A stretch of 40,765 nucleotides of DNA from the IMG/VR virus record IMGVR_UViG_3300049032_000046, positions 1-40,765 of that record. The stretch is one strand, 5' to 3'. The position numbers and the translations under genes were made by a program. Positions 1 to 40,765 of this stretch are shown here, piece after piece. The first letter of the stretch is position 1; every line of letters starts with the position of its first letter. Under the pieces are notes generated by a model that saw only the letters and a program-made list of their open reading frames with translations, did no database searches and was not told the origin of the DNA. Source of the DNA: a virus.

Positions 1-160
1 TCGGGGGTAGCCGCCAGCCCGCGCGCAGGCTGGCAGTGGGGGTCAGGGGGTGGGGTCAAGCTTGGCGATCTGCGCGTCAAAGGCCGCCAGCCGCTGTTCT
101 TCTTTGCGCTTTACTTCCGCAATCCTGTCCGGGTCACCGCTAGCCATAGCGGCGGCGTAT
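1..160. repeat. Terminal direct repeat, left copy (circular junction)
   Basis: These 160 bases recur at 40606-40765 with differences at positions 16 (A here, C there) and 34 (C here, A there). The simplest reading is that the sequence is a circular genome of 40605 bp whose ends overlap; true terminal redundancy of a linear virion genome is the alternative. Both mismatches fall in the stem of the hairpin at 13-34. Confidence 0.9.
13..34. other. Hairpin between two leftward genes at the junction
   Basis: GCCAGCC (13-19) and GGCTGGC (28-34) form a perfect 7-bp stem around an 8-base loop. On the circle it lies between the stop of the leftward gene at 43 and the start of the leftward gene at 40594, as read across the junction. 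No T-run follows on either strand, so it is not a classical intrinsic terminator; an RNA-stability or processing role is possible. The copy at 40618-40639 carries two changes that break two of the seven pairs. Confidence 0.45.
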
Positions 161-363
161 TCCGCTTCATCGGCATCTGAGCCGAAAGCCGCTTCGGCCC
201 GCCCCCAGCTTCTGGCCTGTCTCCGAGACATTTCGGCCTTCTCTGCTGGGGTCATAGCCTCAAATCGCGCCCGAGCTTTCTGGATTGCGCGGGTCAACTC
301 ATCATCGGGGCCGTAGACTGGCAGCATCTCAGCACCCGCCCGGAGCCGGTTCCGGTTGATCAT
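43..363 (-). CDS. Hypothetical charged helical protein
   Basis: A 106-residue product if started at the ATG at 363; an ATG at 327, just after the TGA of the upstream gene (331-329), would give 94 residues and fits the coupled style of this genome better. Neither start has a strong ribosome-binding site. The protein is acidic/basic and alanine-rich, with predicted helices, a tryptophan near the middle (RSWGRAEAAF) and no signal peptide or membrane segment. I recognise no family. It lies at the end of the leftward accessory run, and its 3' part is duplicated at 40648-40765 because the ends of the window overlap. Confidence 0.6.
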   Translation of the reverse strand: MINRNRLRAGAEMLPVYGPDDELTRAIQKARARFEAMTPAEKAEMSRRQARSWGRAEAAFGSDADEAEYAAAMASGDPDRIAEVKRKEEQRLAAFDAQIAKLDPTP

Positions 364-553
364 CCGGCCCGTTGCAGCCGTGCGACTGCCCGGCAATCAG
401 CGCCAGGATCAGCGCCCCGGCAATCAGGAACGGCACCGCGTTGTTGCGCGGCGCGGCGGTTTCGGTGGCGTCTTCGGTCATGATGACAGGGCCGCCAGCG
501 TGGGCTGGAGCGGCAAGCAGGAGGGCGGTGGATATGGCGAGGATGTAGCGCAT
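329..553 (-). CDS. Small exported/membrane protein
   Basis: A 74-residue product. The ATG at 553 is chosen because GAAAGGAA lies just upstream. The N-terminus is a clear signal peptide (MRYILAISTALLLAAPAHAG, likely cleavage after AHA). A second hydrophobic stretch (AVPFLIAGALILALIAG) can span the membrane, and a short C-terminal tail has two cysteines and several prolines. It follows the terminator at 576-611, so it either has its own promoter or depends on read-through. The function is unknown; a small envelope protein of a temperate phage could affect the host surface, but nothing here shows that. Confidence 0.6.
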   Translation of the reverse strand: MRYILAISTALLLAAPAHAGGPVIMTEDATETAAPRNNAVPFLIAGALILALIAGQSHGCNGPDDQPEPAPGGC

Positions 554-569
554 GGGGGTTCCTTTCGGG

Positions 570-611
570 AAAGAAGCCCCCGGCGCGGGGCGCACCACTG
601 ACGCCGGGGGC
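570..611 (-). terminator. Rho-independent terminator of the leftward recombination operon
   Basis: GCCCCCGGCG (576-585) pairs perfectly with CGCCGGGGGC (602-611) around a 16-base loop. On the leftward strand the stem is followed by TTCTTT. It lies directly downstream of the gene ending at 661 and so closes the operon that starts near 3393. Confidence 0.6.
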
Positions 612-660
612 AGTTACCAACAGGGAGAAGTGCGGCTCGTCTCCCGCCGCCGGGAAGGGG

Positions 661-1398
661 TCAGGGCTGCTCGTCGAGGCGGGCCATTTCGCGCTGATGG
701 TCCTCGTTGATCTGCCGCTGGATTTCCTCGTCGGTGGGGGCGGTCAGGGTGGCGGTGTCGACCGCGGCGAACGGATCGTCGGCCAGTCGCGGGCCAAGGT
801 TGTCTGCCCCCTCAGCGATGGCTTTGCAGTCGGCTAGGACGGCGGCAGTTAGTTCGCCGGTCGCGCGGCAAGCCTTGCCATCCTCGGTGTTGAACCACTC
901 CCGGAAAGCGGCGGTCCCACCCTCTGCGGCCTTCCGGGCCTTGGCTGCGGCCGCGCCTCCAGCCGCGCCAGTGTCGCGCGGCTGCTCCCTGCGCTGTTCC
1001 TGCGGCGCTCCGGCCAGCGGGCGGACGGTAAAGATCTTGCGGTTCTGCTTGGACTCGGCCAGTGCCAGCTTCAGTTCGCCATTGATGTGCGACATGGCCC
1101 TGATGCGGATGCCACCGACCTTCATCCCGCCCCACTTCACATCGGGGTCGAGATAAAGCTGCACCGAACGCCCGGTGTAGACCGAGGTATCCGGCCCCCA
1201 CGCAGCCATGAGGATGCGGCCTGTCGTCTTGCATGGGCGCCAGACCTTTTCCATGCCGCGGAGCTTGATCGACACGGGCTGCTCCTGCCCGGCGTTGATC
1301 TTCACGGCCTCGATGGTGACCGTCATGTCTCCAGCGATAAGGTCTTGGGCATTGATCTGGTCCGATTTCGGGGCCAGCACGGCAGCAAAGTCGTTCAT
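661..1398 (-). CDS. Conserved phage protein partnered with YqaJ exonuclease (candidate annealase/SSB)
   Basis: A 245-residue product. The start at 1398 overlaps the exonuclease stop (TGATG) and has AGGAG eight bases upstream. The N-terminal half is a compact beta-rich domain (about residues 1-125; motifs VWRPCKTTGRILMAAWG and VKWGGMKVGGIRI). A low-complexity alanine/arginine linker (about 135-165) and an acidic C-terminal part follow. I recall similar N-terminal domains in phage proteins encoded beside YqaJ exonucleases. By position it would be the strand-annealing or ssDNA-binding partner of a Red-like pair, but I see no RecT, Erf or Bet motif, so that role is an inference. It is the last gene of its operon, before a terminator. 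Confidence 0.75.
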   Translation of the reverse strand: MNDFAAVLAPKSDQINAQDLIAGDMTVTIEAVKINAGQEQPVSIKLRGMEKVWRPCKTTGRILMAAWGPDTSVYTGRSVQLYLDPDVKWGGMKVGGIRIRAMSHINGELKLALAESKQNRKIFTVRPLAGAPQEQRREQPRDTGAAGGAAAAKARKAAEGGTAAFREWFNTEDGKACRATGELTAAVLADCKAIAEGADNLGPRLADDPFAAVDTATLTAPTDEEIQRQINEDHQREMARLDEQP

Positions 1399-2099
1399 CA
1401 GAACATCTCCTGAATTTCGCGGCGTTCGGTGGGGATCAGGCGCGCGCCGGATGCCAGCGCGCTGCGGTAGTCGTTGACGGCTCGCTGAACCTTGTCCTCG
1501 AAGGCAATGGCGGCAGCCTCGAACTTCTCCTGCCACTCTGGGTCAGGCAGGATGCGGATGACGGCCATCGGAAGGCCGTTTGAGTAGCTGCAGAAGTCGC
1601 ACCACTTGCGCTCGGTCACCCAGAGCTGGGCTTGGACCTGCAGGCTGAAATCGTCCGGGCAGGTCTCGCCAAGGACATTCTCGACGATGGTCTGCACCTG
1701 GAACTTCTGCCGGCGCGACTTGGCCTCGCCTTGGCCGTCGGTTTGCACCAGCCAATCCGGCGAGCAGCCGACCGGGAAGCCGAGCTTGCGGTTGACCACA
1801 AAGCCGACCGACTTGGTGGGCGCGATGCACTGGTCATAAGCCTGCCGCGCAAGGATCTCCTCGTCGTGGCCGCGCAGCATGTCATCCGACAGATAGGTCG
1901 GCTCAACGTGCCCGCTGATGCGTTGTGCGGCCAATTCCCAGACATGGGCGCGGGTCTTATCGTTGTCCGCGATCTTGCCGGTCGGCGACATGATCAGCTT
2001 TACCTCGGAGGCGGTCAGCATCCCGCAGCGGGCGGCCAACCATTCGGGCGAACCCTGCTCCATCTCGGGGAAATAGCTGATGTGCGAGCCGTCCAGCAT
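1398..2099 (-). CDS. YqaJ-type viral recombinase exonuclease
   Basis: A 233-residue lambda-exonuclease-fold nuclease that degrades one strand of duplex DNA ends to feed phage recombination. The family signature is QGSPEWLAARCGMLTASEV (about residues 15-33). The PD-(D/E)xK catalytic set is visible as D115 in FPVGCSPDW and E125-x-K127 in GQGEAKS. Length is usual for the family. The ATG at 2099 overlaps the upstream stop as TGATG. It is immediately followed by its presumed annealing partner (661-1398) and lies in the leftward operator-controlled operon. Confidence 0.9.
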   Translation of the reverse strand: MLDGSHISYFPEMEQGSPEWLAARCGMLTASEVKLIMSPTGKIADNDKTRAHVWELAAQRISGHVEPTYLSDDMLRGHDEEILARQAYDQCIAPTKSVGFVVNRKLGFPVGCSPDWLVQTDGQGEAKSRRQKFQVQTIVENVLGETCPDDFSLQVQAQLWVTERKWCDFCSYSNGLPMAVIRILPDPEWQEKFEAAAIAFEDKVQRAVNDYRSALASGARLIPTERREIQEMF

Positions 2100-2560
2100 C
2101 ACAGCACCCCCAGCCCGCGCAGCGCGACAACCGCCGCCAGCGCCAGGAGGACACCCACCGTCACCGCGCCGATCTTCTTCCGCTGCATCGCCAGCCGGGC
2201 GCGCTCTTCGCGGTCGTTGCGCTCCTCGACCCGGGCCAGCGCAGCGCGGCACTTGGCCTCGTTCAGCGACCGGACCCGGCGCATATCGATGGCGAAGATG
2301 TGCTGGTCGGCGCGCTGGTAATAGACGCCCCAGCCGTCGGCCAACTCTTCGCGGGTCGGCGACATGTCCATGAAGGCGGCGCAGATTTCGCGCAGCTGGC
2401 TGTCGGTGTAGCCGCGCGGGTTGTCGATCACGCGCTTGGCCTTGGCGATGGCGGCGGCGCGCTCCTTGGCCTCGTTCTCGGCCTTGGCGCGGGCGGTGAT
2501 GCGCTCGCAAGCCTCGCTGAGGTTGGGCATGAAGGCGATGTTGCGGGCGAAGTGGGTCAT
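2099..2560 (-). CDS. Membrane-anchored coiled-coil protein, unknown function
   Basis: A 153-residue product. The N-terminal two-thirds is charged and helical with alanine/lysine/glutamate heptads, probably a coiled coil (about residues 15-45 and 105-130). A single C-terminal transmembrane helix (IGAVTVGVLLALAAVVAL) is preceded by RKK, which by the positive-inside rule puts the soluble part in the cytoplasm. The start at 2560 overlaps the previous stop by four bases. No family recognised. It lies just upstream of the exonuclease, so it is expressed early with the recombination genes. Confidence 0.7.
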   Translation of the reverse strand: MTHFARNIAFMPNLSEACERITARAKAENEAKERAAAIAKAKRVIDNPRGYTDSQLREICAAFMDMSPTREELADGWGVYYQRADQHIFAIDMRRVRSLNEAKCRAALARVEERNDREERARLAMQRKKIGAVTVGVLLALAAVVALRGLGVL

Positions 2561-2787
2561 GCTGCGGCCTCCACTTCGGGGGCTGCCTTCGGCGTGACGT
2601 CGTAGCCGAGGGCGTCAGCGAGCTTGGCAAACTCGTCGTGCGCCTTTTGCAGCAGGAAGAGCGAGCAGCTGTCGTCGCGTCCGTGCAGCCAGTAGGCCGA
2701 GACGAGCATCTGGGCGATCTGTTCGGCATCGCAGCGACCAGCCAGCACTTCGACGGCCGTCTCGGGAAGAGTCATTTTGCGGGTCAT
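2557..2787 (-). CDS. Small conserved phage protein, unknown function
   Basis: A 76-residue soluble protein in an ATGA-coupled chain of short genes. The N-terminal helix is LPETAVEVLAGRCDAEQI, and the middle is W/H-rich (SAYWLHGRDDSCSLFLLQKA). No membrane segment or metal-binding pattern. The start at 2787 overlaps the stop of the upstream gene. Function unknown; small genes in this early position often act against host functions, but nothing specific supports that here. Confidence 0.6.
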   Translation of the reverse strand: MTRKMTLPETAVEVLAGRCDAEQIAQMLVSAYWLHGRDDSCSLFLLQKAHDEFAKLADALGYDVTPKAAPEVEAAA

Positions 2788-2960
2788 TCGTTCACTCCCA
2801 TCTGTTGAAGCCACCAGCGGGCTTCCATTGCGTTGGCTTCTTCGCGCTCGAGGCGCTCGACGTTGCCGTCGGTCATGTCGCTGAGGAGGTCGCGGTGCTG
2901 GACCGCGATGAGGAGCAGGGTCAGGATCGTGGCCTGCGCGAGGAGGTCGGGGAGGTTCAT
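2784..2960 (-). CDS. Small protein with hydrophobic N-terminal helix
   Basis: A 58-residue product. Residues about 5-20 (DLLAQATILTLLLIAV) are hydrophobic enough to associate with or span the membrane. The rest is a charged helix rich in Glu/Arg ending in RWWLQQMGVNE. The start at 2960 overlaps the upstream stop (ATGA), with GGGGAGG-type sequence before it. No family recognised. Confidence 0.55.
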   Translation of the reverse strand: MNLPDLLAQATILTLLLIAVQHRDLLSDMTDGNVERLEREEANAMEARWWLQQMGVNE

Positions 2961-3130
2961 GCCTCGGCCTCCATGTCGTCCAACTGCCACTCCAGATCGG
3001 CAATTGCCTCGGCCTCCGTCGGCCCGTAGCCGCACGGGCTGTCGTCAGCGCCGAAGCGGTCGTCCCACGCCTGCCAGATCACCCAGCACGGGTTGTCCAT
3101 CTGCGATGCGATGATGCGGCGGTCGCTCAT
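2957..3130 (-). CDS. Small acidic protein, unknown function
   Basis: A 57-residue product starting at the ATG at 3130 that overlaps the preceding stop (ATGA). It begins MSDRRIIASQMDNPCWVIWQ, has a cluster of tryptophans and ends with an acidic helix. The PTEAEAIADLEW segment resembles the end of small phage proteins with an alpha-beta fold, in which a beta hairpin precedes a helix that begins with T/S-x-x-E-A. Function unknown. Confidence 0.55.
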   Translation of the reverse strand: MSDRRIIASQMDNPCWVIWQAWDDRFGADDSPCGYGPTEAEAIADLEWQLDDMEAEA

Positions 3131-3393
3131 GCCGCCACCTCCGCATTCGCGCCGAGGAATGCATCGACCTGCGCACCGAAGTCCTTCGCGTTCGGGTCGC
3201 AGCCGGTCAGCATGTTGGCGTTGAGGTCGGCGATCGTGCGGCGGCAGCCGTGCTGCGCCATCAGCGACTCTTCGCTGTGGAAGCCCTTCACGCTCCAGAT
3301 CGGTTCGCGCTCGGCTTTGGCATCCTGGTCGACCCAGCGGGCGCGGTAGTAGCGCAGCATGGTCAGCTTGTTCTGGATCTCGTCGAAGGGCAT
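3127..3393 (-). CDS. First gene of leftward early operon, unknown function
   Basis: An 88-residue product. The ATG at 3393 is chosen because GGGAGA lies at normal spacing; longer open frames would read into the operator region. The protein has a charged helical N-terminus (DEIQNKLTMLRYYRARW) and two separated cysteines, and is probably cytoplasmic. As first gene behind the twin operators at 3435-3481 it should be produced at once after induction. No family recognised. Confidence 0.65.
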   Translation of the reverse strand: MPFDEIQNKLTMLRYYRARWVDQDAKAEREPIWSVKGFHSEESLMAQHGCRRTIADLNANMLTGCDPNAKDFGAQVDAFLGANAEVAA

Positions 3394-3434
3394 CGCGTGT
3401 CTCCCGGTCCCGTGGTGGGTATGGGAGAAAGCTA

Positions 3435-3481
3435 TTGGACAATTGGCCAATATGCAAGGGCTCAGTTGGACAATCGGCCAA
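3435..3481. promoter_or_regulatory. Two repressor operators controlling the leftward early operon
   Basis: TTGGACAATTGGCCAA lies at 3435-3450 and TTGGACAATCGGCCAA at 3466-3481, centres 31 bp apart (about three helical turns). The first is identical to the operator at 4879-4894 next to the repressor gene. They sit upstream of the leftward gene starting at 3393. A plausible leftward promoter (TTGCAT, 17 bp, TAGCTT) overlaps the site at 3435-3450, but its exact position is uncertain. Confidence 0.75.
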
Positions 3482-3532
3482 AATATTTACCCGCGCTAGG
3501 GCGGGGCACCAGAATCACGGAGTCTGGAAAGC

Positions 3533-3556
3533 AAAAACCCCGCTTTGAGGCGGGGC
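3533..3556 (-). terminator. Rho-independent terminator of the repressor-lipoprotein operon
   Basis: CCCCGC (3538-3543) and GCGGGG (3550-3555) form a stem with a 6-base loop, followed on the leftward strand by TTTTT (3537-3533). It ends the transcript of repressor plus two lipoprotein genes and insulates it from the operator-controlled operon that begins about 80 bp further on. Confidence 0.85.
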
Positions 3557-3585
3557 TTCGCTTCCAAAGACTTGGAAGAGGCGGC

Positions 3586-3879
3586 TTACTTGCGCTGGAG
3601 GCGCGGCCCGGCGCTGACGTAGTCGCAGGCGTTCCGGTCGTCGTCGTTGTAGATCAGCAGGATCGCGAGCGCCGATTCTCTTGCCGTTACCGCACTTTCG
3701 CGGGCGGCAATTTGGTCATCGAGCGACTTGTCCTTCGCGGCCTCCACAGATGAGGTCGCGTACTCGTCAAAGTCCGAGCTGAGCTTTTGGTAGCATGCCT
3801 GCTCATCCTCGGTGCAGCCCGCAACGACCAAGCCAGCGAGGGCCAGGCAGAAGCGAAGCAAGGGGCCAGCTTTGCTCAC
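3586..3879 (-). CDS. Lipoprotein co-expressed with the repressor (second)
   Basis: A 97-residue product with a lipoprotein signal: MSKAGPLLRF then a hydrophobic core ending in the lipobox LVVAGC. The mature part starts with the lipidated cysteine followed by TEDEQAC; the Asp at +4 does not match a classical inner-membrane retention signal. The mature domain is a charged helix with repeated AARESAVTARESA, and two more cysteines could form a periplasmic disulfide. It is the last gene of the transcript starting at the repressor, just before a strong terminator, and would therefore be made in the lysogen. A superinfection-exclusion or lysogenic-conversion role is an inference from position and localisation. 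Confidence 0.7.
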   Translation of the reverse strand: MSKAGPLLRFCLALAGLVVAGCTEDEQACYQKLSSDFDEYATSSVEAAKDKSLDDQIAARESAVTARESALAILLIYNDDDRNACDYVSAGPRLQRK

Positions 3880-3899
3880 TCTTTTCCCCTTCCGTTGGT

Positions 3900-4184
3900 C
3901 TATGGAATCGACCGCTGAAGCAGCTGGTCGGCGCAGACGCTGGCCACGGCGAACACCATGTCCCGCGGCATATCGTTGAGGGCTAGGCGCACGGCGTGGT
4001 GCTCGCCGCGCTCATATGCAGCGGTCAACTCTGGCAGGACGGCCAAAAACCTGCGCTCGACATCGGGGTCGCCGATAGATTCAATGGTCGTAGCCGCGCA
4101 GCGCTCCAGTTTCTCACCGTAGTTATAGGCGATGCACCCGGACAGCGCCAATGCGGCAACGGCCAGGAACGCAGCGGCCTTCAC
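3900..4184 (-). CDS. Lipoprotein co-expressed with the repressor (first)
   Basis: A 94-residue product whose ATG overlaps the repressor stop by four bases, so translation is coupled to it. The signal is MKAAAFLAVAALALSGC, with lipobox ALSGC. The mature domain (about 78 residues) has cysteines at CAATTIES and ASVCADQ, likely a disulfide pair in the periplasm, and helical segments with NDMPRD. It has no similarity I recognise and no clear resemblance to the second lipoprotein at 3586-3879 beyond export. Expression with the repressor predicts presence in lysogens. Confidence 0.75.
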   Translation of the reverse strand: MKAAAFLAVAALALSGCIAYNYGEKLERCAATTIESIGDPDVERRFLAVLPELTAAYERGEHHAVRLALNDMPRDMVFAVASVCADQLLQRSIP

Positions 4185-4816
4185 TCCTTGACGCCCTTCC
4201 AGATCACCTTGCCGACCACCTCGACGTCCTCGAACGACCGCTCTTGGTTCGGATACTGCGGATTGTCGCTGACCAGCATCACCGTGCCACGTCGCGACCC
4301 CCGGCTGATGCGCTTCACCAGGAGGCTATCCCCGCCATCCCGCACAACAAAAAGCCCGTCGTAGGAAAGGTCAGTCTTGCTCAGGTCGACCATCACGATG
4401 TCGTCGTCGGACAGCGTGGGCTCCATGCTTTTGCCCTTCACGCCGATGATGGCGAGGTTCTTCGGGTGCGATGACGTGATCTGGCGGAGGTAGCCGGGCG
4501 GAAAGGATAGACGGTCCACAACCATCTCCTGGCCTACGACAGCCCCGAACCCTGCGCTAGCTTCGACGTTGTAGATGTCCACCATGTCGCCCGCGACTGT
4601 AAGCGCTGCTGGCGCCAGCGGCAAATCACTCTGATCCTCGAAGCCCAAGGCGCGCGCGATCCGGGCGGCGTTCTCGGCCGACGTGCTGGCGCCTTCGCGG
4701 CTCTTCAGCTTGTTCAGGGCGTCATACTTCACGCCCGATCGACGCGACAGTTCAGCCAGGGTCATCCCCGACCGCTCCAGCGCCTCAAGAAATTGCTCGC
4801 GAAATCCGTCTCTCAT
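4181..4816 (-). CDS. CI-like phage repressor with LexA-type peptidase domain
   Basis: A 211-residue product from the ATG at 4816; a longer frame exists, but it would begin inside the operators. An N-terminal helix-turn-helix (about residues 16-40, MTLAELSRRSGVKYDALNKL) binds DNA. The C-terminal S24 peptidase domain has a likely self-cleavage site A88-G89 (EASAGFG), catalytic Ser130 (GKSMEPTL) and Lys168 (LLVKRISRG). RecA-stimulated autocleavage after DNA damage would therefore induce the prophage, as for lambda CI and LexA. The start has only a poor ribosome-binding site, as is often seen for repressors made from weak or leaderless mRNAs. It faces the rightward promoter across three operators. 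Confidence 0.93.
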   Translation of the reverse strand: MRDGFREQFLEALERSGMTLAELSRRSGVKYDALNKLKSREGASTSAENAARIARALGFEDQSDLPLAPAALTVAGDMVDIYNVEASAGFGAVVGQEMVVDRLSFPPGYLRQITSSHPKNLAIIGVKGKSMEPTLSDDDIVMVDLSKTDLSYDGLFVVRDGGDSLLVKRISRGSRRGTVMLVSDNPQYPNQERSFEDVEVVGKVIWKGVKE

Positions 4817-4839
4817 GATGTGACCAGTAGTCCAGATTG

Positions 4840-4894
4840 TTGGACCCCAGTCCATTGGCCGATTGTCCTTGACACCAGTTGGACAATTGGCCAA
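4840..4894. promoter_or_regulatory. Three operators between repressor and rightward early operon
   Basis: The sites are 4840-4855 (TTGGACCCCAGTCCAT, degenerate centre), 4855-4870 (TTGGCCGATTGTCCTT, reverse orientation of the 3466 site) and 4879-4894 (TTGGACAATTGGCCAA, exact copy of the 3435 site). All fit half-sites TTGG(A/C)C and G(G/T)CCAA, with variation in the outer bases. Three tandem sites in a divergent repressor/early region match the lambda OR arrangement. The 4855 and 4879 sites cover the -35 and spacer of the rightward promoter. Confidence 0.8.
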
Positions 4895-4898
4895 ATAT
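4869..4898 (+). promoter_or_regulatory. Rightward early promoter (PR-like)
   Basis: TTGACA at 4869-4874 is a perfect -35 box; AAATAT at 4893-4898 lies 18 bp downstream as -10. An operator fills the spacer. Transcription would begin around 4904-4906, that is at the ATG at 4905, so the first message is probably leaderless. Confidence 0.7.
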
Positions 4899-4904
4899 TC
4901 GGAC

Positions 4905-5117
4905 ATGGCACACACATCACTCATCGACGAAATCCGCGACTACTGCGCGCGCGCGAACATCGAGCCGTCCACGCTTGGCGTCCGTGCTTTGGGCAACAGC
5001 CGGATTATGGAGCGCCTCGAACGCCGCCTGGAGCGGATCGAGACTGATGAAGCCAGGCTTCGGGCCTACATGGAGGCAAACCCTCCAGAGCCCCAGCCGG
5101 AAGCTGGTGCCGCCTGA
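4905..5117 (+). CDS. Cro-position small regulator
   Basis: A 70-residue product in the position of Cro, divergent from the repressor. The start at 4905 is chosen because it coincides with the expected transcription start and excludes operator DNA from the gene. Residues about 5-35 (IDEIRDYCARANIEPSTLGV) followed by NSRIMERL could form a helix-turn-helix-like unit. I recall similar short proteins in alphaproteobacterial genomes, typically ending in an R-x-(Y/F)-M-x-A-N-P motif, as here (LRAYMEANPP). Direct DNA binding is inferred, not shown. Confidence 0.7.
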   Translation: MAHTSLIDEIRDYCARANIEPSTLGVRALGNSRIMERLERRLERIETDEARLRAYMEANPPEPQPEAGAA

Positions 5118-5512
5118 TGGGCCGGTCTCTGGCAGTATTGGAGGGGCAGGAACCTCTGGGGCGAGATGGTGTCGCATTGGCATCTTCTCCTGTGCTTCTC
5201 GAAAAGGTTAACGAGCCCGACGCCACGCCGTCATGGGGGGAAGTTTCCCCCCGTGAACAAGGGTGGAACGCCGCGGCATTCCGCAGGTCCTTTCCGGAGA
5301 TCTGGGGCCAATACCTCAAGGACCGATACAAGACGGCCTACGCAGTCCGGAAGGCTTTCCCCGGCATTGACGGCAAGACCGCCCGCGACTGGATCGGCGG
5401 CAAGCGAGATCCTCATGCCAGCTTTGTCATCGCCGAGGTGACGCGGGAGGAAACTGCGCTTCAGGCCCTCTCGCCTTTCATTTCCCCAAATCCCCAGCGG
5501 AGGACAGCATGA
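5117..5512 (+). CDS. Early protein with HTH-like core, CII-position regulator candidate
   Basis: A 131-residue product; its ATG overlaps the previous stop (TGATG). The first 40 residues look disordered. The core (about residues 50-115) contains AYAVRKAFPGIDGKTARDWI, which reads like a DNA-binding helix-turn-helix with a recognition helix at KTARDWIGGKRDP. By gene order it is where lambda CII or a YdaS-like regulator would be. No exact family recognised. Confidence 0.65.
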   Translation: MGRSLAVLEGQEPLGRDGVALASSPVLLEKVNEPDATPSWGEVSPREQGWNAAAFRRSFPEIWGQYLKDRYKTAYAVRKAFPGIDGKTARDWIGGKRDPHASFVIAEVTREETALQALSPFISPNPQRRTA

Positions 5513-5715
5513 CCCGCAACAATGAACCGGCCCGCCGTTCTTTTGTTCCCGGCGATCCCGACACGGCTTTTCTGCGCGATGATCTGCCGAAGCCGGCGCA
5601 GTGGATAGCGCGGCAGGTGCAGGAAGACGAGCCGGATTTCTTCGGCCGTGCCGTCGTCTTCGCCGCAGTCGTCATCATTGCCCTGCTGGGCCTTGCAGCG
5701 TGGGCTTCGCAATGA
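5509..5715 (+). CDS. Small tail-anchored membrane protein
   Basis: A 68-residue product with a good ribosome-binding site (GGAGGA) before the ATG at 5509. The soluble acidic N-terminal part (FVPGDPDTAFLRDDLPKPAQW) is followed by one C-terminal transmembrane helix (AVVFAAVVIIALLGLAAWA). Unknown function; it is placed between early regulators and is expressed from the operator-controlled promoter. Confidence 0.65.
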   Translation: MTRNNEPARRSFVPGDPDTAFLRDDLPKPAQWIARQVQEDEPDFFGRAVVFAAVVIIALLGLAAWASQ

Positions 5716-6737
5716 GCCTCGAAGACCTCTCCCTCGATGACCTGCGCCGCCTGAGCGAACGGCTGGCTTCCATCGTCAGCGCCGGCGCCCAACTGGAGAG
5801 TGCGGGCCTTGAGCCGCGCTTCGACCTGACGCCAGCGCACCCGATGCGGATCACGCTCGGGGCCGTCATGCCACCCGCCACGCGGCCCGACTTCCCGACG
5901 TGGCTCATGGCCCAACCGAAATCCACCGAGGCCGCGCCACCCTCCCTGGTGCCAGAGCCGGTGGACGCGCCCTTGGTCCGTGGGGAAGCGGCCGAGGGCG
6001 CACCTATTTCCGCCGAGCCGAGCAGATCGGCCGAGGTTGCTGCGTCCCCCGGGGCGGTGACGGTCGAGGCGCAGGCGGAAAGCGGCGGGAGGTCGGAGGC
6101 AGCACCGGCCCCCGCCGCACCTGTTCCCGGCTCTGCCAGCGCGCTGGCTGGGCAATGGCAAGCACCGATGTGGACTGCCGAGGAAGACGAACGGCTGATT
6201 GCTCTTGTCGTCGCCGGCGTCACAAAGGAAGGCTTGACCAAAGCCGCCGCGATCAGCGAGGCCGCCGTTGAGCTTGGGCGAACCAATGCCGCCGCCAAGT
6301 TCCGCTGCGACACGAAGCTGAAGGATCGCCTGAAGGCCGCGTTGGCTGAGGCTGCCCTGCTCCAAGCGCAGACCGAAACGCCCGCGATCCCCGAGGCCGC
6401 AAAGGTCGACCTCGGCCAAGGGGAGCCCGCCGTCGGGGGTAATTCTTCGGCGGCGGTTAAACCCAACGACCCGCTGATGGCTCACCTGTGCGGCATGACC
6501 GAGAAGGGCGGGTGGTCGCTCGCGCGCGATCTGGACCTGATGGAATTGTCCTGTGCTGGTTTGTCGGCCGCGGACATTGCCCGGGAAATCCAGATGCCGG
6601 ACGCGGCCGTCAAACCCCGCTTCGACGCGCTCACTGGCCTGCACGACGACGAGGTGACCGGCAAGAAGGCCCGGCGCTGGTCGCGCGAGGAAGTTCTGGG
6701 GGCGCTGCTGATCATGGCCGGAAGGGTGGCTGCGTGA
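5712..6737 (+). CDS. Putative DNA-binding protein with two SANT/GcrA-like helical units
   Basis: A 341-residue product. The start at 5712 overlaps the previous stop. A coiled N-terminal helix (SLDDLRRLSERLASIV) is followed by a long Pro/Ala/Glu-rich linker (about 65-150). A Myb/SANT-like unit beginning PMWTAEEDERLIALVVAGV lies at about residue 150, and a second helical unit at about 265 (GGWSLARDLDLMELSCAGLSAADIAREI) resembles the start of GcrA-type helix-turn-helix proteins. A role as regulator or in replication is inferred from its early position. Confidence 0.65.
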   Translation: MSLEDLSLDDLRRLSERLASIVSAGAQLESAGLEPRFDLTPAHPMRITLGAVMPPATRPDFPTWLMAQPKSTEAAPPSLVPEPVDAPLVRGEAAEGAPISAEPSRSAEVAASPGAVTVEAQAESGGRSEAAPAPAAPVPGSASALAGQWQAPMWTAEEDERLIALVVAGVTKEGLTKAAAISEAAVELGRTNAAAKFRCDTKLKDRLKAALAEAALLQAQTETPAIPEAAKVDLGQGEPAVGGNSSAAVKPNDPLMAHLCGMTEKGGWSLARDLDLMELSCAGLSAADIAREIQMPDAAVKPRFDALTGLHDDEVTGKKARRWSREEVLGALLIMAGRVAA

Positions 6738-6895
6738 TGGACGAGGCTCGAGAACGTCACCTGCTGAGCCAGGTCCCGACCCTTCGTTGCAAGGGCCAGA
6801 TCGAGGGCTTCCGGAAGATGCTTGCCGACCAAGGTGAGACGCCCACCGGCCCGCTGCAGGCGGCACTGCTCTCGCGGGAGAAGGCGCTGTCATGA
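6737..6895 (+). CDS. Small conserved protein, unknown
   Basis: A 52-residue product, ATG at 6737 overlapping the previous stop (TGATG). A GTG three bases upstream is an alternative start. It is basic and helical, with PTLRCKGQIEGFRKML in the middle. It overlaps the next gene by four bases, which supports its being translated. No known function. Confidence 0.55.
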   Translation: MDEARERHLLSQVPTLRCKGQIEGFRKMLADQGETPTGPLQAALLSREKALS

Positions 6896-7053
6896 CCCGC
6901 GACCCGCTCTTGGCCCTGTCGATCCGCCGCGAGGTCCTGCGGGCCGAAGCCGAGGAGCGGCGGGCTGCGCGAGACACGCAAGGCGCGGCCAAGGCGGAGG
7001 CCGAACTGCGCCGGGTGAACACAGAGATTCTGCGCGCCGGCCTTCGGCGCTGA
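6892..7053 (+). CDS. Small charged helical protein
   Basis: A 53-residue product, almost entirely an Arg/Glu/Ala-rich helix (RREVLRAEAEERRAARD). It starts by ATGA overlap with the preceding gene. Wobble positions are strongly G/C, as in its neighbours, so it is likely coding. Function unknown. Confidence 0.5.
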   Translation: MTRDPLLALSIRREVLRAEAEERRAARDTQGAAKAEAELRRVNTEILRAGLRR

Positions 7054-7076
7054 ACCAACCGAACAAGGAGGGCGCA

Positions 7077-7748
7077 ATGCCTGACGGACAGTTGACGGAC
7101 GCCCCGCGCGTTAATTTTGCATCGTACGATACACCTTCGCAGCAGACCTATCAGGGCCTGGACCGGGCTTTTGCTCACTTCAACCGCATCCTGTTCGAAA
7201 ACCGCCTGCCTGACGTCCACATGGTGGTTCACCGCAAGAGGAACGCGCGCGGCTACTTTCATCAGGAGCAGTTCAAGCACCGGGAGTCGGGCGAGCGGAT
7301 CGATGAAATCGCGCTGAACCCGGACAGCATGGGGCGCACCCTGCCGGAAGTGCTTTCGACCTTGGTGCACGAGATGGTGCACCTCTGGCAGCAGCACGAG
7401 GGCAAGCCGGGAAAGGGTGGCCACAACAAGGAGTGGGCGGCGAAGATGGATTCCATCGGCCTGACGCCCACCAGCACCGGCGCCCCTGGCGGAAAGCGCA
7501 CGGGCAGGAACATGACACACATGATCGATGCGGGCGGGCCTTTTGACGTGGCCTGCTCAGAGCTTCTGGTGGCCGGCTTCGATCTGCCCTGGTTCACTGA
7601 AGCACCGCCGCCCAAGCCAAAGAAGAAGGACCTGTCGAAGGTCAAGCACACCTGCCCGGACTGTGATGCGAACGCATGGGGCAAAATTGGGATCAACCTG
7701 GTCTGTGGCTCTTGTAACGCAACGATGTTCGCAGACGAGGCGGCCTGA
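7077..7748 (+). CDS. SprT-like zinc metalloprotease
   Basis: A 223-residue product. AAGGAGG precedes the ATG at 7077. The SprT-like domain covers about residues 25-130, with zinc ligands in HEMVH (98-102) and a third histidine in GGHNKEW (H116). A C-terminal zinc ribbon (CPDC near 193 and CGSC near 211) is typical of SprT proteins. The eukaryotic relative Spartan cleaves proteins crosslinked to DNA. In this replication/repair cluster, beside a nuclease and a methyltransferase-like protein, it may clear proteins from phage DNA or act on host DNA-bound proteins; that is inference. Confidence 0.88.
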   Translation: MPDGQLTDAPRVNFASYDTPSQQTYQGLDRAFAHFNRILFENRLPDVHMVVHRKRNARGYFHQEQFKHRESGERIDEIALNPDSMGRTLPEVLSTLVHEMVHLWQQHEGKPGKGGHNKEWAAKMDSIGLTPTSTGAPGGKRTGRNMTHMIDAGGPFDVACSELLVAGFDLPWFTEAPPPKPKKKDLSKVKHTCPDCDANAWGKIGINLVCGSCNATMFADEAA

Positions 7749-7750
7749 CC

Positions 7751-8176
7751 ATGCGCGACAAGCCCATCAACAGCCGCGCAAAGGGCGCAGCGTTCGAGCG
7801 TGAGGTCGCCGCTCAACTGGAGGCGCTGACCGGGATACGGTTTCAGCGCAATCTGGAGCAGGTGCGCGCGGTCGATCATTGCGACCTGCTCCCGGACGAC
7901 CCTGCCTGGCCCTTCAGCTTGGAGCTCAAGCGGTACGCTGACGGCACGACCTGCCGCCCGGCGTGGCGCGACCAGGCGGAGCGCGCCGCGGCGAAGAACG
8001 GGAAGATCCCGGCGGTGGTGTTCCGCTTCGACCGGCAGGACGTGCGGGTGTCGGTTCCCCTCGCTGCAGTCGGCAAGGCGCTCGGCGCGAAGTGGCGCGA
8101 GGACGGCTGGGCCGAGATCGACCTGGCCGGGCTGGCGTACATGGCCGCCGAGATCATGGCGGGGGAAGAGGCATGA
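7751..8176 (+). CDS. PD-(D/E)xK nuclease, Holliday-junction-resolvase-like
   Basis: A 141-residue product starting two bases after the SprT stop. The N-terminal pattern NSRAKGAAFEREVAAQL gives E16; D45 lies in DHCDLLPDD and E58-x-K60 in SLELKRY. This is the catalytic layout of small archaeal-type Hjc resolvases and related phage nucleases. The later motif WRDQAERAA followed by PAVVFRFDRQ is typical of phage members. It probably resolves branched replication or recombination intermediates before packaging. Confidence 0.75.
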   Translation: MRDKPINSRAKGAAFEREVAAQLEALTGIRFQRNLEQVRAVDHCDLLPDDPAWPFSLELKRYADGTTCRPAWRDQAERAAAKNGKIPAVVFRFDRQDVRVSVPLAAVGKALGAKWREDGWAEIDLAGLAYMAAEIMAGEEA

Positions 8177-8505
8177 CCCGCGCCATTCTCCCGAACGCCC
8201 GCCCGAACATCACCCGCGCCGTCGAGTGGGACGGCCATGAGTTCACCGTTACTATCGGATTCGACCCGGCCACCGTGCGCCCGGCCGAGGTCTTCGCCGA
8301 TACCAGAAAGGGCGGCCAGATGCAGGCCACGCTGGCGGACGCCTGCGTCGTGATCAGCATCGCCCTGCAGCACGGCATTGCGACCGCAGACCTTGCCAAG
8401 TCCCTCGGCCGCACTCCCGTGCTTTGGGGCGAAGAGGGCCAGACGCAGCCCGCCAGCCCGTTGGGCGCCATCGTCGAGGCTATCCTCGCGGAGGTGCGGG
8501 GATGA
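8173..8505 (+). CDS. TSCPD-domain-like small protein
   Basis: A 110-residue product with ATGA overlap at both ends. EVFADTRKGGQMQATLADAC followed by VVISIALQHG and DLAKSLGRTP matches the TSCPD module at the C-terminus of B12-dependent ribonucleotide reductases (EvF...kGG...A...iSlaLq.G...L). The paired cysteines that name the domain are absent. No reductase catalytic subunit is encoded in this window, so it stands alone; it could modulate a host reductase or be a repurposed fold. Confidence 0.6.
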   Translation: MTRAILPNARPNITRAVEWDGHEFTVTIGFDPATVRPAEVFADTRKGGQMQATLADACVVISIALQHGIATADLAKSLGRTPVLWGEEGQTQPASPLGAIVEAILAEVRG

Positions 8506-9155
8506 GTCTGCGCGTCCTGATTGCCTGCGAAACCTCTGGCGTGATGCGTCGCGCGTTTGCCTCGAGGGGCCACGACACTTGGTCGTGCGACCTTCTCCCG
8601 GCCGAGGATGGGAGCAACCGCCACATTCGCGGCGACGTCCGCGATTACCTTGGCGACGGATGGGACTTGCTGGTTGTGGCACATCCACCCTGCACCCGGC
8701 TCTGCAACTCGGGCGTCCGCTGGCTGCATGTCCCGCCGCCCGGCAAGACAATGGCGCAGATGTGGGCCGAGCTGGAGGACGGCGTGGCCCTATTCTCCGC
8801 ATGCTGGCTGGCGCCGGTGCCACGTGTCGCGGTCGAAAACCCGGTGATGCACCGCCACGCCCGCGAGCGCATGCCGGCCGACCTGCCGAAGCCCCAGATC
8901 GTCCAGCCGTGGTGGTTTGGCGATCCGGCCTTCAAGGCGACAGGGTTCTATCTGCGCGGGTTGCCGCCCCTTACCCCGACGTTACGACTGACGCCGCCGA
9001 AGTCCGGGACGGACGACCACAAGGCATGGTCCGCAGTCCACCGCGCCCCACCGGGCCCGGATCGGTGGAAGTTCCGCAGTCGCACGTTTCAAGGCATCGC
9101 CGATGCTGCCGCCAAACAGTGGGGCAGCGCAGCGCAGGAGGCCATCGCAGCATGA
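8502..9155 (+). CDS. Dcm-like C5-cytosine methyltransferase-fold protein
   Basis: A 217-residue product, ATG at 8502 overlapping the TGA. The start VLIACETSGVMRRAF resembles motif I (SAM-binding FxGxG region). D30 lies in the region where the acidic residue after strand 2 is expected. PPCT (62-65) matches the catalytic-cysteine motif IV, and ENP (112-114) stands where C5 enzymes have ENV. It is shorter than typical Dcm enzymes and the target-recognition region is small, as in related phage proteins. Methylation of phage DNA against restriction is the likely role; activity is unproven. Confidence 0.7.
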   Translation: MSLRVLIACETSGVMRRAFASRGHDTWSCDLLPAEDGSNRHIRGDVRDYLGDGWDLLVVAHPPCTRLCNSGVRWLHVPPPGKTMAQMWAELEDGVALFSACWLAPVPRVAVENPVMHRHARERMPADLPKPQIVQPWWFGDPAFKATGFYLRGLPPLTPTLRLTPPKSGTDDHKAWSAVHRAPPGPDRWKFRSRTFQGIADAAAKQWGSAAQEAIAA

Positions 9156-9796
9156 CCCAATCGCATTCGGGCACTGAAGCCCCGATCCGCGCCGGCGGGA
9201 CCGGCAGCCCCACGGCCAAAGCCTTGGCCTGTCATCGCAAGGACCACCCTGCAGCGGAAAAGCTGCCTGTTCGCAAGGCCCCGGCTGGGAGTTGTCCCCC
9301 GGCTGGGGCGGCGAAGGGACGGTTCGGCGCGGTGAAGGGGCAGAAGCCGCCGCGCGGCCGCCAGGTCACGGTCGCGGAGTTCCGGCGCATGTGGTTTGAC
9401 GCAGAGCTGACCCTGGACGACATCGGACGCGAACTCGGCATATGCAGCCGCTCGGTCTGGCAGCGCGCCAAGCATCGGGGGATGCCGCCGCGGCCTTCCA
9501 TCATCAAGCCTGGCCCCGCGCCGACTCTCGATGCAGAGGCCGAGGCCATGTGGCGGGCATGCGTACGGGTGGAGGACATCGCGGCGGCCTACGGCACGAG
9601 CGTCTCGACGGTCCACATGCACGTCCACCGCCGAGGAGTGAAGCGCGACCGCACCGTCAGCCGGTGGCATCCGGGCATCAGCATCGACGACTACCGGCAG
9701 ATCAAGCTGGGCGAGGCTATGGCCGCAAGCGCTCGGGAGACCGAGGCCGCGATCGACCTCGCGGAGATGCGCGACGGGTTCAGGAGGGCAGCGTGA
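9152..9796 (+). CDS. DNA-binding protein with two helix-turn-helix units
   Basis: A 214-residue product, start overlapping the previous stop. The basic, disordered N-terminus of about 65 residues is followed by a first HTH (LTLDDIGRELGICSRSVWQR, about 85-110) and a second (VRVEDIAAAYGTSVSTVHMH, about 135-160). A basic region and a helical tail follow. GcrA-like or resolvase-like HTHs of this kind occur in phage regulators. It directly precedes the DnaA-like gene and could regulate early or late transcription. Confidence 0.65.
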   Translation: MTQSHSGTEAPIRAGGTGSPTAKALACHRKDHPAAEKLPVRKAPAGSCPPAGAAKGRFGAVKGQKPPRGRQVTVAEFRRMWFDAELTLDDIGRELGICSRSVWQRAKHRGMPPRPSIIKPGPAPTLDAEAEAMWRACVRVEDIAAAYGTSVSTVHMHVHRRGVKRDRTVSRWHPGISIDDYRQIKLGEAMAASARETEAAIDLAEMRDGFRRAA

Positions 9797-10065
9797 TGGA
9801 CGGATCAATTGCACAACCACGCCGGCGCATGGCCGACATAGCCCAGCAGGTCGCCCTAGACCGCGGGCTGAAACTCGACGACCTGCGGAATGCCAGCCGC
9901 GTCCGACCCATATGCCATGCCCGCCACGAGGCCATGCTGCAGATGGTCGAGGCCGGGTTCACCGTGAGCCAGATTGGCCGGTTTCTGCGGCGGGATCACA
10001 CCTCGGTCCTGCATGGCGCGCAGGTGGCCCGGGCTCGACGGCAGGAAGGCTTGGCTCTCAAGTGA
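9796..10065 (+). CDS. DnaA domain IV-like protein
   Basis: An 89-residue product; ATG overlaps the previous stop (TGATG). The segment VRPICHARHEAMLQMVEAG, IGRFLRRDHTSVLHG (about 37-74) matches the DNA-binding domain IV of DnaA, including the DHTSV signature (67-71) that contacts the DnaA box. ATPase domain III is absent. It sits immediately upstream of the replication initiator, so it may recruit or mimic DnaA at a phage origin. Confidence 0.8.
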   Translation: MDGSIAQPRRRMADIAQQVALDRGLKLDDLRNASRVRPICHARHEAMLQMVEAGFTVSQIGRFLRRDHTSVLHGAQVARARRQEGLALK

Positions 10066-10901
10066 ACGGACTTCCCTACTACAAGGCATACCCACGCGAC
10101 TTCCTCGACGGCACGGCCGGAATGGACTTCGAGGTCAAGGGCGCATACCGGATTCTGCTCGATCTGATCTACCTTCACGGCGGCCGCCTGGTCGACGAGC
10201 CGCGCTTCATCGCGGGCCATCTGGGATGCAGCGTCAAGAAGTGGAACGCCCTCCGGCAAGCCGTGCTGTCGACGGGCAAGATCGTCGTTTCCGGCGGCTA
10301 TCTCGGAAATCTTAGGGCCGATAAAGAGCTGGATAGCCTGAAATCATTTCAGACAAAGCAGCGCGAAAATGGCCTGCAACCCAAGAAAAACAAACACATA
10401 GCGGAAGCCACGGCTGAGCCAAAGGCTAACCATACAGAATCAGATACAGATACATATGGTGGTGGTGGTAGTGCGCGCGAGGCGCTTTCGACCGACCGCG
10501 AGGCGATCCTCACGGCAATCGGTGTCGATCCGGTTTCCGGCATCACAGGCCCAGCCGCCCGCATGATCGGAACGCAGGCCGACATGGCCGAGGTCGCAAG
10601 GTGGCTGGAACTGCCCGGCCTGACCATGCCGCTGATCCTCGGCGAGATACGCCAGGTGATGGCCAACAAGCGCGACGGGCCGCCATCGTCCTTCCGGTTC
10701 TTCACCAAGGCCATGCAGCGCCTCAGCGCCGAACTCTCCCGCCCCGCCCTCGACCCGATCCACCCGACCACCGGAGCCCGAAATGACCGCCAACGCTTTG
10801 ACCAAACCATACACGCCATCGCGGATGGTCTCTCCGCGGGAACAGTCGACCTTGGACTTGAAGACAGAGACCCGTTCCGCCGCAACGGCACCGACGATTG
10901 A
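10062..10901 (+). CDS. DUF1376 replication initiator-like protein
   Basis: A 279-residue product with a GTG start at 10062 overlapping the upstream stop (GTGA). The N-terminal DUF1376 domain (about 1-95) shows YYKAYPRDFLDGTAGMDFEV, GAYRILLDLIYL and YLGNLRAD; this family is common in phage and prophage replication regions. A low-complexity, AT-richer middle (about 95-140, KKNKHIAEATAEPKANHTES) links to a helical C-terminal domain. It is likely the lambda O equivalent. Its last 119 bases overlap the HNH gene starting at 10783, in another frame. Confidence 0.78.
   Translation: MNGLPYYKAYPRDFLDGTAGMDFEVKGAYRILLDLIYLHGGRLVDEPRFIAGHLGCSVKKWNALRQAVLSTGKIVVSGGYLGNLRADKELDSLKSFQTKQRENGLQPKKNKHIAEATAEPKANHTESDTDTYGGGGSAREALSTDREAILTAIGVDPVSGITGPAARMIGTQADMAEVARWLELPGLTMPLILGEIRQVMANKRDGPPSSFRFFTKAMQRLSAELSRPALDPIHPTTGARNDRQRFDQTIHAIADGLSAGTVDLGLEDRDPFRRNGTDD
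10340..10480. other. Candidate replication origin inside the initiator gene
   Basis: This stretch is markedly richer in A/T and poorer in wobble G/C than its surroundings. It holds short tandem words (CAGATACAGATACATATG at 10441-10458, then GGTGGTGGTGG) within the linker-coding part of the initiator gene. Lambda-type phages place the origin inside their initiator gene. There are no clear long iterons, so the call is weak. Confidence 0.3.
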
Positions 10902-11421
10902 GGGGCTTGCTGCGCTGATCCGCTGCGACGCTGACGCGGGTTTGTTGTTCTGGCGCGAAAGGCCGCGCGAGATGTTCCCGACCGGACGGGCGCACAGCAT
11001 CTGGAATGCACGCTATGCCGGGAAGCAGGCTTTCACCGCAAAGGACCGGGACGGGTACTTTCAGGGTAGCTTCTTGGGACAAAGACTGCGCACGCATCGG
11101 GTTGTCTGGGCGCTGACGCACGGAGAATGGCCGGACGTCGTAGACCATATCGACGGGGACCGAGCGAACAACCGGATCAGCAATCTGCGCAACGTCTCGA
11201 AGGCGGAGAACGCCCGCAACATGGGCATGCGAGACGGCAGCACTAGCGGGCGCATCGGCGTTTGCTGGATTGCATCGCGGCAAAGGTGGCAGGCCTCAGT
11301 CATGAGGGACGGAAGGGTCGTTAACTTGGGCCGGTTCCGGGAACTTCAGGATGCTGTCGCGGCGCGCCAGCAAGCCGAACGCGATATCGGATTCCATCCA
11401 AACCACGGGAGAGCCAAATGA
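10783..11421 (+). CDS. HNH endonuclease with AP2-like DNA-binding domain
   Basis: A 212-residue product. The HNH_3-type core is HRVVWALTHGEWPDVVDHID then GDRANNRISNLR (about 105-136), with His105, the DHIDGD histidine and Asn130/Asn134. An AP2-like beta domain follows (IGVCWIASRQRWQASVMRDG, about 157-176). This is the layout of free-standing homing-type endonucleases in phages. It overlaps the initiator gene by 119 bases and couples to the next gene by ATGA, which suggests an intrusion that captured the 3' end of the initiator gene. The ATG at 10825 is an alternative start. Confidence 0.82.
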   Translation: MTANALTKPYTPSRMVSPREQSTLDLKTETRSAATAPTIEGLAALIRCDADAGLLFWRERPREMFPTGRAHSIWNARYAGKQAFTAKDRDGYFQGSFLGQRLRTHRVVWALTHGEWPDVVDHIDGDRANNRISNLRNVSKAENARNMGMRDGSTSGRIGVCWIASRQRWQASVMRDGRVVNLGRFRELQDAVAARQQAERDIGFHPNHGRAK

Positions 11422-11960
11422 GCGCTGTCGCGTTTCCCATCGCTTCGATCGCGTCAATCAAGCAGGCGCCGGCAGTCGAACTTCGTCGCGCGATCCGTTC
11501 GCCCAACGACCGGGGCGCGACGCTCAAGCGGGTTAACACCGTCCTGGCCCTGTACTTCGACCCGGACAACGACCCGGCGGTCAAGGCGGCCGTCAGGCAG
11601 GAGTTCGTCATGGCCCTCTCGGCCTACCCCACCTGGGCTATCCAGCGGGCCTTCGACGCGTGGGTCAAGACCGGCCAGCGCCGGCCGACGCCGGGCGAAA
11701 TCGTCATCCTCGTTGGGCGCGAGTTGAAGCCGATCGCCGACGAACTGGCCCGCCGCGAGCGGGAGGAGGCAGAGCGGCGGGAGGCCGAGGCAACGCCGTC
11801 CGACGAGGAACTGGCCCGCCGGCGCGAGCATGCCAAGGCGATCATGCAGAACGTCGGCTACGCGAAGGCTGACCGCGGCACCGGCCCCGCCCGGCCCGAC
11901 GTCACCCCGGAGGACTTGGCCGAGATGCGCGCCCACCTCCAGGCGAAAGGGCTGGCATGA
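11418..11960 (+). CDS. Conserved phage protein, helicase-loader candidate
   Basis: A 180-residue product, ATGA overlap with the HNH gene. The central part (LALYFDPDNDPAVKAAVRQE, then YPTWAIQRAFDAWVKTGQRR, PTPGEIVILV) is a helical domain I associate with phage proteins encoded next to replication initiators. The C-terminal half is a charged coiled coil (RREREEAERREAEA). By order after the initiator it may be the lambda P-like helicase loader, but there is no Walker motif to support an ATPase loader. Confidence 0.6.
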   Translation: MSAVAFPIASIASIKQAPAVELRRAIRSPNDRGATLKRVNTVLALYFDPDNDPAVKAAVRQEFVMALSAYPTWAIQRAFDAWVKTGQRRPTPGEIVILVGRELKPIADELARREREEAERREAEATPSDEELARRREHAKAIMQNVGYAKADRGTGPARPDVTPEDLAEMRAHLQAKGLA

Positions 11961-12556
11961 GCAGGCCCCGCAAGTTCGGCAAGCGCGACAAGTCCGGCCG
12001 CCTCAAGCGCGACCAGCGCCGGGACTTCACCCTCGAGAAGGAGGTCGAGATGCAGGCCAACACACTCACCGCCCGGTGCAACGCAATGGGGCTGACGGCG
12101 ACCTACGCCAACCTGGTCGCGATGCGGACCCAGATCAGCGGGTGCGAAGCGGGCCGTGCGATCATGCGCCACACCGTCTCGACCGAAGAGCGCACCAGCC
12201 TCTTCGCCGCGGTCCAGCACATGCGGATTGTCACCGCCCGCTATGACCAGGCGATCGGGGCGCCCAACCGTCATGCGGCCTCTCTGCGCATCCTGCTTCC
12301 GGTCGACGAACTCCACGCCGACGCCAGCAGCCCGGCGATGGACGACCGAACCCCGGAGGCCCGCGACCGCGCCGCTGTTTCGGCCTACATGCGGCTGGAG
12401 GGCTGGCTGATGCACACCGACGGGCGAGCCGTCAGCGAGGCGAAGCGGGTGTGCCTGGACGATCAGCGCGTCAAGGATCAGGAGGGGCTGATGCTTGCGC
12501 TGGCCTGCGTTGCGGATGGCCTTGCAGGACGCAAGATTTCGTTCAGGGGGCGGTGA
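11957..12556 (+). CDS. Conserved hypothetical, last gene of rightward early block
   Basis: A 199-residue product with ATGA overlap. The very basic N-terminus (RPRKFGKRDKSGRLKRDQRR) is followed by an all-helical domain, with no membrane segment. The middle contains TVSTEERTSLFAAVQHMRIV and a DDRTPEARDR loop. Its position just before the late genes would suit an antiterminator or late activator, but no family evidence supports this. A G-rich sequence follows its stop. Confidence 0.55.
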   Translation: MSRPRKFGKRDKSGRLKRDQRRDFTLEKEVEMQANTLTARCNAMGLTATYANLVAMRTQISGCEAGRAIMRHTVSTEERTSLFAAVQHMRIVTARYDQAIGAPNRHAASLRILLPVDELHADASSPAMDDRTPEARDRAAVSAYMRLEGWLMHTDGRAVSEAKRVCLDDQRVKDQEGLMLALACVADGLAGRKISFRGR

Positions 12557-12569
12557 CATGCGCGACAGC

Positions 12570-12599
12570 TTGACAGACGTTCGGCGAAAAGGCAGATTA
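12570..12599 (+). promoter_or_regulatory. Candidate late promoter
   Basis: A perfect -35 box TTGACA (12570-12575) lies 14 bp after the early block stop; CAGATT is 17 bp further as a weak -10. The 130-bp stretch from 12557 to 12687 is the only sizeable gap between early and structural genes, so a late promoter is expected here. A short open frame (12558-12701) covers it, but its wobble bases are A/T-rich, unlike all neighbours. Confidence 0.4.
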
Positions 12600-12615
12600 C
12601 CACCATCAGAAGTTG

Positions 12616-12647
12616 CGCCCGGAGGAGAAATCCTGCCGGGCGTTTCC
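12616..12647 (+). terminator. Terminator-like hairpin before the terminase genes
   Basis: CGCCCGG (12616-12622) pairs with CCGGGCG (12636-12642). Inside, AGGA and TCCT extend the stem to a GAAA tetraloop with one bulged G, and TTTCC follows. It would stop early transcripts, or transcripts from the TTGACA site upstream, before the structural genes unless antitermination occurs, much as at lambda tR'. Confidence 0.5.
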
Positions 12648-12687
12648 ATTTCCGAGGAGGCCGGTGCAGTTTTCCGGATGCAGGAAA

Positions 12688-13053
12688 ATGCCAAAGGGTA
12701 ATCCCAATCCATCGCCCGAGACCAGGTTTAAGCCTGGCGACAGCGGGAACCCGGTCGGGAAGTCATCCGAGCAGCGCCGCCTGGAGATCGCGAACGCCGA
12801 GCGCGCGACCCGGATCCGGGCGCGGATGCTGGAGGCGCTTGAAGCGGAACTGGACAGGCTGGACCGCGAGGACGAGGGCGAGGCTAAGACGGCGGCGACA
12901 GCTGCGATCAAGGCGGACATTCTGAAACTTCTCAAGGACACCGAGGATCGCGGCCTGGGGACGCCGTTGCAGTCGGTCAAGCACACCGGCGACGGAGAAG
13001 CGCCTGTCCACCTTGTCCAGCATGTCGTCATCGATCCGCCCAAGCGCGAATGA
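12688..13053 (+). CDS. Terminase small subunit-like (DUF5681) protein
   Basis: A 121-residue product started at the ATG at 12688 (AGGA upstream). The N-terminal motif KGNPNPSPETRFKPGDSGNP is the DUF5681 signature, found in proteins encoded just before phage terminases. The middle is a charged helix (RIRARMLEALEAELDRLDRE), and the C-terminus (VHLVQHVVIDPPKRE) resembles tails of small terminase subunits. The small subunit recognises phage DNA and hands it to the large subunit encoded next, with a four-base overlap. Confidence 0.75.
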   Translation: MPKGNPNPSPETRFKPGDSGNPVGKSSEQRRLEIANAERATRIRARMLEALEAELDRLDREDEGEAKTAATAAIKADILKLLKDTEDRGLGTPLQSVKHTGDGEAPVHLVQHVVIDPPKRE

Positions 13054-14279
13054 TCGTCCAGACCAAGGTGCCGCGATGGGCGGTGCCGCTTCTTGAGCCG
13101 CGGCGCTACAAGGGCGCCAAGGGCGGACGCTCGGGCGGCAAGTCGCACTTCTTCGTTGAGCAGACGGTCGCTCGCATGGCGGCCGACCCGAAGCGCAAGG
13201 TGGTCGGCATCCGCGAGGTGCAGCGGTCCATTCGCTACTCGGTTAAGGAGTTGGTTGAGTCCAAGATCGAAGAACTGGGCGTCGCGCACCTGTTCGACGT
13301 GCAGCGCGACGTAATCCTGCACAAGCGCGGACCGGGGCTGATGCACTTCACTGGGATGCAGGACCACACGGCCGACAGCGTGAAGGGCCTGGAAAGCTTC
13401 GACGAGGCGCTGATCGACGAGGCAAACCAGATCAGCAAGCGGTCGCTTCGCCTGTTGACCCCGACGATGCGAAAGCAGGGTTCGGTTCTGTGCTTTGGCT
13501 GGAACCCTGAGAACGAAGACGATCCGGTCGACCAGTTCTTCCGGGAAAACGCGGGGCACCCGGACTTCATCTGCGCCGAAGTGAACATCACCGACAACCC
13601 GTTCGTCTCGGATACGGGCTGGGCGGAATACGTCAGGGACCGCGAGAGAGCACGGAAGAACCTGAACGATTGGGCGATCTTCGAACACGTCTGGCACGGG
13701 GCCTACAACCTCATGTCAGACCGGATCGTGTTCGCCGGGAAATACGCCGTTGAGGAGTTCGAGCCGCAGTCGGGCTGGGACGGGCCCTACTACGGTTGCG
13801 ACTTTGGGTTCGCGCAAGACCCGACCACGTTTGTTGAGAAGTGGCGGCACGGTAACACCCTCTACTACCGCCGCGCCGCCGGCCGGGTGGGGCTAGAACT
13901 GGACGAAACTGCGAAGTTCGCCACCGACAGCCTTCCGGGGATTGAAAAGCACGTCATCCGGGCCGACAGCGCGCGGCCCGAGTCCATCAGCTACCTCGCC
14001 CGCCACGGCCTGCCGCGGATCACGGGCGTCGACAAGTGGAAGGGCTCGGTCGAGGACGGCATCGCGTTCATGCGCTCGCATGACCGCATCGTCATCCACC
14101 CGGAAGCCGAGCCGGCGCGCAAGGAGCACGGCCTGTACCGCTACAAGATCAACAAGGCAGGGGACATCCTGCCCGAGATCGAGGACGCGGATAACCACTA
14201 CATCGACGCGGGGCGCTATGCGGTGGCGCCGCTGATCCAGGCTCGCGGCAAGGCTGTCGTCAAGGAACTTCGCATATGA
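13050..14279 (+). CDS. terL: Terminase large subunit
   Basis: A 409-residue PBSX-type packaging motor that cuts concatemeric DNA and pumps it into the prohead. The N-terminal ATPase has Walker A GGRSGGKS (25-32) and Walker B LIDEAN (121-126). The C-terminal RNase H-like nuclease has D251 (YGCDFGF), D306 (RADSARP) and acidic residues in DADNHYIDAG (379-388). FGWNPENEDDPVDQFF is a family motif of coupling-region sequence. Length is normal. It overlaps the flanking genes by four bases each. Confidence 0.95.
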   Translation: MIVQTKVPRWAVPLLEPRRYKGAKGGRSGGKSHFFVEQTVARMAADPKRKVVGIREVQRSIRYSVKELVESKIEELGVAHLFDVQRDVILHKRGPGLMHFTGMQDHTADSVKGLESFDEALIDEANQISKRSLRLLTPTMRKQGSVLCFGWNPENEDDPVDQFFRENAGHPDFICAEVNITDNPFVSDTGWAEYVRDRERARKNLNDWAIFEHVWHGAYNLMSDRIVFAGKYAVEEFEPQSGWDGPYYGCDFGFAQDPTTFVEKWRHGNTLYYRRAAGRVGLELDETAKFATDSLPGIEKHVIRADSARPESISYLARHGLPRITGVDKWKGSVEDGIAFMRSHDRIVIHPEAEPARKEHGLYRYKINKAGDILPEIEDADNHYIDAGRYAVAPLIQARGKAVVKELRI

Positions 14280-15709
14280 CAACCAAGGTCGCGGAAAAGT
14301 CGGACGAAGTGTCCGCCATGCTCACTGCCGCGGCCAAGGGTCGTGCGCTGATGGGCGGTACGACGGCCATGCGGACGGCTGGCACCACCTATCTGCCCAA
14401 GTTCCCCGCCGAAAGCGTGGAAGCCTACGACGTACGTCTCAAGGCGTCGTGGCTATTCAACGGCTACCGCAAGACCATCCGGGATATGGTCGGGCGGGTC
14501 TTCGACAAGAGCGTGGAGATAATCGACGCCCCCGAGGCGCTCGAGGAATGGTGCGCGAACGTCGACATGCAGGGGCGCGACCTGTCCACCTTCGCGCGCG
14601 GTGTTTTCGAGGACAGCCTTTCCGGCCCAGGCGTCAGTTACATCATGGTCGACGCCCCGCGCCGCGAGGGCACGGTTACCCAGGCGCAGGCGCTACAGCA
14701 GAACCTACGGCCCTACCTCGTCCATCTGACCGCTGGGGAGTTGCTCGGCTGGCGCACCGCACTGGTCGACAACGTGACCACGCTCGTCCAGGCGCGGGTG
14801 CTGGAGGTAGTCCGGGAGGACGACCCGAAGGACGAATTCGGCCAGGTCACGCTGCCGCAGGTGCGGGTTCTGGACCTGATCGATGGCCGCGTGAACGTCC
14901 GCATCTACCGCAAGGCTGAGAAGGCGAAAGAGTGGGCGGTCGTCGAGGAGTTTGCCACCGAGCAGACGGCCATCATGATCGTCCCGGTCTACACCAACCG
15001 GACGGGGTTCTTTACGGGCGAGCCGCTGCTTGACGACCTCGCCGACATCAATGTCGCGCACTGGCAATCGCAGTCGGACCAGCGAAACGTTCTTCACGCC
15101 GCTCGGGTGCCGATCCTTTTTGCCAACCGGGTGCAGGCCGATTCCATCGTCATCGGGTCGAACACGGCAGTCATCGCGGACGCCGAGGGCGCCGAACTCA
15201 AGTGGGTCGAACACACCGGAAAGGCCATCGACGCCGGCCGGCAAGATCTGAAAGACCTCGAGTTCCAGATGGAGACGTTCGGGCTGCAGTTGCTGGCTGC
15301 GCGAGCGCAGTCTGCAACGGGCGAGGCGCTGGACGCCAAGAAGGAAACCTCGGTCCTAGCGATGACCGCTGACGCCCTGCAGGACGCGCTGGAGCAAGCG
15401 CTGCTGTGGATGTGCGAGATCGGCGGGATCGACTACGACCCGGATGTGCGGGTCAACAAGGAATTCGGCGTTTCGATGATGACGGCGCAGGACGTGGGCG
15501 CGCTCCTGCAGTCGTACCGCGATGGGGTTCTGTCGCGCGAAACGGTCATCACGGAATTCACGCGCCGCGGCTTTGTCCGGTCGGACCTGACCGCCGACGA
15601 AGAGGCTGAGCGGCTCGACGAAGAGGATATCGGCAGCCCAATCGACGCCGGGATGGCGTTGGGCGGTGCCGAGCAACCGGGCGGGATGCCCAACCAAGCG
15701 GGACGCTAA
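14276..15709 (+). CDS. Portal protein (DUF4055 family)
   Basis: A 477-residue product directly after the terminase with ATGA overlap. DUF4055 portal features include the conserved N-terminal YLPKFPAESVEAYDVRLKAS and NGYRKTIRDMVGRVFDKSVE, and the central LVDNVTTLVQARVLEVVRED. A helical wing follows (ADINVAHWQSQSDQRNVLHA, then ETFGLQLLAARAQSATGEAL). It forms the dodecameric ring through which DNA enters and to which the neck attaches. The C-terminal 40 residues are acidic and disordered. Confidence 0.92.
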   Translation: MTTKVAEKSDEVSAMLTAAAKGRALMGGTTAMRTAGTTYLPKFPAESVEAYDVRLKASWLFNGYRKTIRDMVGRVFDKSVEIIDAPEALEEWCANVDMQGRDLSTFARGVFEDSLSGPGVSYIMVDAPRREGTVTQAQALQQNLRPYLVHLTAGELLGWRTALVDNVTTLVQARVLEVVREDDPKDEFGQVTLPQVRVLDLIDGRVNVRIYRKAEKAKEWAVVEEFATEQTAIMIVPVYTNRTGFFTGEPLLDDLADINVAHWQSQSDQRNVLHAARVPILFANRVQADSIVIGSNTAVIADAEGAELKWVEHTGKAIDAGRQDLKDLEFQMETFGLQLLAARAQSATGEALDAKKETSVLAMTADALQDALEQALLWMCEIGGIDYDPDVRVNKEFGVSMMTAQDVGALLQSYRDGVLSRETVITEFTRRGFVRSDLTADEEAERLDEEDIGSPIDAGMALGGAEQPGGMPNQAGR

Positions 15710-15712
15710 GAC

Positions 15713-16420
15713 ATGGAGATCGAACTGGACGCCTCGGCAGTGCCCGAGGCACTGAAGGCTGTTGGCCAAGAGGTCGACGGGAAATTCAAGCTGGACCTCA
15801 CGCAGCTTGTTCCCGCGGCGGAGGTTGAACGCTTCAAGGGCAAGGCTGTGTCGGCCGAGGGCGAGGCGATCGAGCGGCGCAAGGCGCTTAAGGCATGGGA
15901 GACGCTCGGCGCGACCCCTGACGAGGTGCGCGCCAAGCTTGAGAAGGGCGCCGATCCGGCCATCATCGAGCAGATGCGCAGGCAGCACGCCGATGAGGTG
16001 GCGGCCCGGGACAGCCGGTTTCAGTCCGTTCTATCGAAAGTGGCGATGGCTGAGCTCAAGGCGGAACTGTCCAAGGCAGGCGTGTTGCCCGAGGGGCTTG
16101 ACCTCCTGGCGGGCTACGCGTCTCCGCGCATCCAATTTGACGAAGAAGGCAACGTGCGCATCCTTGGGCCTGACGGGAAGTCGCCCATGGTCGGCGGCGC
16201 GGCCAATGGCGGAGCGACGCTGGCCGACCTGGCCAAGCAGTTGGCCGCATCAATTCCCCAACTGGTCCGGGATCCCGGGGCGGGCGGTGGCGGGAAGCCT
16301 CCGGGGGCTGGCGGGAAGCCAACCGGCAAGACGATTGCCGCAAGCGAACTCGAGGCCATGACGCCGCAGCAAAAGGCCAAGTTCTACGCTGCGAACCCGG
16401 GCGTGGTCATAACCCCCTGA
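15713..16420 (+). CDS. Scaffolding-like protein
   Basis: A 235-residue protein between portal and coat genes, the usual place for scaffold. It has a conserved N-terminal start (MEIELDASAVPEALKAVG), a long charged helical middle (about 40-125), a Gly/Pro-rich linker (about 190-205) and a short C-terminal helix-turn (IAASELEAMTPQQKAKFYAA) likely to bind the coat protein. There is no protease motif, so it is probably a released scaffold rather than a maturation protease. Confidence 0.75.
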   Translation: MEIELDASAVPEALKAVGQEVDGKFKLDLTQLVPAAEVERFKGKAVSAEGEAIERRKALKAWETLGATPDEVRAKLEKGADPAIIEQMRRQHADEVAARDSRFQSVLSKVAMAELKAELSKAGVLPEGLDLLAGYASPRIQFDEEGNVRILGPDGKSPMVGGAANGGATLADLAKQLAASIPQLVRDPGAGGGGKPPGAGGKPTGKTIAASELEAMTPQQKAKFYAANPGVVITP

Positions 16421-16433
16421 ATAGGAGCCAATC

Positions 16434-17558
16434 ATGGCAAACACCCTCACGGCTCTCGAGCCGGTACTCTTCTCCGTCGCGCAGGAAGTGTCGGCGGAAC
16501 CCTTCGGCGCTGTCGACGCGATCAACGTCAGCTTCGACAGCAAATCCGTTGCCAAGGGCGACGTGGTGAAGGTGCCGGTTGCACCGACCCGCGCGGCCTC
16601 GGACTTCACCCCGGCGGCGACGACCTCGACCGGCTCGGATGCGACCGCTTCGGATGTGGAAGTGTCCATCACGAAGTCGCGGAAAGTCTCCTGGCACCTG
16701 ACCGGCGAGCAGCAACTGTCGCTGGAAAACGGCGGCAATGCGCAGGAATGGATTCGTCAGCTTCTGTCGCAAGGCATGCGCACCCTGCGCAACGAGGCTG
16801 AAACGGATTGCGTCGCGGCCATCAAGGTGGGCGCATCGCGGGCCACCGGCACCGCCGGCACCAACCCCTTCGCCTCGGCACTGACTCCGCTGGCTGATGT
16901 GCGGAAGATCCTTCGCGACAACGGCGCTCCGATGGCCGACCTGCAGTTTGTGGGCGACACTACCTCGGAGGCCAACCTGCTGAAGCTGGGCGTCGTCCTC
17001 GACGCTTCGCAGGCAGGTTCTGACGAAGAGCGCCGGTCAGGCATCCTTCGCCGCCAGTACGGCTTCAACCTGCGCACCTCGGGACAGATCGAACTGCACA
17101 CCAAGGGCACGGGCGCGAGCTACCAGCTGTCGGCCGCAGGCGCCGTGGGCGACACCACGATCAGCGTCGACACGGGCACGGGCACGCTGCTTGCGGGCGA
17201 CATCGTGACCTTCGCGGGCACGACCGACAAGTACGTAGCCAACACCGCGCTGTCGGGCGGGTCGTTCACCATCGGGCGCCCGGGCCTCCTGGCCATCGAG
17301 GCCGACAACGACGCCATCACCATCGGGAACAACTACACCCCGAACCTGGCGTTCGAACGCTCGGCGGTTGTGGGCGTGATGCGCCCGCCTCGCATGCCGG
17401 CCAACCCGACCATCAGCCAAGCGCTGATCTCGGACGGCATGGGAATGACGTACCTGCTGCTCGACATCGCGCAGTACGGCCAGCGCACCTGGGAACTCCA
17501 CCTTGCGTGGGGCTTCAAGGCCGTCCAGTCCGAGCACATCGCCCTGCTGCTTGGCTGA
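16434..17558 (+). CDS. Major capsid protein, P22 coat-like
   Basis: A 374-residue product; ATAGGAGCC precedes the ATG. Sequence order resembles P22 gp5-family coats: an N-arm (LEPVLFSVAQEVSAEPFGAV), a spine region (RNEAETDCVAAIKVG), an inserted beta domain (GDTTISVDTGTGTLLAGDIV, TFAGTTDKYVANT, about 230-290) and the late segment YTPNLAFERSAVVGVMRPPR. A C-terminal ISDGMGMTYLLLDIAQYGQR segment completes the HK97 fold. A hairpin terminator follows its stop, consistent with high, separately controlled expression. Confidence 0.9.
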   Translation: MANTLTALEPVLFSVAQEVSAEPFGAVDAINVSFDSKSVAKGDVVKVPVAPTRAASDFTPAATTSTGSDATASDVEVSITKSRKVSWHLTGEQQLSLENGGNAQEWIRQLLSQGMRTLRNEAETDCVAAIKVGASRATGTAGTNPFASALTPLADVRKILRDNGAPMADLQFVGDTTSEANLLKLGVVLDASQAGSDEERRSGILRRQYGFNLRTSGQIELHTKGTGASYQLSAAGAVGDTTISVDTGTGTLLAGDIVTFAGTTDKYVANTALSGGSFTIGRPGLLAIEADNDAITIGNNYTPNLAFERSAVVGVMRPPRMPANPTISQALISDGMGMTYLLLDIAQYGQRTWELHLAWGFKAVQSEHIALLLG

Positions 17559-17566
17559 TCTTTCTT

Positions 17567-17592
17567 AGGGGGCGGGCAACTGCCCCCTTTCT
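17567..17592 (+). terminator. Terminator/attenuator after the capsid gene
   Basis: GGGGGC (17568-17573) pairs with GCCCCC (17582-17587), extended by an A-T pair, and is followed by TTTCTC. Partial termination here would raise coat-protein mRNA relative to neck genes. Confidence 0.65.
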
Positions 17593-17610
17593 CAAGATCA
17601 GAGGTGCAAC

Positions 17611-17760
17611 ATGGAACTCGAAACCGTCGAGATCGTGAACCCGGCAGCGCCTTCGGGCTTTACCCGGATCAACAAGTCCGACTTTGACCCGGCGACCATG
17701 CAGTTGGTTGGTGAGGCCAAGCCCAAGGCCGAGCGCCAGCGCAAGGGCGGCAGCAAATGA
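17611..17760 (+). CDS. Small protein after capsid gene
   Basis: A 49-residue product with GAGGTG before the ATG at 17611; its stop overlaps the next start (ATGA). It begins MELETVEIVNPAAPSGFTRI and ends in a basic tail (KAERQRKGGSK). Short proteins with a GFxRINxSDFD core are frequent between coat and neck genes in tailed phages. Their role is unknown; a head accessory or linker function is plausible. Confidence 0.7.
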   Translation: MELETVEIVNPAAPSGFTRINKSDFDPATMQLVGEAKPKAERQRKGGSK

Positions 17761-18272
17761 CCCTCATCATCGAGGATGGCAGCGGCGTCCCGGGCGCCGA
17801 AAGCTACGTCACAGCGGAAGAACTGGACGCCTTTGCGCTGGCCTATTGGGGCGCGGCACTGACGGGGACGGAGGCGGTGAAGGAGGCTGCGCTCCGTCGC
17901 GCTGGAGCCTACCTCAACGGCCTGTCCTGGATGGGCCAGAAGACAAACGGCCGGGACGGGCAAAGCATGGCGTGGCCCCGCGCATGGGTCATGGACATCG
18001 ACGGCTACCCGGTTGCGACCGACGAGATCCCGGAAGAGGTCAAACAGGCACAATTCATCCTCGCCCGCGCCGAGATCACCGAGGCGGGCGCGCTTTCCCC
18101 GACCGTAACGCCTTCCAAGCAGAAGACGCTGGTGGCGGTCGAGGGGATCAGGTGGGAAGCCGCTGGGGCCGGCTCTACCGCAACCTCAGCGCGGGCGCAC
18201 GTCACGGACGCTATGGACCGCCTCAAGGGATTGGTTCGGGCAGTGGGCACAGCGCAGGTGTACCGGGCATGA
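17757..18272 (+). CDS. Head-tail connector / DnaT-like neck protein
   Basis: A 171-residue product. GVPGAESYVTAEELDAFALA at the N-terminus and AALRRAGAYLNGLSWMGQKT in the middle are typical of phage neck proteins labelled putative DnaT-like ssDNA-binding in annotations, which structurally are head-completion adaptors. Tryptophans in QSMAWPRAWV are conserved. Position directly after the coat region fits adaptor 1, binding the portal. Confidence 0.78.
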   Translation: MTLIIEDGSGVPGAESYVTAEELDAFALAYWGAALTGTEAVKEAALRRAGAYLNGLSWMGQKTNGRDGQSMAWPRAWVMDIDGYPVATDEIPEEVKQAQFILARAEITEAGALSPTVTPSKQKTLVAVEGIRWEAAGAGSTATSARAHVTDAMDRLKGLVRAVGTAQVYRA

Positions 18273-18472
18273 AGCCGCGCGCAGCCTGGACGGAGTGCTG
18301 GGACGGGTTCCCGGAAGGCTGGGATGGGCAGTGTAGCGGTTGGGACATCGAGACCAGCCACCCGTTCCGCGTCAGCGCCCTTCTCGGGCCGGATGGCGAG
18401 CCCCTGCGGGTTCCGCTGCCACGCAACAAGATCGGCTTTGACCTGTCGGTGAAGGGGAACCGCAATGGCTGA
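18269..18472 (+). CDS. Small Trp-rich protein in the neck cluster
   Basis: A 67-residue product, ATGA-coupled to the upstream gene. It has a tryptophan/glycine-rich N-terminal half (AAWTECWDGFPEGWDGQCSG) and a second half with PDGEPLRVPLPRNKIGFDLS. Unknown family. Its stop codon lies inside the left copy of a 17-bp repeat (18463-18479) that also contains a vestigial start of the gene now at 18756. Confidence 0.65.
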   Translation: MKPRAAWTECWDGFPEGWDGQCSGWDIETSHPFRVSALLGPDGEPLRVPLPRNKIGFDLSVKGNRNG

Positions 18473-18479
18473 GGACTGG
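18463..18479. repeat. 17-bp direct repeat, left copy
   Basis: CAATGGCTGAGGACTGG occurs here and at 18754-18770. The right copy is the true start of the gene at 18756 (MAEDW); the left copy preserves the same ATG, but its frame runs MAEDWRAS and stops at 18491. The two copies bracket the gene at 18488-18763. Confidence 0.9.
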
Positions 18480-18487
18480 AGAGCATC

Positions 18488-18763
18488 ATGATGAGGTTGC
18501 GGACACCCAAAGGCTTCCCAGTCATCGGGCAATCGCTTGACCTGCCTGATGGCTGGCAATGGGCGGAAAACGGTACTCACTGCTATCTCATAGAGGGCGG
18601 AATCGTCACCAGCTGCCGATGCGCACAGGCCCGCGACATCAAGACTGGGCGCCTGAACTACGTCAGGCCAACCAGAGAATCCTTTGCGGAGCGCTTTGGA
18701 GAAAAGGCGGCAACGCAACTCTACGGAGAAGCCGCCGCACCCTCGGTAGCCATCAATGGCTGA
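18488..18763 (+). CDS. Inserted small gene of unknown function (moron-like)
   Basis: A 91-residue product from the ATG at 18488 (the ATG at 18491 follows it directly). It has no membrane segment; aromatic-rich N-terminal part (LPDGWQWAENGTHCYLIEGG), three cysteines and a RESFAERFGEKAATQLYGE helix. Wobble bases are less G/C-biased than in the neighbours. It lies exactly between two 17-bp repeats that interrupt an otherwise overlapping gene pair, which points to a later acquisition. No family recognised; it is not needed for the canonical neck order. Confidence 0.7.
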   Translation: MMRLRTPKGFPVIGQSLDLPDGWQWAENGTHCYLIEGGIVTSCRCAQARDIKTGRLNYVRPTRESFAERFGEKAATQLYGEAAAPSVAING

Positions 18764-18770
18764 GGACTGG
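18754..18770. repeat. 17-bp direct repeat, right copy
   Basis: Identical to 18463-18479; it contains the stop of the inserted gene and the functional ATG of the next neck gene. Confidence 0.9.
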
Positions 18771-19133
18771 TCCAGCGTCGCAGCCGACGTGGCGAGCGGT
18801 CTGGCCGAGGCCGGAACCATCGCCACGCTCCGCAAGCGCACCGACGGGCCGGAGACCCCGTGGGAGGCAGAGGCCGACACCGTGGCGCTGTCGCAGATCA
18901 ACGTGGTGCAGACCAAGCGCCGGGTGCGCGATGGCCTCGCCATGACGGAAAGCACCATGCGGATGCTCCTGATCGACCCAACGGGGACCGCCCCGGCCAA
19001 GGGCGACAAGGTTGCGGTGGGGATCGCCCCGGCGGACGTGACCGACGACACGACATGGGCGCGCATCGGTGAGGTCGAGGTCGTTGCGCCGGGCGGTGTT
19101 CCGGTGCTCTACAAGGCGATGCTGGAGGAATGA
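18756..19133 (+). CDS. Neck/head-completion-like protein
   Basis: A 125-residue product beginning MAEDWSSVAADVASGL. It has a beta-rich middle (ATLRKRTDGPETPWEAEADT, then LIDPTGTAPAKGDKVAVG) and ends IGEVEVVAPGGVPVLYKAML, a pattern common to stopper-type neck proteins such as SPP1 gp16-like ones, which bind head adaptor and tail. Assignment rests on position and general pattern. Four-base overlap with the next gene. Confidence 0.65.
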   Translation: MAEDWSSVAADVASGLAEAGTIATLRKRTDGPETPWEAEADTVALSQINVVQTKRRVRDGLAMTESTMRMLLIDPTGTAPAKGDKVAVGIAPADVTDDTTWARIGEVEVVAPGGVPVLYKAMLEE

Positions 19134-20116
19134 ACGAGCGCGTCGATCTTGCCCGCCTCTTGGCCGATCTGGAACCGAAGGTTCGGGCCGAGTTCGAGCG
19201 GGCCCTGCAGCGACACGCGGCAAGGATCGACGTGCACGCTTTGGCCGATGCCCTGGCCCGTGGCGACGTGGAGGCCGCCGAACGGATTGCCAACATCGAG
19301 GGGCGCGAATTGTTCCCGCTGAGCGAGATGCTCCGCGGGGTTTTCTTCGGGTCGGCCGCGCTCGTCGGGCGCAACCGGCGCGGAGTCGTGGGCGTCTTCA
19401 GCTTCGACGGCAGGCACCCGGAGGCCGAACGCTGGGTCCGGGAGAGCGGCGCCCAGCTGGTGACGCGGATCACCGCGGAAAGCCGGGACGCGGTGCGTAC
19501 GGCGGTGCTGGCCGGGCTTGAAGAGAGCCGGTCGCCTCGGTCGGTCGCGCTCGACATTGCGGGACGCAGACAAGGGGAGGCACGGGTCGGCGGCTTCGTT
19601 GGCCTGACTGGTCCGCAGGCGCAGAGCATCACCAAGGCGCGGTCAGCGCTGGCATCGGGCGACCCCGCGCGGATGCGGGAGTACCTGACGCTGAAACTGC
19701 GGGACCCGCTTTTTGACCGTATGATCCGCAAGGCCATCCGCGAGGGCAGGCCAATCAAGGCGGTGGACCTCGACCGCATCCTCGCGGCGCACAAGGTGAA
19801 GGCCCTGGGCTACCGGGGCAAGATCATCGCGCAGGTGGAAACGCTGAAGGCGGCTTCGGCGGGGCGCGATCAGGCTTACCGGCAGATGCTGGCGATGCCG
19901 GGCGTCACGGGCATCACCGTCCGCTGGCAGCACAACCTGTCGGCGGTGCCGCGGGTGGACCATGTGGCCATGAACGGGACGGTGCTGCAGATCGGGCAGG
20001 CGTTCGTGTTCCCGGACGGAACGGCGATGCGCTACCCGCACGACGAGACGGCCCCGGCGCGGCATGTGATCGGGTGCCGGTGCACGGCGATCTACAGGGT
20101 GCAGGTGGAGAAGTGA
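19130..20116 (+). CDS. Minor head / MuF-like head morphogenesis protein
   Basis: A 328-residue product. The C-terminal MuF-type domain is shown by TVRWQHNLSAVPRVDHVAMN then GTVLQIGQAFVFPDGTAMRY, PHDETAPARHVIGCRCTAIY; the paired cysteines in GCRC and the DH...G...P...CRC order are diagnostic. The N-terminal half is helical (LARLLADLEPKVRAEFERAL). MuF proteins enter the prohead in a few copies near the portal. Here the gene is placed after neck genes instead of beside the portal, which is unusual but seen in other phages. Confidence 0.85.
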   Translation: MNERVDLARLLADLEPKVRAEFERALQRHAARIDVHALADALARGDVEAAERIANIEGRELFPLSEMLRGVFFGSAALVGRNRRGVVGVFSFDGRHPEAERWVRESGAQLVTRITAESRDAVRTAVLAGLEESRSPRSVALDIAGRRQGEARVGGFVGLTGPQAQSITKARSALASGDPARMREYLTLKLRDPLFDRMIRKAIREGRPIKAVDLDRILAAHKVKALGYRGKIIAQVETLKAASAGRDQAYRQMLAMPGVTGITVRWQHNLSAVPRVDHVAMNGTVLQIGQAFVFPDGTAMRYPHDETAPARHVIGCRCTAIYRVQVEK

Positions 20117-20559
20117 CCAAGACCTTCGCCGCGCAAGTGGCCGACTTCAAAGGCCGCACGCTGAAGAAGATGCGGTACGTGGCAGTCAACGCGATCCAGG
20201 ACGTGATGGAGGCCGCCCAGACCCCGCAGCCGAGCGCCAAGCGAACCGGCGGAACGTTTGTTGAAGGGAAAATTCCGGTCGACACCTCGGCGCTGATCAA
20301 CAGCCTGACCTCGGGCAAGGGCGCAGGCGGCGGGGCCAAGGGTGCGCTGTCCTACACCACGGCAATCGCCGGGATGGAGATTGGCGACCGGCTGACCTTC
20401 GCGTGGACCATGCCCTATGCGCTGCGGATCGAGGCGGGCTTCAAGGGCACGGACGCGCTGGGGCGGACCTATAACCAGCCGGGGCGGCACTTCGTGGGCG
20501 CGAACGCGGCCCGGTTCAGTGAGTTCGTCGCGGCCCGCGTGAAGGAGGTGCAGTCGTGA
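20113..20559 (+). CDS. Tail-completion / HK97 gp10-like protein
   Basis: A 148-residue product with a GTG start at 20113 (GTGA overlap, GGAG upstream). Features typical of tail-completion proteins are a helical start (FKGRTLKKMRYVAVNAIQDV), a PVDTSALINSLTS segment preceding a beta-rich middle, and the late YALRIEAGFKGTDALGRTYN with a C-terminal FVGANAARFSEFVAARV helix. It would cap the tail tube or join it to the neck. Confidence 0.75.
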   Translation: MTKTFAAQVADFKGRTLKKMRYVAVNAIQDVMEAAQTPQPSAKRTGGTFVEGKIPVDTSALINSLTSGKGAGGGAKGALSYTTAIAGMEIGDRLTFAWTMPYALRIEAGFKGTDALGRTYNQPGRHFVGANAARFSEFVAARVKEVQS

Positions 20560-20951
20560 CCGAAGAGGACATCAGCGACGCCTTGGGCCAGGCGCTTGTC
20601 GCGGCAACCACGACAACGGTGATCTTCGAGAACCGCGACAGTCTCCCCGCCCTGCCCTACATCGCGGCCGAGGTCGTCCGGGTCAGCACCACGGACGACA
20701 CGCTGCGGGGCGGGTTCACGCGGTCGGTCGGCTTCCTGCAGGCCACCGTGGTGACCGAGGCGGGCATCTTCGCCAACCCGGCGCTGCAGATCGCGGACGA
20801 GATCGCTGCGGCATTCCCCAAGGGCGAGCGGCTGACCATTCCGGGCGGGACGATCCTCATCACCAAACCGCCCGCGATTGGGCAGGGCTTCCGGGACGGC
20901 CCCGATTGGCGGGTGCCGGTGCGGATTGATTACGAGGCGGAACAGCAATGA
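20556..20951 (+). CDS. Tail terminator (DUF4128-like)
   Basis: A 131-residue product, ATGA-coupled. MTEEDISDALGQALVAATTT, IAAEVVRVSTTDDTLRGGF, then AFPKGERLTIPGGTILITKP and WRVPVRIDYEAE match the DUF4128/lambda gpU-like tail terminators, which form a hexameric ring ending tube polymerisation. Position before the major tail protein is canonical. Confidence 0.82.
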   Translation: MTEEDISDALGQALVAATTTTVIFENRDSLPALPYIAAEVVRVSTTDDTLRGGFTRSVGFLQATVVTEAGIFANPALQIADEIAAAFPKGERLTIPGGTILITKPPAIGQGFRDGPDWRVPVRIDYEAEQQ

Positions 20952-21088
20952 CCAAGAAGGCGGAAGAGAAGGTCCGGGTCTGGCACCCGGGCTATCAGGC
21001 CGAGGCCAACCCGCGCCGGGCGGACCTCGAGAAGTGGATCGAACAGGGCTGGCAGGAACAGCCCGCAGCGAAGGAGACTGAGAAATGA
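20948..21088 (+). CDS. Small tail-region protein
   Basis: A 46-residue product, ATGA-coupled at both ends (MTKKAEEKVRVWHPGYQAEA start). It is lysine/glutamate-rich with two tryptophans. Its tight overlaps and G/C wobble bias support its reality. Function unknown. Confidence 0.6.
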   Translation: MTKKAEEKVRVWHPGYQAEANPRRADLEKWIEQGWQEQPAAKETEK

Positions 21089-21540
21089 CCAGCTACATCG
21101 GAACGCGCGTCTACGTCGCGCCGGGTGTGCCCGCCACCTTCGACAAGGCGGGTTATGAGGCGCTGACCTGGACGGAAGTCACAGGCTGCGTCGTGGCCCC
21201 GGTTCCGGGCTGGGAAACGTCCATGATCGACGTGCCCGACCTGACCACCGGCATCACCAAGGCCGACAAGGGCGCCTCGGCAGGCCGCGAGTCGGAAATG
21301 TCCTTCCGGCGGGTGTCGGGCGACACTGGCCAGACCAACCTTCGCAACTATGCGGCGCCCTCCTACGTCTCCGAGCATTCGGTCAAGATCGTGGAGCCGG
21401 TCGGGGCGTCGCCGGTGGTCTACATGTCGGGCCTGTCCTACAACCTGGCCGACAATCCGGGCGACACCGAGTCCTACATGGGCTTCACCGTCGCCTTCCG
21501 TCAGAACTACGATTCCGTCCGCGCGGCGGCCCCGACCTGA
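21085..21540 (+). CDS. Major tail (tube) protein
   Basis: A 151-residue beta-rich protein following the terminator gene. It starts MTSYIGTRVYVAPGVPATFD and has the WTEVTGCVVAPVPGWETSMI and SEMSFRRVSGDTGQTNLRNY segments, with a C-terminal TESYMGFTVAFRQNYDSVRA, as in short tail-tube proteins of siphoviruses. It polymerises around the tape measure to form the tail tube. Confidence 0.85.
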   Translation: MTSYIGTRVYVAPGVPATFDKAGYEALTWTEVTGCVVAPVPGWETSMIDVPDLTTGITKADKGASAGRESEMSFRRVSGDTGQTNLRNYAAPSYVSEHSVKIVEPVGASPVVYMSGLSYNLADNPGDTESYMGFTVAFRQNYDSVRAAAPT

Positions 21541-21998
21541 TGGATTTCTCGAAGTTCGACCAGCGGGGGCGGGACGAAGCTGGCGTCCCGTTCCCGATCC
21601 TTCACCCCGAGACCGGCGAGCCAGTGGTAGACCCGGATTCGGGGCTGCCCTGCATGGTGCTGGTCCGCGGCCCGACCGCCCCCAGCGTCACGAAGGCGGA
21701 GGCCGCCCGGTTCCGTTCAGGCGTGATGACGGCCGAGGATGCGGCGCAGAAGTCGCTGGCGGAGATCCACGACTACAGCGTCGAGGTGGCCCTGCCCTAT
21801 ATCGCCGGGTTCGAGAACGTGAACCGCGGCGACCGGCCGGCGACCGAGGCGGATGCGGCGTGGTTCCTGTCGCTGAACTTCCCGCGCATTGAGAAGGTCG
21901 GCGAAGAGTACCGCATCGCGAACAAGACCTTCGCCAAGCAGATCAACGACCGGATCGCCGAGGCCCGGGAGCAACTGGGAAACGCACCCGCGCCCTGA
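21540..21998 (+). CDS. Tail assembly chaperone, short form (gpG-like)
   Basis: A 152-residue product whose ATG overlaps the previous stop (TGATGG). It begins MDFSKFDQRGRDEAGVPFPI, has a beta-hairpin N-terminal part and a helical rest, and ends EAREQLGNAPAP. It lies directly before the tape-measure gene, where lambda gpG is. The slippery heptamer GGGAAAC at 21977-21983, in the correct frame five codons before the stop, predicts that some ribosomes shift to produce a longer gpGT-like form. Confidence 0.85.
   Translation: MDFSKFDQRGRDEAGVPFPILHPETGEPVVDPDSGLPCMVLVRGPTAPSVTKAEAARFRSGVMTAEDAAQKSLAEIHDYSVEVALPYIAGFENVNRGDRPATEADAAWFLSLNFPRIEKVGEEYRIANKTFAKQINDRIAEAREQLGNAPAP
21977..21983 (+). promoter_or_regulatory. 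Predicted -1 ribosomal frameshift site GGGAAAC
   Basis: The zero-frame codons are GGA (21978-21980) and AAC (21981-21983), so the heptamer reads G GGA AAC and allows both tRNAs to slip to GGG AAA. Lambda uses GGGAAAG at the same point of its G-T genes. The -1 frame is open from here to 22345. Confidence 0.85.
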
Positions 21999-22345
21999 CG
22001 CTCTGGGCGCAGCAACTCGGCTGGCTCCACGCCAAGGCCGGGAAGGACGAGAAGACCCGGCTTGAGCGTCACGCCGAAGCCGGGATCACCCCTCAAATGC
22101 CGGAAGTCGGGCCGCTGGCCTACCTCGTGGAAGCCTTCCACGCCGTCCGCTTCGCGCGGCACGGCTTCGAGGGCCTGACCCCGCAGACGTGGGTGGAAAT
22201 CGACGCATTCGCCCGGGCGACCGGACGGATCACGACCGGGTGGGAAGCGCAGGCGCTCTTCGACATGAGTTGGGCCTACGTGACCGAGAACCAGAAGGCC
22301 GCCGATGCACTCCGCATCGCGCCGATGGAGAGACCGAATGGCTGA
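21983..22345 (+). CDS. Tail assembly chaperone, frameshift extension (gpT-like)
   Basis: After the slip the reading continues RTRALTLWAQQLGWLHAKAG and ends at 22345. It adds about 120 residues to 148 upstream ones, for a 268-residue fusion starting at 21540. The extension is helical, with LAYLVEAFHAVRFARHGFEG and MSWAYVTENQKAADALRIAP, features common in the long forms that recruit the tape measure during tail assembly. An ATG at 22097 would allow only a truncated independent protein; the continuous upstream open frame and the slippery site favour fusion. Confidence 0.8.
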   Translation, partial: RTRALTLWAQQLGWLHAKAGKDEKTRLERHAEAGITPQMPEVGPLAYLVEAFHAVRFARHGFEGLTPQTWVEIDAFARATGRITTGWEAQALFDMSWAYVTENQKAADALRIAPMERPNG

Positions 22346-24317
22346 CTTCGCGACACTGGTCCTCGGCGCGGAAACCGCCGGGCTGAAGAAGGCCGAGCCT
22401 GCCCTCGATGCGGTCATTGCGAAGGCGGGCAAGGCCGACGCAGCGGTCAAGAAGATGGGCGCGGCGACCCGGCAGATGGGCACGGACGCGCAGGCCGGGG
22501 CCACGCAGGCCAAGGCGGCGCTGGATGGGATCGAGGTCGAGGCCAAAGCGGCTGAGGCGTCTCTGCGCCAAGCCGCAACCGGGCTCGACAGTATGCAGCG
22601 GGCGGCGGTCGGAGCGGGGCAAGCCAGCGGGGCCGCGGCGGGCCAGGTGGGCAACCTGACGGCCCAGGTCTTTGACATCAGCATGATGCTGCAGGCCGGG
22701 CAGAACCCCTTTGCGCTGATGCTTCAGCAAGGCTCGCAGGTCGCGCAGGTCCTCGGCCCGATGGGTGCCACCGGCGCGCTGCAGGCGTTCAAGGGCGTGT
22801 TCGCGCAGCTGGTCAGCCCGGTGAACCTACTTACCATGGGCGTCATTGGCCTGACCGCGGCCATTGTGCCGATGGTCGCCAGCCTTTTCGACGGGGCCGA
22901 GGCCGCCGAGGCGCAAAAGAAGGCGATGGAAGCCGAACAGGCGGTCATCGACGGGCTGATTGCCAAGATCGAAGAGCTGACCATCGCGCGTCAAATGCTG
23001 CAAAGCGGCGCATCCAGCGCCGAGGAGCAGGCGGGCCTTAACGAGATCAACGCTCTTGTCGCGGAACGGGTCGCGCTGGAAGCGGAACTCGCCAATCAGG
23101 TCCGCTTCGTCGGCACCGCCCAAGGCGCGAACCAGAGGGCCGAATTGGCGGCACGGCAAGAGGCGGTGCAGGCCCGCATCGCTGAAATCGACGCGATGAT
23201 CCAGACGATCAACAAGGAAGAGGAGCGTATTCAGGCGATCGAGCGCGCAAAGGCCATCGCCGAACTCTTCCAGACCGTGATGGACGAGGCCGCGCGCACC
23301 GACCTCAACAGCCCTTGGAATCGCGTCCTCGGCGCCATTCAGAACGCCATCAACAAAGCCAACATTTACCGCGCGACCATTGCCAACGCGCAGGCGGCCT
23401 TCGACCGCGGGAACAAGGTCTACGGCGGACGCGGCGGTGACCCGCGCCAGTTCGACGGCTCCGGGCCGCAGGTGTTCAATCCCTCGGCCGATGTGGTCAA
23501 GGCTGCGGACGCCATGCTGAACCCCTCCTCCGGTGGAGGTGGCGGTGGAGGCGGTGGCGGCCGGAGCGAGTCTGCAGCCGCGGCCGAGAAGGAAGCCGAG
23601 GCGATCCAGAAGGTCGTTGACAAGCTGAAGTCGGAGATCGAGCAGGTCGGCATGAACGATGAGGCCCGGCGGCTTCATCAGGAACTGCAGCGGGCGGGTG
23701 TCGACATCTACTCGAAGGAAGGCCAGGAGATTGCCGCCCTCGTCGAGAAGCTCACCGAACTGGAGGCCAAGCAGAAGCTGGTTTCCGAGACCATGCGCGG
23801 GATCGAAAGCGCAGCGCAGGGCTTCTTTGTCGGCGTCCTCTCCGGGGCCAAGGATCTGGAATCGGCCATTGGCGACCTCCTCCGGCAGCTTGGCAACCTG
23901 TTCCTCAACCAAGCCTTCAAGATGCTTTGGGAAGGCACGGGCGGCGGCGGTGGGCTTGGCGGCTTCATCGCGGGCCTCTTCGACGCCGGTGGACATATCC
24001 CGGCTGGTCAGGTCGGCGTCGTGGCTGAGAAGCGCCCGGAACTGGTCAACGGCAAGCTTGTGACCCGGCCGACACTGGTGTCGGGCCCGGCCGACGTGAC
24101 CGGCGGCGCAGCCACGGCGAAGATGATGGGCGTCCCCATGCCGCAGACCGCCAGCCCGCGGCGCGCTTCCATGCAGATGGCGGCCGCCCCGCGCGTGACA
24201 GTGACCCCGCCGCCGGTGGTTGTGCTGGACGACCCCCGGAAGATCGACGCGTGGCAGCGCAGCCCTGAGGGCGAGCGCACGGCGGCGTGGCAGCGGCGGC
24301 GGATGGGCAATGGCTGA
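22338..24317 (+). CDS. Tape-measure protein
   Basis: A 659-residue product started at the ATG at 22338 (GGAGAG upstream; 8-base overlap with the chaperone extension). The N-terminal third is alanine-rich coiled coil. A hydrophobic stretch (LLTMGVIGLTAAIVPMVASL, about 164-184) may help pass DNA across the inner membrane. A second coiled coil (about 225-310), a run of ten glycines (about 398-408) and another coiled coil precede a C-terminal part with FFVGVLSGAKDLESAIGDLL and FIAGLFDAGGHIPAGQVGVV, typical of tape-measure C-termini. By the usual scale of about 0.15 nm per residue the tail would be near 100 nm. Confidence 0.92.
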   Translation: MADFATLVLGAETAGLKKAEPALDAVIAKAGKADAAVKKMGAATRQMGTDAQAGATQAKAALDGIEVEAKAAEASLRQAATGLDSMQRAAVGAGQASGAAAGQVGNLTAQVFDISMMLQAGQNPFALMLQQGSQVAQVLGPMGATGALQAFKGVFAQLVSPVNLLTMGVIGLTAAIVPMVASLFDGAEAAEAQKKAMEAEQAVIDGLIAKIEELTIARQMLQSGASSAEEQAGLNEINALVAERVALEAELANQVRFVGTAQGANQRAELAARQEAVQARIAEIDAMIQTINKEEERIQAIERAKAIAELFQTVMDEAARTDLNSPWNRVLGAIQNAINKANIYRATIANAQAAFDRGNKVYGGRGGDPRQFDGSGPQVFNPSADVVKAADAMLNPSSGGGGGGGGGGRSESAAAAEKEAEAIQKVVDKLKSEIEQVGMNDEARRLHQELQRAGVDIYSKEGQEIAALVEKLTELEAKQKLVSETMRGIESAAQGFFVGVLSGAKDLESAIGDLLRQLGNLFLNQAFKMLWEGTGGGGGLGGFIAGLFDAGGHIPAGQVGVVAEKRPELVNGKLVTRPTLVSGPADVTGGAATAKMMGVPMPQTASPRRASMQMAAAPRVTVTPPPVVVLDDPRKIDAWQRSPEGERTAAWQRRRMGNG

Positions 24318-25446
24318 GGTATGGCGGTGGAAGCCGCAGGCCATCGGCGAGACGCTGGAGTTTGAAACCGACGTGCGCATGGCGCGGTCTGGCGAATGGC
24401 GGGACAGCCTGAAGGACGCCACGCAGTTCCTGGACCTGTCGCACACGCTGCTGACCACCCGCGCCGAGGCCATGATCGAGGCTGTGCGCGCGAACGCTCT
24501 GGGGCAATGGCTGGTGCCGGAGTGGCCCAACGCCACGGTGAGCACAGCGACGCTGGCAGCGGCGACCACGGTGATCCCGGTGGCGGTGCCTGCCGCCTAC
24601 CAAGTCGGGCAGGCGGTCTATATCGGCCTCGACGACTCGTCGTGGGAAGAGGGCGAGGTCGCCAGCATCGGCGCGAGCGACATCACCCTCGTGGACGGGC
24701 TGGCGGTGACCTACACCGGGACGCCCGGCCGCCCCGTGATCGTCGCGCCAATGATCCTCTGCATCGCGCCGGGCGGGATCGAGTTCCAGTCGGTCTTCCC
24801 GGTGCAGGGCCTCACCGCGCGGTTCATGGCGATCGAGCCGGTGGACCTTGCCGCCAACCCCTACCCGACCCATGCGGACCTGCCGGTGGTCACCGATGGC
24901 CGGGTGCCGTTCCAGCCGCTGCCGGGGTCGCTGAACCAGGCCTCCGACCTCTTCGCCTCCGGCTTCGGCGCTTATGCTCTACAGCAGGTGGAAACGTATA
25001 CACGCCGCCGGGGCCTCGTCAGCTGGTACGACAAGGGTCACGCGGCCCGCTGGCAGCGCCGGGGCTTCCTGCACTACCTCCGGGGCCGTGACGGGGCCTT
25101 CTGGCTGCCCACGGGGCAGAATGACTTGCCGCTGGTCTCCAGCGTGGCCTCCGGGGCCTTGAGCATCACCGTGCGGCCCTGTGCGGCCAATGCGGCGATG
25201 ATCGGGCGGCGGATCACCATCCGCGAGGGCGCGAACGTCGTCACGCGCCAGGTGGCCGGGGCAAGCACGGTCGGGGCCAACCAGGCGCTGTCCATCGACG
25301 CGCCCGGGGTCGCCTTCACCACGGCGGCCATCGTCAGCCTGACGGTCAAGAGCCGTCTCGACGCCGACCAGATTGAACTCGGCTACCAGTTCGCCGCGGG
25401 CGGGCTGGCCGCCACCTGCAGCGCCCCCGTGATCGAGGTCCCCTGA
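24310..25446 (+). CDS. Distal tail protein candidate
   Basis: A 378-residue product started at the ATG at 24310, overlapping the tape-measure stop. It begins MAEVWRWKPQAIGETLEFET and contains beta-rich segments (TTVIPVAVPAAYQVGQAVYI, FQSVFPVQGLTARFMAIEPV). A cluster near residues 225-280 (YTRRRGLVSWYDKGHAARWQ, FWLPTGQNDLPLVSSV) and an immunoglobulin-like C-terminus follow. By order between tape measure and hub it fits the distal tail (Dit) ring on which the tail tip is built. The family match is by context more than sequence. Confidence 0.7.
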   Translation: MAEVWRWKPQAIGETLEFETDVRMARSGEWRDSLKDATQFLDLSHTLLTTRAEAMIEAVRANALGQWLVPEWPNATVSTATLAAATTVIPVAVPAAYQVGQAVYIGLDDSSWEEGEVASIGASDITLVDGLAVTYTGTPGRPVIVAPMILCIAPGGIEFQSVFPVQGLTARFMAIEPVDLAANPYPTHADLPVVTDGRVPFQPLPGSLNQASDLFASGFGAYALQQVETYTRRRGLVSWYDKGHAARWQRRGFLHYLRGRDGAFWLPTGQNDLPLVSSVASGALSITVRPCAANAAMIGRRITIREGANVVTRQVAGASTVGANQALSIDAPGVAFTTAAIVSLTVKSRLDADQIELGYQFAAGGLAATCSAPVIEVP

Positions 25447-26297
25447 TGGGTTTCTCCGACTACCTCGGCCAGATCTTCGGCAAGCGCGCCGCGTGGCTCT
25501 ACCGCATTGTCATTCCTGGCGTGGCGACCTACCATATCACGAGCCGCGGCCGGGACTACACGTCCAGCTCCGGCAAGCCTGACGCGACCTTCGCCTCCAG
25601 CACCACCTGGACCTCCACGGCAATCCTGAACGGCGGCGTGACGCAGACGACGCAAGCCGAGCGCGCCGAGGTCAAGATCAGCCTGCCCACCACCGGCGCC
25701 ATCGCCCAAGCCATCCTTGCCTACGACGGCCAAGGCGACATCGCGGTCACCATCTGGCAGACCTTCGACGGCGACCCGGACGAGGAGTACGCGCTGAAGT
25801 TCACGGGCCGGGTGGTCAGCATTCAGCCGGGAATCCTGGCGGTGGCGCTGATCTGCGAGGAAGGCTTCACCGCCATGTCGCGGTCGAGCGTGGCCCAGGT
25901 CATGCAGCGCCTCTGCCGCCATGCGCACTACTTCACCACCGACGACGGCGGCGGCTGCCGGCTGGACGTGGACGATTGGAAGCAGGCGGTCAGCATCACG
26001 GCGGTGTCGGGCCGGGTGGTCACGGTGCCCGCAGCCGCGCTGCAGCCCGATGGAACCTTCACCGCGGGAATCCTCTTCTGGGGCGGCAGCGAGTACTTCG
26101 TCCAGAGCCATGAGGGCAGCGCACTGACGCTGGAAGCGGTCCCGGTGGGCTTGGCCGCGGCGGTACCCGAGGATGCCGATCTGGCCCCGGGCTGTAACCT
26201 GACGCCGACCAACTGCGCCGCGTTCAGCAACATCGCAAACTTCGGGGGCTTCTGGTTCATGACCGAGACCCCGTTCGACGGGAGGGCGCTTGGGTAA
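25446..26297 (+). CDS. Tail hub protein, BR0599/DUF2163-like
   Basis: A 283-residue product, TGATGG overlap with the upstream gene. The C-terminus LAPGCNLTPTNCAAFSNIAN then FGGFWFMTETPF is the signature of the phage BR0599/DUF2163 hub family, which includes gp13 of the Rhodobacter gene transfer agent. Four cysteines (MQRLC, GGGC, APGC, PTNC) are placed as in lambda gpL-like hubs, in which they hold an iron-sulfur cluster; cluster binding here is inferred. An N-terminal beta domain (LYRIVIPGVATYHITSRGRD) forms the ring part. Confidence 0.82.
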   Translation: MGFSDYLGQIFGKRAAWLYRIVIPGVATYHITSRGRDYTSSSGKPDATFASSTTWTSTAILNGGVTQTTQAERAEVKISLPTTGAIAQAILAYDGQGDIAVTIWQTFDGDPDEEYALKFTGRVVSIQPGILAVALICEEGFTAMSRSSVAQVMQRLCRHAHYFTTDDGGGCRLDVDDWKQAVSITAVSGRVVTVPAAALQPDGTFTAGILFWGGSEYFVQSHEGSALTLEAVPVGLAAAVPEDADLAPGCNLTPTNCAAFSNIANFGGFWFMTETPFDGRALG

Positions 26298-26527
26298 TGT
26301 GGTGGCGTCTCATCCTCGGCGTGGTCTTCAACCTCGCCGCCTCGCTCTTCGTGAAGCCGCCACCCGGCCCGAAGGCGTCGAACCTGTCAGACTTTAACAT
26401 CCCGCGCGCGGACGAGGGTGCCCGCATCTTCGACTTTGCGGGGACAGTCTGGCGGAAAGACCCGCACGTCGCCTGGTACGGCGATTTCGCCAGCCAGCCC
26501 ATCCGCGAGAAGCAGAAGAAGAAATGA
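26297..26527 (+). CDS. Small tail-tip accessory protein with hydrophobic N-terminus
   Basis: A 76-residue product starting within TAATG. A hydrophobic start (WWRLILGVVFNLAASLFV) is followed by SNLSDFNIPRADEGARIFDF and WRKDPHVAWYGDFASQPIRE. The DF.IP.ADEG.....G..W......WYGDF pattern occurs at the N-terminal region of central tail-tip/host-specificity proteins in other phages and as a free-standing small gene here. It probably inserts in the tip between hub and central fibre. Confidence 0.7.
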   Translation: MWWRLILGVVFNLAASLFVKPPPGPKASNLSDFNIPRADEGARIFDFAGTVWRKDPHVAWYGDFASQPIREKQKKK

Positions 26528-26736
26528 CCCGCATCATCCACCAGGACTTCCGCCACCAGACCACGCGGATCTGCGACCGGGCGCGCGACCTCTTCTTCCG
26601 CCGCTTCGGGCTGGATTGGGAGCGGTTCAAGCGCGAGGGCATGGACGCCGACGAACTGCGGGCGCCAGGCCAGCACCTGGACCTGATCGATCGGCTGGAA
26701 GCGGTCGCCAAGGCTCGAGAGGCTGCGAATGGGTAG
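26524..26736 (+). CDS. Small conserved tail-region protein
   Basis: A 70-residue product, ATGA-coupled upstream and overlapping the next gene by 8 bases. Basic N-terminus (MTRIIHQDFRHQTTRICDRA) with RRFGLDWERFKREGMDADEL and a C-terminal helix. No membrane segment. Function unknown; strict conservation of the overlaps suggests a structural or assembly role. Confidence 0.65.
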   Translation: MTRIIHQDFRHQTTRICDRARDLFFRRFGLDWERFKREGMDADELRAPGQHLDLIDRLEAVAKAREAANG

Positions 26737-29557
26737 CGGCAAGAAGGCCACGATCGGGCACAACTACTACCTCGGGATGCACCTTGTCTTGGCTCGGCAG
26801 ATTGATGCCCTGCTGACCATCAAGATGGGCTCCAAGCGCCCGTGGCGCGGGATGCTGGCCTCTGGCTCGGGCGTGGTGCATCGCCCCAATTTGTTCGGCG
26901 GCACGAAGCGCGAAGGCGGCTTCAGCGGCAGGTTCGACCTGATGGACGGCAACAACGACCAGGCCATCAACGGCTACCTCGCGAATAAGCTGGGGTCGTT
27001 CGCTTCAGCTTACCGCGGCGTCGTCTCGCTGGTCTGGCGGCGGCCAAACATCGGCGCCAATAGCGCCCGCTTGCCGTCGATGGAGTTCAAGCTGGTCAAC
27101 ACGACGGGCATTCATCGCGGATGGGAGGTGGATACCGCGCTGATAGGCGCGGAGATGGGCGGTGGCGGGGCCTCCATCTTCATCGCAATGGACACATCTC
27201 TGTCTATGGCGGGCGCTCGCCTCGCCACGCAAAAGGCCGCGCTGGCGGCGTTTATTCGCGGCCTCAAGGGCACTATCAACAGCGTACGCATTGTCGCCTT
27301 CAGCGGCGTGATCAATGGCTCTATCGAGCGGTTCGACTGCACCGATGCCGATTACGAGGACATCGCGCTGTGGCTGGAGGCATACACCACACTCAGCCTG
27401 GGCGGCGACTGGGAATTGGCGGTCAACTCGGCTGCGACCTTCTTCAACGGCGACTCCTCCATCACCCGCGACCTCTTCGGGGATTCCGTCGCGGACGGCC
27501 TACTGAACCTGTCGACGCTTTTCGTCGGCGCCTCTAGAAAGGAGTCGCGCCGGAAGGTGGTCATCTTCACGTCGGATGGTGTGCCGGAAGTGGACACGGT
27601 GGCGCCGGCCGCGGCCGAGTTGGCGTCCATTTCGGGCGTGGAAGTCTTCTGCTTCAACATCGACCTCGCCGACACGACCTACACCGCGCAGCTGGACAAC
27701 ACTCCGGCGGATGGAATCCCGGTCATCGACGGAACGGACTCCGACGCTCTTCGCGTGGCCTTCGCCGGGGCTTTTCTGGCGTGGGTGGACATGAACCCGG
27801 CGCACATCATCCGCTGCTTGTGGACCGATCCCATGCGCGGCGGCATCGCGGATGAGAGCGAGATCGGCGACAGTTTCGCCGAGGCGGCCGACCTTTTCTA
27901 CGCAGAGGGCTTCGGCTTGTCTGTGCCCTTCCGCGGTGCTGACCTGGTGGATTCCGACCGGCTTGAAGTCGAGCGCCACGTCGACGCGATCAGCTATCGC
28001 AGCCGTCGCACAGGCAAGATCGAGATCAAGGCCATTCGCAACGACTATGTGCCGGCAGACCTGCCTGTGCTGGACTCGTCCATCGTGCTGGAATGGTCGG
28101 GCCTTGAGCGCGCCATGCGGAGCGAAACGCCGAACCAGTTGACGGTGATCTACACCAAGCGCTCTAACGGCGAGACCGCCAGCGTGACCCGGACCAACGT
28201 CGCCGGAGTTCGGCGCGCCGGGAGGATCATCCCCAGCGAGCCGGTCGAGTACCCCTTCTGCACGACGGCGGCCCTCGCCACGCGGCTCTGTCTGCGCGAT
28301 CTGTCGGTGCAGGACAGGCCTCTCCTTTCCGGCACATTGCGCTTGGCCTATCTGCCGCCTGAATTGGAGATCGGCGAGCCGTTCATCATCAACGAGCCTC
28401 TTCTCGGCATCAGCAACGTTGTCGTGCGGATCATGGAGTCGCAGGAAGGCGACGGCCAAGACAATTCCGTGACCGTCAGGGTCAGTGAGGACCGCTATGC
28501 GCTGCCCGCAGCGGACGCAACGGACCCGGGCGCCGAGCCCGAGCCGCCGACTGATGCCCGCGCAGAACCGTCGCCAAATCGCGTGGTGCAGGAGGCGCCC
28601 TACTACCTGATGGTGCTCGACCAGACGCAGGCCGACGTGGACGACGCGCTGGCGACCGACCCGGATATCGGTGTTCTCCTGGTCGCGGGCACCAAGCCAA
28701 CCGAAGCGCACTTCAACATCACTACGGCGGTAGACGCGGGCGCCGGCTACGAGGACGAAGGCGACGTGAACTTCGCCCGGTCGGTTCTGACGCTCTCGGC
28801 ACTGACGACCGAGGCCGACGACACGGTGGTGACGGTGGAGGCGTCGACCGACCTTTCCGGCATCACGGCAAACAGCCTGGCGCTGATCGGGTCCGAAATC
28901 GTCCGCATCGACAGCATGGCGGACAATGGGGCCAACGTGGACATCACCATCGGGCGCGGCTGCGTGGACACTGTTCCCGCGGCCCACGCCATCGGCTCGC
29001 GGATCATCTTTCTGCAGGACGCCGACCCGCTGGAGACGCAGTACGTCGCCGCTGACACGGTGGACGTGAAGCTCCTCTCCAACCTGAACGAGACCCGGTT
29101 GTCCCTCTACTCGGCGCCGGTGGACAGCGTGACCTTCGCCAGCCGAGCGATCCGGCCCTATCCCCCGGGCCAGTTCAAGATCAACGGCAGTTATGCGCAG
29201 GACCAGCTCACGGATGATGTGGTGCTGACTTGGGCGCACCGGGACCGGACGCTTCAAACCACGCTGATCCCCGAGGACCACGACGACGCCGGGATCGGGC
29301 CGGAAGCGGGGACGACCTACCGGGTGCGGGTCGATGCCCTGGACAGTGGTGGGTCGGTGCTGTCGGCCCTGGTGGATACGAACGTCGGCGGCGTCACCAC
29401 CTACGACTGGGACGACTCCACGGTCCTGCCCACTGGCACCGCACGAGTTCGCTTCCGGGTCACCTCCGTCCGCGATGGCTATGAGAGCTGGCAGAGCCCT
29501 TCCATCACCACCATCAACCTGCAGCCTCCGGGCAGCCTAACGGCCGAGGTTCTCTGA
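26729..29557 (+). CDS. Central tail-tip protein with inserted von Willebrand A domain
   Basis: A 942-residue product. The N-terminal part (1-about 135; HNYYLGMHLVLARQID, RGVVSLVWRRPNIGANSARL) and the part from about 352 (DMNPAHIIRCLWTDP) follow the layout of phage central tail/host-specificity proteins. Between them lies a vWA domain (about 140-350). Its MIDAS residues are all visible: D155-x-S157-x-S159 (AMDTSLSMAG), a TTLSLGGDW loop (220-228) and D283 in FTSDGVPE. Later parts include PPELEIGEPFIINEPLLGIS, a disordered acidic linker (about 590-610) and fibronectin-like C-terminal domains. It probably forms the tail tip; the vWA insert could bind a host surface protein through a metal ion. 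Confidence 0.82.
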   Translation: MGSGKKATIGHNYYLGMHLVLARQIDALLTIKMGSKRPWRGMLASGSGVVHRPNLFGGTKREGGFSGRFDLMDGNNDQAINGYLANKLGSFASAYRGVVSLVWRRPNIGANSARLPSMEFKLVNTTGIHRGWEVDTALIGAEMGGGGASIFIAMDTSLSMAGARLATQKAALAAFIRGLKGTINSVRIVAFSGVINGSIERFDCTDADYEDIALWLEAYTTLSLGGDWELAVNSAATFFNGDSSITRDLFGDSVADGLLNLSTLFVGASRKESRRKVVIFTSDGVPEVDTVAPAAAELASISGVEVFCFNIDLADTTYTAQLDNTPADGIPVIDGTDSDALRVAFAGAFLAWVDMNPAHIIRCLWTDPMRGGIADESEIGDSFAEAADLFYAEGFGLSVPFRGADLVDSDRLEVERHVDAISYRSRRTGKIEIKAIRNDYVPADLPVLDSSIVLEWSGLERAMRSETPNQLTVIYTKRSNGETASVTRTNVAGVRRAGRIIPSEPVEYPFCTTAALATRLCLRDLSVQDRPLLSGTLRLAYLPPELEIGEPFIINEPLLGISNVVVRIMESQEGDGQDNSVTVRVSEDRYALPAADATDPGAEPEPPTDARAEPSPNRVVQEAPYYLMVLDQTQADVDDALATDPDIGVLLVAGTKPTEAHFNITTAVDAGAGYEDEGDVNFARSVLTLSALTTEADDTVVTVEASTDLSGITANSLALIGSEIVRIDSMADNGANVDITIGRGCVDTVPAAHAIGSRIIFLQDADPLETQYVAADTVDVKLLSNLNETRLSLYSAPVDSVTFASRAIRPYPPGQFKINGSYAQDQLTDDVVLTWAHRDRTLQTTLIPEDHDDAGIGPEAGTTYRVRVDALDSGGSVLSALVDTNVGGVTTYDWDDSTVLPTGTARVRFRVTSVRDGYESWQSPSITTINLQPPGSLTAEVL

Positions 29558-31218
29558 TGCCGACCGTCCGCCTCACCTGGACCGACCCCAACTCTGGCGC
29601 CGCCCAGGAGGACGAGGTGCGCGTCTATCGCAGCACCGCCGCTTTCGACGCAGGGAGCTTGCCCGCGGTTCTCGCCACCCTGCCGGCAGATACCTTGACC
29701 TACGACGACACGACCGCGATCGACGGTTTGTCCTACTGGTATGCGGTCGCCTATGAAAAGAGTGGGCGACTGGCCATCAGCTTCACCGGCGAAATCGAGG
29801 TGGGTGCGGGCTACGTGCCGGTCGCGGAACCCTCCCCGAACGCGGCGAAGCTGGCCGAATATTCCAGCGCGACGGAGTACACCCACGACTGGGCCAACCT
29901 GACCGGCTGGACTGTGTCAAACCAGCAGGTTTCCAGCAACCGGCTTTACAGCAACGGCAGCGGGGCAAACCCTAGCGCGGTCTACCGGCCGTTCGCGGTA
30001 GCGGCGGGGGAGAGCGCCAGGCTGACCTGCGAAATCGTCCGGGTCACAGGTGTGGCCCGGGCCGTTTATGTCGGCTTCGAAGCGGTCGGCGGCGCCATTC
30101 TCGCCAGCCTGCCGAACTTCTGCGGAATCGGGGTGAACGGTTCTGACGACTTCGAAGCCTTCCTCGGAGCGAACCTGACGGGCGTCACGACCGGCGCGAC
30201 CAACTTGCGGACCCTGACGGGATCCGGGACCTACACCGTCACTGTCACGGCCGACCCGACCTACATTTCGCTCTGCATCCGCAAGGCTGACAGCAGCGAA
30301 GAGGCGGTCATGATCATCCCGCGGTCGTCGCTGCCGGGTGGCGGCGCCATCGCTGGTATCACGATCTGGAACACCGACACTCGCGGTCTGACCGGCAGCT
30401 ACGTGAAGGGGATCGGGGTCAGAAAGTCGCTGACGCCCTTTGTGACCAAAACCGTGACGGGTTCGGTGATCGAGGGGACCACGGGTCAGGTCATCCACCG
30501 CGGGCCTTCAGGTGACCGCTGGCGCATCCACCTTCCGAAGGCGATGGACGGCACGGTGGCGCATCCGATCTGCCTTTTCACCCACCAAGCCACCACCGGC
30601 AACCGCCATTCGGTCTGGGAAGAAACCCGCGCAAGGCCCGTCCTGGAGGCTTTGGATGCGGCCGGCTACATCGTGGTCAGCGCCGACGACCAGGGCGACC
30701 GATGGGGCAACCAGGCGTCGATCAACAACTATCTGGCTGCGGTTCAGTGGGTGCGGGACAACTTCTACGCTGGCCCGCTGGTGCTTTGGGCGCCTTCGAT
30801 GGGTGGCACGCCGGCTTGGAACATTGTGCTGAGACGCGAGGCGCATGTGCGCGCCATCGCCGCGATTTGCCCAGTCTGCGACATCCCAGACATGTATTCC
30901 GGTTCATTCGTCAGCACTCTGAACGCGGCTTACGGGGTCAGCAATCTTGCCGGCCTGGAGGCGGCCCTTGCAGCGAGCGGCGGCTACAACCCGCTTGACG
31001 GCAACATGGTGGAGTTCACGGACAAGGGCGTGAAGTTCTGGGTCGGCACCGGAACGAGCGACTCCACGGTTCCAGAGGCTAACCACGCGGTGCCCATGCG
31101 CGCCGCCATGCTGCCCTACGCGGCAGAGTGCTCCATCGTGGAAATCGGGAGTGGCCACCTGGCGACCTCGCAGTACGACCCGACCGGAATCGTCGCGCTG
31201 TTCGACACCTACACCTAA
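29557..31218 (+). CDS. Tail fibre with fibronectin III, jelly-roll-like and alpha/beta-hydrolase domains
   Basis: A 553-residue product; its ATG overlaps the previous stop. Residues 1-85 look like a fibronectin III domain (VRLTWTDPNSGAAQEDEVRV). Residues about 110-290 form a beta-sandwich of carbohydrate-binding type. Residues about 300-553 are an alpha/beta-hydrolase with nucleophile elbow WAPSMGG (Ser414), an acidic residue in GTSDSTVP (Asp502) and His534 in GSGHLATS; the first elbow position is Ala rather than Gly. It probably de-esterifies or cleaves a surface polysaccharide during adsorption. The substrate is unknown. Confidence 0.82.
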   Translation: MPTVRLTWTDPNSGAAQEDEVRVYRSTAAFDAGSLPAVLATLPADTLTYDDTTAIDGLSYWYAVAYEKSGRLAISFTGEIEVGAGYVPVAEPSPNAAKLAEYSSATEYTHDWANLTGWTVSNQQVSSNRLYSNGSGANPSAVYRPFAVAAGESARLTCEIVRVTGVARAVYVGFEAVGGAILASLPNFCGIGVNGSDDFEAFLGANLTGVTTGATNLRTLTGSGTYTVTVTADPTYISLCIRKADSSEEAVMIIPRSSLPGGGAIAGITIWNTDTRGLTGSYVKGIGVRKSLTPFVTKTVTGSVIEGTTGQVIHRGPSGDRWRIHLPKAMDGTVAHPICLFTHQATTGNRHSVWEETRARPVLEALDAAGYIVVSADDQGDRWGNQASINNYLAAVQWVRDNFYAGPLVLWAPSMGGTPAWNIVLRREAHVRAIAAICPVCDIPDMYSGSFVSTLNAAYGVSNLAGLEAALAASGGYNPLDGNMVEFTDKGVKFWVGTGTSDSTVPEANHAVPMRAAMLPYAAECSIVEIGSGHLATSQYDPTGIVALFDTYT

Positions 31219-31280
31219 GGAAGCCCGGCCGGCTTCTACACCGTCACCGAACTGAAGGCCCCCCAACAGAACCGCCGCCA

Positions 31281-31304
31281 GCCGCCCCTTCGGGCGGCCT
31301 TTTC
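31281..31304 (+). terminator. Rho-independent terminator after tail genes
   Basis: GCCGCCC (31281-31287), loop CTTC, GGGCGGC (31292-31298), followed by CTTTTC. It separates tail from lysis genes. The 110-bp gap 31219-31329 otherwise contains an in-frame continuation of the fibre gene after its TAA (reads SPAGFYTVTELKAP), which may be a relict C-terminus. Confidence 0.85.
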
Positions 31305-31329
31305 ACATGCGCCAGAGAAAGGCCAGCCC

Positions 31330-31953
31330 TTGACCGACAAGCCGCCCCACCCGATCGCCAGCTTCCTGCGGGATGAGTTCCTGAAATGGGCGGCCCGCAT
31401 GATCTTCCTGGCGCTGGCCGCGGTGCTGGCCTGGGTCTTCACCCCGATCGGTACTCGGGTGGCCGCAATCTGGACCAGCCCCGACCGCCTGGCCGAAATG
31501 CAGATCACGCTGGAAGGCATGCGCCAGTCGATCGACCAGCTGAACCGCGAGGTCATCATCGCGCGGGCGCCGTCTGAGATTGTGGAGTACGGACCGGCAA
31601 GCAGCTTCTCCCGCCCCTGCAAAGCCGGTGCGGTTTGCCTACTGACCTTGGAAATCCGCCGCACCAGTGACGCGGCCGAGCAGTGCCGCATCCTGCCGGG
31701 GACGACCAGGCGCGAGATCATATCCGCCCAAGGTGGTCGCGCGTGGGAGCCTGAGGCGGAAGCGGGGACGCCCAGAAACATCGGCTCCACCTTCGTCCTG
31801 ACAGAAATTCGGGTCGTGATGCCCGAGGGGCTGGAGCCCGGCCGCTACTACTACCGGCAGACGACCTTTTACGAGGACTGCCCGTGGCAGCACGACGGCA
31901 AGCCGCCGGTGTCCTCCGTCTCACCACTTATCATGTTGGAGATCCAGCAATGA
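31330..31953 (+). CDS. Membrane protein preceding endolysin
   Basis: A 207-residue product from a TTG start at 31330 (GAGAAAGG upstream; no ATG fits better). The cytoplasmic N-terminus is short, with one transmembrane helix at about 21-41 (RMIFLALAAVLAWVFTP). A coiled segment (MQITLEGMRQSIDQLNREVI) and a periplasmic beta-rich domain with four cysteines complete it (SRPCKAGAVCLL, AEQCRILPG, YEDCPWQHDG). No holin signature. Position in the lysis cassette suggests a role in lysis timing or envelope binding; function unknown. Confidence 0.7.
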   Translation: MTDKPPHPIASFLRDEFLKWAARMIFLALAAVLAWVFTPIGTRVAAIWTSPDRLAEMQITLEGMRQSIDQLNREVIIARAPSEIVEYGPASSFSRPCKAGAVCLLTLEIRRTSDAAEQCRILPGTTRREIISAQGGRAWEPEAEAGTPRNIGSTFVLTEIRVVMPEGLEPGRYYYRQTTFYEDCPWQHDGKPPVSSVSPLIMLEIQQ

Positions 31954-32813
31954 ACTTCAAAGGCAAGGCCAAGCGCCTGGACGATATCGACTTGCCGCTA
32001 GTCGGCCGGATCATCGGCGTGGGTGAGGACGAGGTGCATGCGATCCTCGACGTTGAAAGCGCAGGAACCGGCTTCGACAAGCAGGGCCGGCCGAAGATGC
32101 TCTTCGAGCCGCACATCTTCTGGAAGGAACTTGGTCCCGGTCCGAAGCGCGACAGGGCTGCTGCACAGGGTTTGGCCTACCCGCGGTGGAAGCCCGGGGC
32201 ATATCCTAAAGACAGTTACCCGCGCCTGCTGAAGGCCATCGCTATCGACGAAGAGGCCGCGCTGCGTTCGGCTTCCTGGGGCCTGCCGCAGATGATGGGC
32301 TTCAACGGCAAGCTGGCCGGCTACCCGACCGCCAGGGCGATGGTCGCGGCCTTCCTTGACGACGAGGAAACGCACCTCTCCGCGATGATCCGGTTCATCA
32401 AGGCCACAGGGCTGGACGATGAACTGCGCCGCCACGACTGGAAGGGCTTTGCCCGCGGCTACAACGGTCCCGGCTTCGCTAAGAATGGCTATGACCGGAA
32501 GCTCGCCCAGGCATTCGCTCGCTGGCAGAAGATCAAAGACACGGCGTTGCCAGTGGAGGCCGCGAGGCCGGAAGCATCGAGGAGGGTGCCCTCGTCCATC
32601 GATCAACCATCGATGAAGCCTTATCCCGCAAAGCGCCTTCCACAGGCGCAGAAGCCCGTCGCGCCGTCATCCATCACGGAAACCGGCAAGAGCGCCGCCG
32701 GCGGCCTCGTGGGCGGCGGCGTGGTGCTCGCCGTCGTGGCGCTCTGGGATGGCATTACGACCGCGCTCGGCAAGCTGGCCGACTTCTACCACTACCTCAC
32801 CCCCTGGAACTGA
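31950..32813 (+). CDS. Endolysin: N-acetylmuramidase with C-terminal membrane segment
   Basis: A 287-residue product started at the ATG at 31950, overlapping the stop (ATGA). The DUF3380 muramidase domain (about 15-200) is clear: catalytic Glu36 in ILDVESAGTGFDKQGRPKML, FEPHIFWKEL, ALRSASWGLPQMMGFNGKLA and FARGYNGPGFAKNGYDRKLA. A Pro/Ser linker follows (about 205-240), then a glycine-rich hydrophobic helix (GGLVGGGVVLAVVALWDGIT). It has no N-terminal signal, so release needs a holin unless the C-terminal helix brings it to the membrane. Confidence 0.9.
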   Translation: MNFKGKAKRLDDIDLPLVGRIIGVGEDEVHAILDVESAGTGFDKQGRPKMLFEPHIFWKELGPGPKRDRAAAQGLAYPRWKPGAYPKDSYPRLLKAIAIDEEAALRSASWGLPQMMGFNGKLAGYPTARAMVAAFLDDEETHLSAMIRFIKATGLDDELRRHDWKGFARGYNGPGFAKNGYDRKLAQAFARWQKIKDTALPVEAARPEASRRVPSSIDQPSMKPYPAKRLPQAQKPVAPSSITETGKSAAGGLVGGGVVLAVVALWDGITTALGKLADFYHYLTPWN

Positions 32814-32824
32814 AGGGACACACC

Positions 32825-33013
32825 ATGACCATCAATCCGACCTACCTCCGGGTGGGCTTCTACTTCTTTGCGCCGATGCTTGGCTCACTGCCCGGCGTCA
32901 CGGTGGACATGGCCGCGGGCCTGATCACCATCGACATCGATACCGCGATTGCGGGCATCACGGCGGGGGCCCTGGCATCGGGCTGGGTGTTCGGGAAGTG
33001 GGGCAAGAAATGA
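32825..33013 (+). CDS. Holin-like small membrane protein
   Basis: A 62-residue product with AAGGGA before the ATG. Two hydrophobic segments (VGFYFFAPMLGSLPG; IAGITAGALASGWVFG) are separated by a polar turn, and the C-terminus is basic (KWGKK), which matches small two-helix holins. Position after the endolysin fits. The opening TINPTYLRVGFYF is a pattern I associate with small phage membrane proteins near the endolysin. Holin activity is inferred. Confidence 0.65.
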   Translation: MTINPTYLRVGFYFFAPMLGSLPGVTVDMAAGLITIDIDTAIAGITAGALASGWVFGKWGKK

Positions 33014-33102
33014 CCGCCGTGGCGCTGTTCGGCGCTGGTTACATCCTCGGCGGGATCTGCGGTCTCTTGTTCATGGCCTACGTGGCAGGGGGTGACGAAT
33101 GA
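33010..33102 (+). CDS. 30-residue single-helix membrane peptide (DUF3789-like)
   Basis: Begins MTAVALFGAGYILGGICGLL and ends AGGDE. It is one transmembrane helix with a GxxxG-like face and an acidic C-terminus, like DUF3789 peptides in phages. ATGA overlaps at both ends support translation. It could regulate holin or spanin function. Confidence 0.65.
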   Translation: MTAVALFGAGYILGGICGLLFMAYVAGGDE

Positions 33103-33371
33103 TCGGCGCTCTCCTCGGCCTTCTCACCGGCAACCCCCTGGCGCGCTTCTTGGCGAAGCTGGCGGGCATCGCGCTGGCAGTCCTGTCCTTCGGTCTGTGG
33201 CAGCGGCGACAGGGTGCGCATGGGGCGAAAGCGAAGCAGGCTGAGGCCGCGCTGGAGGCCACCACCAAGGGCCAGGAGGCCGCGCGCAAGGGCCGGGCCG
33301 AAGCGACCGAGAGGCTGGCCAAGGGAGCCACCCCGCAACAGGTGAAGGAGGGCAACGATGCCAAGTGGTAG
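33099..33371 (+). CDS. Inner-membrane spanin (Rz-like)
   Basis: A 90-residue product: N-terminal transmembrane helix (LAKLAGIALAVLSFGLW) followed by a charged alanine-rich coiled coil (AKQAEAALEATTKGQEAARK). This topology, plus overlap of its 3' end by a lipoprotein gene in another frame, is that of two-component spanins, which fuse inner and outer membranes at the end of lysis. Confidence 0.75.
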   Translation: MIGALLGLLTGNPLARFLAKLAGIALAVLSFGLWQRRQGAHGAKAKQAEAALEATTKGQEAARKGRAEATERLAKGATPQQVKEGNDAKW

Positions 33372-33546
33372 CTGGCGCGGGGTCGCGCTGTTCCTTGTCC
33401 TCACCGCATGCGCCGGGGAGGTCGTGGTCGACGTGGGCTGCAATGCTTACGGCGAGGCGCGGTCCACCATGCCGCCGCTCGGAGGCGATGCTGTCTCGGC
33501 TTGGGTGGCGATGCTGGACACGTCCATGACGAGGGTCTGCCGATGA
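33358..33546 (+). CDS. Outer-membrane lipoprotein spanin (Rz1-like)
   Basis: A 62-residue product overlapping the i-spanin gene by 14 bases. Signal MPSGSWRGVALFLVLTAC with lipobox LTAC and Ala/Gly after the cysteine, compatible with outer-membrane sorting. The mature part is short with a proline pair (STMPPLGG), as in o-spanins, and two further cysteines. Confidence 0.75.
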   Translation: MPSGSWRGVALFLVLTACAGEVVVDVGCNAYGEARSTMPPLGGDAVSAWVAMLDTSMTRVCR

Positions 33547-33923
33547 TCTGTCGCTTCACCCTCGCTGCCGGGGTCCTCTTGTTCCTCGGCTGGCACGTGA
33601 CCCCAGTGCTGGCCGAGGACACCCGAACCTGGACCAGCGGCGCGACGGCTTCCCAAATGCACCTTGCCCCCGAAACCGGCGGGCCGGTGGCGTCCGTCAC
33701 GTTCCACAACGAGGACATTCACACCCAGAGCGAGGTGTTCGACCTGTCCATGCCTGGGCTGACGGTCACGGTCAGCACGGAGATAAACCGCTTCGGCAGC
33801 GCCCCGGACAGGGTCGTGGTGACAGTGCCGGAGGGGTTCGTCGCCGCGCCACCGGAGGTGATGGTGGACGAAGGCGCGACGGCCGTGATCCTGATCTACA
33901 GCGTCGAAGGGGTGGGGATGTGA
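33543..33923 (+). CDS. Exported periplasmic protein after spanins
   Basis: A 126-residue product, ATGA-coupled. Signal peptide MICRFTLAAGVLLFLGWHVT then PVLAEDT (cleavage likely after VLA). The mature part is a single beta-sandwich-like domain (VASVTFHNEDIHTQSEVFDL, VVTVPEGFVAAPPEVMVDEG). No known lysis protein looks like this. As last gene of the rightward block, before a two-way terminator, it may be a late cargo gene. Confidence 0.65.
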   Translation: MICRFTLAAGVLLFLGWHVTPVLAEDTRTWTSGATASQMHLAPETGGPVASVTFHNEDIHTQSEVFDLSMPGLTVTVSTEINRFGSAPDRVVVTVPEGFVAAPPEVMVDEGATAVILIYSVEGVGM

Positions 33924-33924
33924 A

Positions 33925-33953
33925 GCCACGGCCGGTGTTCAGGCGGCCGTGGC
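33925..33953. terminator. Bidirectional hairpin between convergent blocks
   Basis: GCCACGGCCG (33925-33934) pairs perfectly with CGGCCGTGGC (33944-33953) around a 9-base loop, right after the rightward stop at 33923 and overlapping the intended end of the leftward antirepressor frame (33939). There is no T-run, so efficiency is uncertain. Confidence 0.55.
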
Positions 33954-33969
33954 GGAGGCGGTCAGGCCA

Positions 33970-34725
33970 TTAAGCTGCCCGATGGCGCGGCAGAAGCTTT
34001 GGTAGGTGAGGAAGTGCTGCCGGATCGCGCGTGTTGAAGTAGCGCTCCGAGTGCTCTGGAATCCAAACGTCATCGACGAATTCGATAAAGAGAGGCAGCA
34101 AGCTGCGCGGATACTGTCGCGCTTCACCTTCCCACTCTGGGGTTTTGTGGACGTACATCCGATAGTCTTTGCTGACTGACGGATGATGTTCGGCGAGCCA
34201 TTTGGCAAACAAGCTTCCCACGCTTGTGTCTGGGCGCAATTGCTTTCCGTCAGGCGCGCGGTCCGCCATCCGGTGCCCCACCATTTCCAGACGGCCCCAT
34301 AGACGTGTCACCAGCTCCGAGATCACCGAGAAATAGCCGGCGTCGACTCGGTCCCAGTTCTCATTAAAGCGACGAATGAAGTCGGGAACCTTCCCGCCGT
34401 ATCCACCCGTCTTGCGGATCGACGGCAGTACTTCCGCGGTCACCCAACGCCGGAAGGCCTTGGCTTTGTCTTTTCGGCTCCGGAGAATTAAGGAGTACAG
34501 TCCGCTTTCGCTGATGATGGTAACGCTCTGGCCACCTCCAAGGGTGTGCATAGTAAGCACATCCTTTTCGTCATCATCCAAAATGCGTGCTGCTGACGCC
34601 GTGTGCGAGATCTCCAACTTCCTGCACACGTCCAGCAGAACAAACCACGGGTCCCCGTTCCGCTCAACTACCCGGAACTCGTCGTTATCTCCATCTTCGT
34701 GGAAAACTTGCATCGTCATCTGCAT
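33970..34725 (-). CDS. Bro-N antirepressor, probably frameshifted near its 3' end
   Basis: A 251-residue product; AGGAGG lies eight bases before the ATG at 34725. The Bro-N domain covers about residues 8-108 (FRVVERNGDPWFVLLDVCRK, SESGLYSLILRSRKDKAKAF, RRWVTAEVLPSIRKTG). Such proteins bind DNA or repressors and often act as antirepressors. The C-terminal domain is a phage-specific helical region. At (CG)3, 34026-34031, another frame continues as NTRAIRQHFLTYQSFCRAIG and ends at 33939 with G/C-rich wobble bases, while the current tail has A/T-rich ones. Loss of one CG unit would explain this, so the original gene probably spanned 33939-34725. Confidence 0.8.
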   Translation of the reverse strand: MQMTMQVFHEDGDNDEFRVVERNGDPWFVLLDVCRKLEISHTASAARILDDDEKDVLTMHTLGGGQSVTIISESGLYSLILRSRKDKAKAFRRWVTAEVLPSIRKTGGYGGKVPDFIRRFNENWDRVDAGYFSVISELVTRLWGRLEMVGHRMADRAPDGKQLRPDTSVGSLFAKWLAEHHPSVSKDYRMYVHKTPEWEGEARQYPRSLLPLFIEFVDDVWIPEHSERYFNTRDPAALPHLPKLLPRHRAA

Positions 34726-34752
34726 AGCGCGCCCCTCCTAAGGGCAAGTTCT

Positions 34753-34834
34753 GCGCCGCAGCATGACCGCTTGACCGCACCCATAGATTGGGTTAAGCCA
34801 AACGAACTAACCAGTGGGAGGAGCGCTGCGGCGC
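34753..34834. other. Large inverted repeat with central palindrome upstream of the antirepressor
   Basis: GCGCCGCAGC (34753-34762) and GCTGCGGCGC (34825-34834) are exact inverted 10-mers. Their midpoint lies within one base of the centre of TTGGGTTAAGCCAA (34788-34801), an imperfect palindrome resembling the operator half-sites TTGG/CCAA. TGACCGC is also directly repeated at 34764-34777. The 243-bp stretch 34726-34968 has no convincing gene; it likely holds the antirepressor promoter and a control or attachment structure. Confidence 0.45.
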
Positions 34835-34968
34835 GATTTCATATTCAGGACCGGGACGATCTTGGCGGTGACTCCCGGTCCACCCACTAAATCGTGAAAA
34901 TATATCACGGAACATGGGCGGTCTACCCCCCTTCAAGCAGGTTTTCACGTCAGAGTAACGCGGCATTA

Positions 34969-35157
34969 ATGTCCTGGCCCCACTCCATGCCCGCCGGCCT
35001 TCGCCGCCGTCTCGATCGCGTCCTCGGTCTTCGCAACCACGGCTCGGCCGAAATCTGGGGCGAGGTCCGCGACTGGCTGGAGGAGCATGGGGTGGAGAAG
35101 CCAGACAGCGTCCAGGTGGAGCAGCCGGGTGAGGGCGGGGCGCAGTCGGATCAGTGA
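34969..35157 (+). CDS. Small rightward accessory protein
   Basis: A 62-residue product (ATG at 34969; the ATG at 34990 is an alternative). It begins MSWPHSMPAGLRRRLDRVLG, has a helical middle (SAEIWGEVRDWLEEHG) and an acidic, disordered tail. Wobble G/C bias appears only from about this point, while the DNA just upstream is A/T-rich and holds CGTGA-AAATATA-TCACG (34893-34909), perhaps its control site. No good ribosome-binding site. It converges on the MNT gene with a 7-base overlap. Function unknown. Confidence 0.5.
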   Translation: MSWPHSMPAGLRRRLDRVLGLRNHGSAEIWGEVRDWLEEHGVEKPDSVQVEQPGEGGAQSDQ

Positions 35158-35471
35158 CCACTGGCGTCGAAGATCTTGACGCCGTGATCAGCGATGTATC
35201 GGCGAAGACAGGGCGAGTCTCCCACCATGGGCTCAAAGTCGATGTCCAGTCCGGTAGCCGCTTCCAGCATGTGCCGCCACCGCTCCTGATTGTCGAGCAC
35301 GACCAGGTGTGTCTCCGTCGGATCCAAGGCGAACTCGATCGCGACATCTAGGTCGCTGTCCGGCCGAGCGGTGCCCTTCACGCGGCTTCCGAAGAGGTAG
35401 ACGGCGGAGACCTCAGGGATGCTTGCGGCCCAGTTCCGGATTGCGTCGATCTGCGGTGTCGTGACCTGCAT
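35151..35471 (-). CDS. MNT-type minimal nucleotidyltransferase
   Basis: A 106-residue product; GGGAGG precedes the ATG at 35471. The pol-beta-type nucleotidyltransferase motif is intact: FGSRVKGTARPDSDLDVAIE, with Gly28-Ser29 and Asp40/Asp42, and a third acidic residue in GLDIDFE (Asp76/Asp78). Small MNT proteins usually act as antitoxins that adenylylate a HEPN ribonuclease toxin encoded beside them. No HEPN gene is adjacent here, so it is a solitary MNT, perhaps countering a host HEPN toxin. Confidence 0.8.
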   Translation of the reverse strand: MQVTTPQIDAIRNWAASIPEVSAVYLFGSRVKGTARPDSDLDVAIEFALDPTETHLVVLDNQERWRHMLEAATGLDIDFEPMVGDSPCLRRYIADHGVKIFDASGH

Positions 35472-35649
35472 TAACCCTCCCGTAGCGCCTCTGGTGGAAA
35501 CATCTGACGCGTTGCGTTCGCGGCTGTAACCCATTGATTGCCATAACCGGGACTTCGGGTCGCGTTGCAGTGCATGATCTTGATCCCGAAAGATTGTTGC
35601 CGCCCTGTCCGGCTCACCACCCCGCCACCATCCCGTTGACTTTGTTGTG
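35472..35649. other. Noncoding stretch downstream of integrase; possible attachment region
   Basis: No convincing gene. GCGTTGCA occurs at 35562-35569 and again at 35661-35668 and 35682-35689 (the last two inside the end of the integrase gene), and TTCGGG/CCCGAA form a short inverted repeat (35554-35559, 35585-35590). Phage attachment sites often flank the integrase gene, so attP may be here, but I cannot identify a core. Confidence 0.3.
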
Positions 35650-36756
35650 CTATTTCGCGCGCGTTGCAACGGGATCGGCGGGCGTTGCACTTTGGCGTTC
35701 TCGAATCGTGCCCATGACCGCTTTCTTGCGGTCCGCCGCCTTGGTGTAATGGGCCACCTCGACCAAGGTTTCATGGCCCGTCCAAGCCCCAATCTGGTGG
35801 GCAGTAGCGCCGGATTCGGCCAAGGCGACGGCGCGCGACTTCCGAAGTCCATGCGCCGTGCACCCTGTCAGACCGGCCGCCCGGGCATCGGCGCTCACGT
35901 CGTTGGAGATGGCTTTCTCCGATCGGCGTCCGCCGTGCACCGTGGGCAGGAAGGTCATGTGTCCGGCCAAGCAGATCAGCGCGTCGTGCATCATCTGTCG
36001 GTCTGCGATCATTCCGGCTGCATAGTCTGGCACTGGCGCGGTCCAGGGGACGTAGGCCAGGCCGCCCGTCTTCTGCTGACGGAACACCAGGACGCCGTCC
36101 CGATCAATCATCCCCGGCCCGATCCGGACCGCGTCGCTTACTCGGCAACCGGTCCAGTGAAGCAGCTCCATCCTGGCGCGCGCGACAGTGCCCACCGGCC
36201 ATCTGGCGCGAAAGGCCGCGATCTCGTCGGCTGTCCACGGACGGTGGCCTTCGGTCGCCGGCGCCTTCGGTGGACTGACGGCCGCCGCGGGGTCCGTGAT
36301 CCGGTACTCTGTCCAGCGAACCTGCTTGCAGATCATCCGCCATGCCTTGAGGCGCGCCCGGGCGACATGGGGGGTAAGTGTGGCGAGATCTCGCTCGATG
36401 TGACCAGGGCGAAGATCCTTGACCATCGCCCCGCTCCCCGCCTTGCGGATGGCCTCCAGGTGGGGACGGAGGTGCTTCCGGTAGCCCAAACTGGCAGAGG
36501 TGTAGTCGGCTGACTGAAGGGCCACGACGACGGCCGCGCCGATCGTTCCGGGACCTGGCTTCGCGCCCGCCTTGGCAGCCGTAGACCGAGCGGCTGCGTA
36601 GGCTGTCAGGAAAGCGGGATCATCGTGCGGCAGGTCCGGCAGCCGGGTCAGCGGGGCGCCCTTGGCGCGGTAATACCACCGCGTCGTGCCGTCGCGATTC
36701 CGGATCGGCATGAGCCCGGTGAGTTTCACTGTGCCTTGCCCCACACTGCGTCGCAC
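35650..36756 (-). CDS. int: Tyrosine-recombinase integrase
   Basis: A 368-residue product from a GTG at 36756, chosen because GGGGAGG stands seven bases upstream. The catalytic set is complete: Arg205 (GCRVSDAVR), Lys229 (RQQKTGG), His302-x-x-Arg305 (AHGLRKS), His328 (WTGHETL) and Tyr337 (AHYTKAAD). The N-terminal part holds an arm/core-binding region. It inserts phage DNA into the host chromosome and, with the excisionase-like protein encoded just upstream (31-base overlap), would excise it. Confidence 0.95.
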   Translation of the reverse strand: MRRSVGQGTVKLTGLMPIRNRDGTTRWYYRAKGAPLTRLPDLPHDDPAFLTAYAAARSTAAKAGAKPGPGTIGAAVVVALQSADYTSASLGYRKHLRPHLEAIRKAGSGAMVKDLRPGHIERDLATLTPHVARARLKAWRMICKQVRWTEYRITDPAAAVSPPKAPATEGHRPWTADEIAAFRARWPVGTVARARMELLHWTGCRVSDAVRIGPGMIDRDGVLVFRQQKTGGLAYVPWTAPVPDYAAGMIADRQMMHDALICLAGHMTFLPTVHGGRRSEKAISNDVSADARAAGLTGCTAHGLRKSRAVALAESGATAHQIGAWTGHETLVEVAHYTKAADRKKAVMGTIRERQSATPADPVATRAK

Positions 36757-36965
36757 GAATTGGCCTCCCCAACCGATTCCCCATCCCTTGGCAGGGCATC
36801 AGCATAGGCGTCCAGGTCTAGCCTGTCATAGAGCCGTCTGGCCCCGAGCTGGACGCGAGCAAGGCCGAGGCCGCGCAAGGTGGTAGCGCTGACCCCAAGG
36901 TAGGCCGCAGCCTGCGGTTCGCCCATCAGGCGTGGAGGAAAGGGGAGGGAAACGCGGGCGGTCAT
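36726..36965 (-). CDS. Excisionase-like helix-turn-helix protein
   Basis: A 79-residue product, ATGA-coupled to the methyltransferase gene upstream. MGEPQAAAYLGVSATTLRGL (about 14-33) with ARRLYDRLDLDAYADAL following is the AlpA/excisionase-type winged HTH. Overlap with the integrase gene supports a directionality-factor role. Confidence 0.78.
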   Translation of the reverse strand: MTARVSLPFPPRLMGEPQAAAYLGVSATTLRGLGLARVQLGARRLYDRLDLDAYADALPRDGESVGEANSCDAVWGKAQ

Positions 36966-37555
36966 TCGGCGCCCTCAAACTTCTCCACCTGGTTCCCCCA
37001 GACGTCATGCCCGGGCCACGGCTCACGCGCGAACAGCTCGGCGCAGTGAGCGCGGGGCAAGAGCCGTTCGATCATCGCCCGCATCTCCGGTGGCTTGCGG
37101 CTGTGCTCACGGCGCAGGCTCTCGATCCCGTTCGGGATCACGGCAGCCTCGATCAGGTTGCGCTCGCTCCGGCTCTTGATCTGAGGCGCGCCGAGGCGAC
37201 CCACCAGGAACGGCTCGGTCGAGGATCGGAGCACGTAGCCGGTGCCGAAGGCTGACTTGCCGTGGGGCGTGCGCTTCGTCCAGCTGCCTCCGGTGATGTA
37301 GACGAAGCCCCAGGCCGCCATCACCTCCATCGCCTGCCCCAGGTGCGGCCAGGTCGACCACATGAACAAGAGGCAGTCAGGGCCGGCCAGATGATCCACG
37401 GGCAGCGCCTTGATCTGGTCCAGCGGCATGGTGCTGTAGTGGGCCTCGGGCGACTTCTCGTAGCCCTTGTCCGATCGCATGGCGTAAGCCCACGGCGGAT
37501 CTGCGAGGATCGCGCCGTACTTCATTGGGGTGAGAGGGTCGAAGGGCCAGTTCAT
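36962..37555 (-). CDS. MT-A70 family adenine methyltransferase
   Basis: A 197-residue product. The catalytic DPPW (19-22) lies in YGAILADPPWAYAM, followed by HYSTMPLDQIKALPV, LFMWSTWPHLGQAMEVMAAW, and the late FARQ-like ELFAREPWPGHDVWGNQVE, all typical of phage MT-A70 proteins. It methylates adenine N6 in DNA, probably to protect phage DNA or alter regulation. It is overlapped by HNH and excisionase genes, so it is co-transcribed with the integration module. Confidence 0.9.
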   Translation of the reverse strand: MNWPFDPLTPMKYGAILADPPWAYAMRSDKGYEKSPEAHYSTMPLDQIKALPVDHLAGPDCLLFMWSTWPHLGQAMEVMAAWGFVYITGGSWTKRTPHGKSAFGTGYVLRSSTEPFLVGRLGAPQIKSRSERNLIEAAVIPNGIESLRREHSRKPPEMRAMIERLLPRAHCAELFAREPWPGHDVWGNQVEKFEGAE

Positions 37556-38193
37556 GCTTTGCCCCTCTTCGCTTCCCGCGCCTTGTGCTCCAGCTTCGCA
37601 ATGGCAAGGATGGTCGGCTTCAGCTCGGCCGGAGCCGTGTCATAGCCTCTGCCGAAGCGACCATTCAGGCGCGGGGCCAGTGCGGTCGGGATCGCCTCCC
37701 AGTTCGAGGGATCCGTGTTGAGCTTGTTTCCATCCAGGCACTTCAGGCGATGGCCCTCTGGTACCGGACCGTTGACCTTCTCCCACTCGACCAGGTGGAC
37801 CGCGCGCCACCGACGTTGAAGCGGCATATCGTCGTTGACCTTGCGCTCTCGGTAGCCGTCTTTGCTTACCCGTTCGGTGCCGATCGGCTGGTAAAGCTTC
37901 GTCGCCACGCCGCGGCGCTCTCCCTTCTTGAACCGGGTTTTTGCACCAGCGGCCAGGAATGCCGCACGATGTTCGGGCCCAAGACACCCACCCGCCTTGC
38001 CTTTTTCGAAGCGCCCCGTCCGACCGGTCAGCCACCCATTCCGCTTGCACAGGCTGTTGAAGTTCGTGAGGCTCACGTCGTGCCGATTGAAGATCTGGAC
38101 GAACAGCGCATGGGTTTCGGCGCGAGGCTCGTCAGCCATCGCCTTGATCCAGCCCAGCTCCTCGTCGCTGTAGTGGATCCAGCGGCCCTTCAT
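37552..38193 (-). CDS. HNH endonuclease
   Basis: A 213-residue product. The HNH_3 core is WRAVHLVEWEKVNGPVPEGH then RLKCLDGNKLNTDPSNWE (about 129-166), with His133, His150 and Asn/Asp ligands. The N-terminal half (WIHYSDEELGWIKAMADEPR, a helix-turn-helix with VSLTNFNSLCKRNGW) resembles DNA-binding parts of related phage HNH proteins. It lies within the leftward chain with ATGA overlaps on both sides. A homing or nicking role is likely. Confidence 0.85.
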   Translation of the reverse strand: MKGRWIHYSDEELGWIKAMADEPRAETHALFVQIFNRHDVSLTNFNSLCKRNGWLTGRTGRFEKGKAGGCLGPEHRAAFLAAGAKTRFKKGERRGVATKLYQPIGTERVSKDGYRERKVNDDMPLQRRWRAVHLVEWEKVNGPVPEGHRLKCLDGNKLNTDPSNWEAIPTALAPRLNGRFGRGYDTAPAELKPTILAIAKLEHKAREAKRGKA

Positions 38194-38429
38194 TTGTCGC
38201 CAGCCTTTCCGATCTGCGGCAGGTGCCCAAGGATCTTGTCGCCGTGTTCGGCGTAGAGCTTGGCCGCCTGCAGAGTCACCTTGGAGTTCTCGGTGATGCG
38301 GTCCGCCACTTCGACGATAGCGCCGGCGCGCTTGACCTCGGCCTCGATCTGCTCGGGAGTCAGGCTCTCGACGTCCAGGCGATCGAGGGCGGCGAAGAGG
38401 TGCTTGTTCAGTTCGGCGAGGTTGCTCAC
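38190..38429 (-). CDS. Small helical protein, unknown function
   Basis: A 79-residue product from a GTG at 38429 that overlaps the tiny upstream gene (GTGA), with AAGGAG upstream. Mostly helical (LNKHLFAALDRLDVESLTPE, VTLQAAKLYAEHGDKILGHL). I recall similar short proteins encoded just before HNH genes in other phages. No function known. Confidence 0.65.
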   Translation of the reverse strand: MSNLAELNKHLFAALDRLDVESLTPEQIEAEVKRAGAIVEVADRITENSKVTLQAAKLYAEHGDKILGHLPQIGKAGDK

Positions 38430-38527
38430 GTCCTGGTCTCCTTAGTGATGCGGATGACCGCGCGTTGTTCCGTCGCCACTATCGCGGCGGCGCGAAGCTC
38501 GCTGGCGGTGAAGGCGGCGCGGGTCAT
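38426..38527 (-). CDS. 33-residue protein
   Basis: Starts at the ATG at 38527, which overlaps the upstream stop (ATGA), and its own stop overlaps the downstream GTG. Sequence starts MTRAAFTASELRAAAIVATE; a basic helix. Only the perfect coupling at both ends and G/C wobble bias argue that it is real. Confidence 0.5.
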   Translation of the reverse strand: MTRAAFTASELRAAAIVATEQRAVIRITKETRT

Positions 38528-38859
38528 GGGGCGACCAATTGCGCAAGTTCCGCCTCTGACAGAGGCTTGTCCCGCCGATGCGACACATGCCAGACGTCCC
38601 ATCCGCCTTCAGCTTCGATCCAATCGAAAAGCTGGGTCGCGCCTTCCGGGCTGTCCACGTCGTTGAAGATGCCGAACACCGAGTTCAGCGGACCCCGCAC
38701 CCTCTCGCCTGTATCGATCAGGGTGTAGAGATAGGTGCGCTGTGCGTTGAACGGCTTCGTCGCCAGGATAAAACGCCCGCGCACTCCCTGGACGGTATAC
38801 CGCTGCTTCTCGCCGTCCATCTTGATCTTGTCGCCGACTTTCACCTTGATCCCCATCAC
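38524..38859 (-). CDS. Small beta-rich protein with KOW-like start
   Basis: A 111-residue product; GTG at 38859 overlaps the previous stop, and the ATG at 38856 is an alternative. The N-terminal half (KVKVGDKIKMDGEKQRYTVQ, GVRGRFILATKPFN) reads like a small SH3/KOW-type barrel. The C-terminal half has DSPEGATQLFDWIEAEGGWD. Family not recognised with certainty; I associate this kind of protein with tailed-phage accessory regions. Confidence 0.65.
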   Translation of the reverse strand: MMGIKVKVGDKIKMDGEKQRYTVQGVRGRFILATKPFNAQRTYLYTLIDTGERVRGPLNSVFGIFNDVDSPEGATQLFDWIEAEGGWDVWHVSHRRDKPLSEAELAQLVAP

Positions 38860-39185
38860 CGCTCCCCCTTCTCCGCGCGGGCCTCGGCCCCGGCGATGAG
38901 CGCCAGCAGCAGCGCGCGGGCAGGGTTAGGGCCGTGTTCGTGGTGCCATCCGTTGAAGTACAGCTTGCCGCAAAAGCCGTGGTCGTCGTCTTGTGAAACG
39001 GACCAGTGGCAGCCGGGAAACAGGGTGTCGATCAAGAGCGTGGCGTCGTTCAGATCGCCGTGAAAGGCGTGAATGACGCTGAGCACATCGATGCCAATCT
39101 CCGGCAGCGCAGTCAGATGCTGAGTGCGAAGTTCCCCCGCCTTCACGGCGTCGTGCAGGGCGCGCAGGGCGTTGAGGTCGGTCAT
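38856..39185 (-). CDS. Phage ABA-sandwich-like protein
   Basis: A 109-residue product with ATGA coupling. TLLIDTLFPGCHWSVSQDDD, GFCGKLYFNGWHHEHGPNPA and RALLLALIAGAEARAEKG give the helix, beta hairpin, helix order, ending with an alanine-rich helix starting P-A-R-A-L, seen in the phage ABA sandwich domain. No biochemical role is known for the domain. Confidence 0.65.
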   Translation of the reverse strand: MTDLNALRALHDAVKAGELRTQHLTALPEIGIDVLSVIHAFHGDLNDATLLIDTLFPGCHWSVSQDDDHGFCGKLYFNGWHHEHGPNPARALLLALIAGAEARAEKGER

Positions 39186-39688
39186 GGCGTGGCTCCTTTC
39201 AGGGCGCGGAGGGCTTCGTTCGCGACCAGCCGGAACACTTCACGGTCCTGACGGCCCCCGACTTCATCAGGCATGGCTTGCGCTTGGATGGCATTCCCCA
39301 AGTGAACGTCGGCCCCCGCCTCCAGCAGCACCTTCGCCGCGCCCTGCACCGTGCGCGCCTCGGCCAGTTCGGCGGCGAGCCGGTCGCGCTCGGCCTCGGC
39401 GGCTTCGGCGCGGCGTTTCCACACCGCAACGTCATCCGCGATCTTGTCGTTAACCCGCACATCTACTGCGCGCATCGCCTCGACCTCGGCCAAGCGCGCG
39501 GCGAGGGCTTCCAGAAGGTCGGCGGCTTCGGTCCTGTCATAACCAAATTCGGGCCAGTCGCGCTTTGCGTCCCGCAACCGCGCCACCGTCTCCGCGACCC
39601 GTGCCGTGATCTGTTCGCTCATTGCTGTGTCCTCTTGGGTTGGTGCGGCCTTCTCGGCGGGCGGCATGTCGGCGCGGTAGGTCGTCAC
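39182..39688 (-). CDS. Coiled-coil early protein
   Basis: A 168-residue product from GTG at 39688 (GTGA overlap); an ATG at 39622 with GAGG upstream would give 146 residues. A long coiled coil occupies about residues 55-115 (DLLEALAARLAEVEAMRAVD, AEAAEAERDRLAAELAEART). The end is a helical domain with ALRALKG. Similar coiled-coil proteins of variable length are frequent in phage early regions. Unknown function. Confidence 0.6.
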   Translation of the reverse strand: MTTYRADMPPAEKAAPTQEDTAMSEQITARVAETVARLRDAKRDWPEFGYDRTEAADLLEALAARLAEVEAMRAVDVRVNDKIADDVAVWKRRAEAAEAERDRLAAELAEARTVQGAAKVLLEAGADVHLGNAIQAQAMPDEVGGRQDREVFRLVANEALRALKGATP

Positions 39689-39909
39689 AGGTGGCCCTCC
39701 AACAACTTCATCGTCATGTCCTTGGCGATCTTGCGTCTGAACCGTTCTAGAAAGTCTTCGGTGATCTCAAAGGTCACAGACCTTTCGCCGCAGGTGTCGC
39801 ACTGGCGACGACGACGCACCGTACTTCCCACATCCGGGACATCCCACGGTCGGCTGTCCTTCACGGCGTCAAGGTTTCCGCCGCATTGGCATTTGATATG
39901 CGCAGCCAT
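39685..39909 (-). CDS. NrdR-like zinc-ribbon protein
   Basis: A 74-residue product (TAATG overlap with the upstream gene). The zinc ribbon CQCG (7-10) ... VKDSRPWD ... VRRRRQCDTCGERSVTFEI (about 31-49) closely follows the N-terminal zinc ribbon of NrdR, the repressor of ribonucleotide reductase genes, including the DSR and RRRR segments that contact DNA. NrdR's ATP-cone domain is missing; instead a basic helix (FLERFRRKIAKDM) follows. It may bind NrdR boxes in host DNA or be a reused zinc ribbon. Confidence 0.75.
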   Translation of the reverse strand: MAAHIKCQCGGNLDAVKDSRPWDVPDVGSTVRRRRQCDTCGERSVTFEITEDFLERFRRKIAKDMTMKLLEGHL

Positions 39910-40283
39910 TACGCCTGCCCTCCTTCGCTTGCGTCACCTAGGAAAGCGGCGAGGGCGTCCCAGAGGTTTTTGCGCACCTTCTCGGAGTAGCCCACGTCGA
40001 AGCCTTCGCGCTCGAGGTGTTCCTTGTGGCTTACCCACGCGCCAAGATCGTCCGATGCTTCACTAGCCGCCTCCACCAGCCCCGCGATCTTGTCGAGGTC
40101 CAGTGCTGCGGCGATGCGGGCGCGGCGAGCCGCGTCTATGGCATCACAAGTAGCCTCGTCGGCGGCTTCAACGTCGCTGCCATACAATCCATCAAAGGCG
40201 ACATAGTGCGGCCCTTCGGCATAGGCCACCAACTGCCAGTCCAGCCCCTTCACCAGCGCCTTCACGATCTGGTCCTTGTCCAT
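39909..40283 (-). CDS. Small early protein, unknown function
   Basis: A 124-residue product from the ATG at 40283 (TGATG overlap, GGGGAG upstream). It begins MDKDQIVKALVKGLDWQLVA, has helical EATCDAIDAARRARIAAALD and ends AFLGDASEGGQA. Soluble, acidic, alanine-rich. No family recognised. Confidence 0.6.
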   Translation of the reverse strand: MDKDQIVKALVKGLDWQLVAYAEGPHYVAFDGLYGSDVEAADEATCDAIDAARRARIAAALDLDKIAGLVEAASEASDDLGAWVSHKEHLEREGFDVGYSEKVRKNLWDALAAFLGDASEGGQA

Positions 40284-40594
40284 CACGCGCGCTCCCCGGT
40301 CGGGGCAGCTTCGGCGGCGGGCGCGAGCGCGGCGCGGGCCTCCAGCATCGCGTCGGCGTATGCAAAGCGCCACAGGGCAATGCGGCGCATATACCCGCGG
40401 TGACACGCTTGGTCCCATGCGGTTGCCCCGTCGCCTTGGTTCCAGCCGGGGGGAGGCGTCGGGCAACCCTCACCCATCCACCAGTCAGGGACCTCGGGTG
40501 CCTGCCCCGCGAACCAGTCGCGCAGGGTCATGCCGTTGTTAGGCGTTTCCCAAGGGACCGGAAACGCCGGGCCGCCGTTATCCTGTCGCGTCAT
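40283..40594 (-). CDS. Conserved phage protein of the NGGPAFP type
   Basis: A 103-residue product; GAGGAGA precedes the ATG at 40594. The opening NGGPAFPVPWETPNNGMTLR then DWFAGQAPE is characteristic of a widespread family of small phage proteins of unknown role, which typically continue with an alanine-rich helix (ADAMLEARAALA) as here. It is the first gene of the leftward chain on this side of the circle junction. Confidence 0.75.
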   Translation of the reverse strand: MTRQDNGGPAFPVPWETPNNGMTLRDWFAGQAPEVPDWWMGEGCPTPPPGWNQGDGATAWDQACHRGYMRRIALWRFAYADAMLEARAALAPAAEAAPTGERA

Positions 40595-40605
40595 CTCATC
40601 TCTCC

Positions 40606-40765
40606 TCGGGGGTAGCCGCCCGCCCGCGCGCAGGCTGGAAGTGGGGGTCAGGGGGTGGGGTCAAGCTTGGCGATCTGCGCGTCAAAGGCCGCCAGCCGCT
40701 GTTCTTCTTTGCGCTTTACTTCCGCAATCCTGTCCGGGTCACCGCTAGCCATAGCGGCGGCGTAT
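40606..40765. repeat. Terminal direct repeat, right copy
   Basis: Matches 1-160 at 158 of 160 positions; the differences are at 40621 and 40639. It closes the circle. Confidence 0.9.
40648..40765 (-). CDS. Partial copy of the gene at 43-363 (window edge)
   Basis: The same stop and coding bases as 43-160, cut by the window end. It is the same gene seen twice because the ends overlap, not a second gene. Confidence 0.8.
   Translation of the reverse strand, partial: YAAAMASGDPDRIAEVKRKEEQRLAAFDAQIAKLDPTP

Follow-up and report, generated by a model that had tools for sequence, protein, structure and literature searches.

Binding domains inserted into baseplate proteins are established in phages of Gram-positive bacteria, where the proteins that carry them are known as evolved Dit and Tal (PMC7291167). 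These inserts are carbohydrate-binding modules; they sit in loops, in Tal (the equivalent of the hub considered here) also in those of its N-terminal structural domain, and occur in only part of the phage group concerned. The hub proteins lambda gpJ and T5 pb3 likewise carry inserted domains in the vicinity of HDII (PMC10721106, PMC11101478), but these are FNIII-like or plug domains, they occupy sites other than the one considered here and have been given structural or gating roles, and none is a von Willebrand A (vWA) domain. The baseplate of phage JBD30 (8rk3; PMC11445458) has a hub homologous to the one analyzed below. There, the gp47/gp48 lateral fibres bind type IV pili; of the distal tail protein, domain I (residues 2-74) wraps these fibres and domain II (75-174) points outward, and fibre attachment also involves the upper baseplate protein (PMC11445458).

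We analyzed a 40,765-base stretch of viral DNA from IMG/VR (hereafter the window) that encodes a JBD30-type baseplate hub, homologous in sequence and fold over the whole hub (Table 1). A preliminary description, made from the sequence alone, had called this product a tail-tip protein, which is correct, the more exact term being baseplate hub. Indeed, phmmer against the PDB retrieved JBD30 gp53 (8rk3) at 5.3e-82 and the Chi minor tail protein (8vjh) at 4.9e-58. Both alignments skip from query residue ~102 to 355, the parts aligned to gp53 being residues 5-102 and 355-927. The protein also matches PHROG 1101 (tail protein) at 2e-195. An AlphaFold2 model of the hub (44 sequences, mean pLDDT 83.9, pTM 0.53) matched 8rk3_b with a Z of 36.1 over 700 residues, with an overall rmsd of 30 and shifted domains, and matched Chi with a Z of 34. 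The tape measure, distal tail, upper baseplate and hub genes follow one another as in JBD30, that is, in the order gp46-gp53 minus gp47/gp48. Unlike JBD30, whose hub has no domain in the slot described below, the window has neither the gp47/gp48 fibres nor a long distal tail protein: the distal tail gene adjoins the tape measure gene directly, leaving no space for fibre genes, and no fibre (TFP) HMM match was obtained across the whole window. The gene following the hub gene encodes a candidate receptor-binding protein or esterase. Its hydrolase contains a PSMGG motif, possibly preceded by an FN3-like N-terminus; at the tail tip, the protein may act as an esterase that modifies surfaces.

Table 1. 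Baseplate features of the window (L numbers, here and below, are labels of our survey)
Feature	Coordinates	Strand	Basis
Tape measure protein	22305..24317	+	TMP_2 1.9e-11
Distal tail protein, short form (core alone), 408 aa	24220..25446	+	PHROG 1082, positions 508-895 only
Upper baseplate protein (JBD30 gp50 / lambda gpL type), 283 aa, without vWA	25446..26297	+	Phage_BR0599, PHROG 778
Baseplate hub protein, 942 aa, insert-bearing	26729..29557	+	phmmer, PHROG, structural match
Insertion slot, residues 133-354 (W132 / M355-NPAH), filled by vWA	27125..27790	+	Alignment with hubs lacking the segment; 133-cluster survey
vWA domain proper, residues ~138-351	27140..27781	+	HMM 138-344, AlphaFold2 model, matches to solved vWAs
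MIDAS motif 1, D155-x-S157-x-S159, intact	27191..27205	+	Alignment
MIDAS motif 2 region, G225-G-D-W228, canonical Thr absent	27401..27412	+	Alignment
Extra loop, residues 242-270	27452..27538	+	pLDDT under 50; in window and L002, gap in other aligned vWAs
MIDAS motif 3, S-D283-G, intact	27572..27580	+	Alignment
Virion protein with C-terminal alpha/beta hydrolase	29557..31218	+	Role inferred

The part of the hub skipped in these alignments contains a genuine vWA domain with a Rossmann-like fold, which bears out the vWA fold initially proposed for residues ~140-350. A genome search gave a Pfam VWA_2 match at 27179-27457 (4.9e-7, above the cut-off), and the whole hub protein gave weak but significant matches to Pfam VWA and VWA_2 (1e-4). 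An HMM built from slot vWAs, of which the window sequence is one of the seeds, covers hub residues 138-344 at 2.7e-62. In the AlphaFold2 model, the segment forms a separate domain of alternating strands and helices, with pLDDT mostly between 85 and 93. This part of the model (residues ~146-351) matched many solved vWA and I-domains, among them CMG2, VWF A2, integrin I domains, TRAP and the vWFA domain of an Aeromonas large adhesion protein, with a Z of ~20 and an rmsd of 2.2-2.5 A over ~170 residues (VIA-align). The vWA of the Aeromonas hydrophila protein (9das; Z 19.8, 19% identity) showed the highest identity among the listed vWA matches; it has the same fold but belongs to a bacterial cell-surface adhesin, outside virus particles.

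Alignment with homologues established that the segment is an insert and not an integral part of the hub. The limits first given for it coincide exactly with a slot bounded by W132 and M355-NPAH, and the impression that the flanks read as one protein proved right, since homologues without the segment align on both sides. The slot flanks, WYPEKA.I and DMNPAHIIRECLTD, are almost constant among aligned hubs. Between them, Ab18, JG012, D3112 and the Chi-type phage iEPS5 have 10-30 residues, and a vWA is found in MW2, PaMx28, Bhz59, ZS04, R6L, Elanor, V45iii, QH3, Mallos and BAPIC_0004, whereas SCUT-S3, Lucius and Eidolon have unrelated content. Contigs of viruses, phages and bacteria were surveyed and provided 319 hubs, which form 133 clusters when grouped at 85% identity; the slot was empty in 59 clusters, filled with a vWA in 50 and occupied by another insert in 24; the hubs were picked by similarity to a few queries, and Xylella phage Sano lies outside this sample. 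Slot class was uniform within each of the first 129 clusters (90% identity), and a single mixed-class cluster, L315, was present in the second set (85% identity). Two long non-vWA inserts match Laminin_G_3 (2.7e-12 and, below the cut-off, 1.6e-4), and the remainder have weak below-cut-off matches to glycosidase sugar-binding domains, or none. As judged from these matches, some alternative inserts resemble ConA-type lectin or sugar-binding domains, as would suit binding to a surface, although the argument is thin outside the lectin-like cases. Note that the slot of L236 holds an insert of ~375 residues with weak similarity to sortilin/Vps10-type propellers, and that Rhodobacteraceae-type hubs (L029 9530-12658 and relatives) have, besides the vWA, a second, ~110-residue insert in the N-terminal hub domain, around position 40 of the protein.

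Trees built on the hub flanks indicate that the slot content is exchanged frequently. With a three-state label (empty, vWA or other), at least 17 changes are needed on one hub tree and at least 24 on the other; for the vWA label, well-supported branches force at least 11 or at least 14 changes, respectively. Sister hubs that are 61-76% identical in the long C-flank have a vWA on one side and an unrelated insert or nothing on the other, the slot being wholly different in Elanor/L235 (C-flank 63%), ZS04/L176 (61%) and L100/L025 (76%). In addition, in 91-100% of the pairs of vWA hubs with a flank identity above 0.4, similarity is lower in the domain than in the flanks; this faster divergence may alternatively be caused by relaxed constraint. 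In our preferred reading, which we hold to be probable but by no means secure, the siphophage baseplate hub has a fixed slot, and the segment found there serves as an exchangeable module for recognition of the host. The preliminary description took this for an unusual route to host recognition. The principle is not unusual: as in evolved Dit and Tal, a core baseplate protein carries an extra domain that is absent from some relatives (PMC7291167). Unlike those cases, the insert is a vWA, a fold of the protein-binding type, at a site of its own; vWA hubs belong mainly to phages of Proteobacteria, and the fold is found in upper baseplate and distal tail proteins as well.

An N-terminal vWA is present in the upper baseplate protein of MW2-type phages, PaMx28, Mallos, V45iii, QH3, BAPIC_0004 and several contigs (family HMM 1e-36 to 1e-49). 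Bordetella phages MW2, CN1, CN2 and FP1 (GenBank) thus resemble the window in having a hub vWA at the same slot and differ from it in having this second vWA; the MIDAS of MW2 is complete. The assignment for the MW2 type rests on the family HMM, the MIDAS motifs and a model of the L083 upper baseplate protein (Z ~20 to vWA domains), the MW2 protein giving no Pfam VWA match at 0.05. In Rhodobacter phages and Roseobacter-group prophages, it is the distal tail protein that contains a vWA, at residues ~180-360 (family HMM 1e-27 to 1e-46); that of L100 matches Pfam VWA_2 over the cut-off, and some carriers have an empty hub slot. On the vWA tree, the upper-baseplate and distal labels each need just 2-3 changes; the domain has therefore moved among genes a few times. 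In the window, the hub copy is the sole vWA found among the baseplate proteins.

vWA domains are frequent mediators of protein-protein assembly. The hub vWA could thus dock a further protein of the virion, be it a lateral fibre, the candidate receptor-binding protein encoded downstream or an upper-baseplate vWA, and so organise the baseplate with no host contact. Such a role would account for the occurrence of vWAs in adjacent baseplate proteins within one phage, the upper-baseplate vWA being always accompanied by a hub vWA in the sampled cases, and for one downstream protein family being commoner with vWA hubs (20 with vWA, 7 with another insert, 5 with none). However, this family, the largest of the vWA-linked ones, also accompanies other hubs, and in the window, as in most phages with a vWA hub, the upper baseplate protein has no vWA. 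Moreover, the slot of close relatives contains unrelated folds or nothing, which is unexpected for a conserved docking site. We consider this explanation possible but unlikely.

The content of the slot is also related to the fibre genes. Among 110 assessable clusters, gp47/gp48 fibre genes accompany 46 of the 54 empty-slot hubs and none of the 56 filled-slot hubs. Five of the eight empty-slot hubs without fibres have a distal-tail vWA, and the others are iEPS5, L172 and L178; Chi-type phages have neither insert nor fibres. L172 and L178, which lack both, have a short distal tail protein. The Fisher p-value for this association (4.6e-23) is uncorrected for ancestry and comes from a sample selected by similarity to the queries; being confounded by ancestry, it was dropped as proof of mutual exclusion. 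Each trait changes only 4-5 times on the tree, which leaves the independent-pairs test with 4-5 pairs and no power. The distal tail protein varies in parallel, with a median length of 560 aa with an empty slot versus 388 aa with an insert, the latter being about the length of the distal tail core without domains I and II.

Pairs of related phages show the same contrast within a genus. SCUT-S3 and DLP1 are 98% identical in polymerase and clamp and 80% in the tape measure protein, versus mostly 23-28% in the distal tail protein, the upper baseplate protein and the main part of the hub, with fibre genes in DLP1 only. Likewise, PaMx28 and PaMx74 are 77% identical in the tape measure protein and 79% in the endolysin, versus 31-57% in the baseplate proteins. 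QH3 and SCUT-S3 have a cassette in common (55-64%), but their slots are filled differently, and the upper-baseplate vWA also sets them apart. As judged from these identities, otherwise near-identical phages have swapped the whole baseplate cassette. AXL1, DLP2 and others depend on type IV pili by experiment, according to PMC9206674. In AXL1, AXL3, DLP1 and DLP2, an empty slot goes together with fibres, and the same combination of fibres and no insert was found in every type-IV-pilus-dependent phage examined (JBD30 being represented by its relative D3112). This distribution fits an insert cassette that would serve a different attachment route.

vWA domains with a MIDAS bind proteins through a divalent metal. 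All five MIDAS residues (D-x-S-x-S, T, D) are kept in 57 of the 59 slot vWAs, and the family as a whole supports, at the level of its conserved residues, a metal-dependent site. Such family-wide conservation also suggests one definite type of ligand. It therefore argues against the domain being a general sticking module, for instance for surface polymers or mucus-like material, that would raise the encounter rate without deciding host range. The lectin-like alternative inserts could be explained in this way, and evolved Dits are reported to bind the host of the main receptor-binding protein at lower affinity (PMC7291167), but the replacement of pilus-binding fibres by insert cassettes also speaks against it, and we regard it as distinctly improbable. 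The window does not conform to the family pattern. The preliminary description credited it with all MIDAS elements; D155-T-S157-L-S159 and D283 are indeed kept, but motif 2 reads L-G-G-D-W versus the usual GGT[DN]F, the Thr being replaced or deleted, so that four of the five residues are present. Realigning motif 2 on T220/T221 was tried and rejected: the D-W pair corresponds to the D-F of the other domains and the Thr is missing either way. Among the 59 slot vWAs, this Thr is absent only in the window and in L003, a distant relative that has lost every MIDAS residue; L002, a close relative, also lacks it and reads FGGDW. Because the absent Thr coordinates the metal, metal dependence of the window vWA is doubtful, and since L003 has no MIDAS residue at all, metal-dependent binding would not be essential everywhere. 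We give least credence to the idea that these losses mark a relic decaying, with no binding role, after loss of its ligand, as the window domain is intact and confidently folded in the model, keeps the other four MIDAS residues and is 91% identical to the L002 segment, close to the 89% of the whole protein. The earlier reading of the domain as a metal-dependent adhesin for receptor choice thus stands in part: host choice is the role best supported by the frequent exchange, fast divergence, lectin-like alternatives and replacement of the fibre cassette, whereas a complete MIDAS in the window does not hold.

If the segment is an exchangeable host-recognition module, the following picture can be proposed. 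The slot would lie at or near the junction of the N-terminal (HDII-insertion) domain of the hub and HDII, an assignment that we infer, and three copies of the module, probably directed outward, would surround the hub trimer. In most members, a vWA with a complete MIDAS would bind a host-surface protein via a divalent metal ion and so control host range; in the others, the slot holds unrelated domains, some of them resembling ConA lectins or sugar-binding domains, or is empty, mostly in the presence of the gp47/gp48 fibres. Phages exchange a cassette made of the fibres, the long distal tail protein and a plain hub for one made of the short distal tail protein and an insert hub, with or without the upper-baseplate vWA. 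The metal step is the weakest part of this mechanism for the window, whose vWA, having lost the MIDAS Thr, may rely on a metal site that is weakened or altered, or may bind independently of metal. In lambda, the HDII-insertion and HDII domains are reported to rotate at tail opening. By analogy with integrin I domains, one could imagine that vWAs at this moving joint undergo a MIDAS-linked change on ligand binding that both anchors the phage and helps to trigger tail opening, the distal and upper vWAs forming further sensor rings; this is a highly speculative extension with little chance of being right.

The use of the vWA fold in a host-binding role in the baseplate, and its spread over three baseplate proteins, appear to be new. 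In GenBank, the MW2 hub gene already bears the annotation 'von Willebrand factor type A', with no function given. In the open-access literature (PMC), we found no description of a vWA in a siphophage hub, phage vWAs being described there with different functions (CobT, MoxR partners, T4-like accessory genes), nor of the vWA slot, its alternatives, the occurrence in three proteins or the exclusion of fibres; no receptor was found there for any vWA-hub phage, Mallos/Elanor and R6L included. Should the proposed role be correct, phages of many Proteobacteria would recognise their hosts by an exchangeable integrin-like domain of the hub, a site outside the usual mapping of receptor-binding proteins to terminal fibres and spikes. 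The slot would then also provide a sequence-level predictor of pilus-fibre versus hub-module use among siphophages of this group, for which DLP1/SCUT-S3/QH3 and PaMx74/PaMx28 offer natural within-genus contrasts.

Three further genes of the window, all on the minus strand, deserve mention. A 680-aa ORF at 5481-7520 has no Pfam, PHROG or PADLOC match. The product of 33973-34725 resembles BRO-N antirepressors (Pfam 2.9e-22), and PADLOC finds a match to its BstA model in the C-terminal part (1.5e-8), which may reflect a shared antirepressor domain rather than defence. Finally, 35653-36756 encodes a tyrosine integrase (Phage_integrase, 1.7e-12), and the phage is therefore probably temperate.
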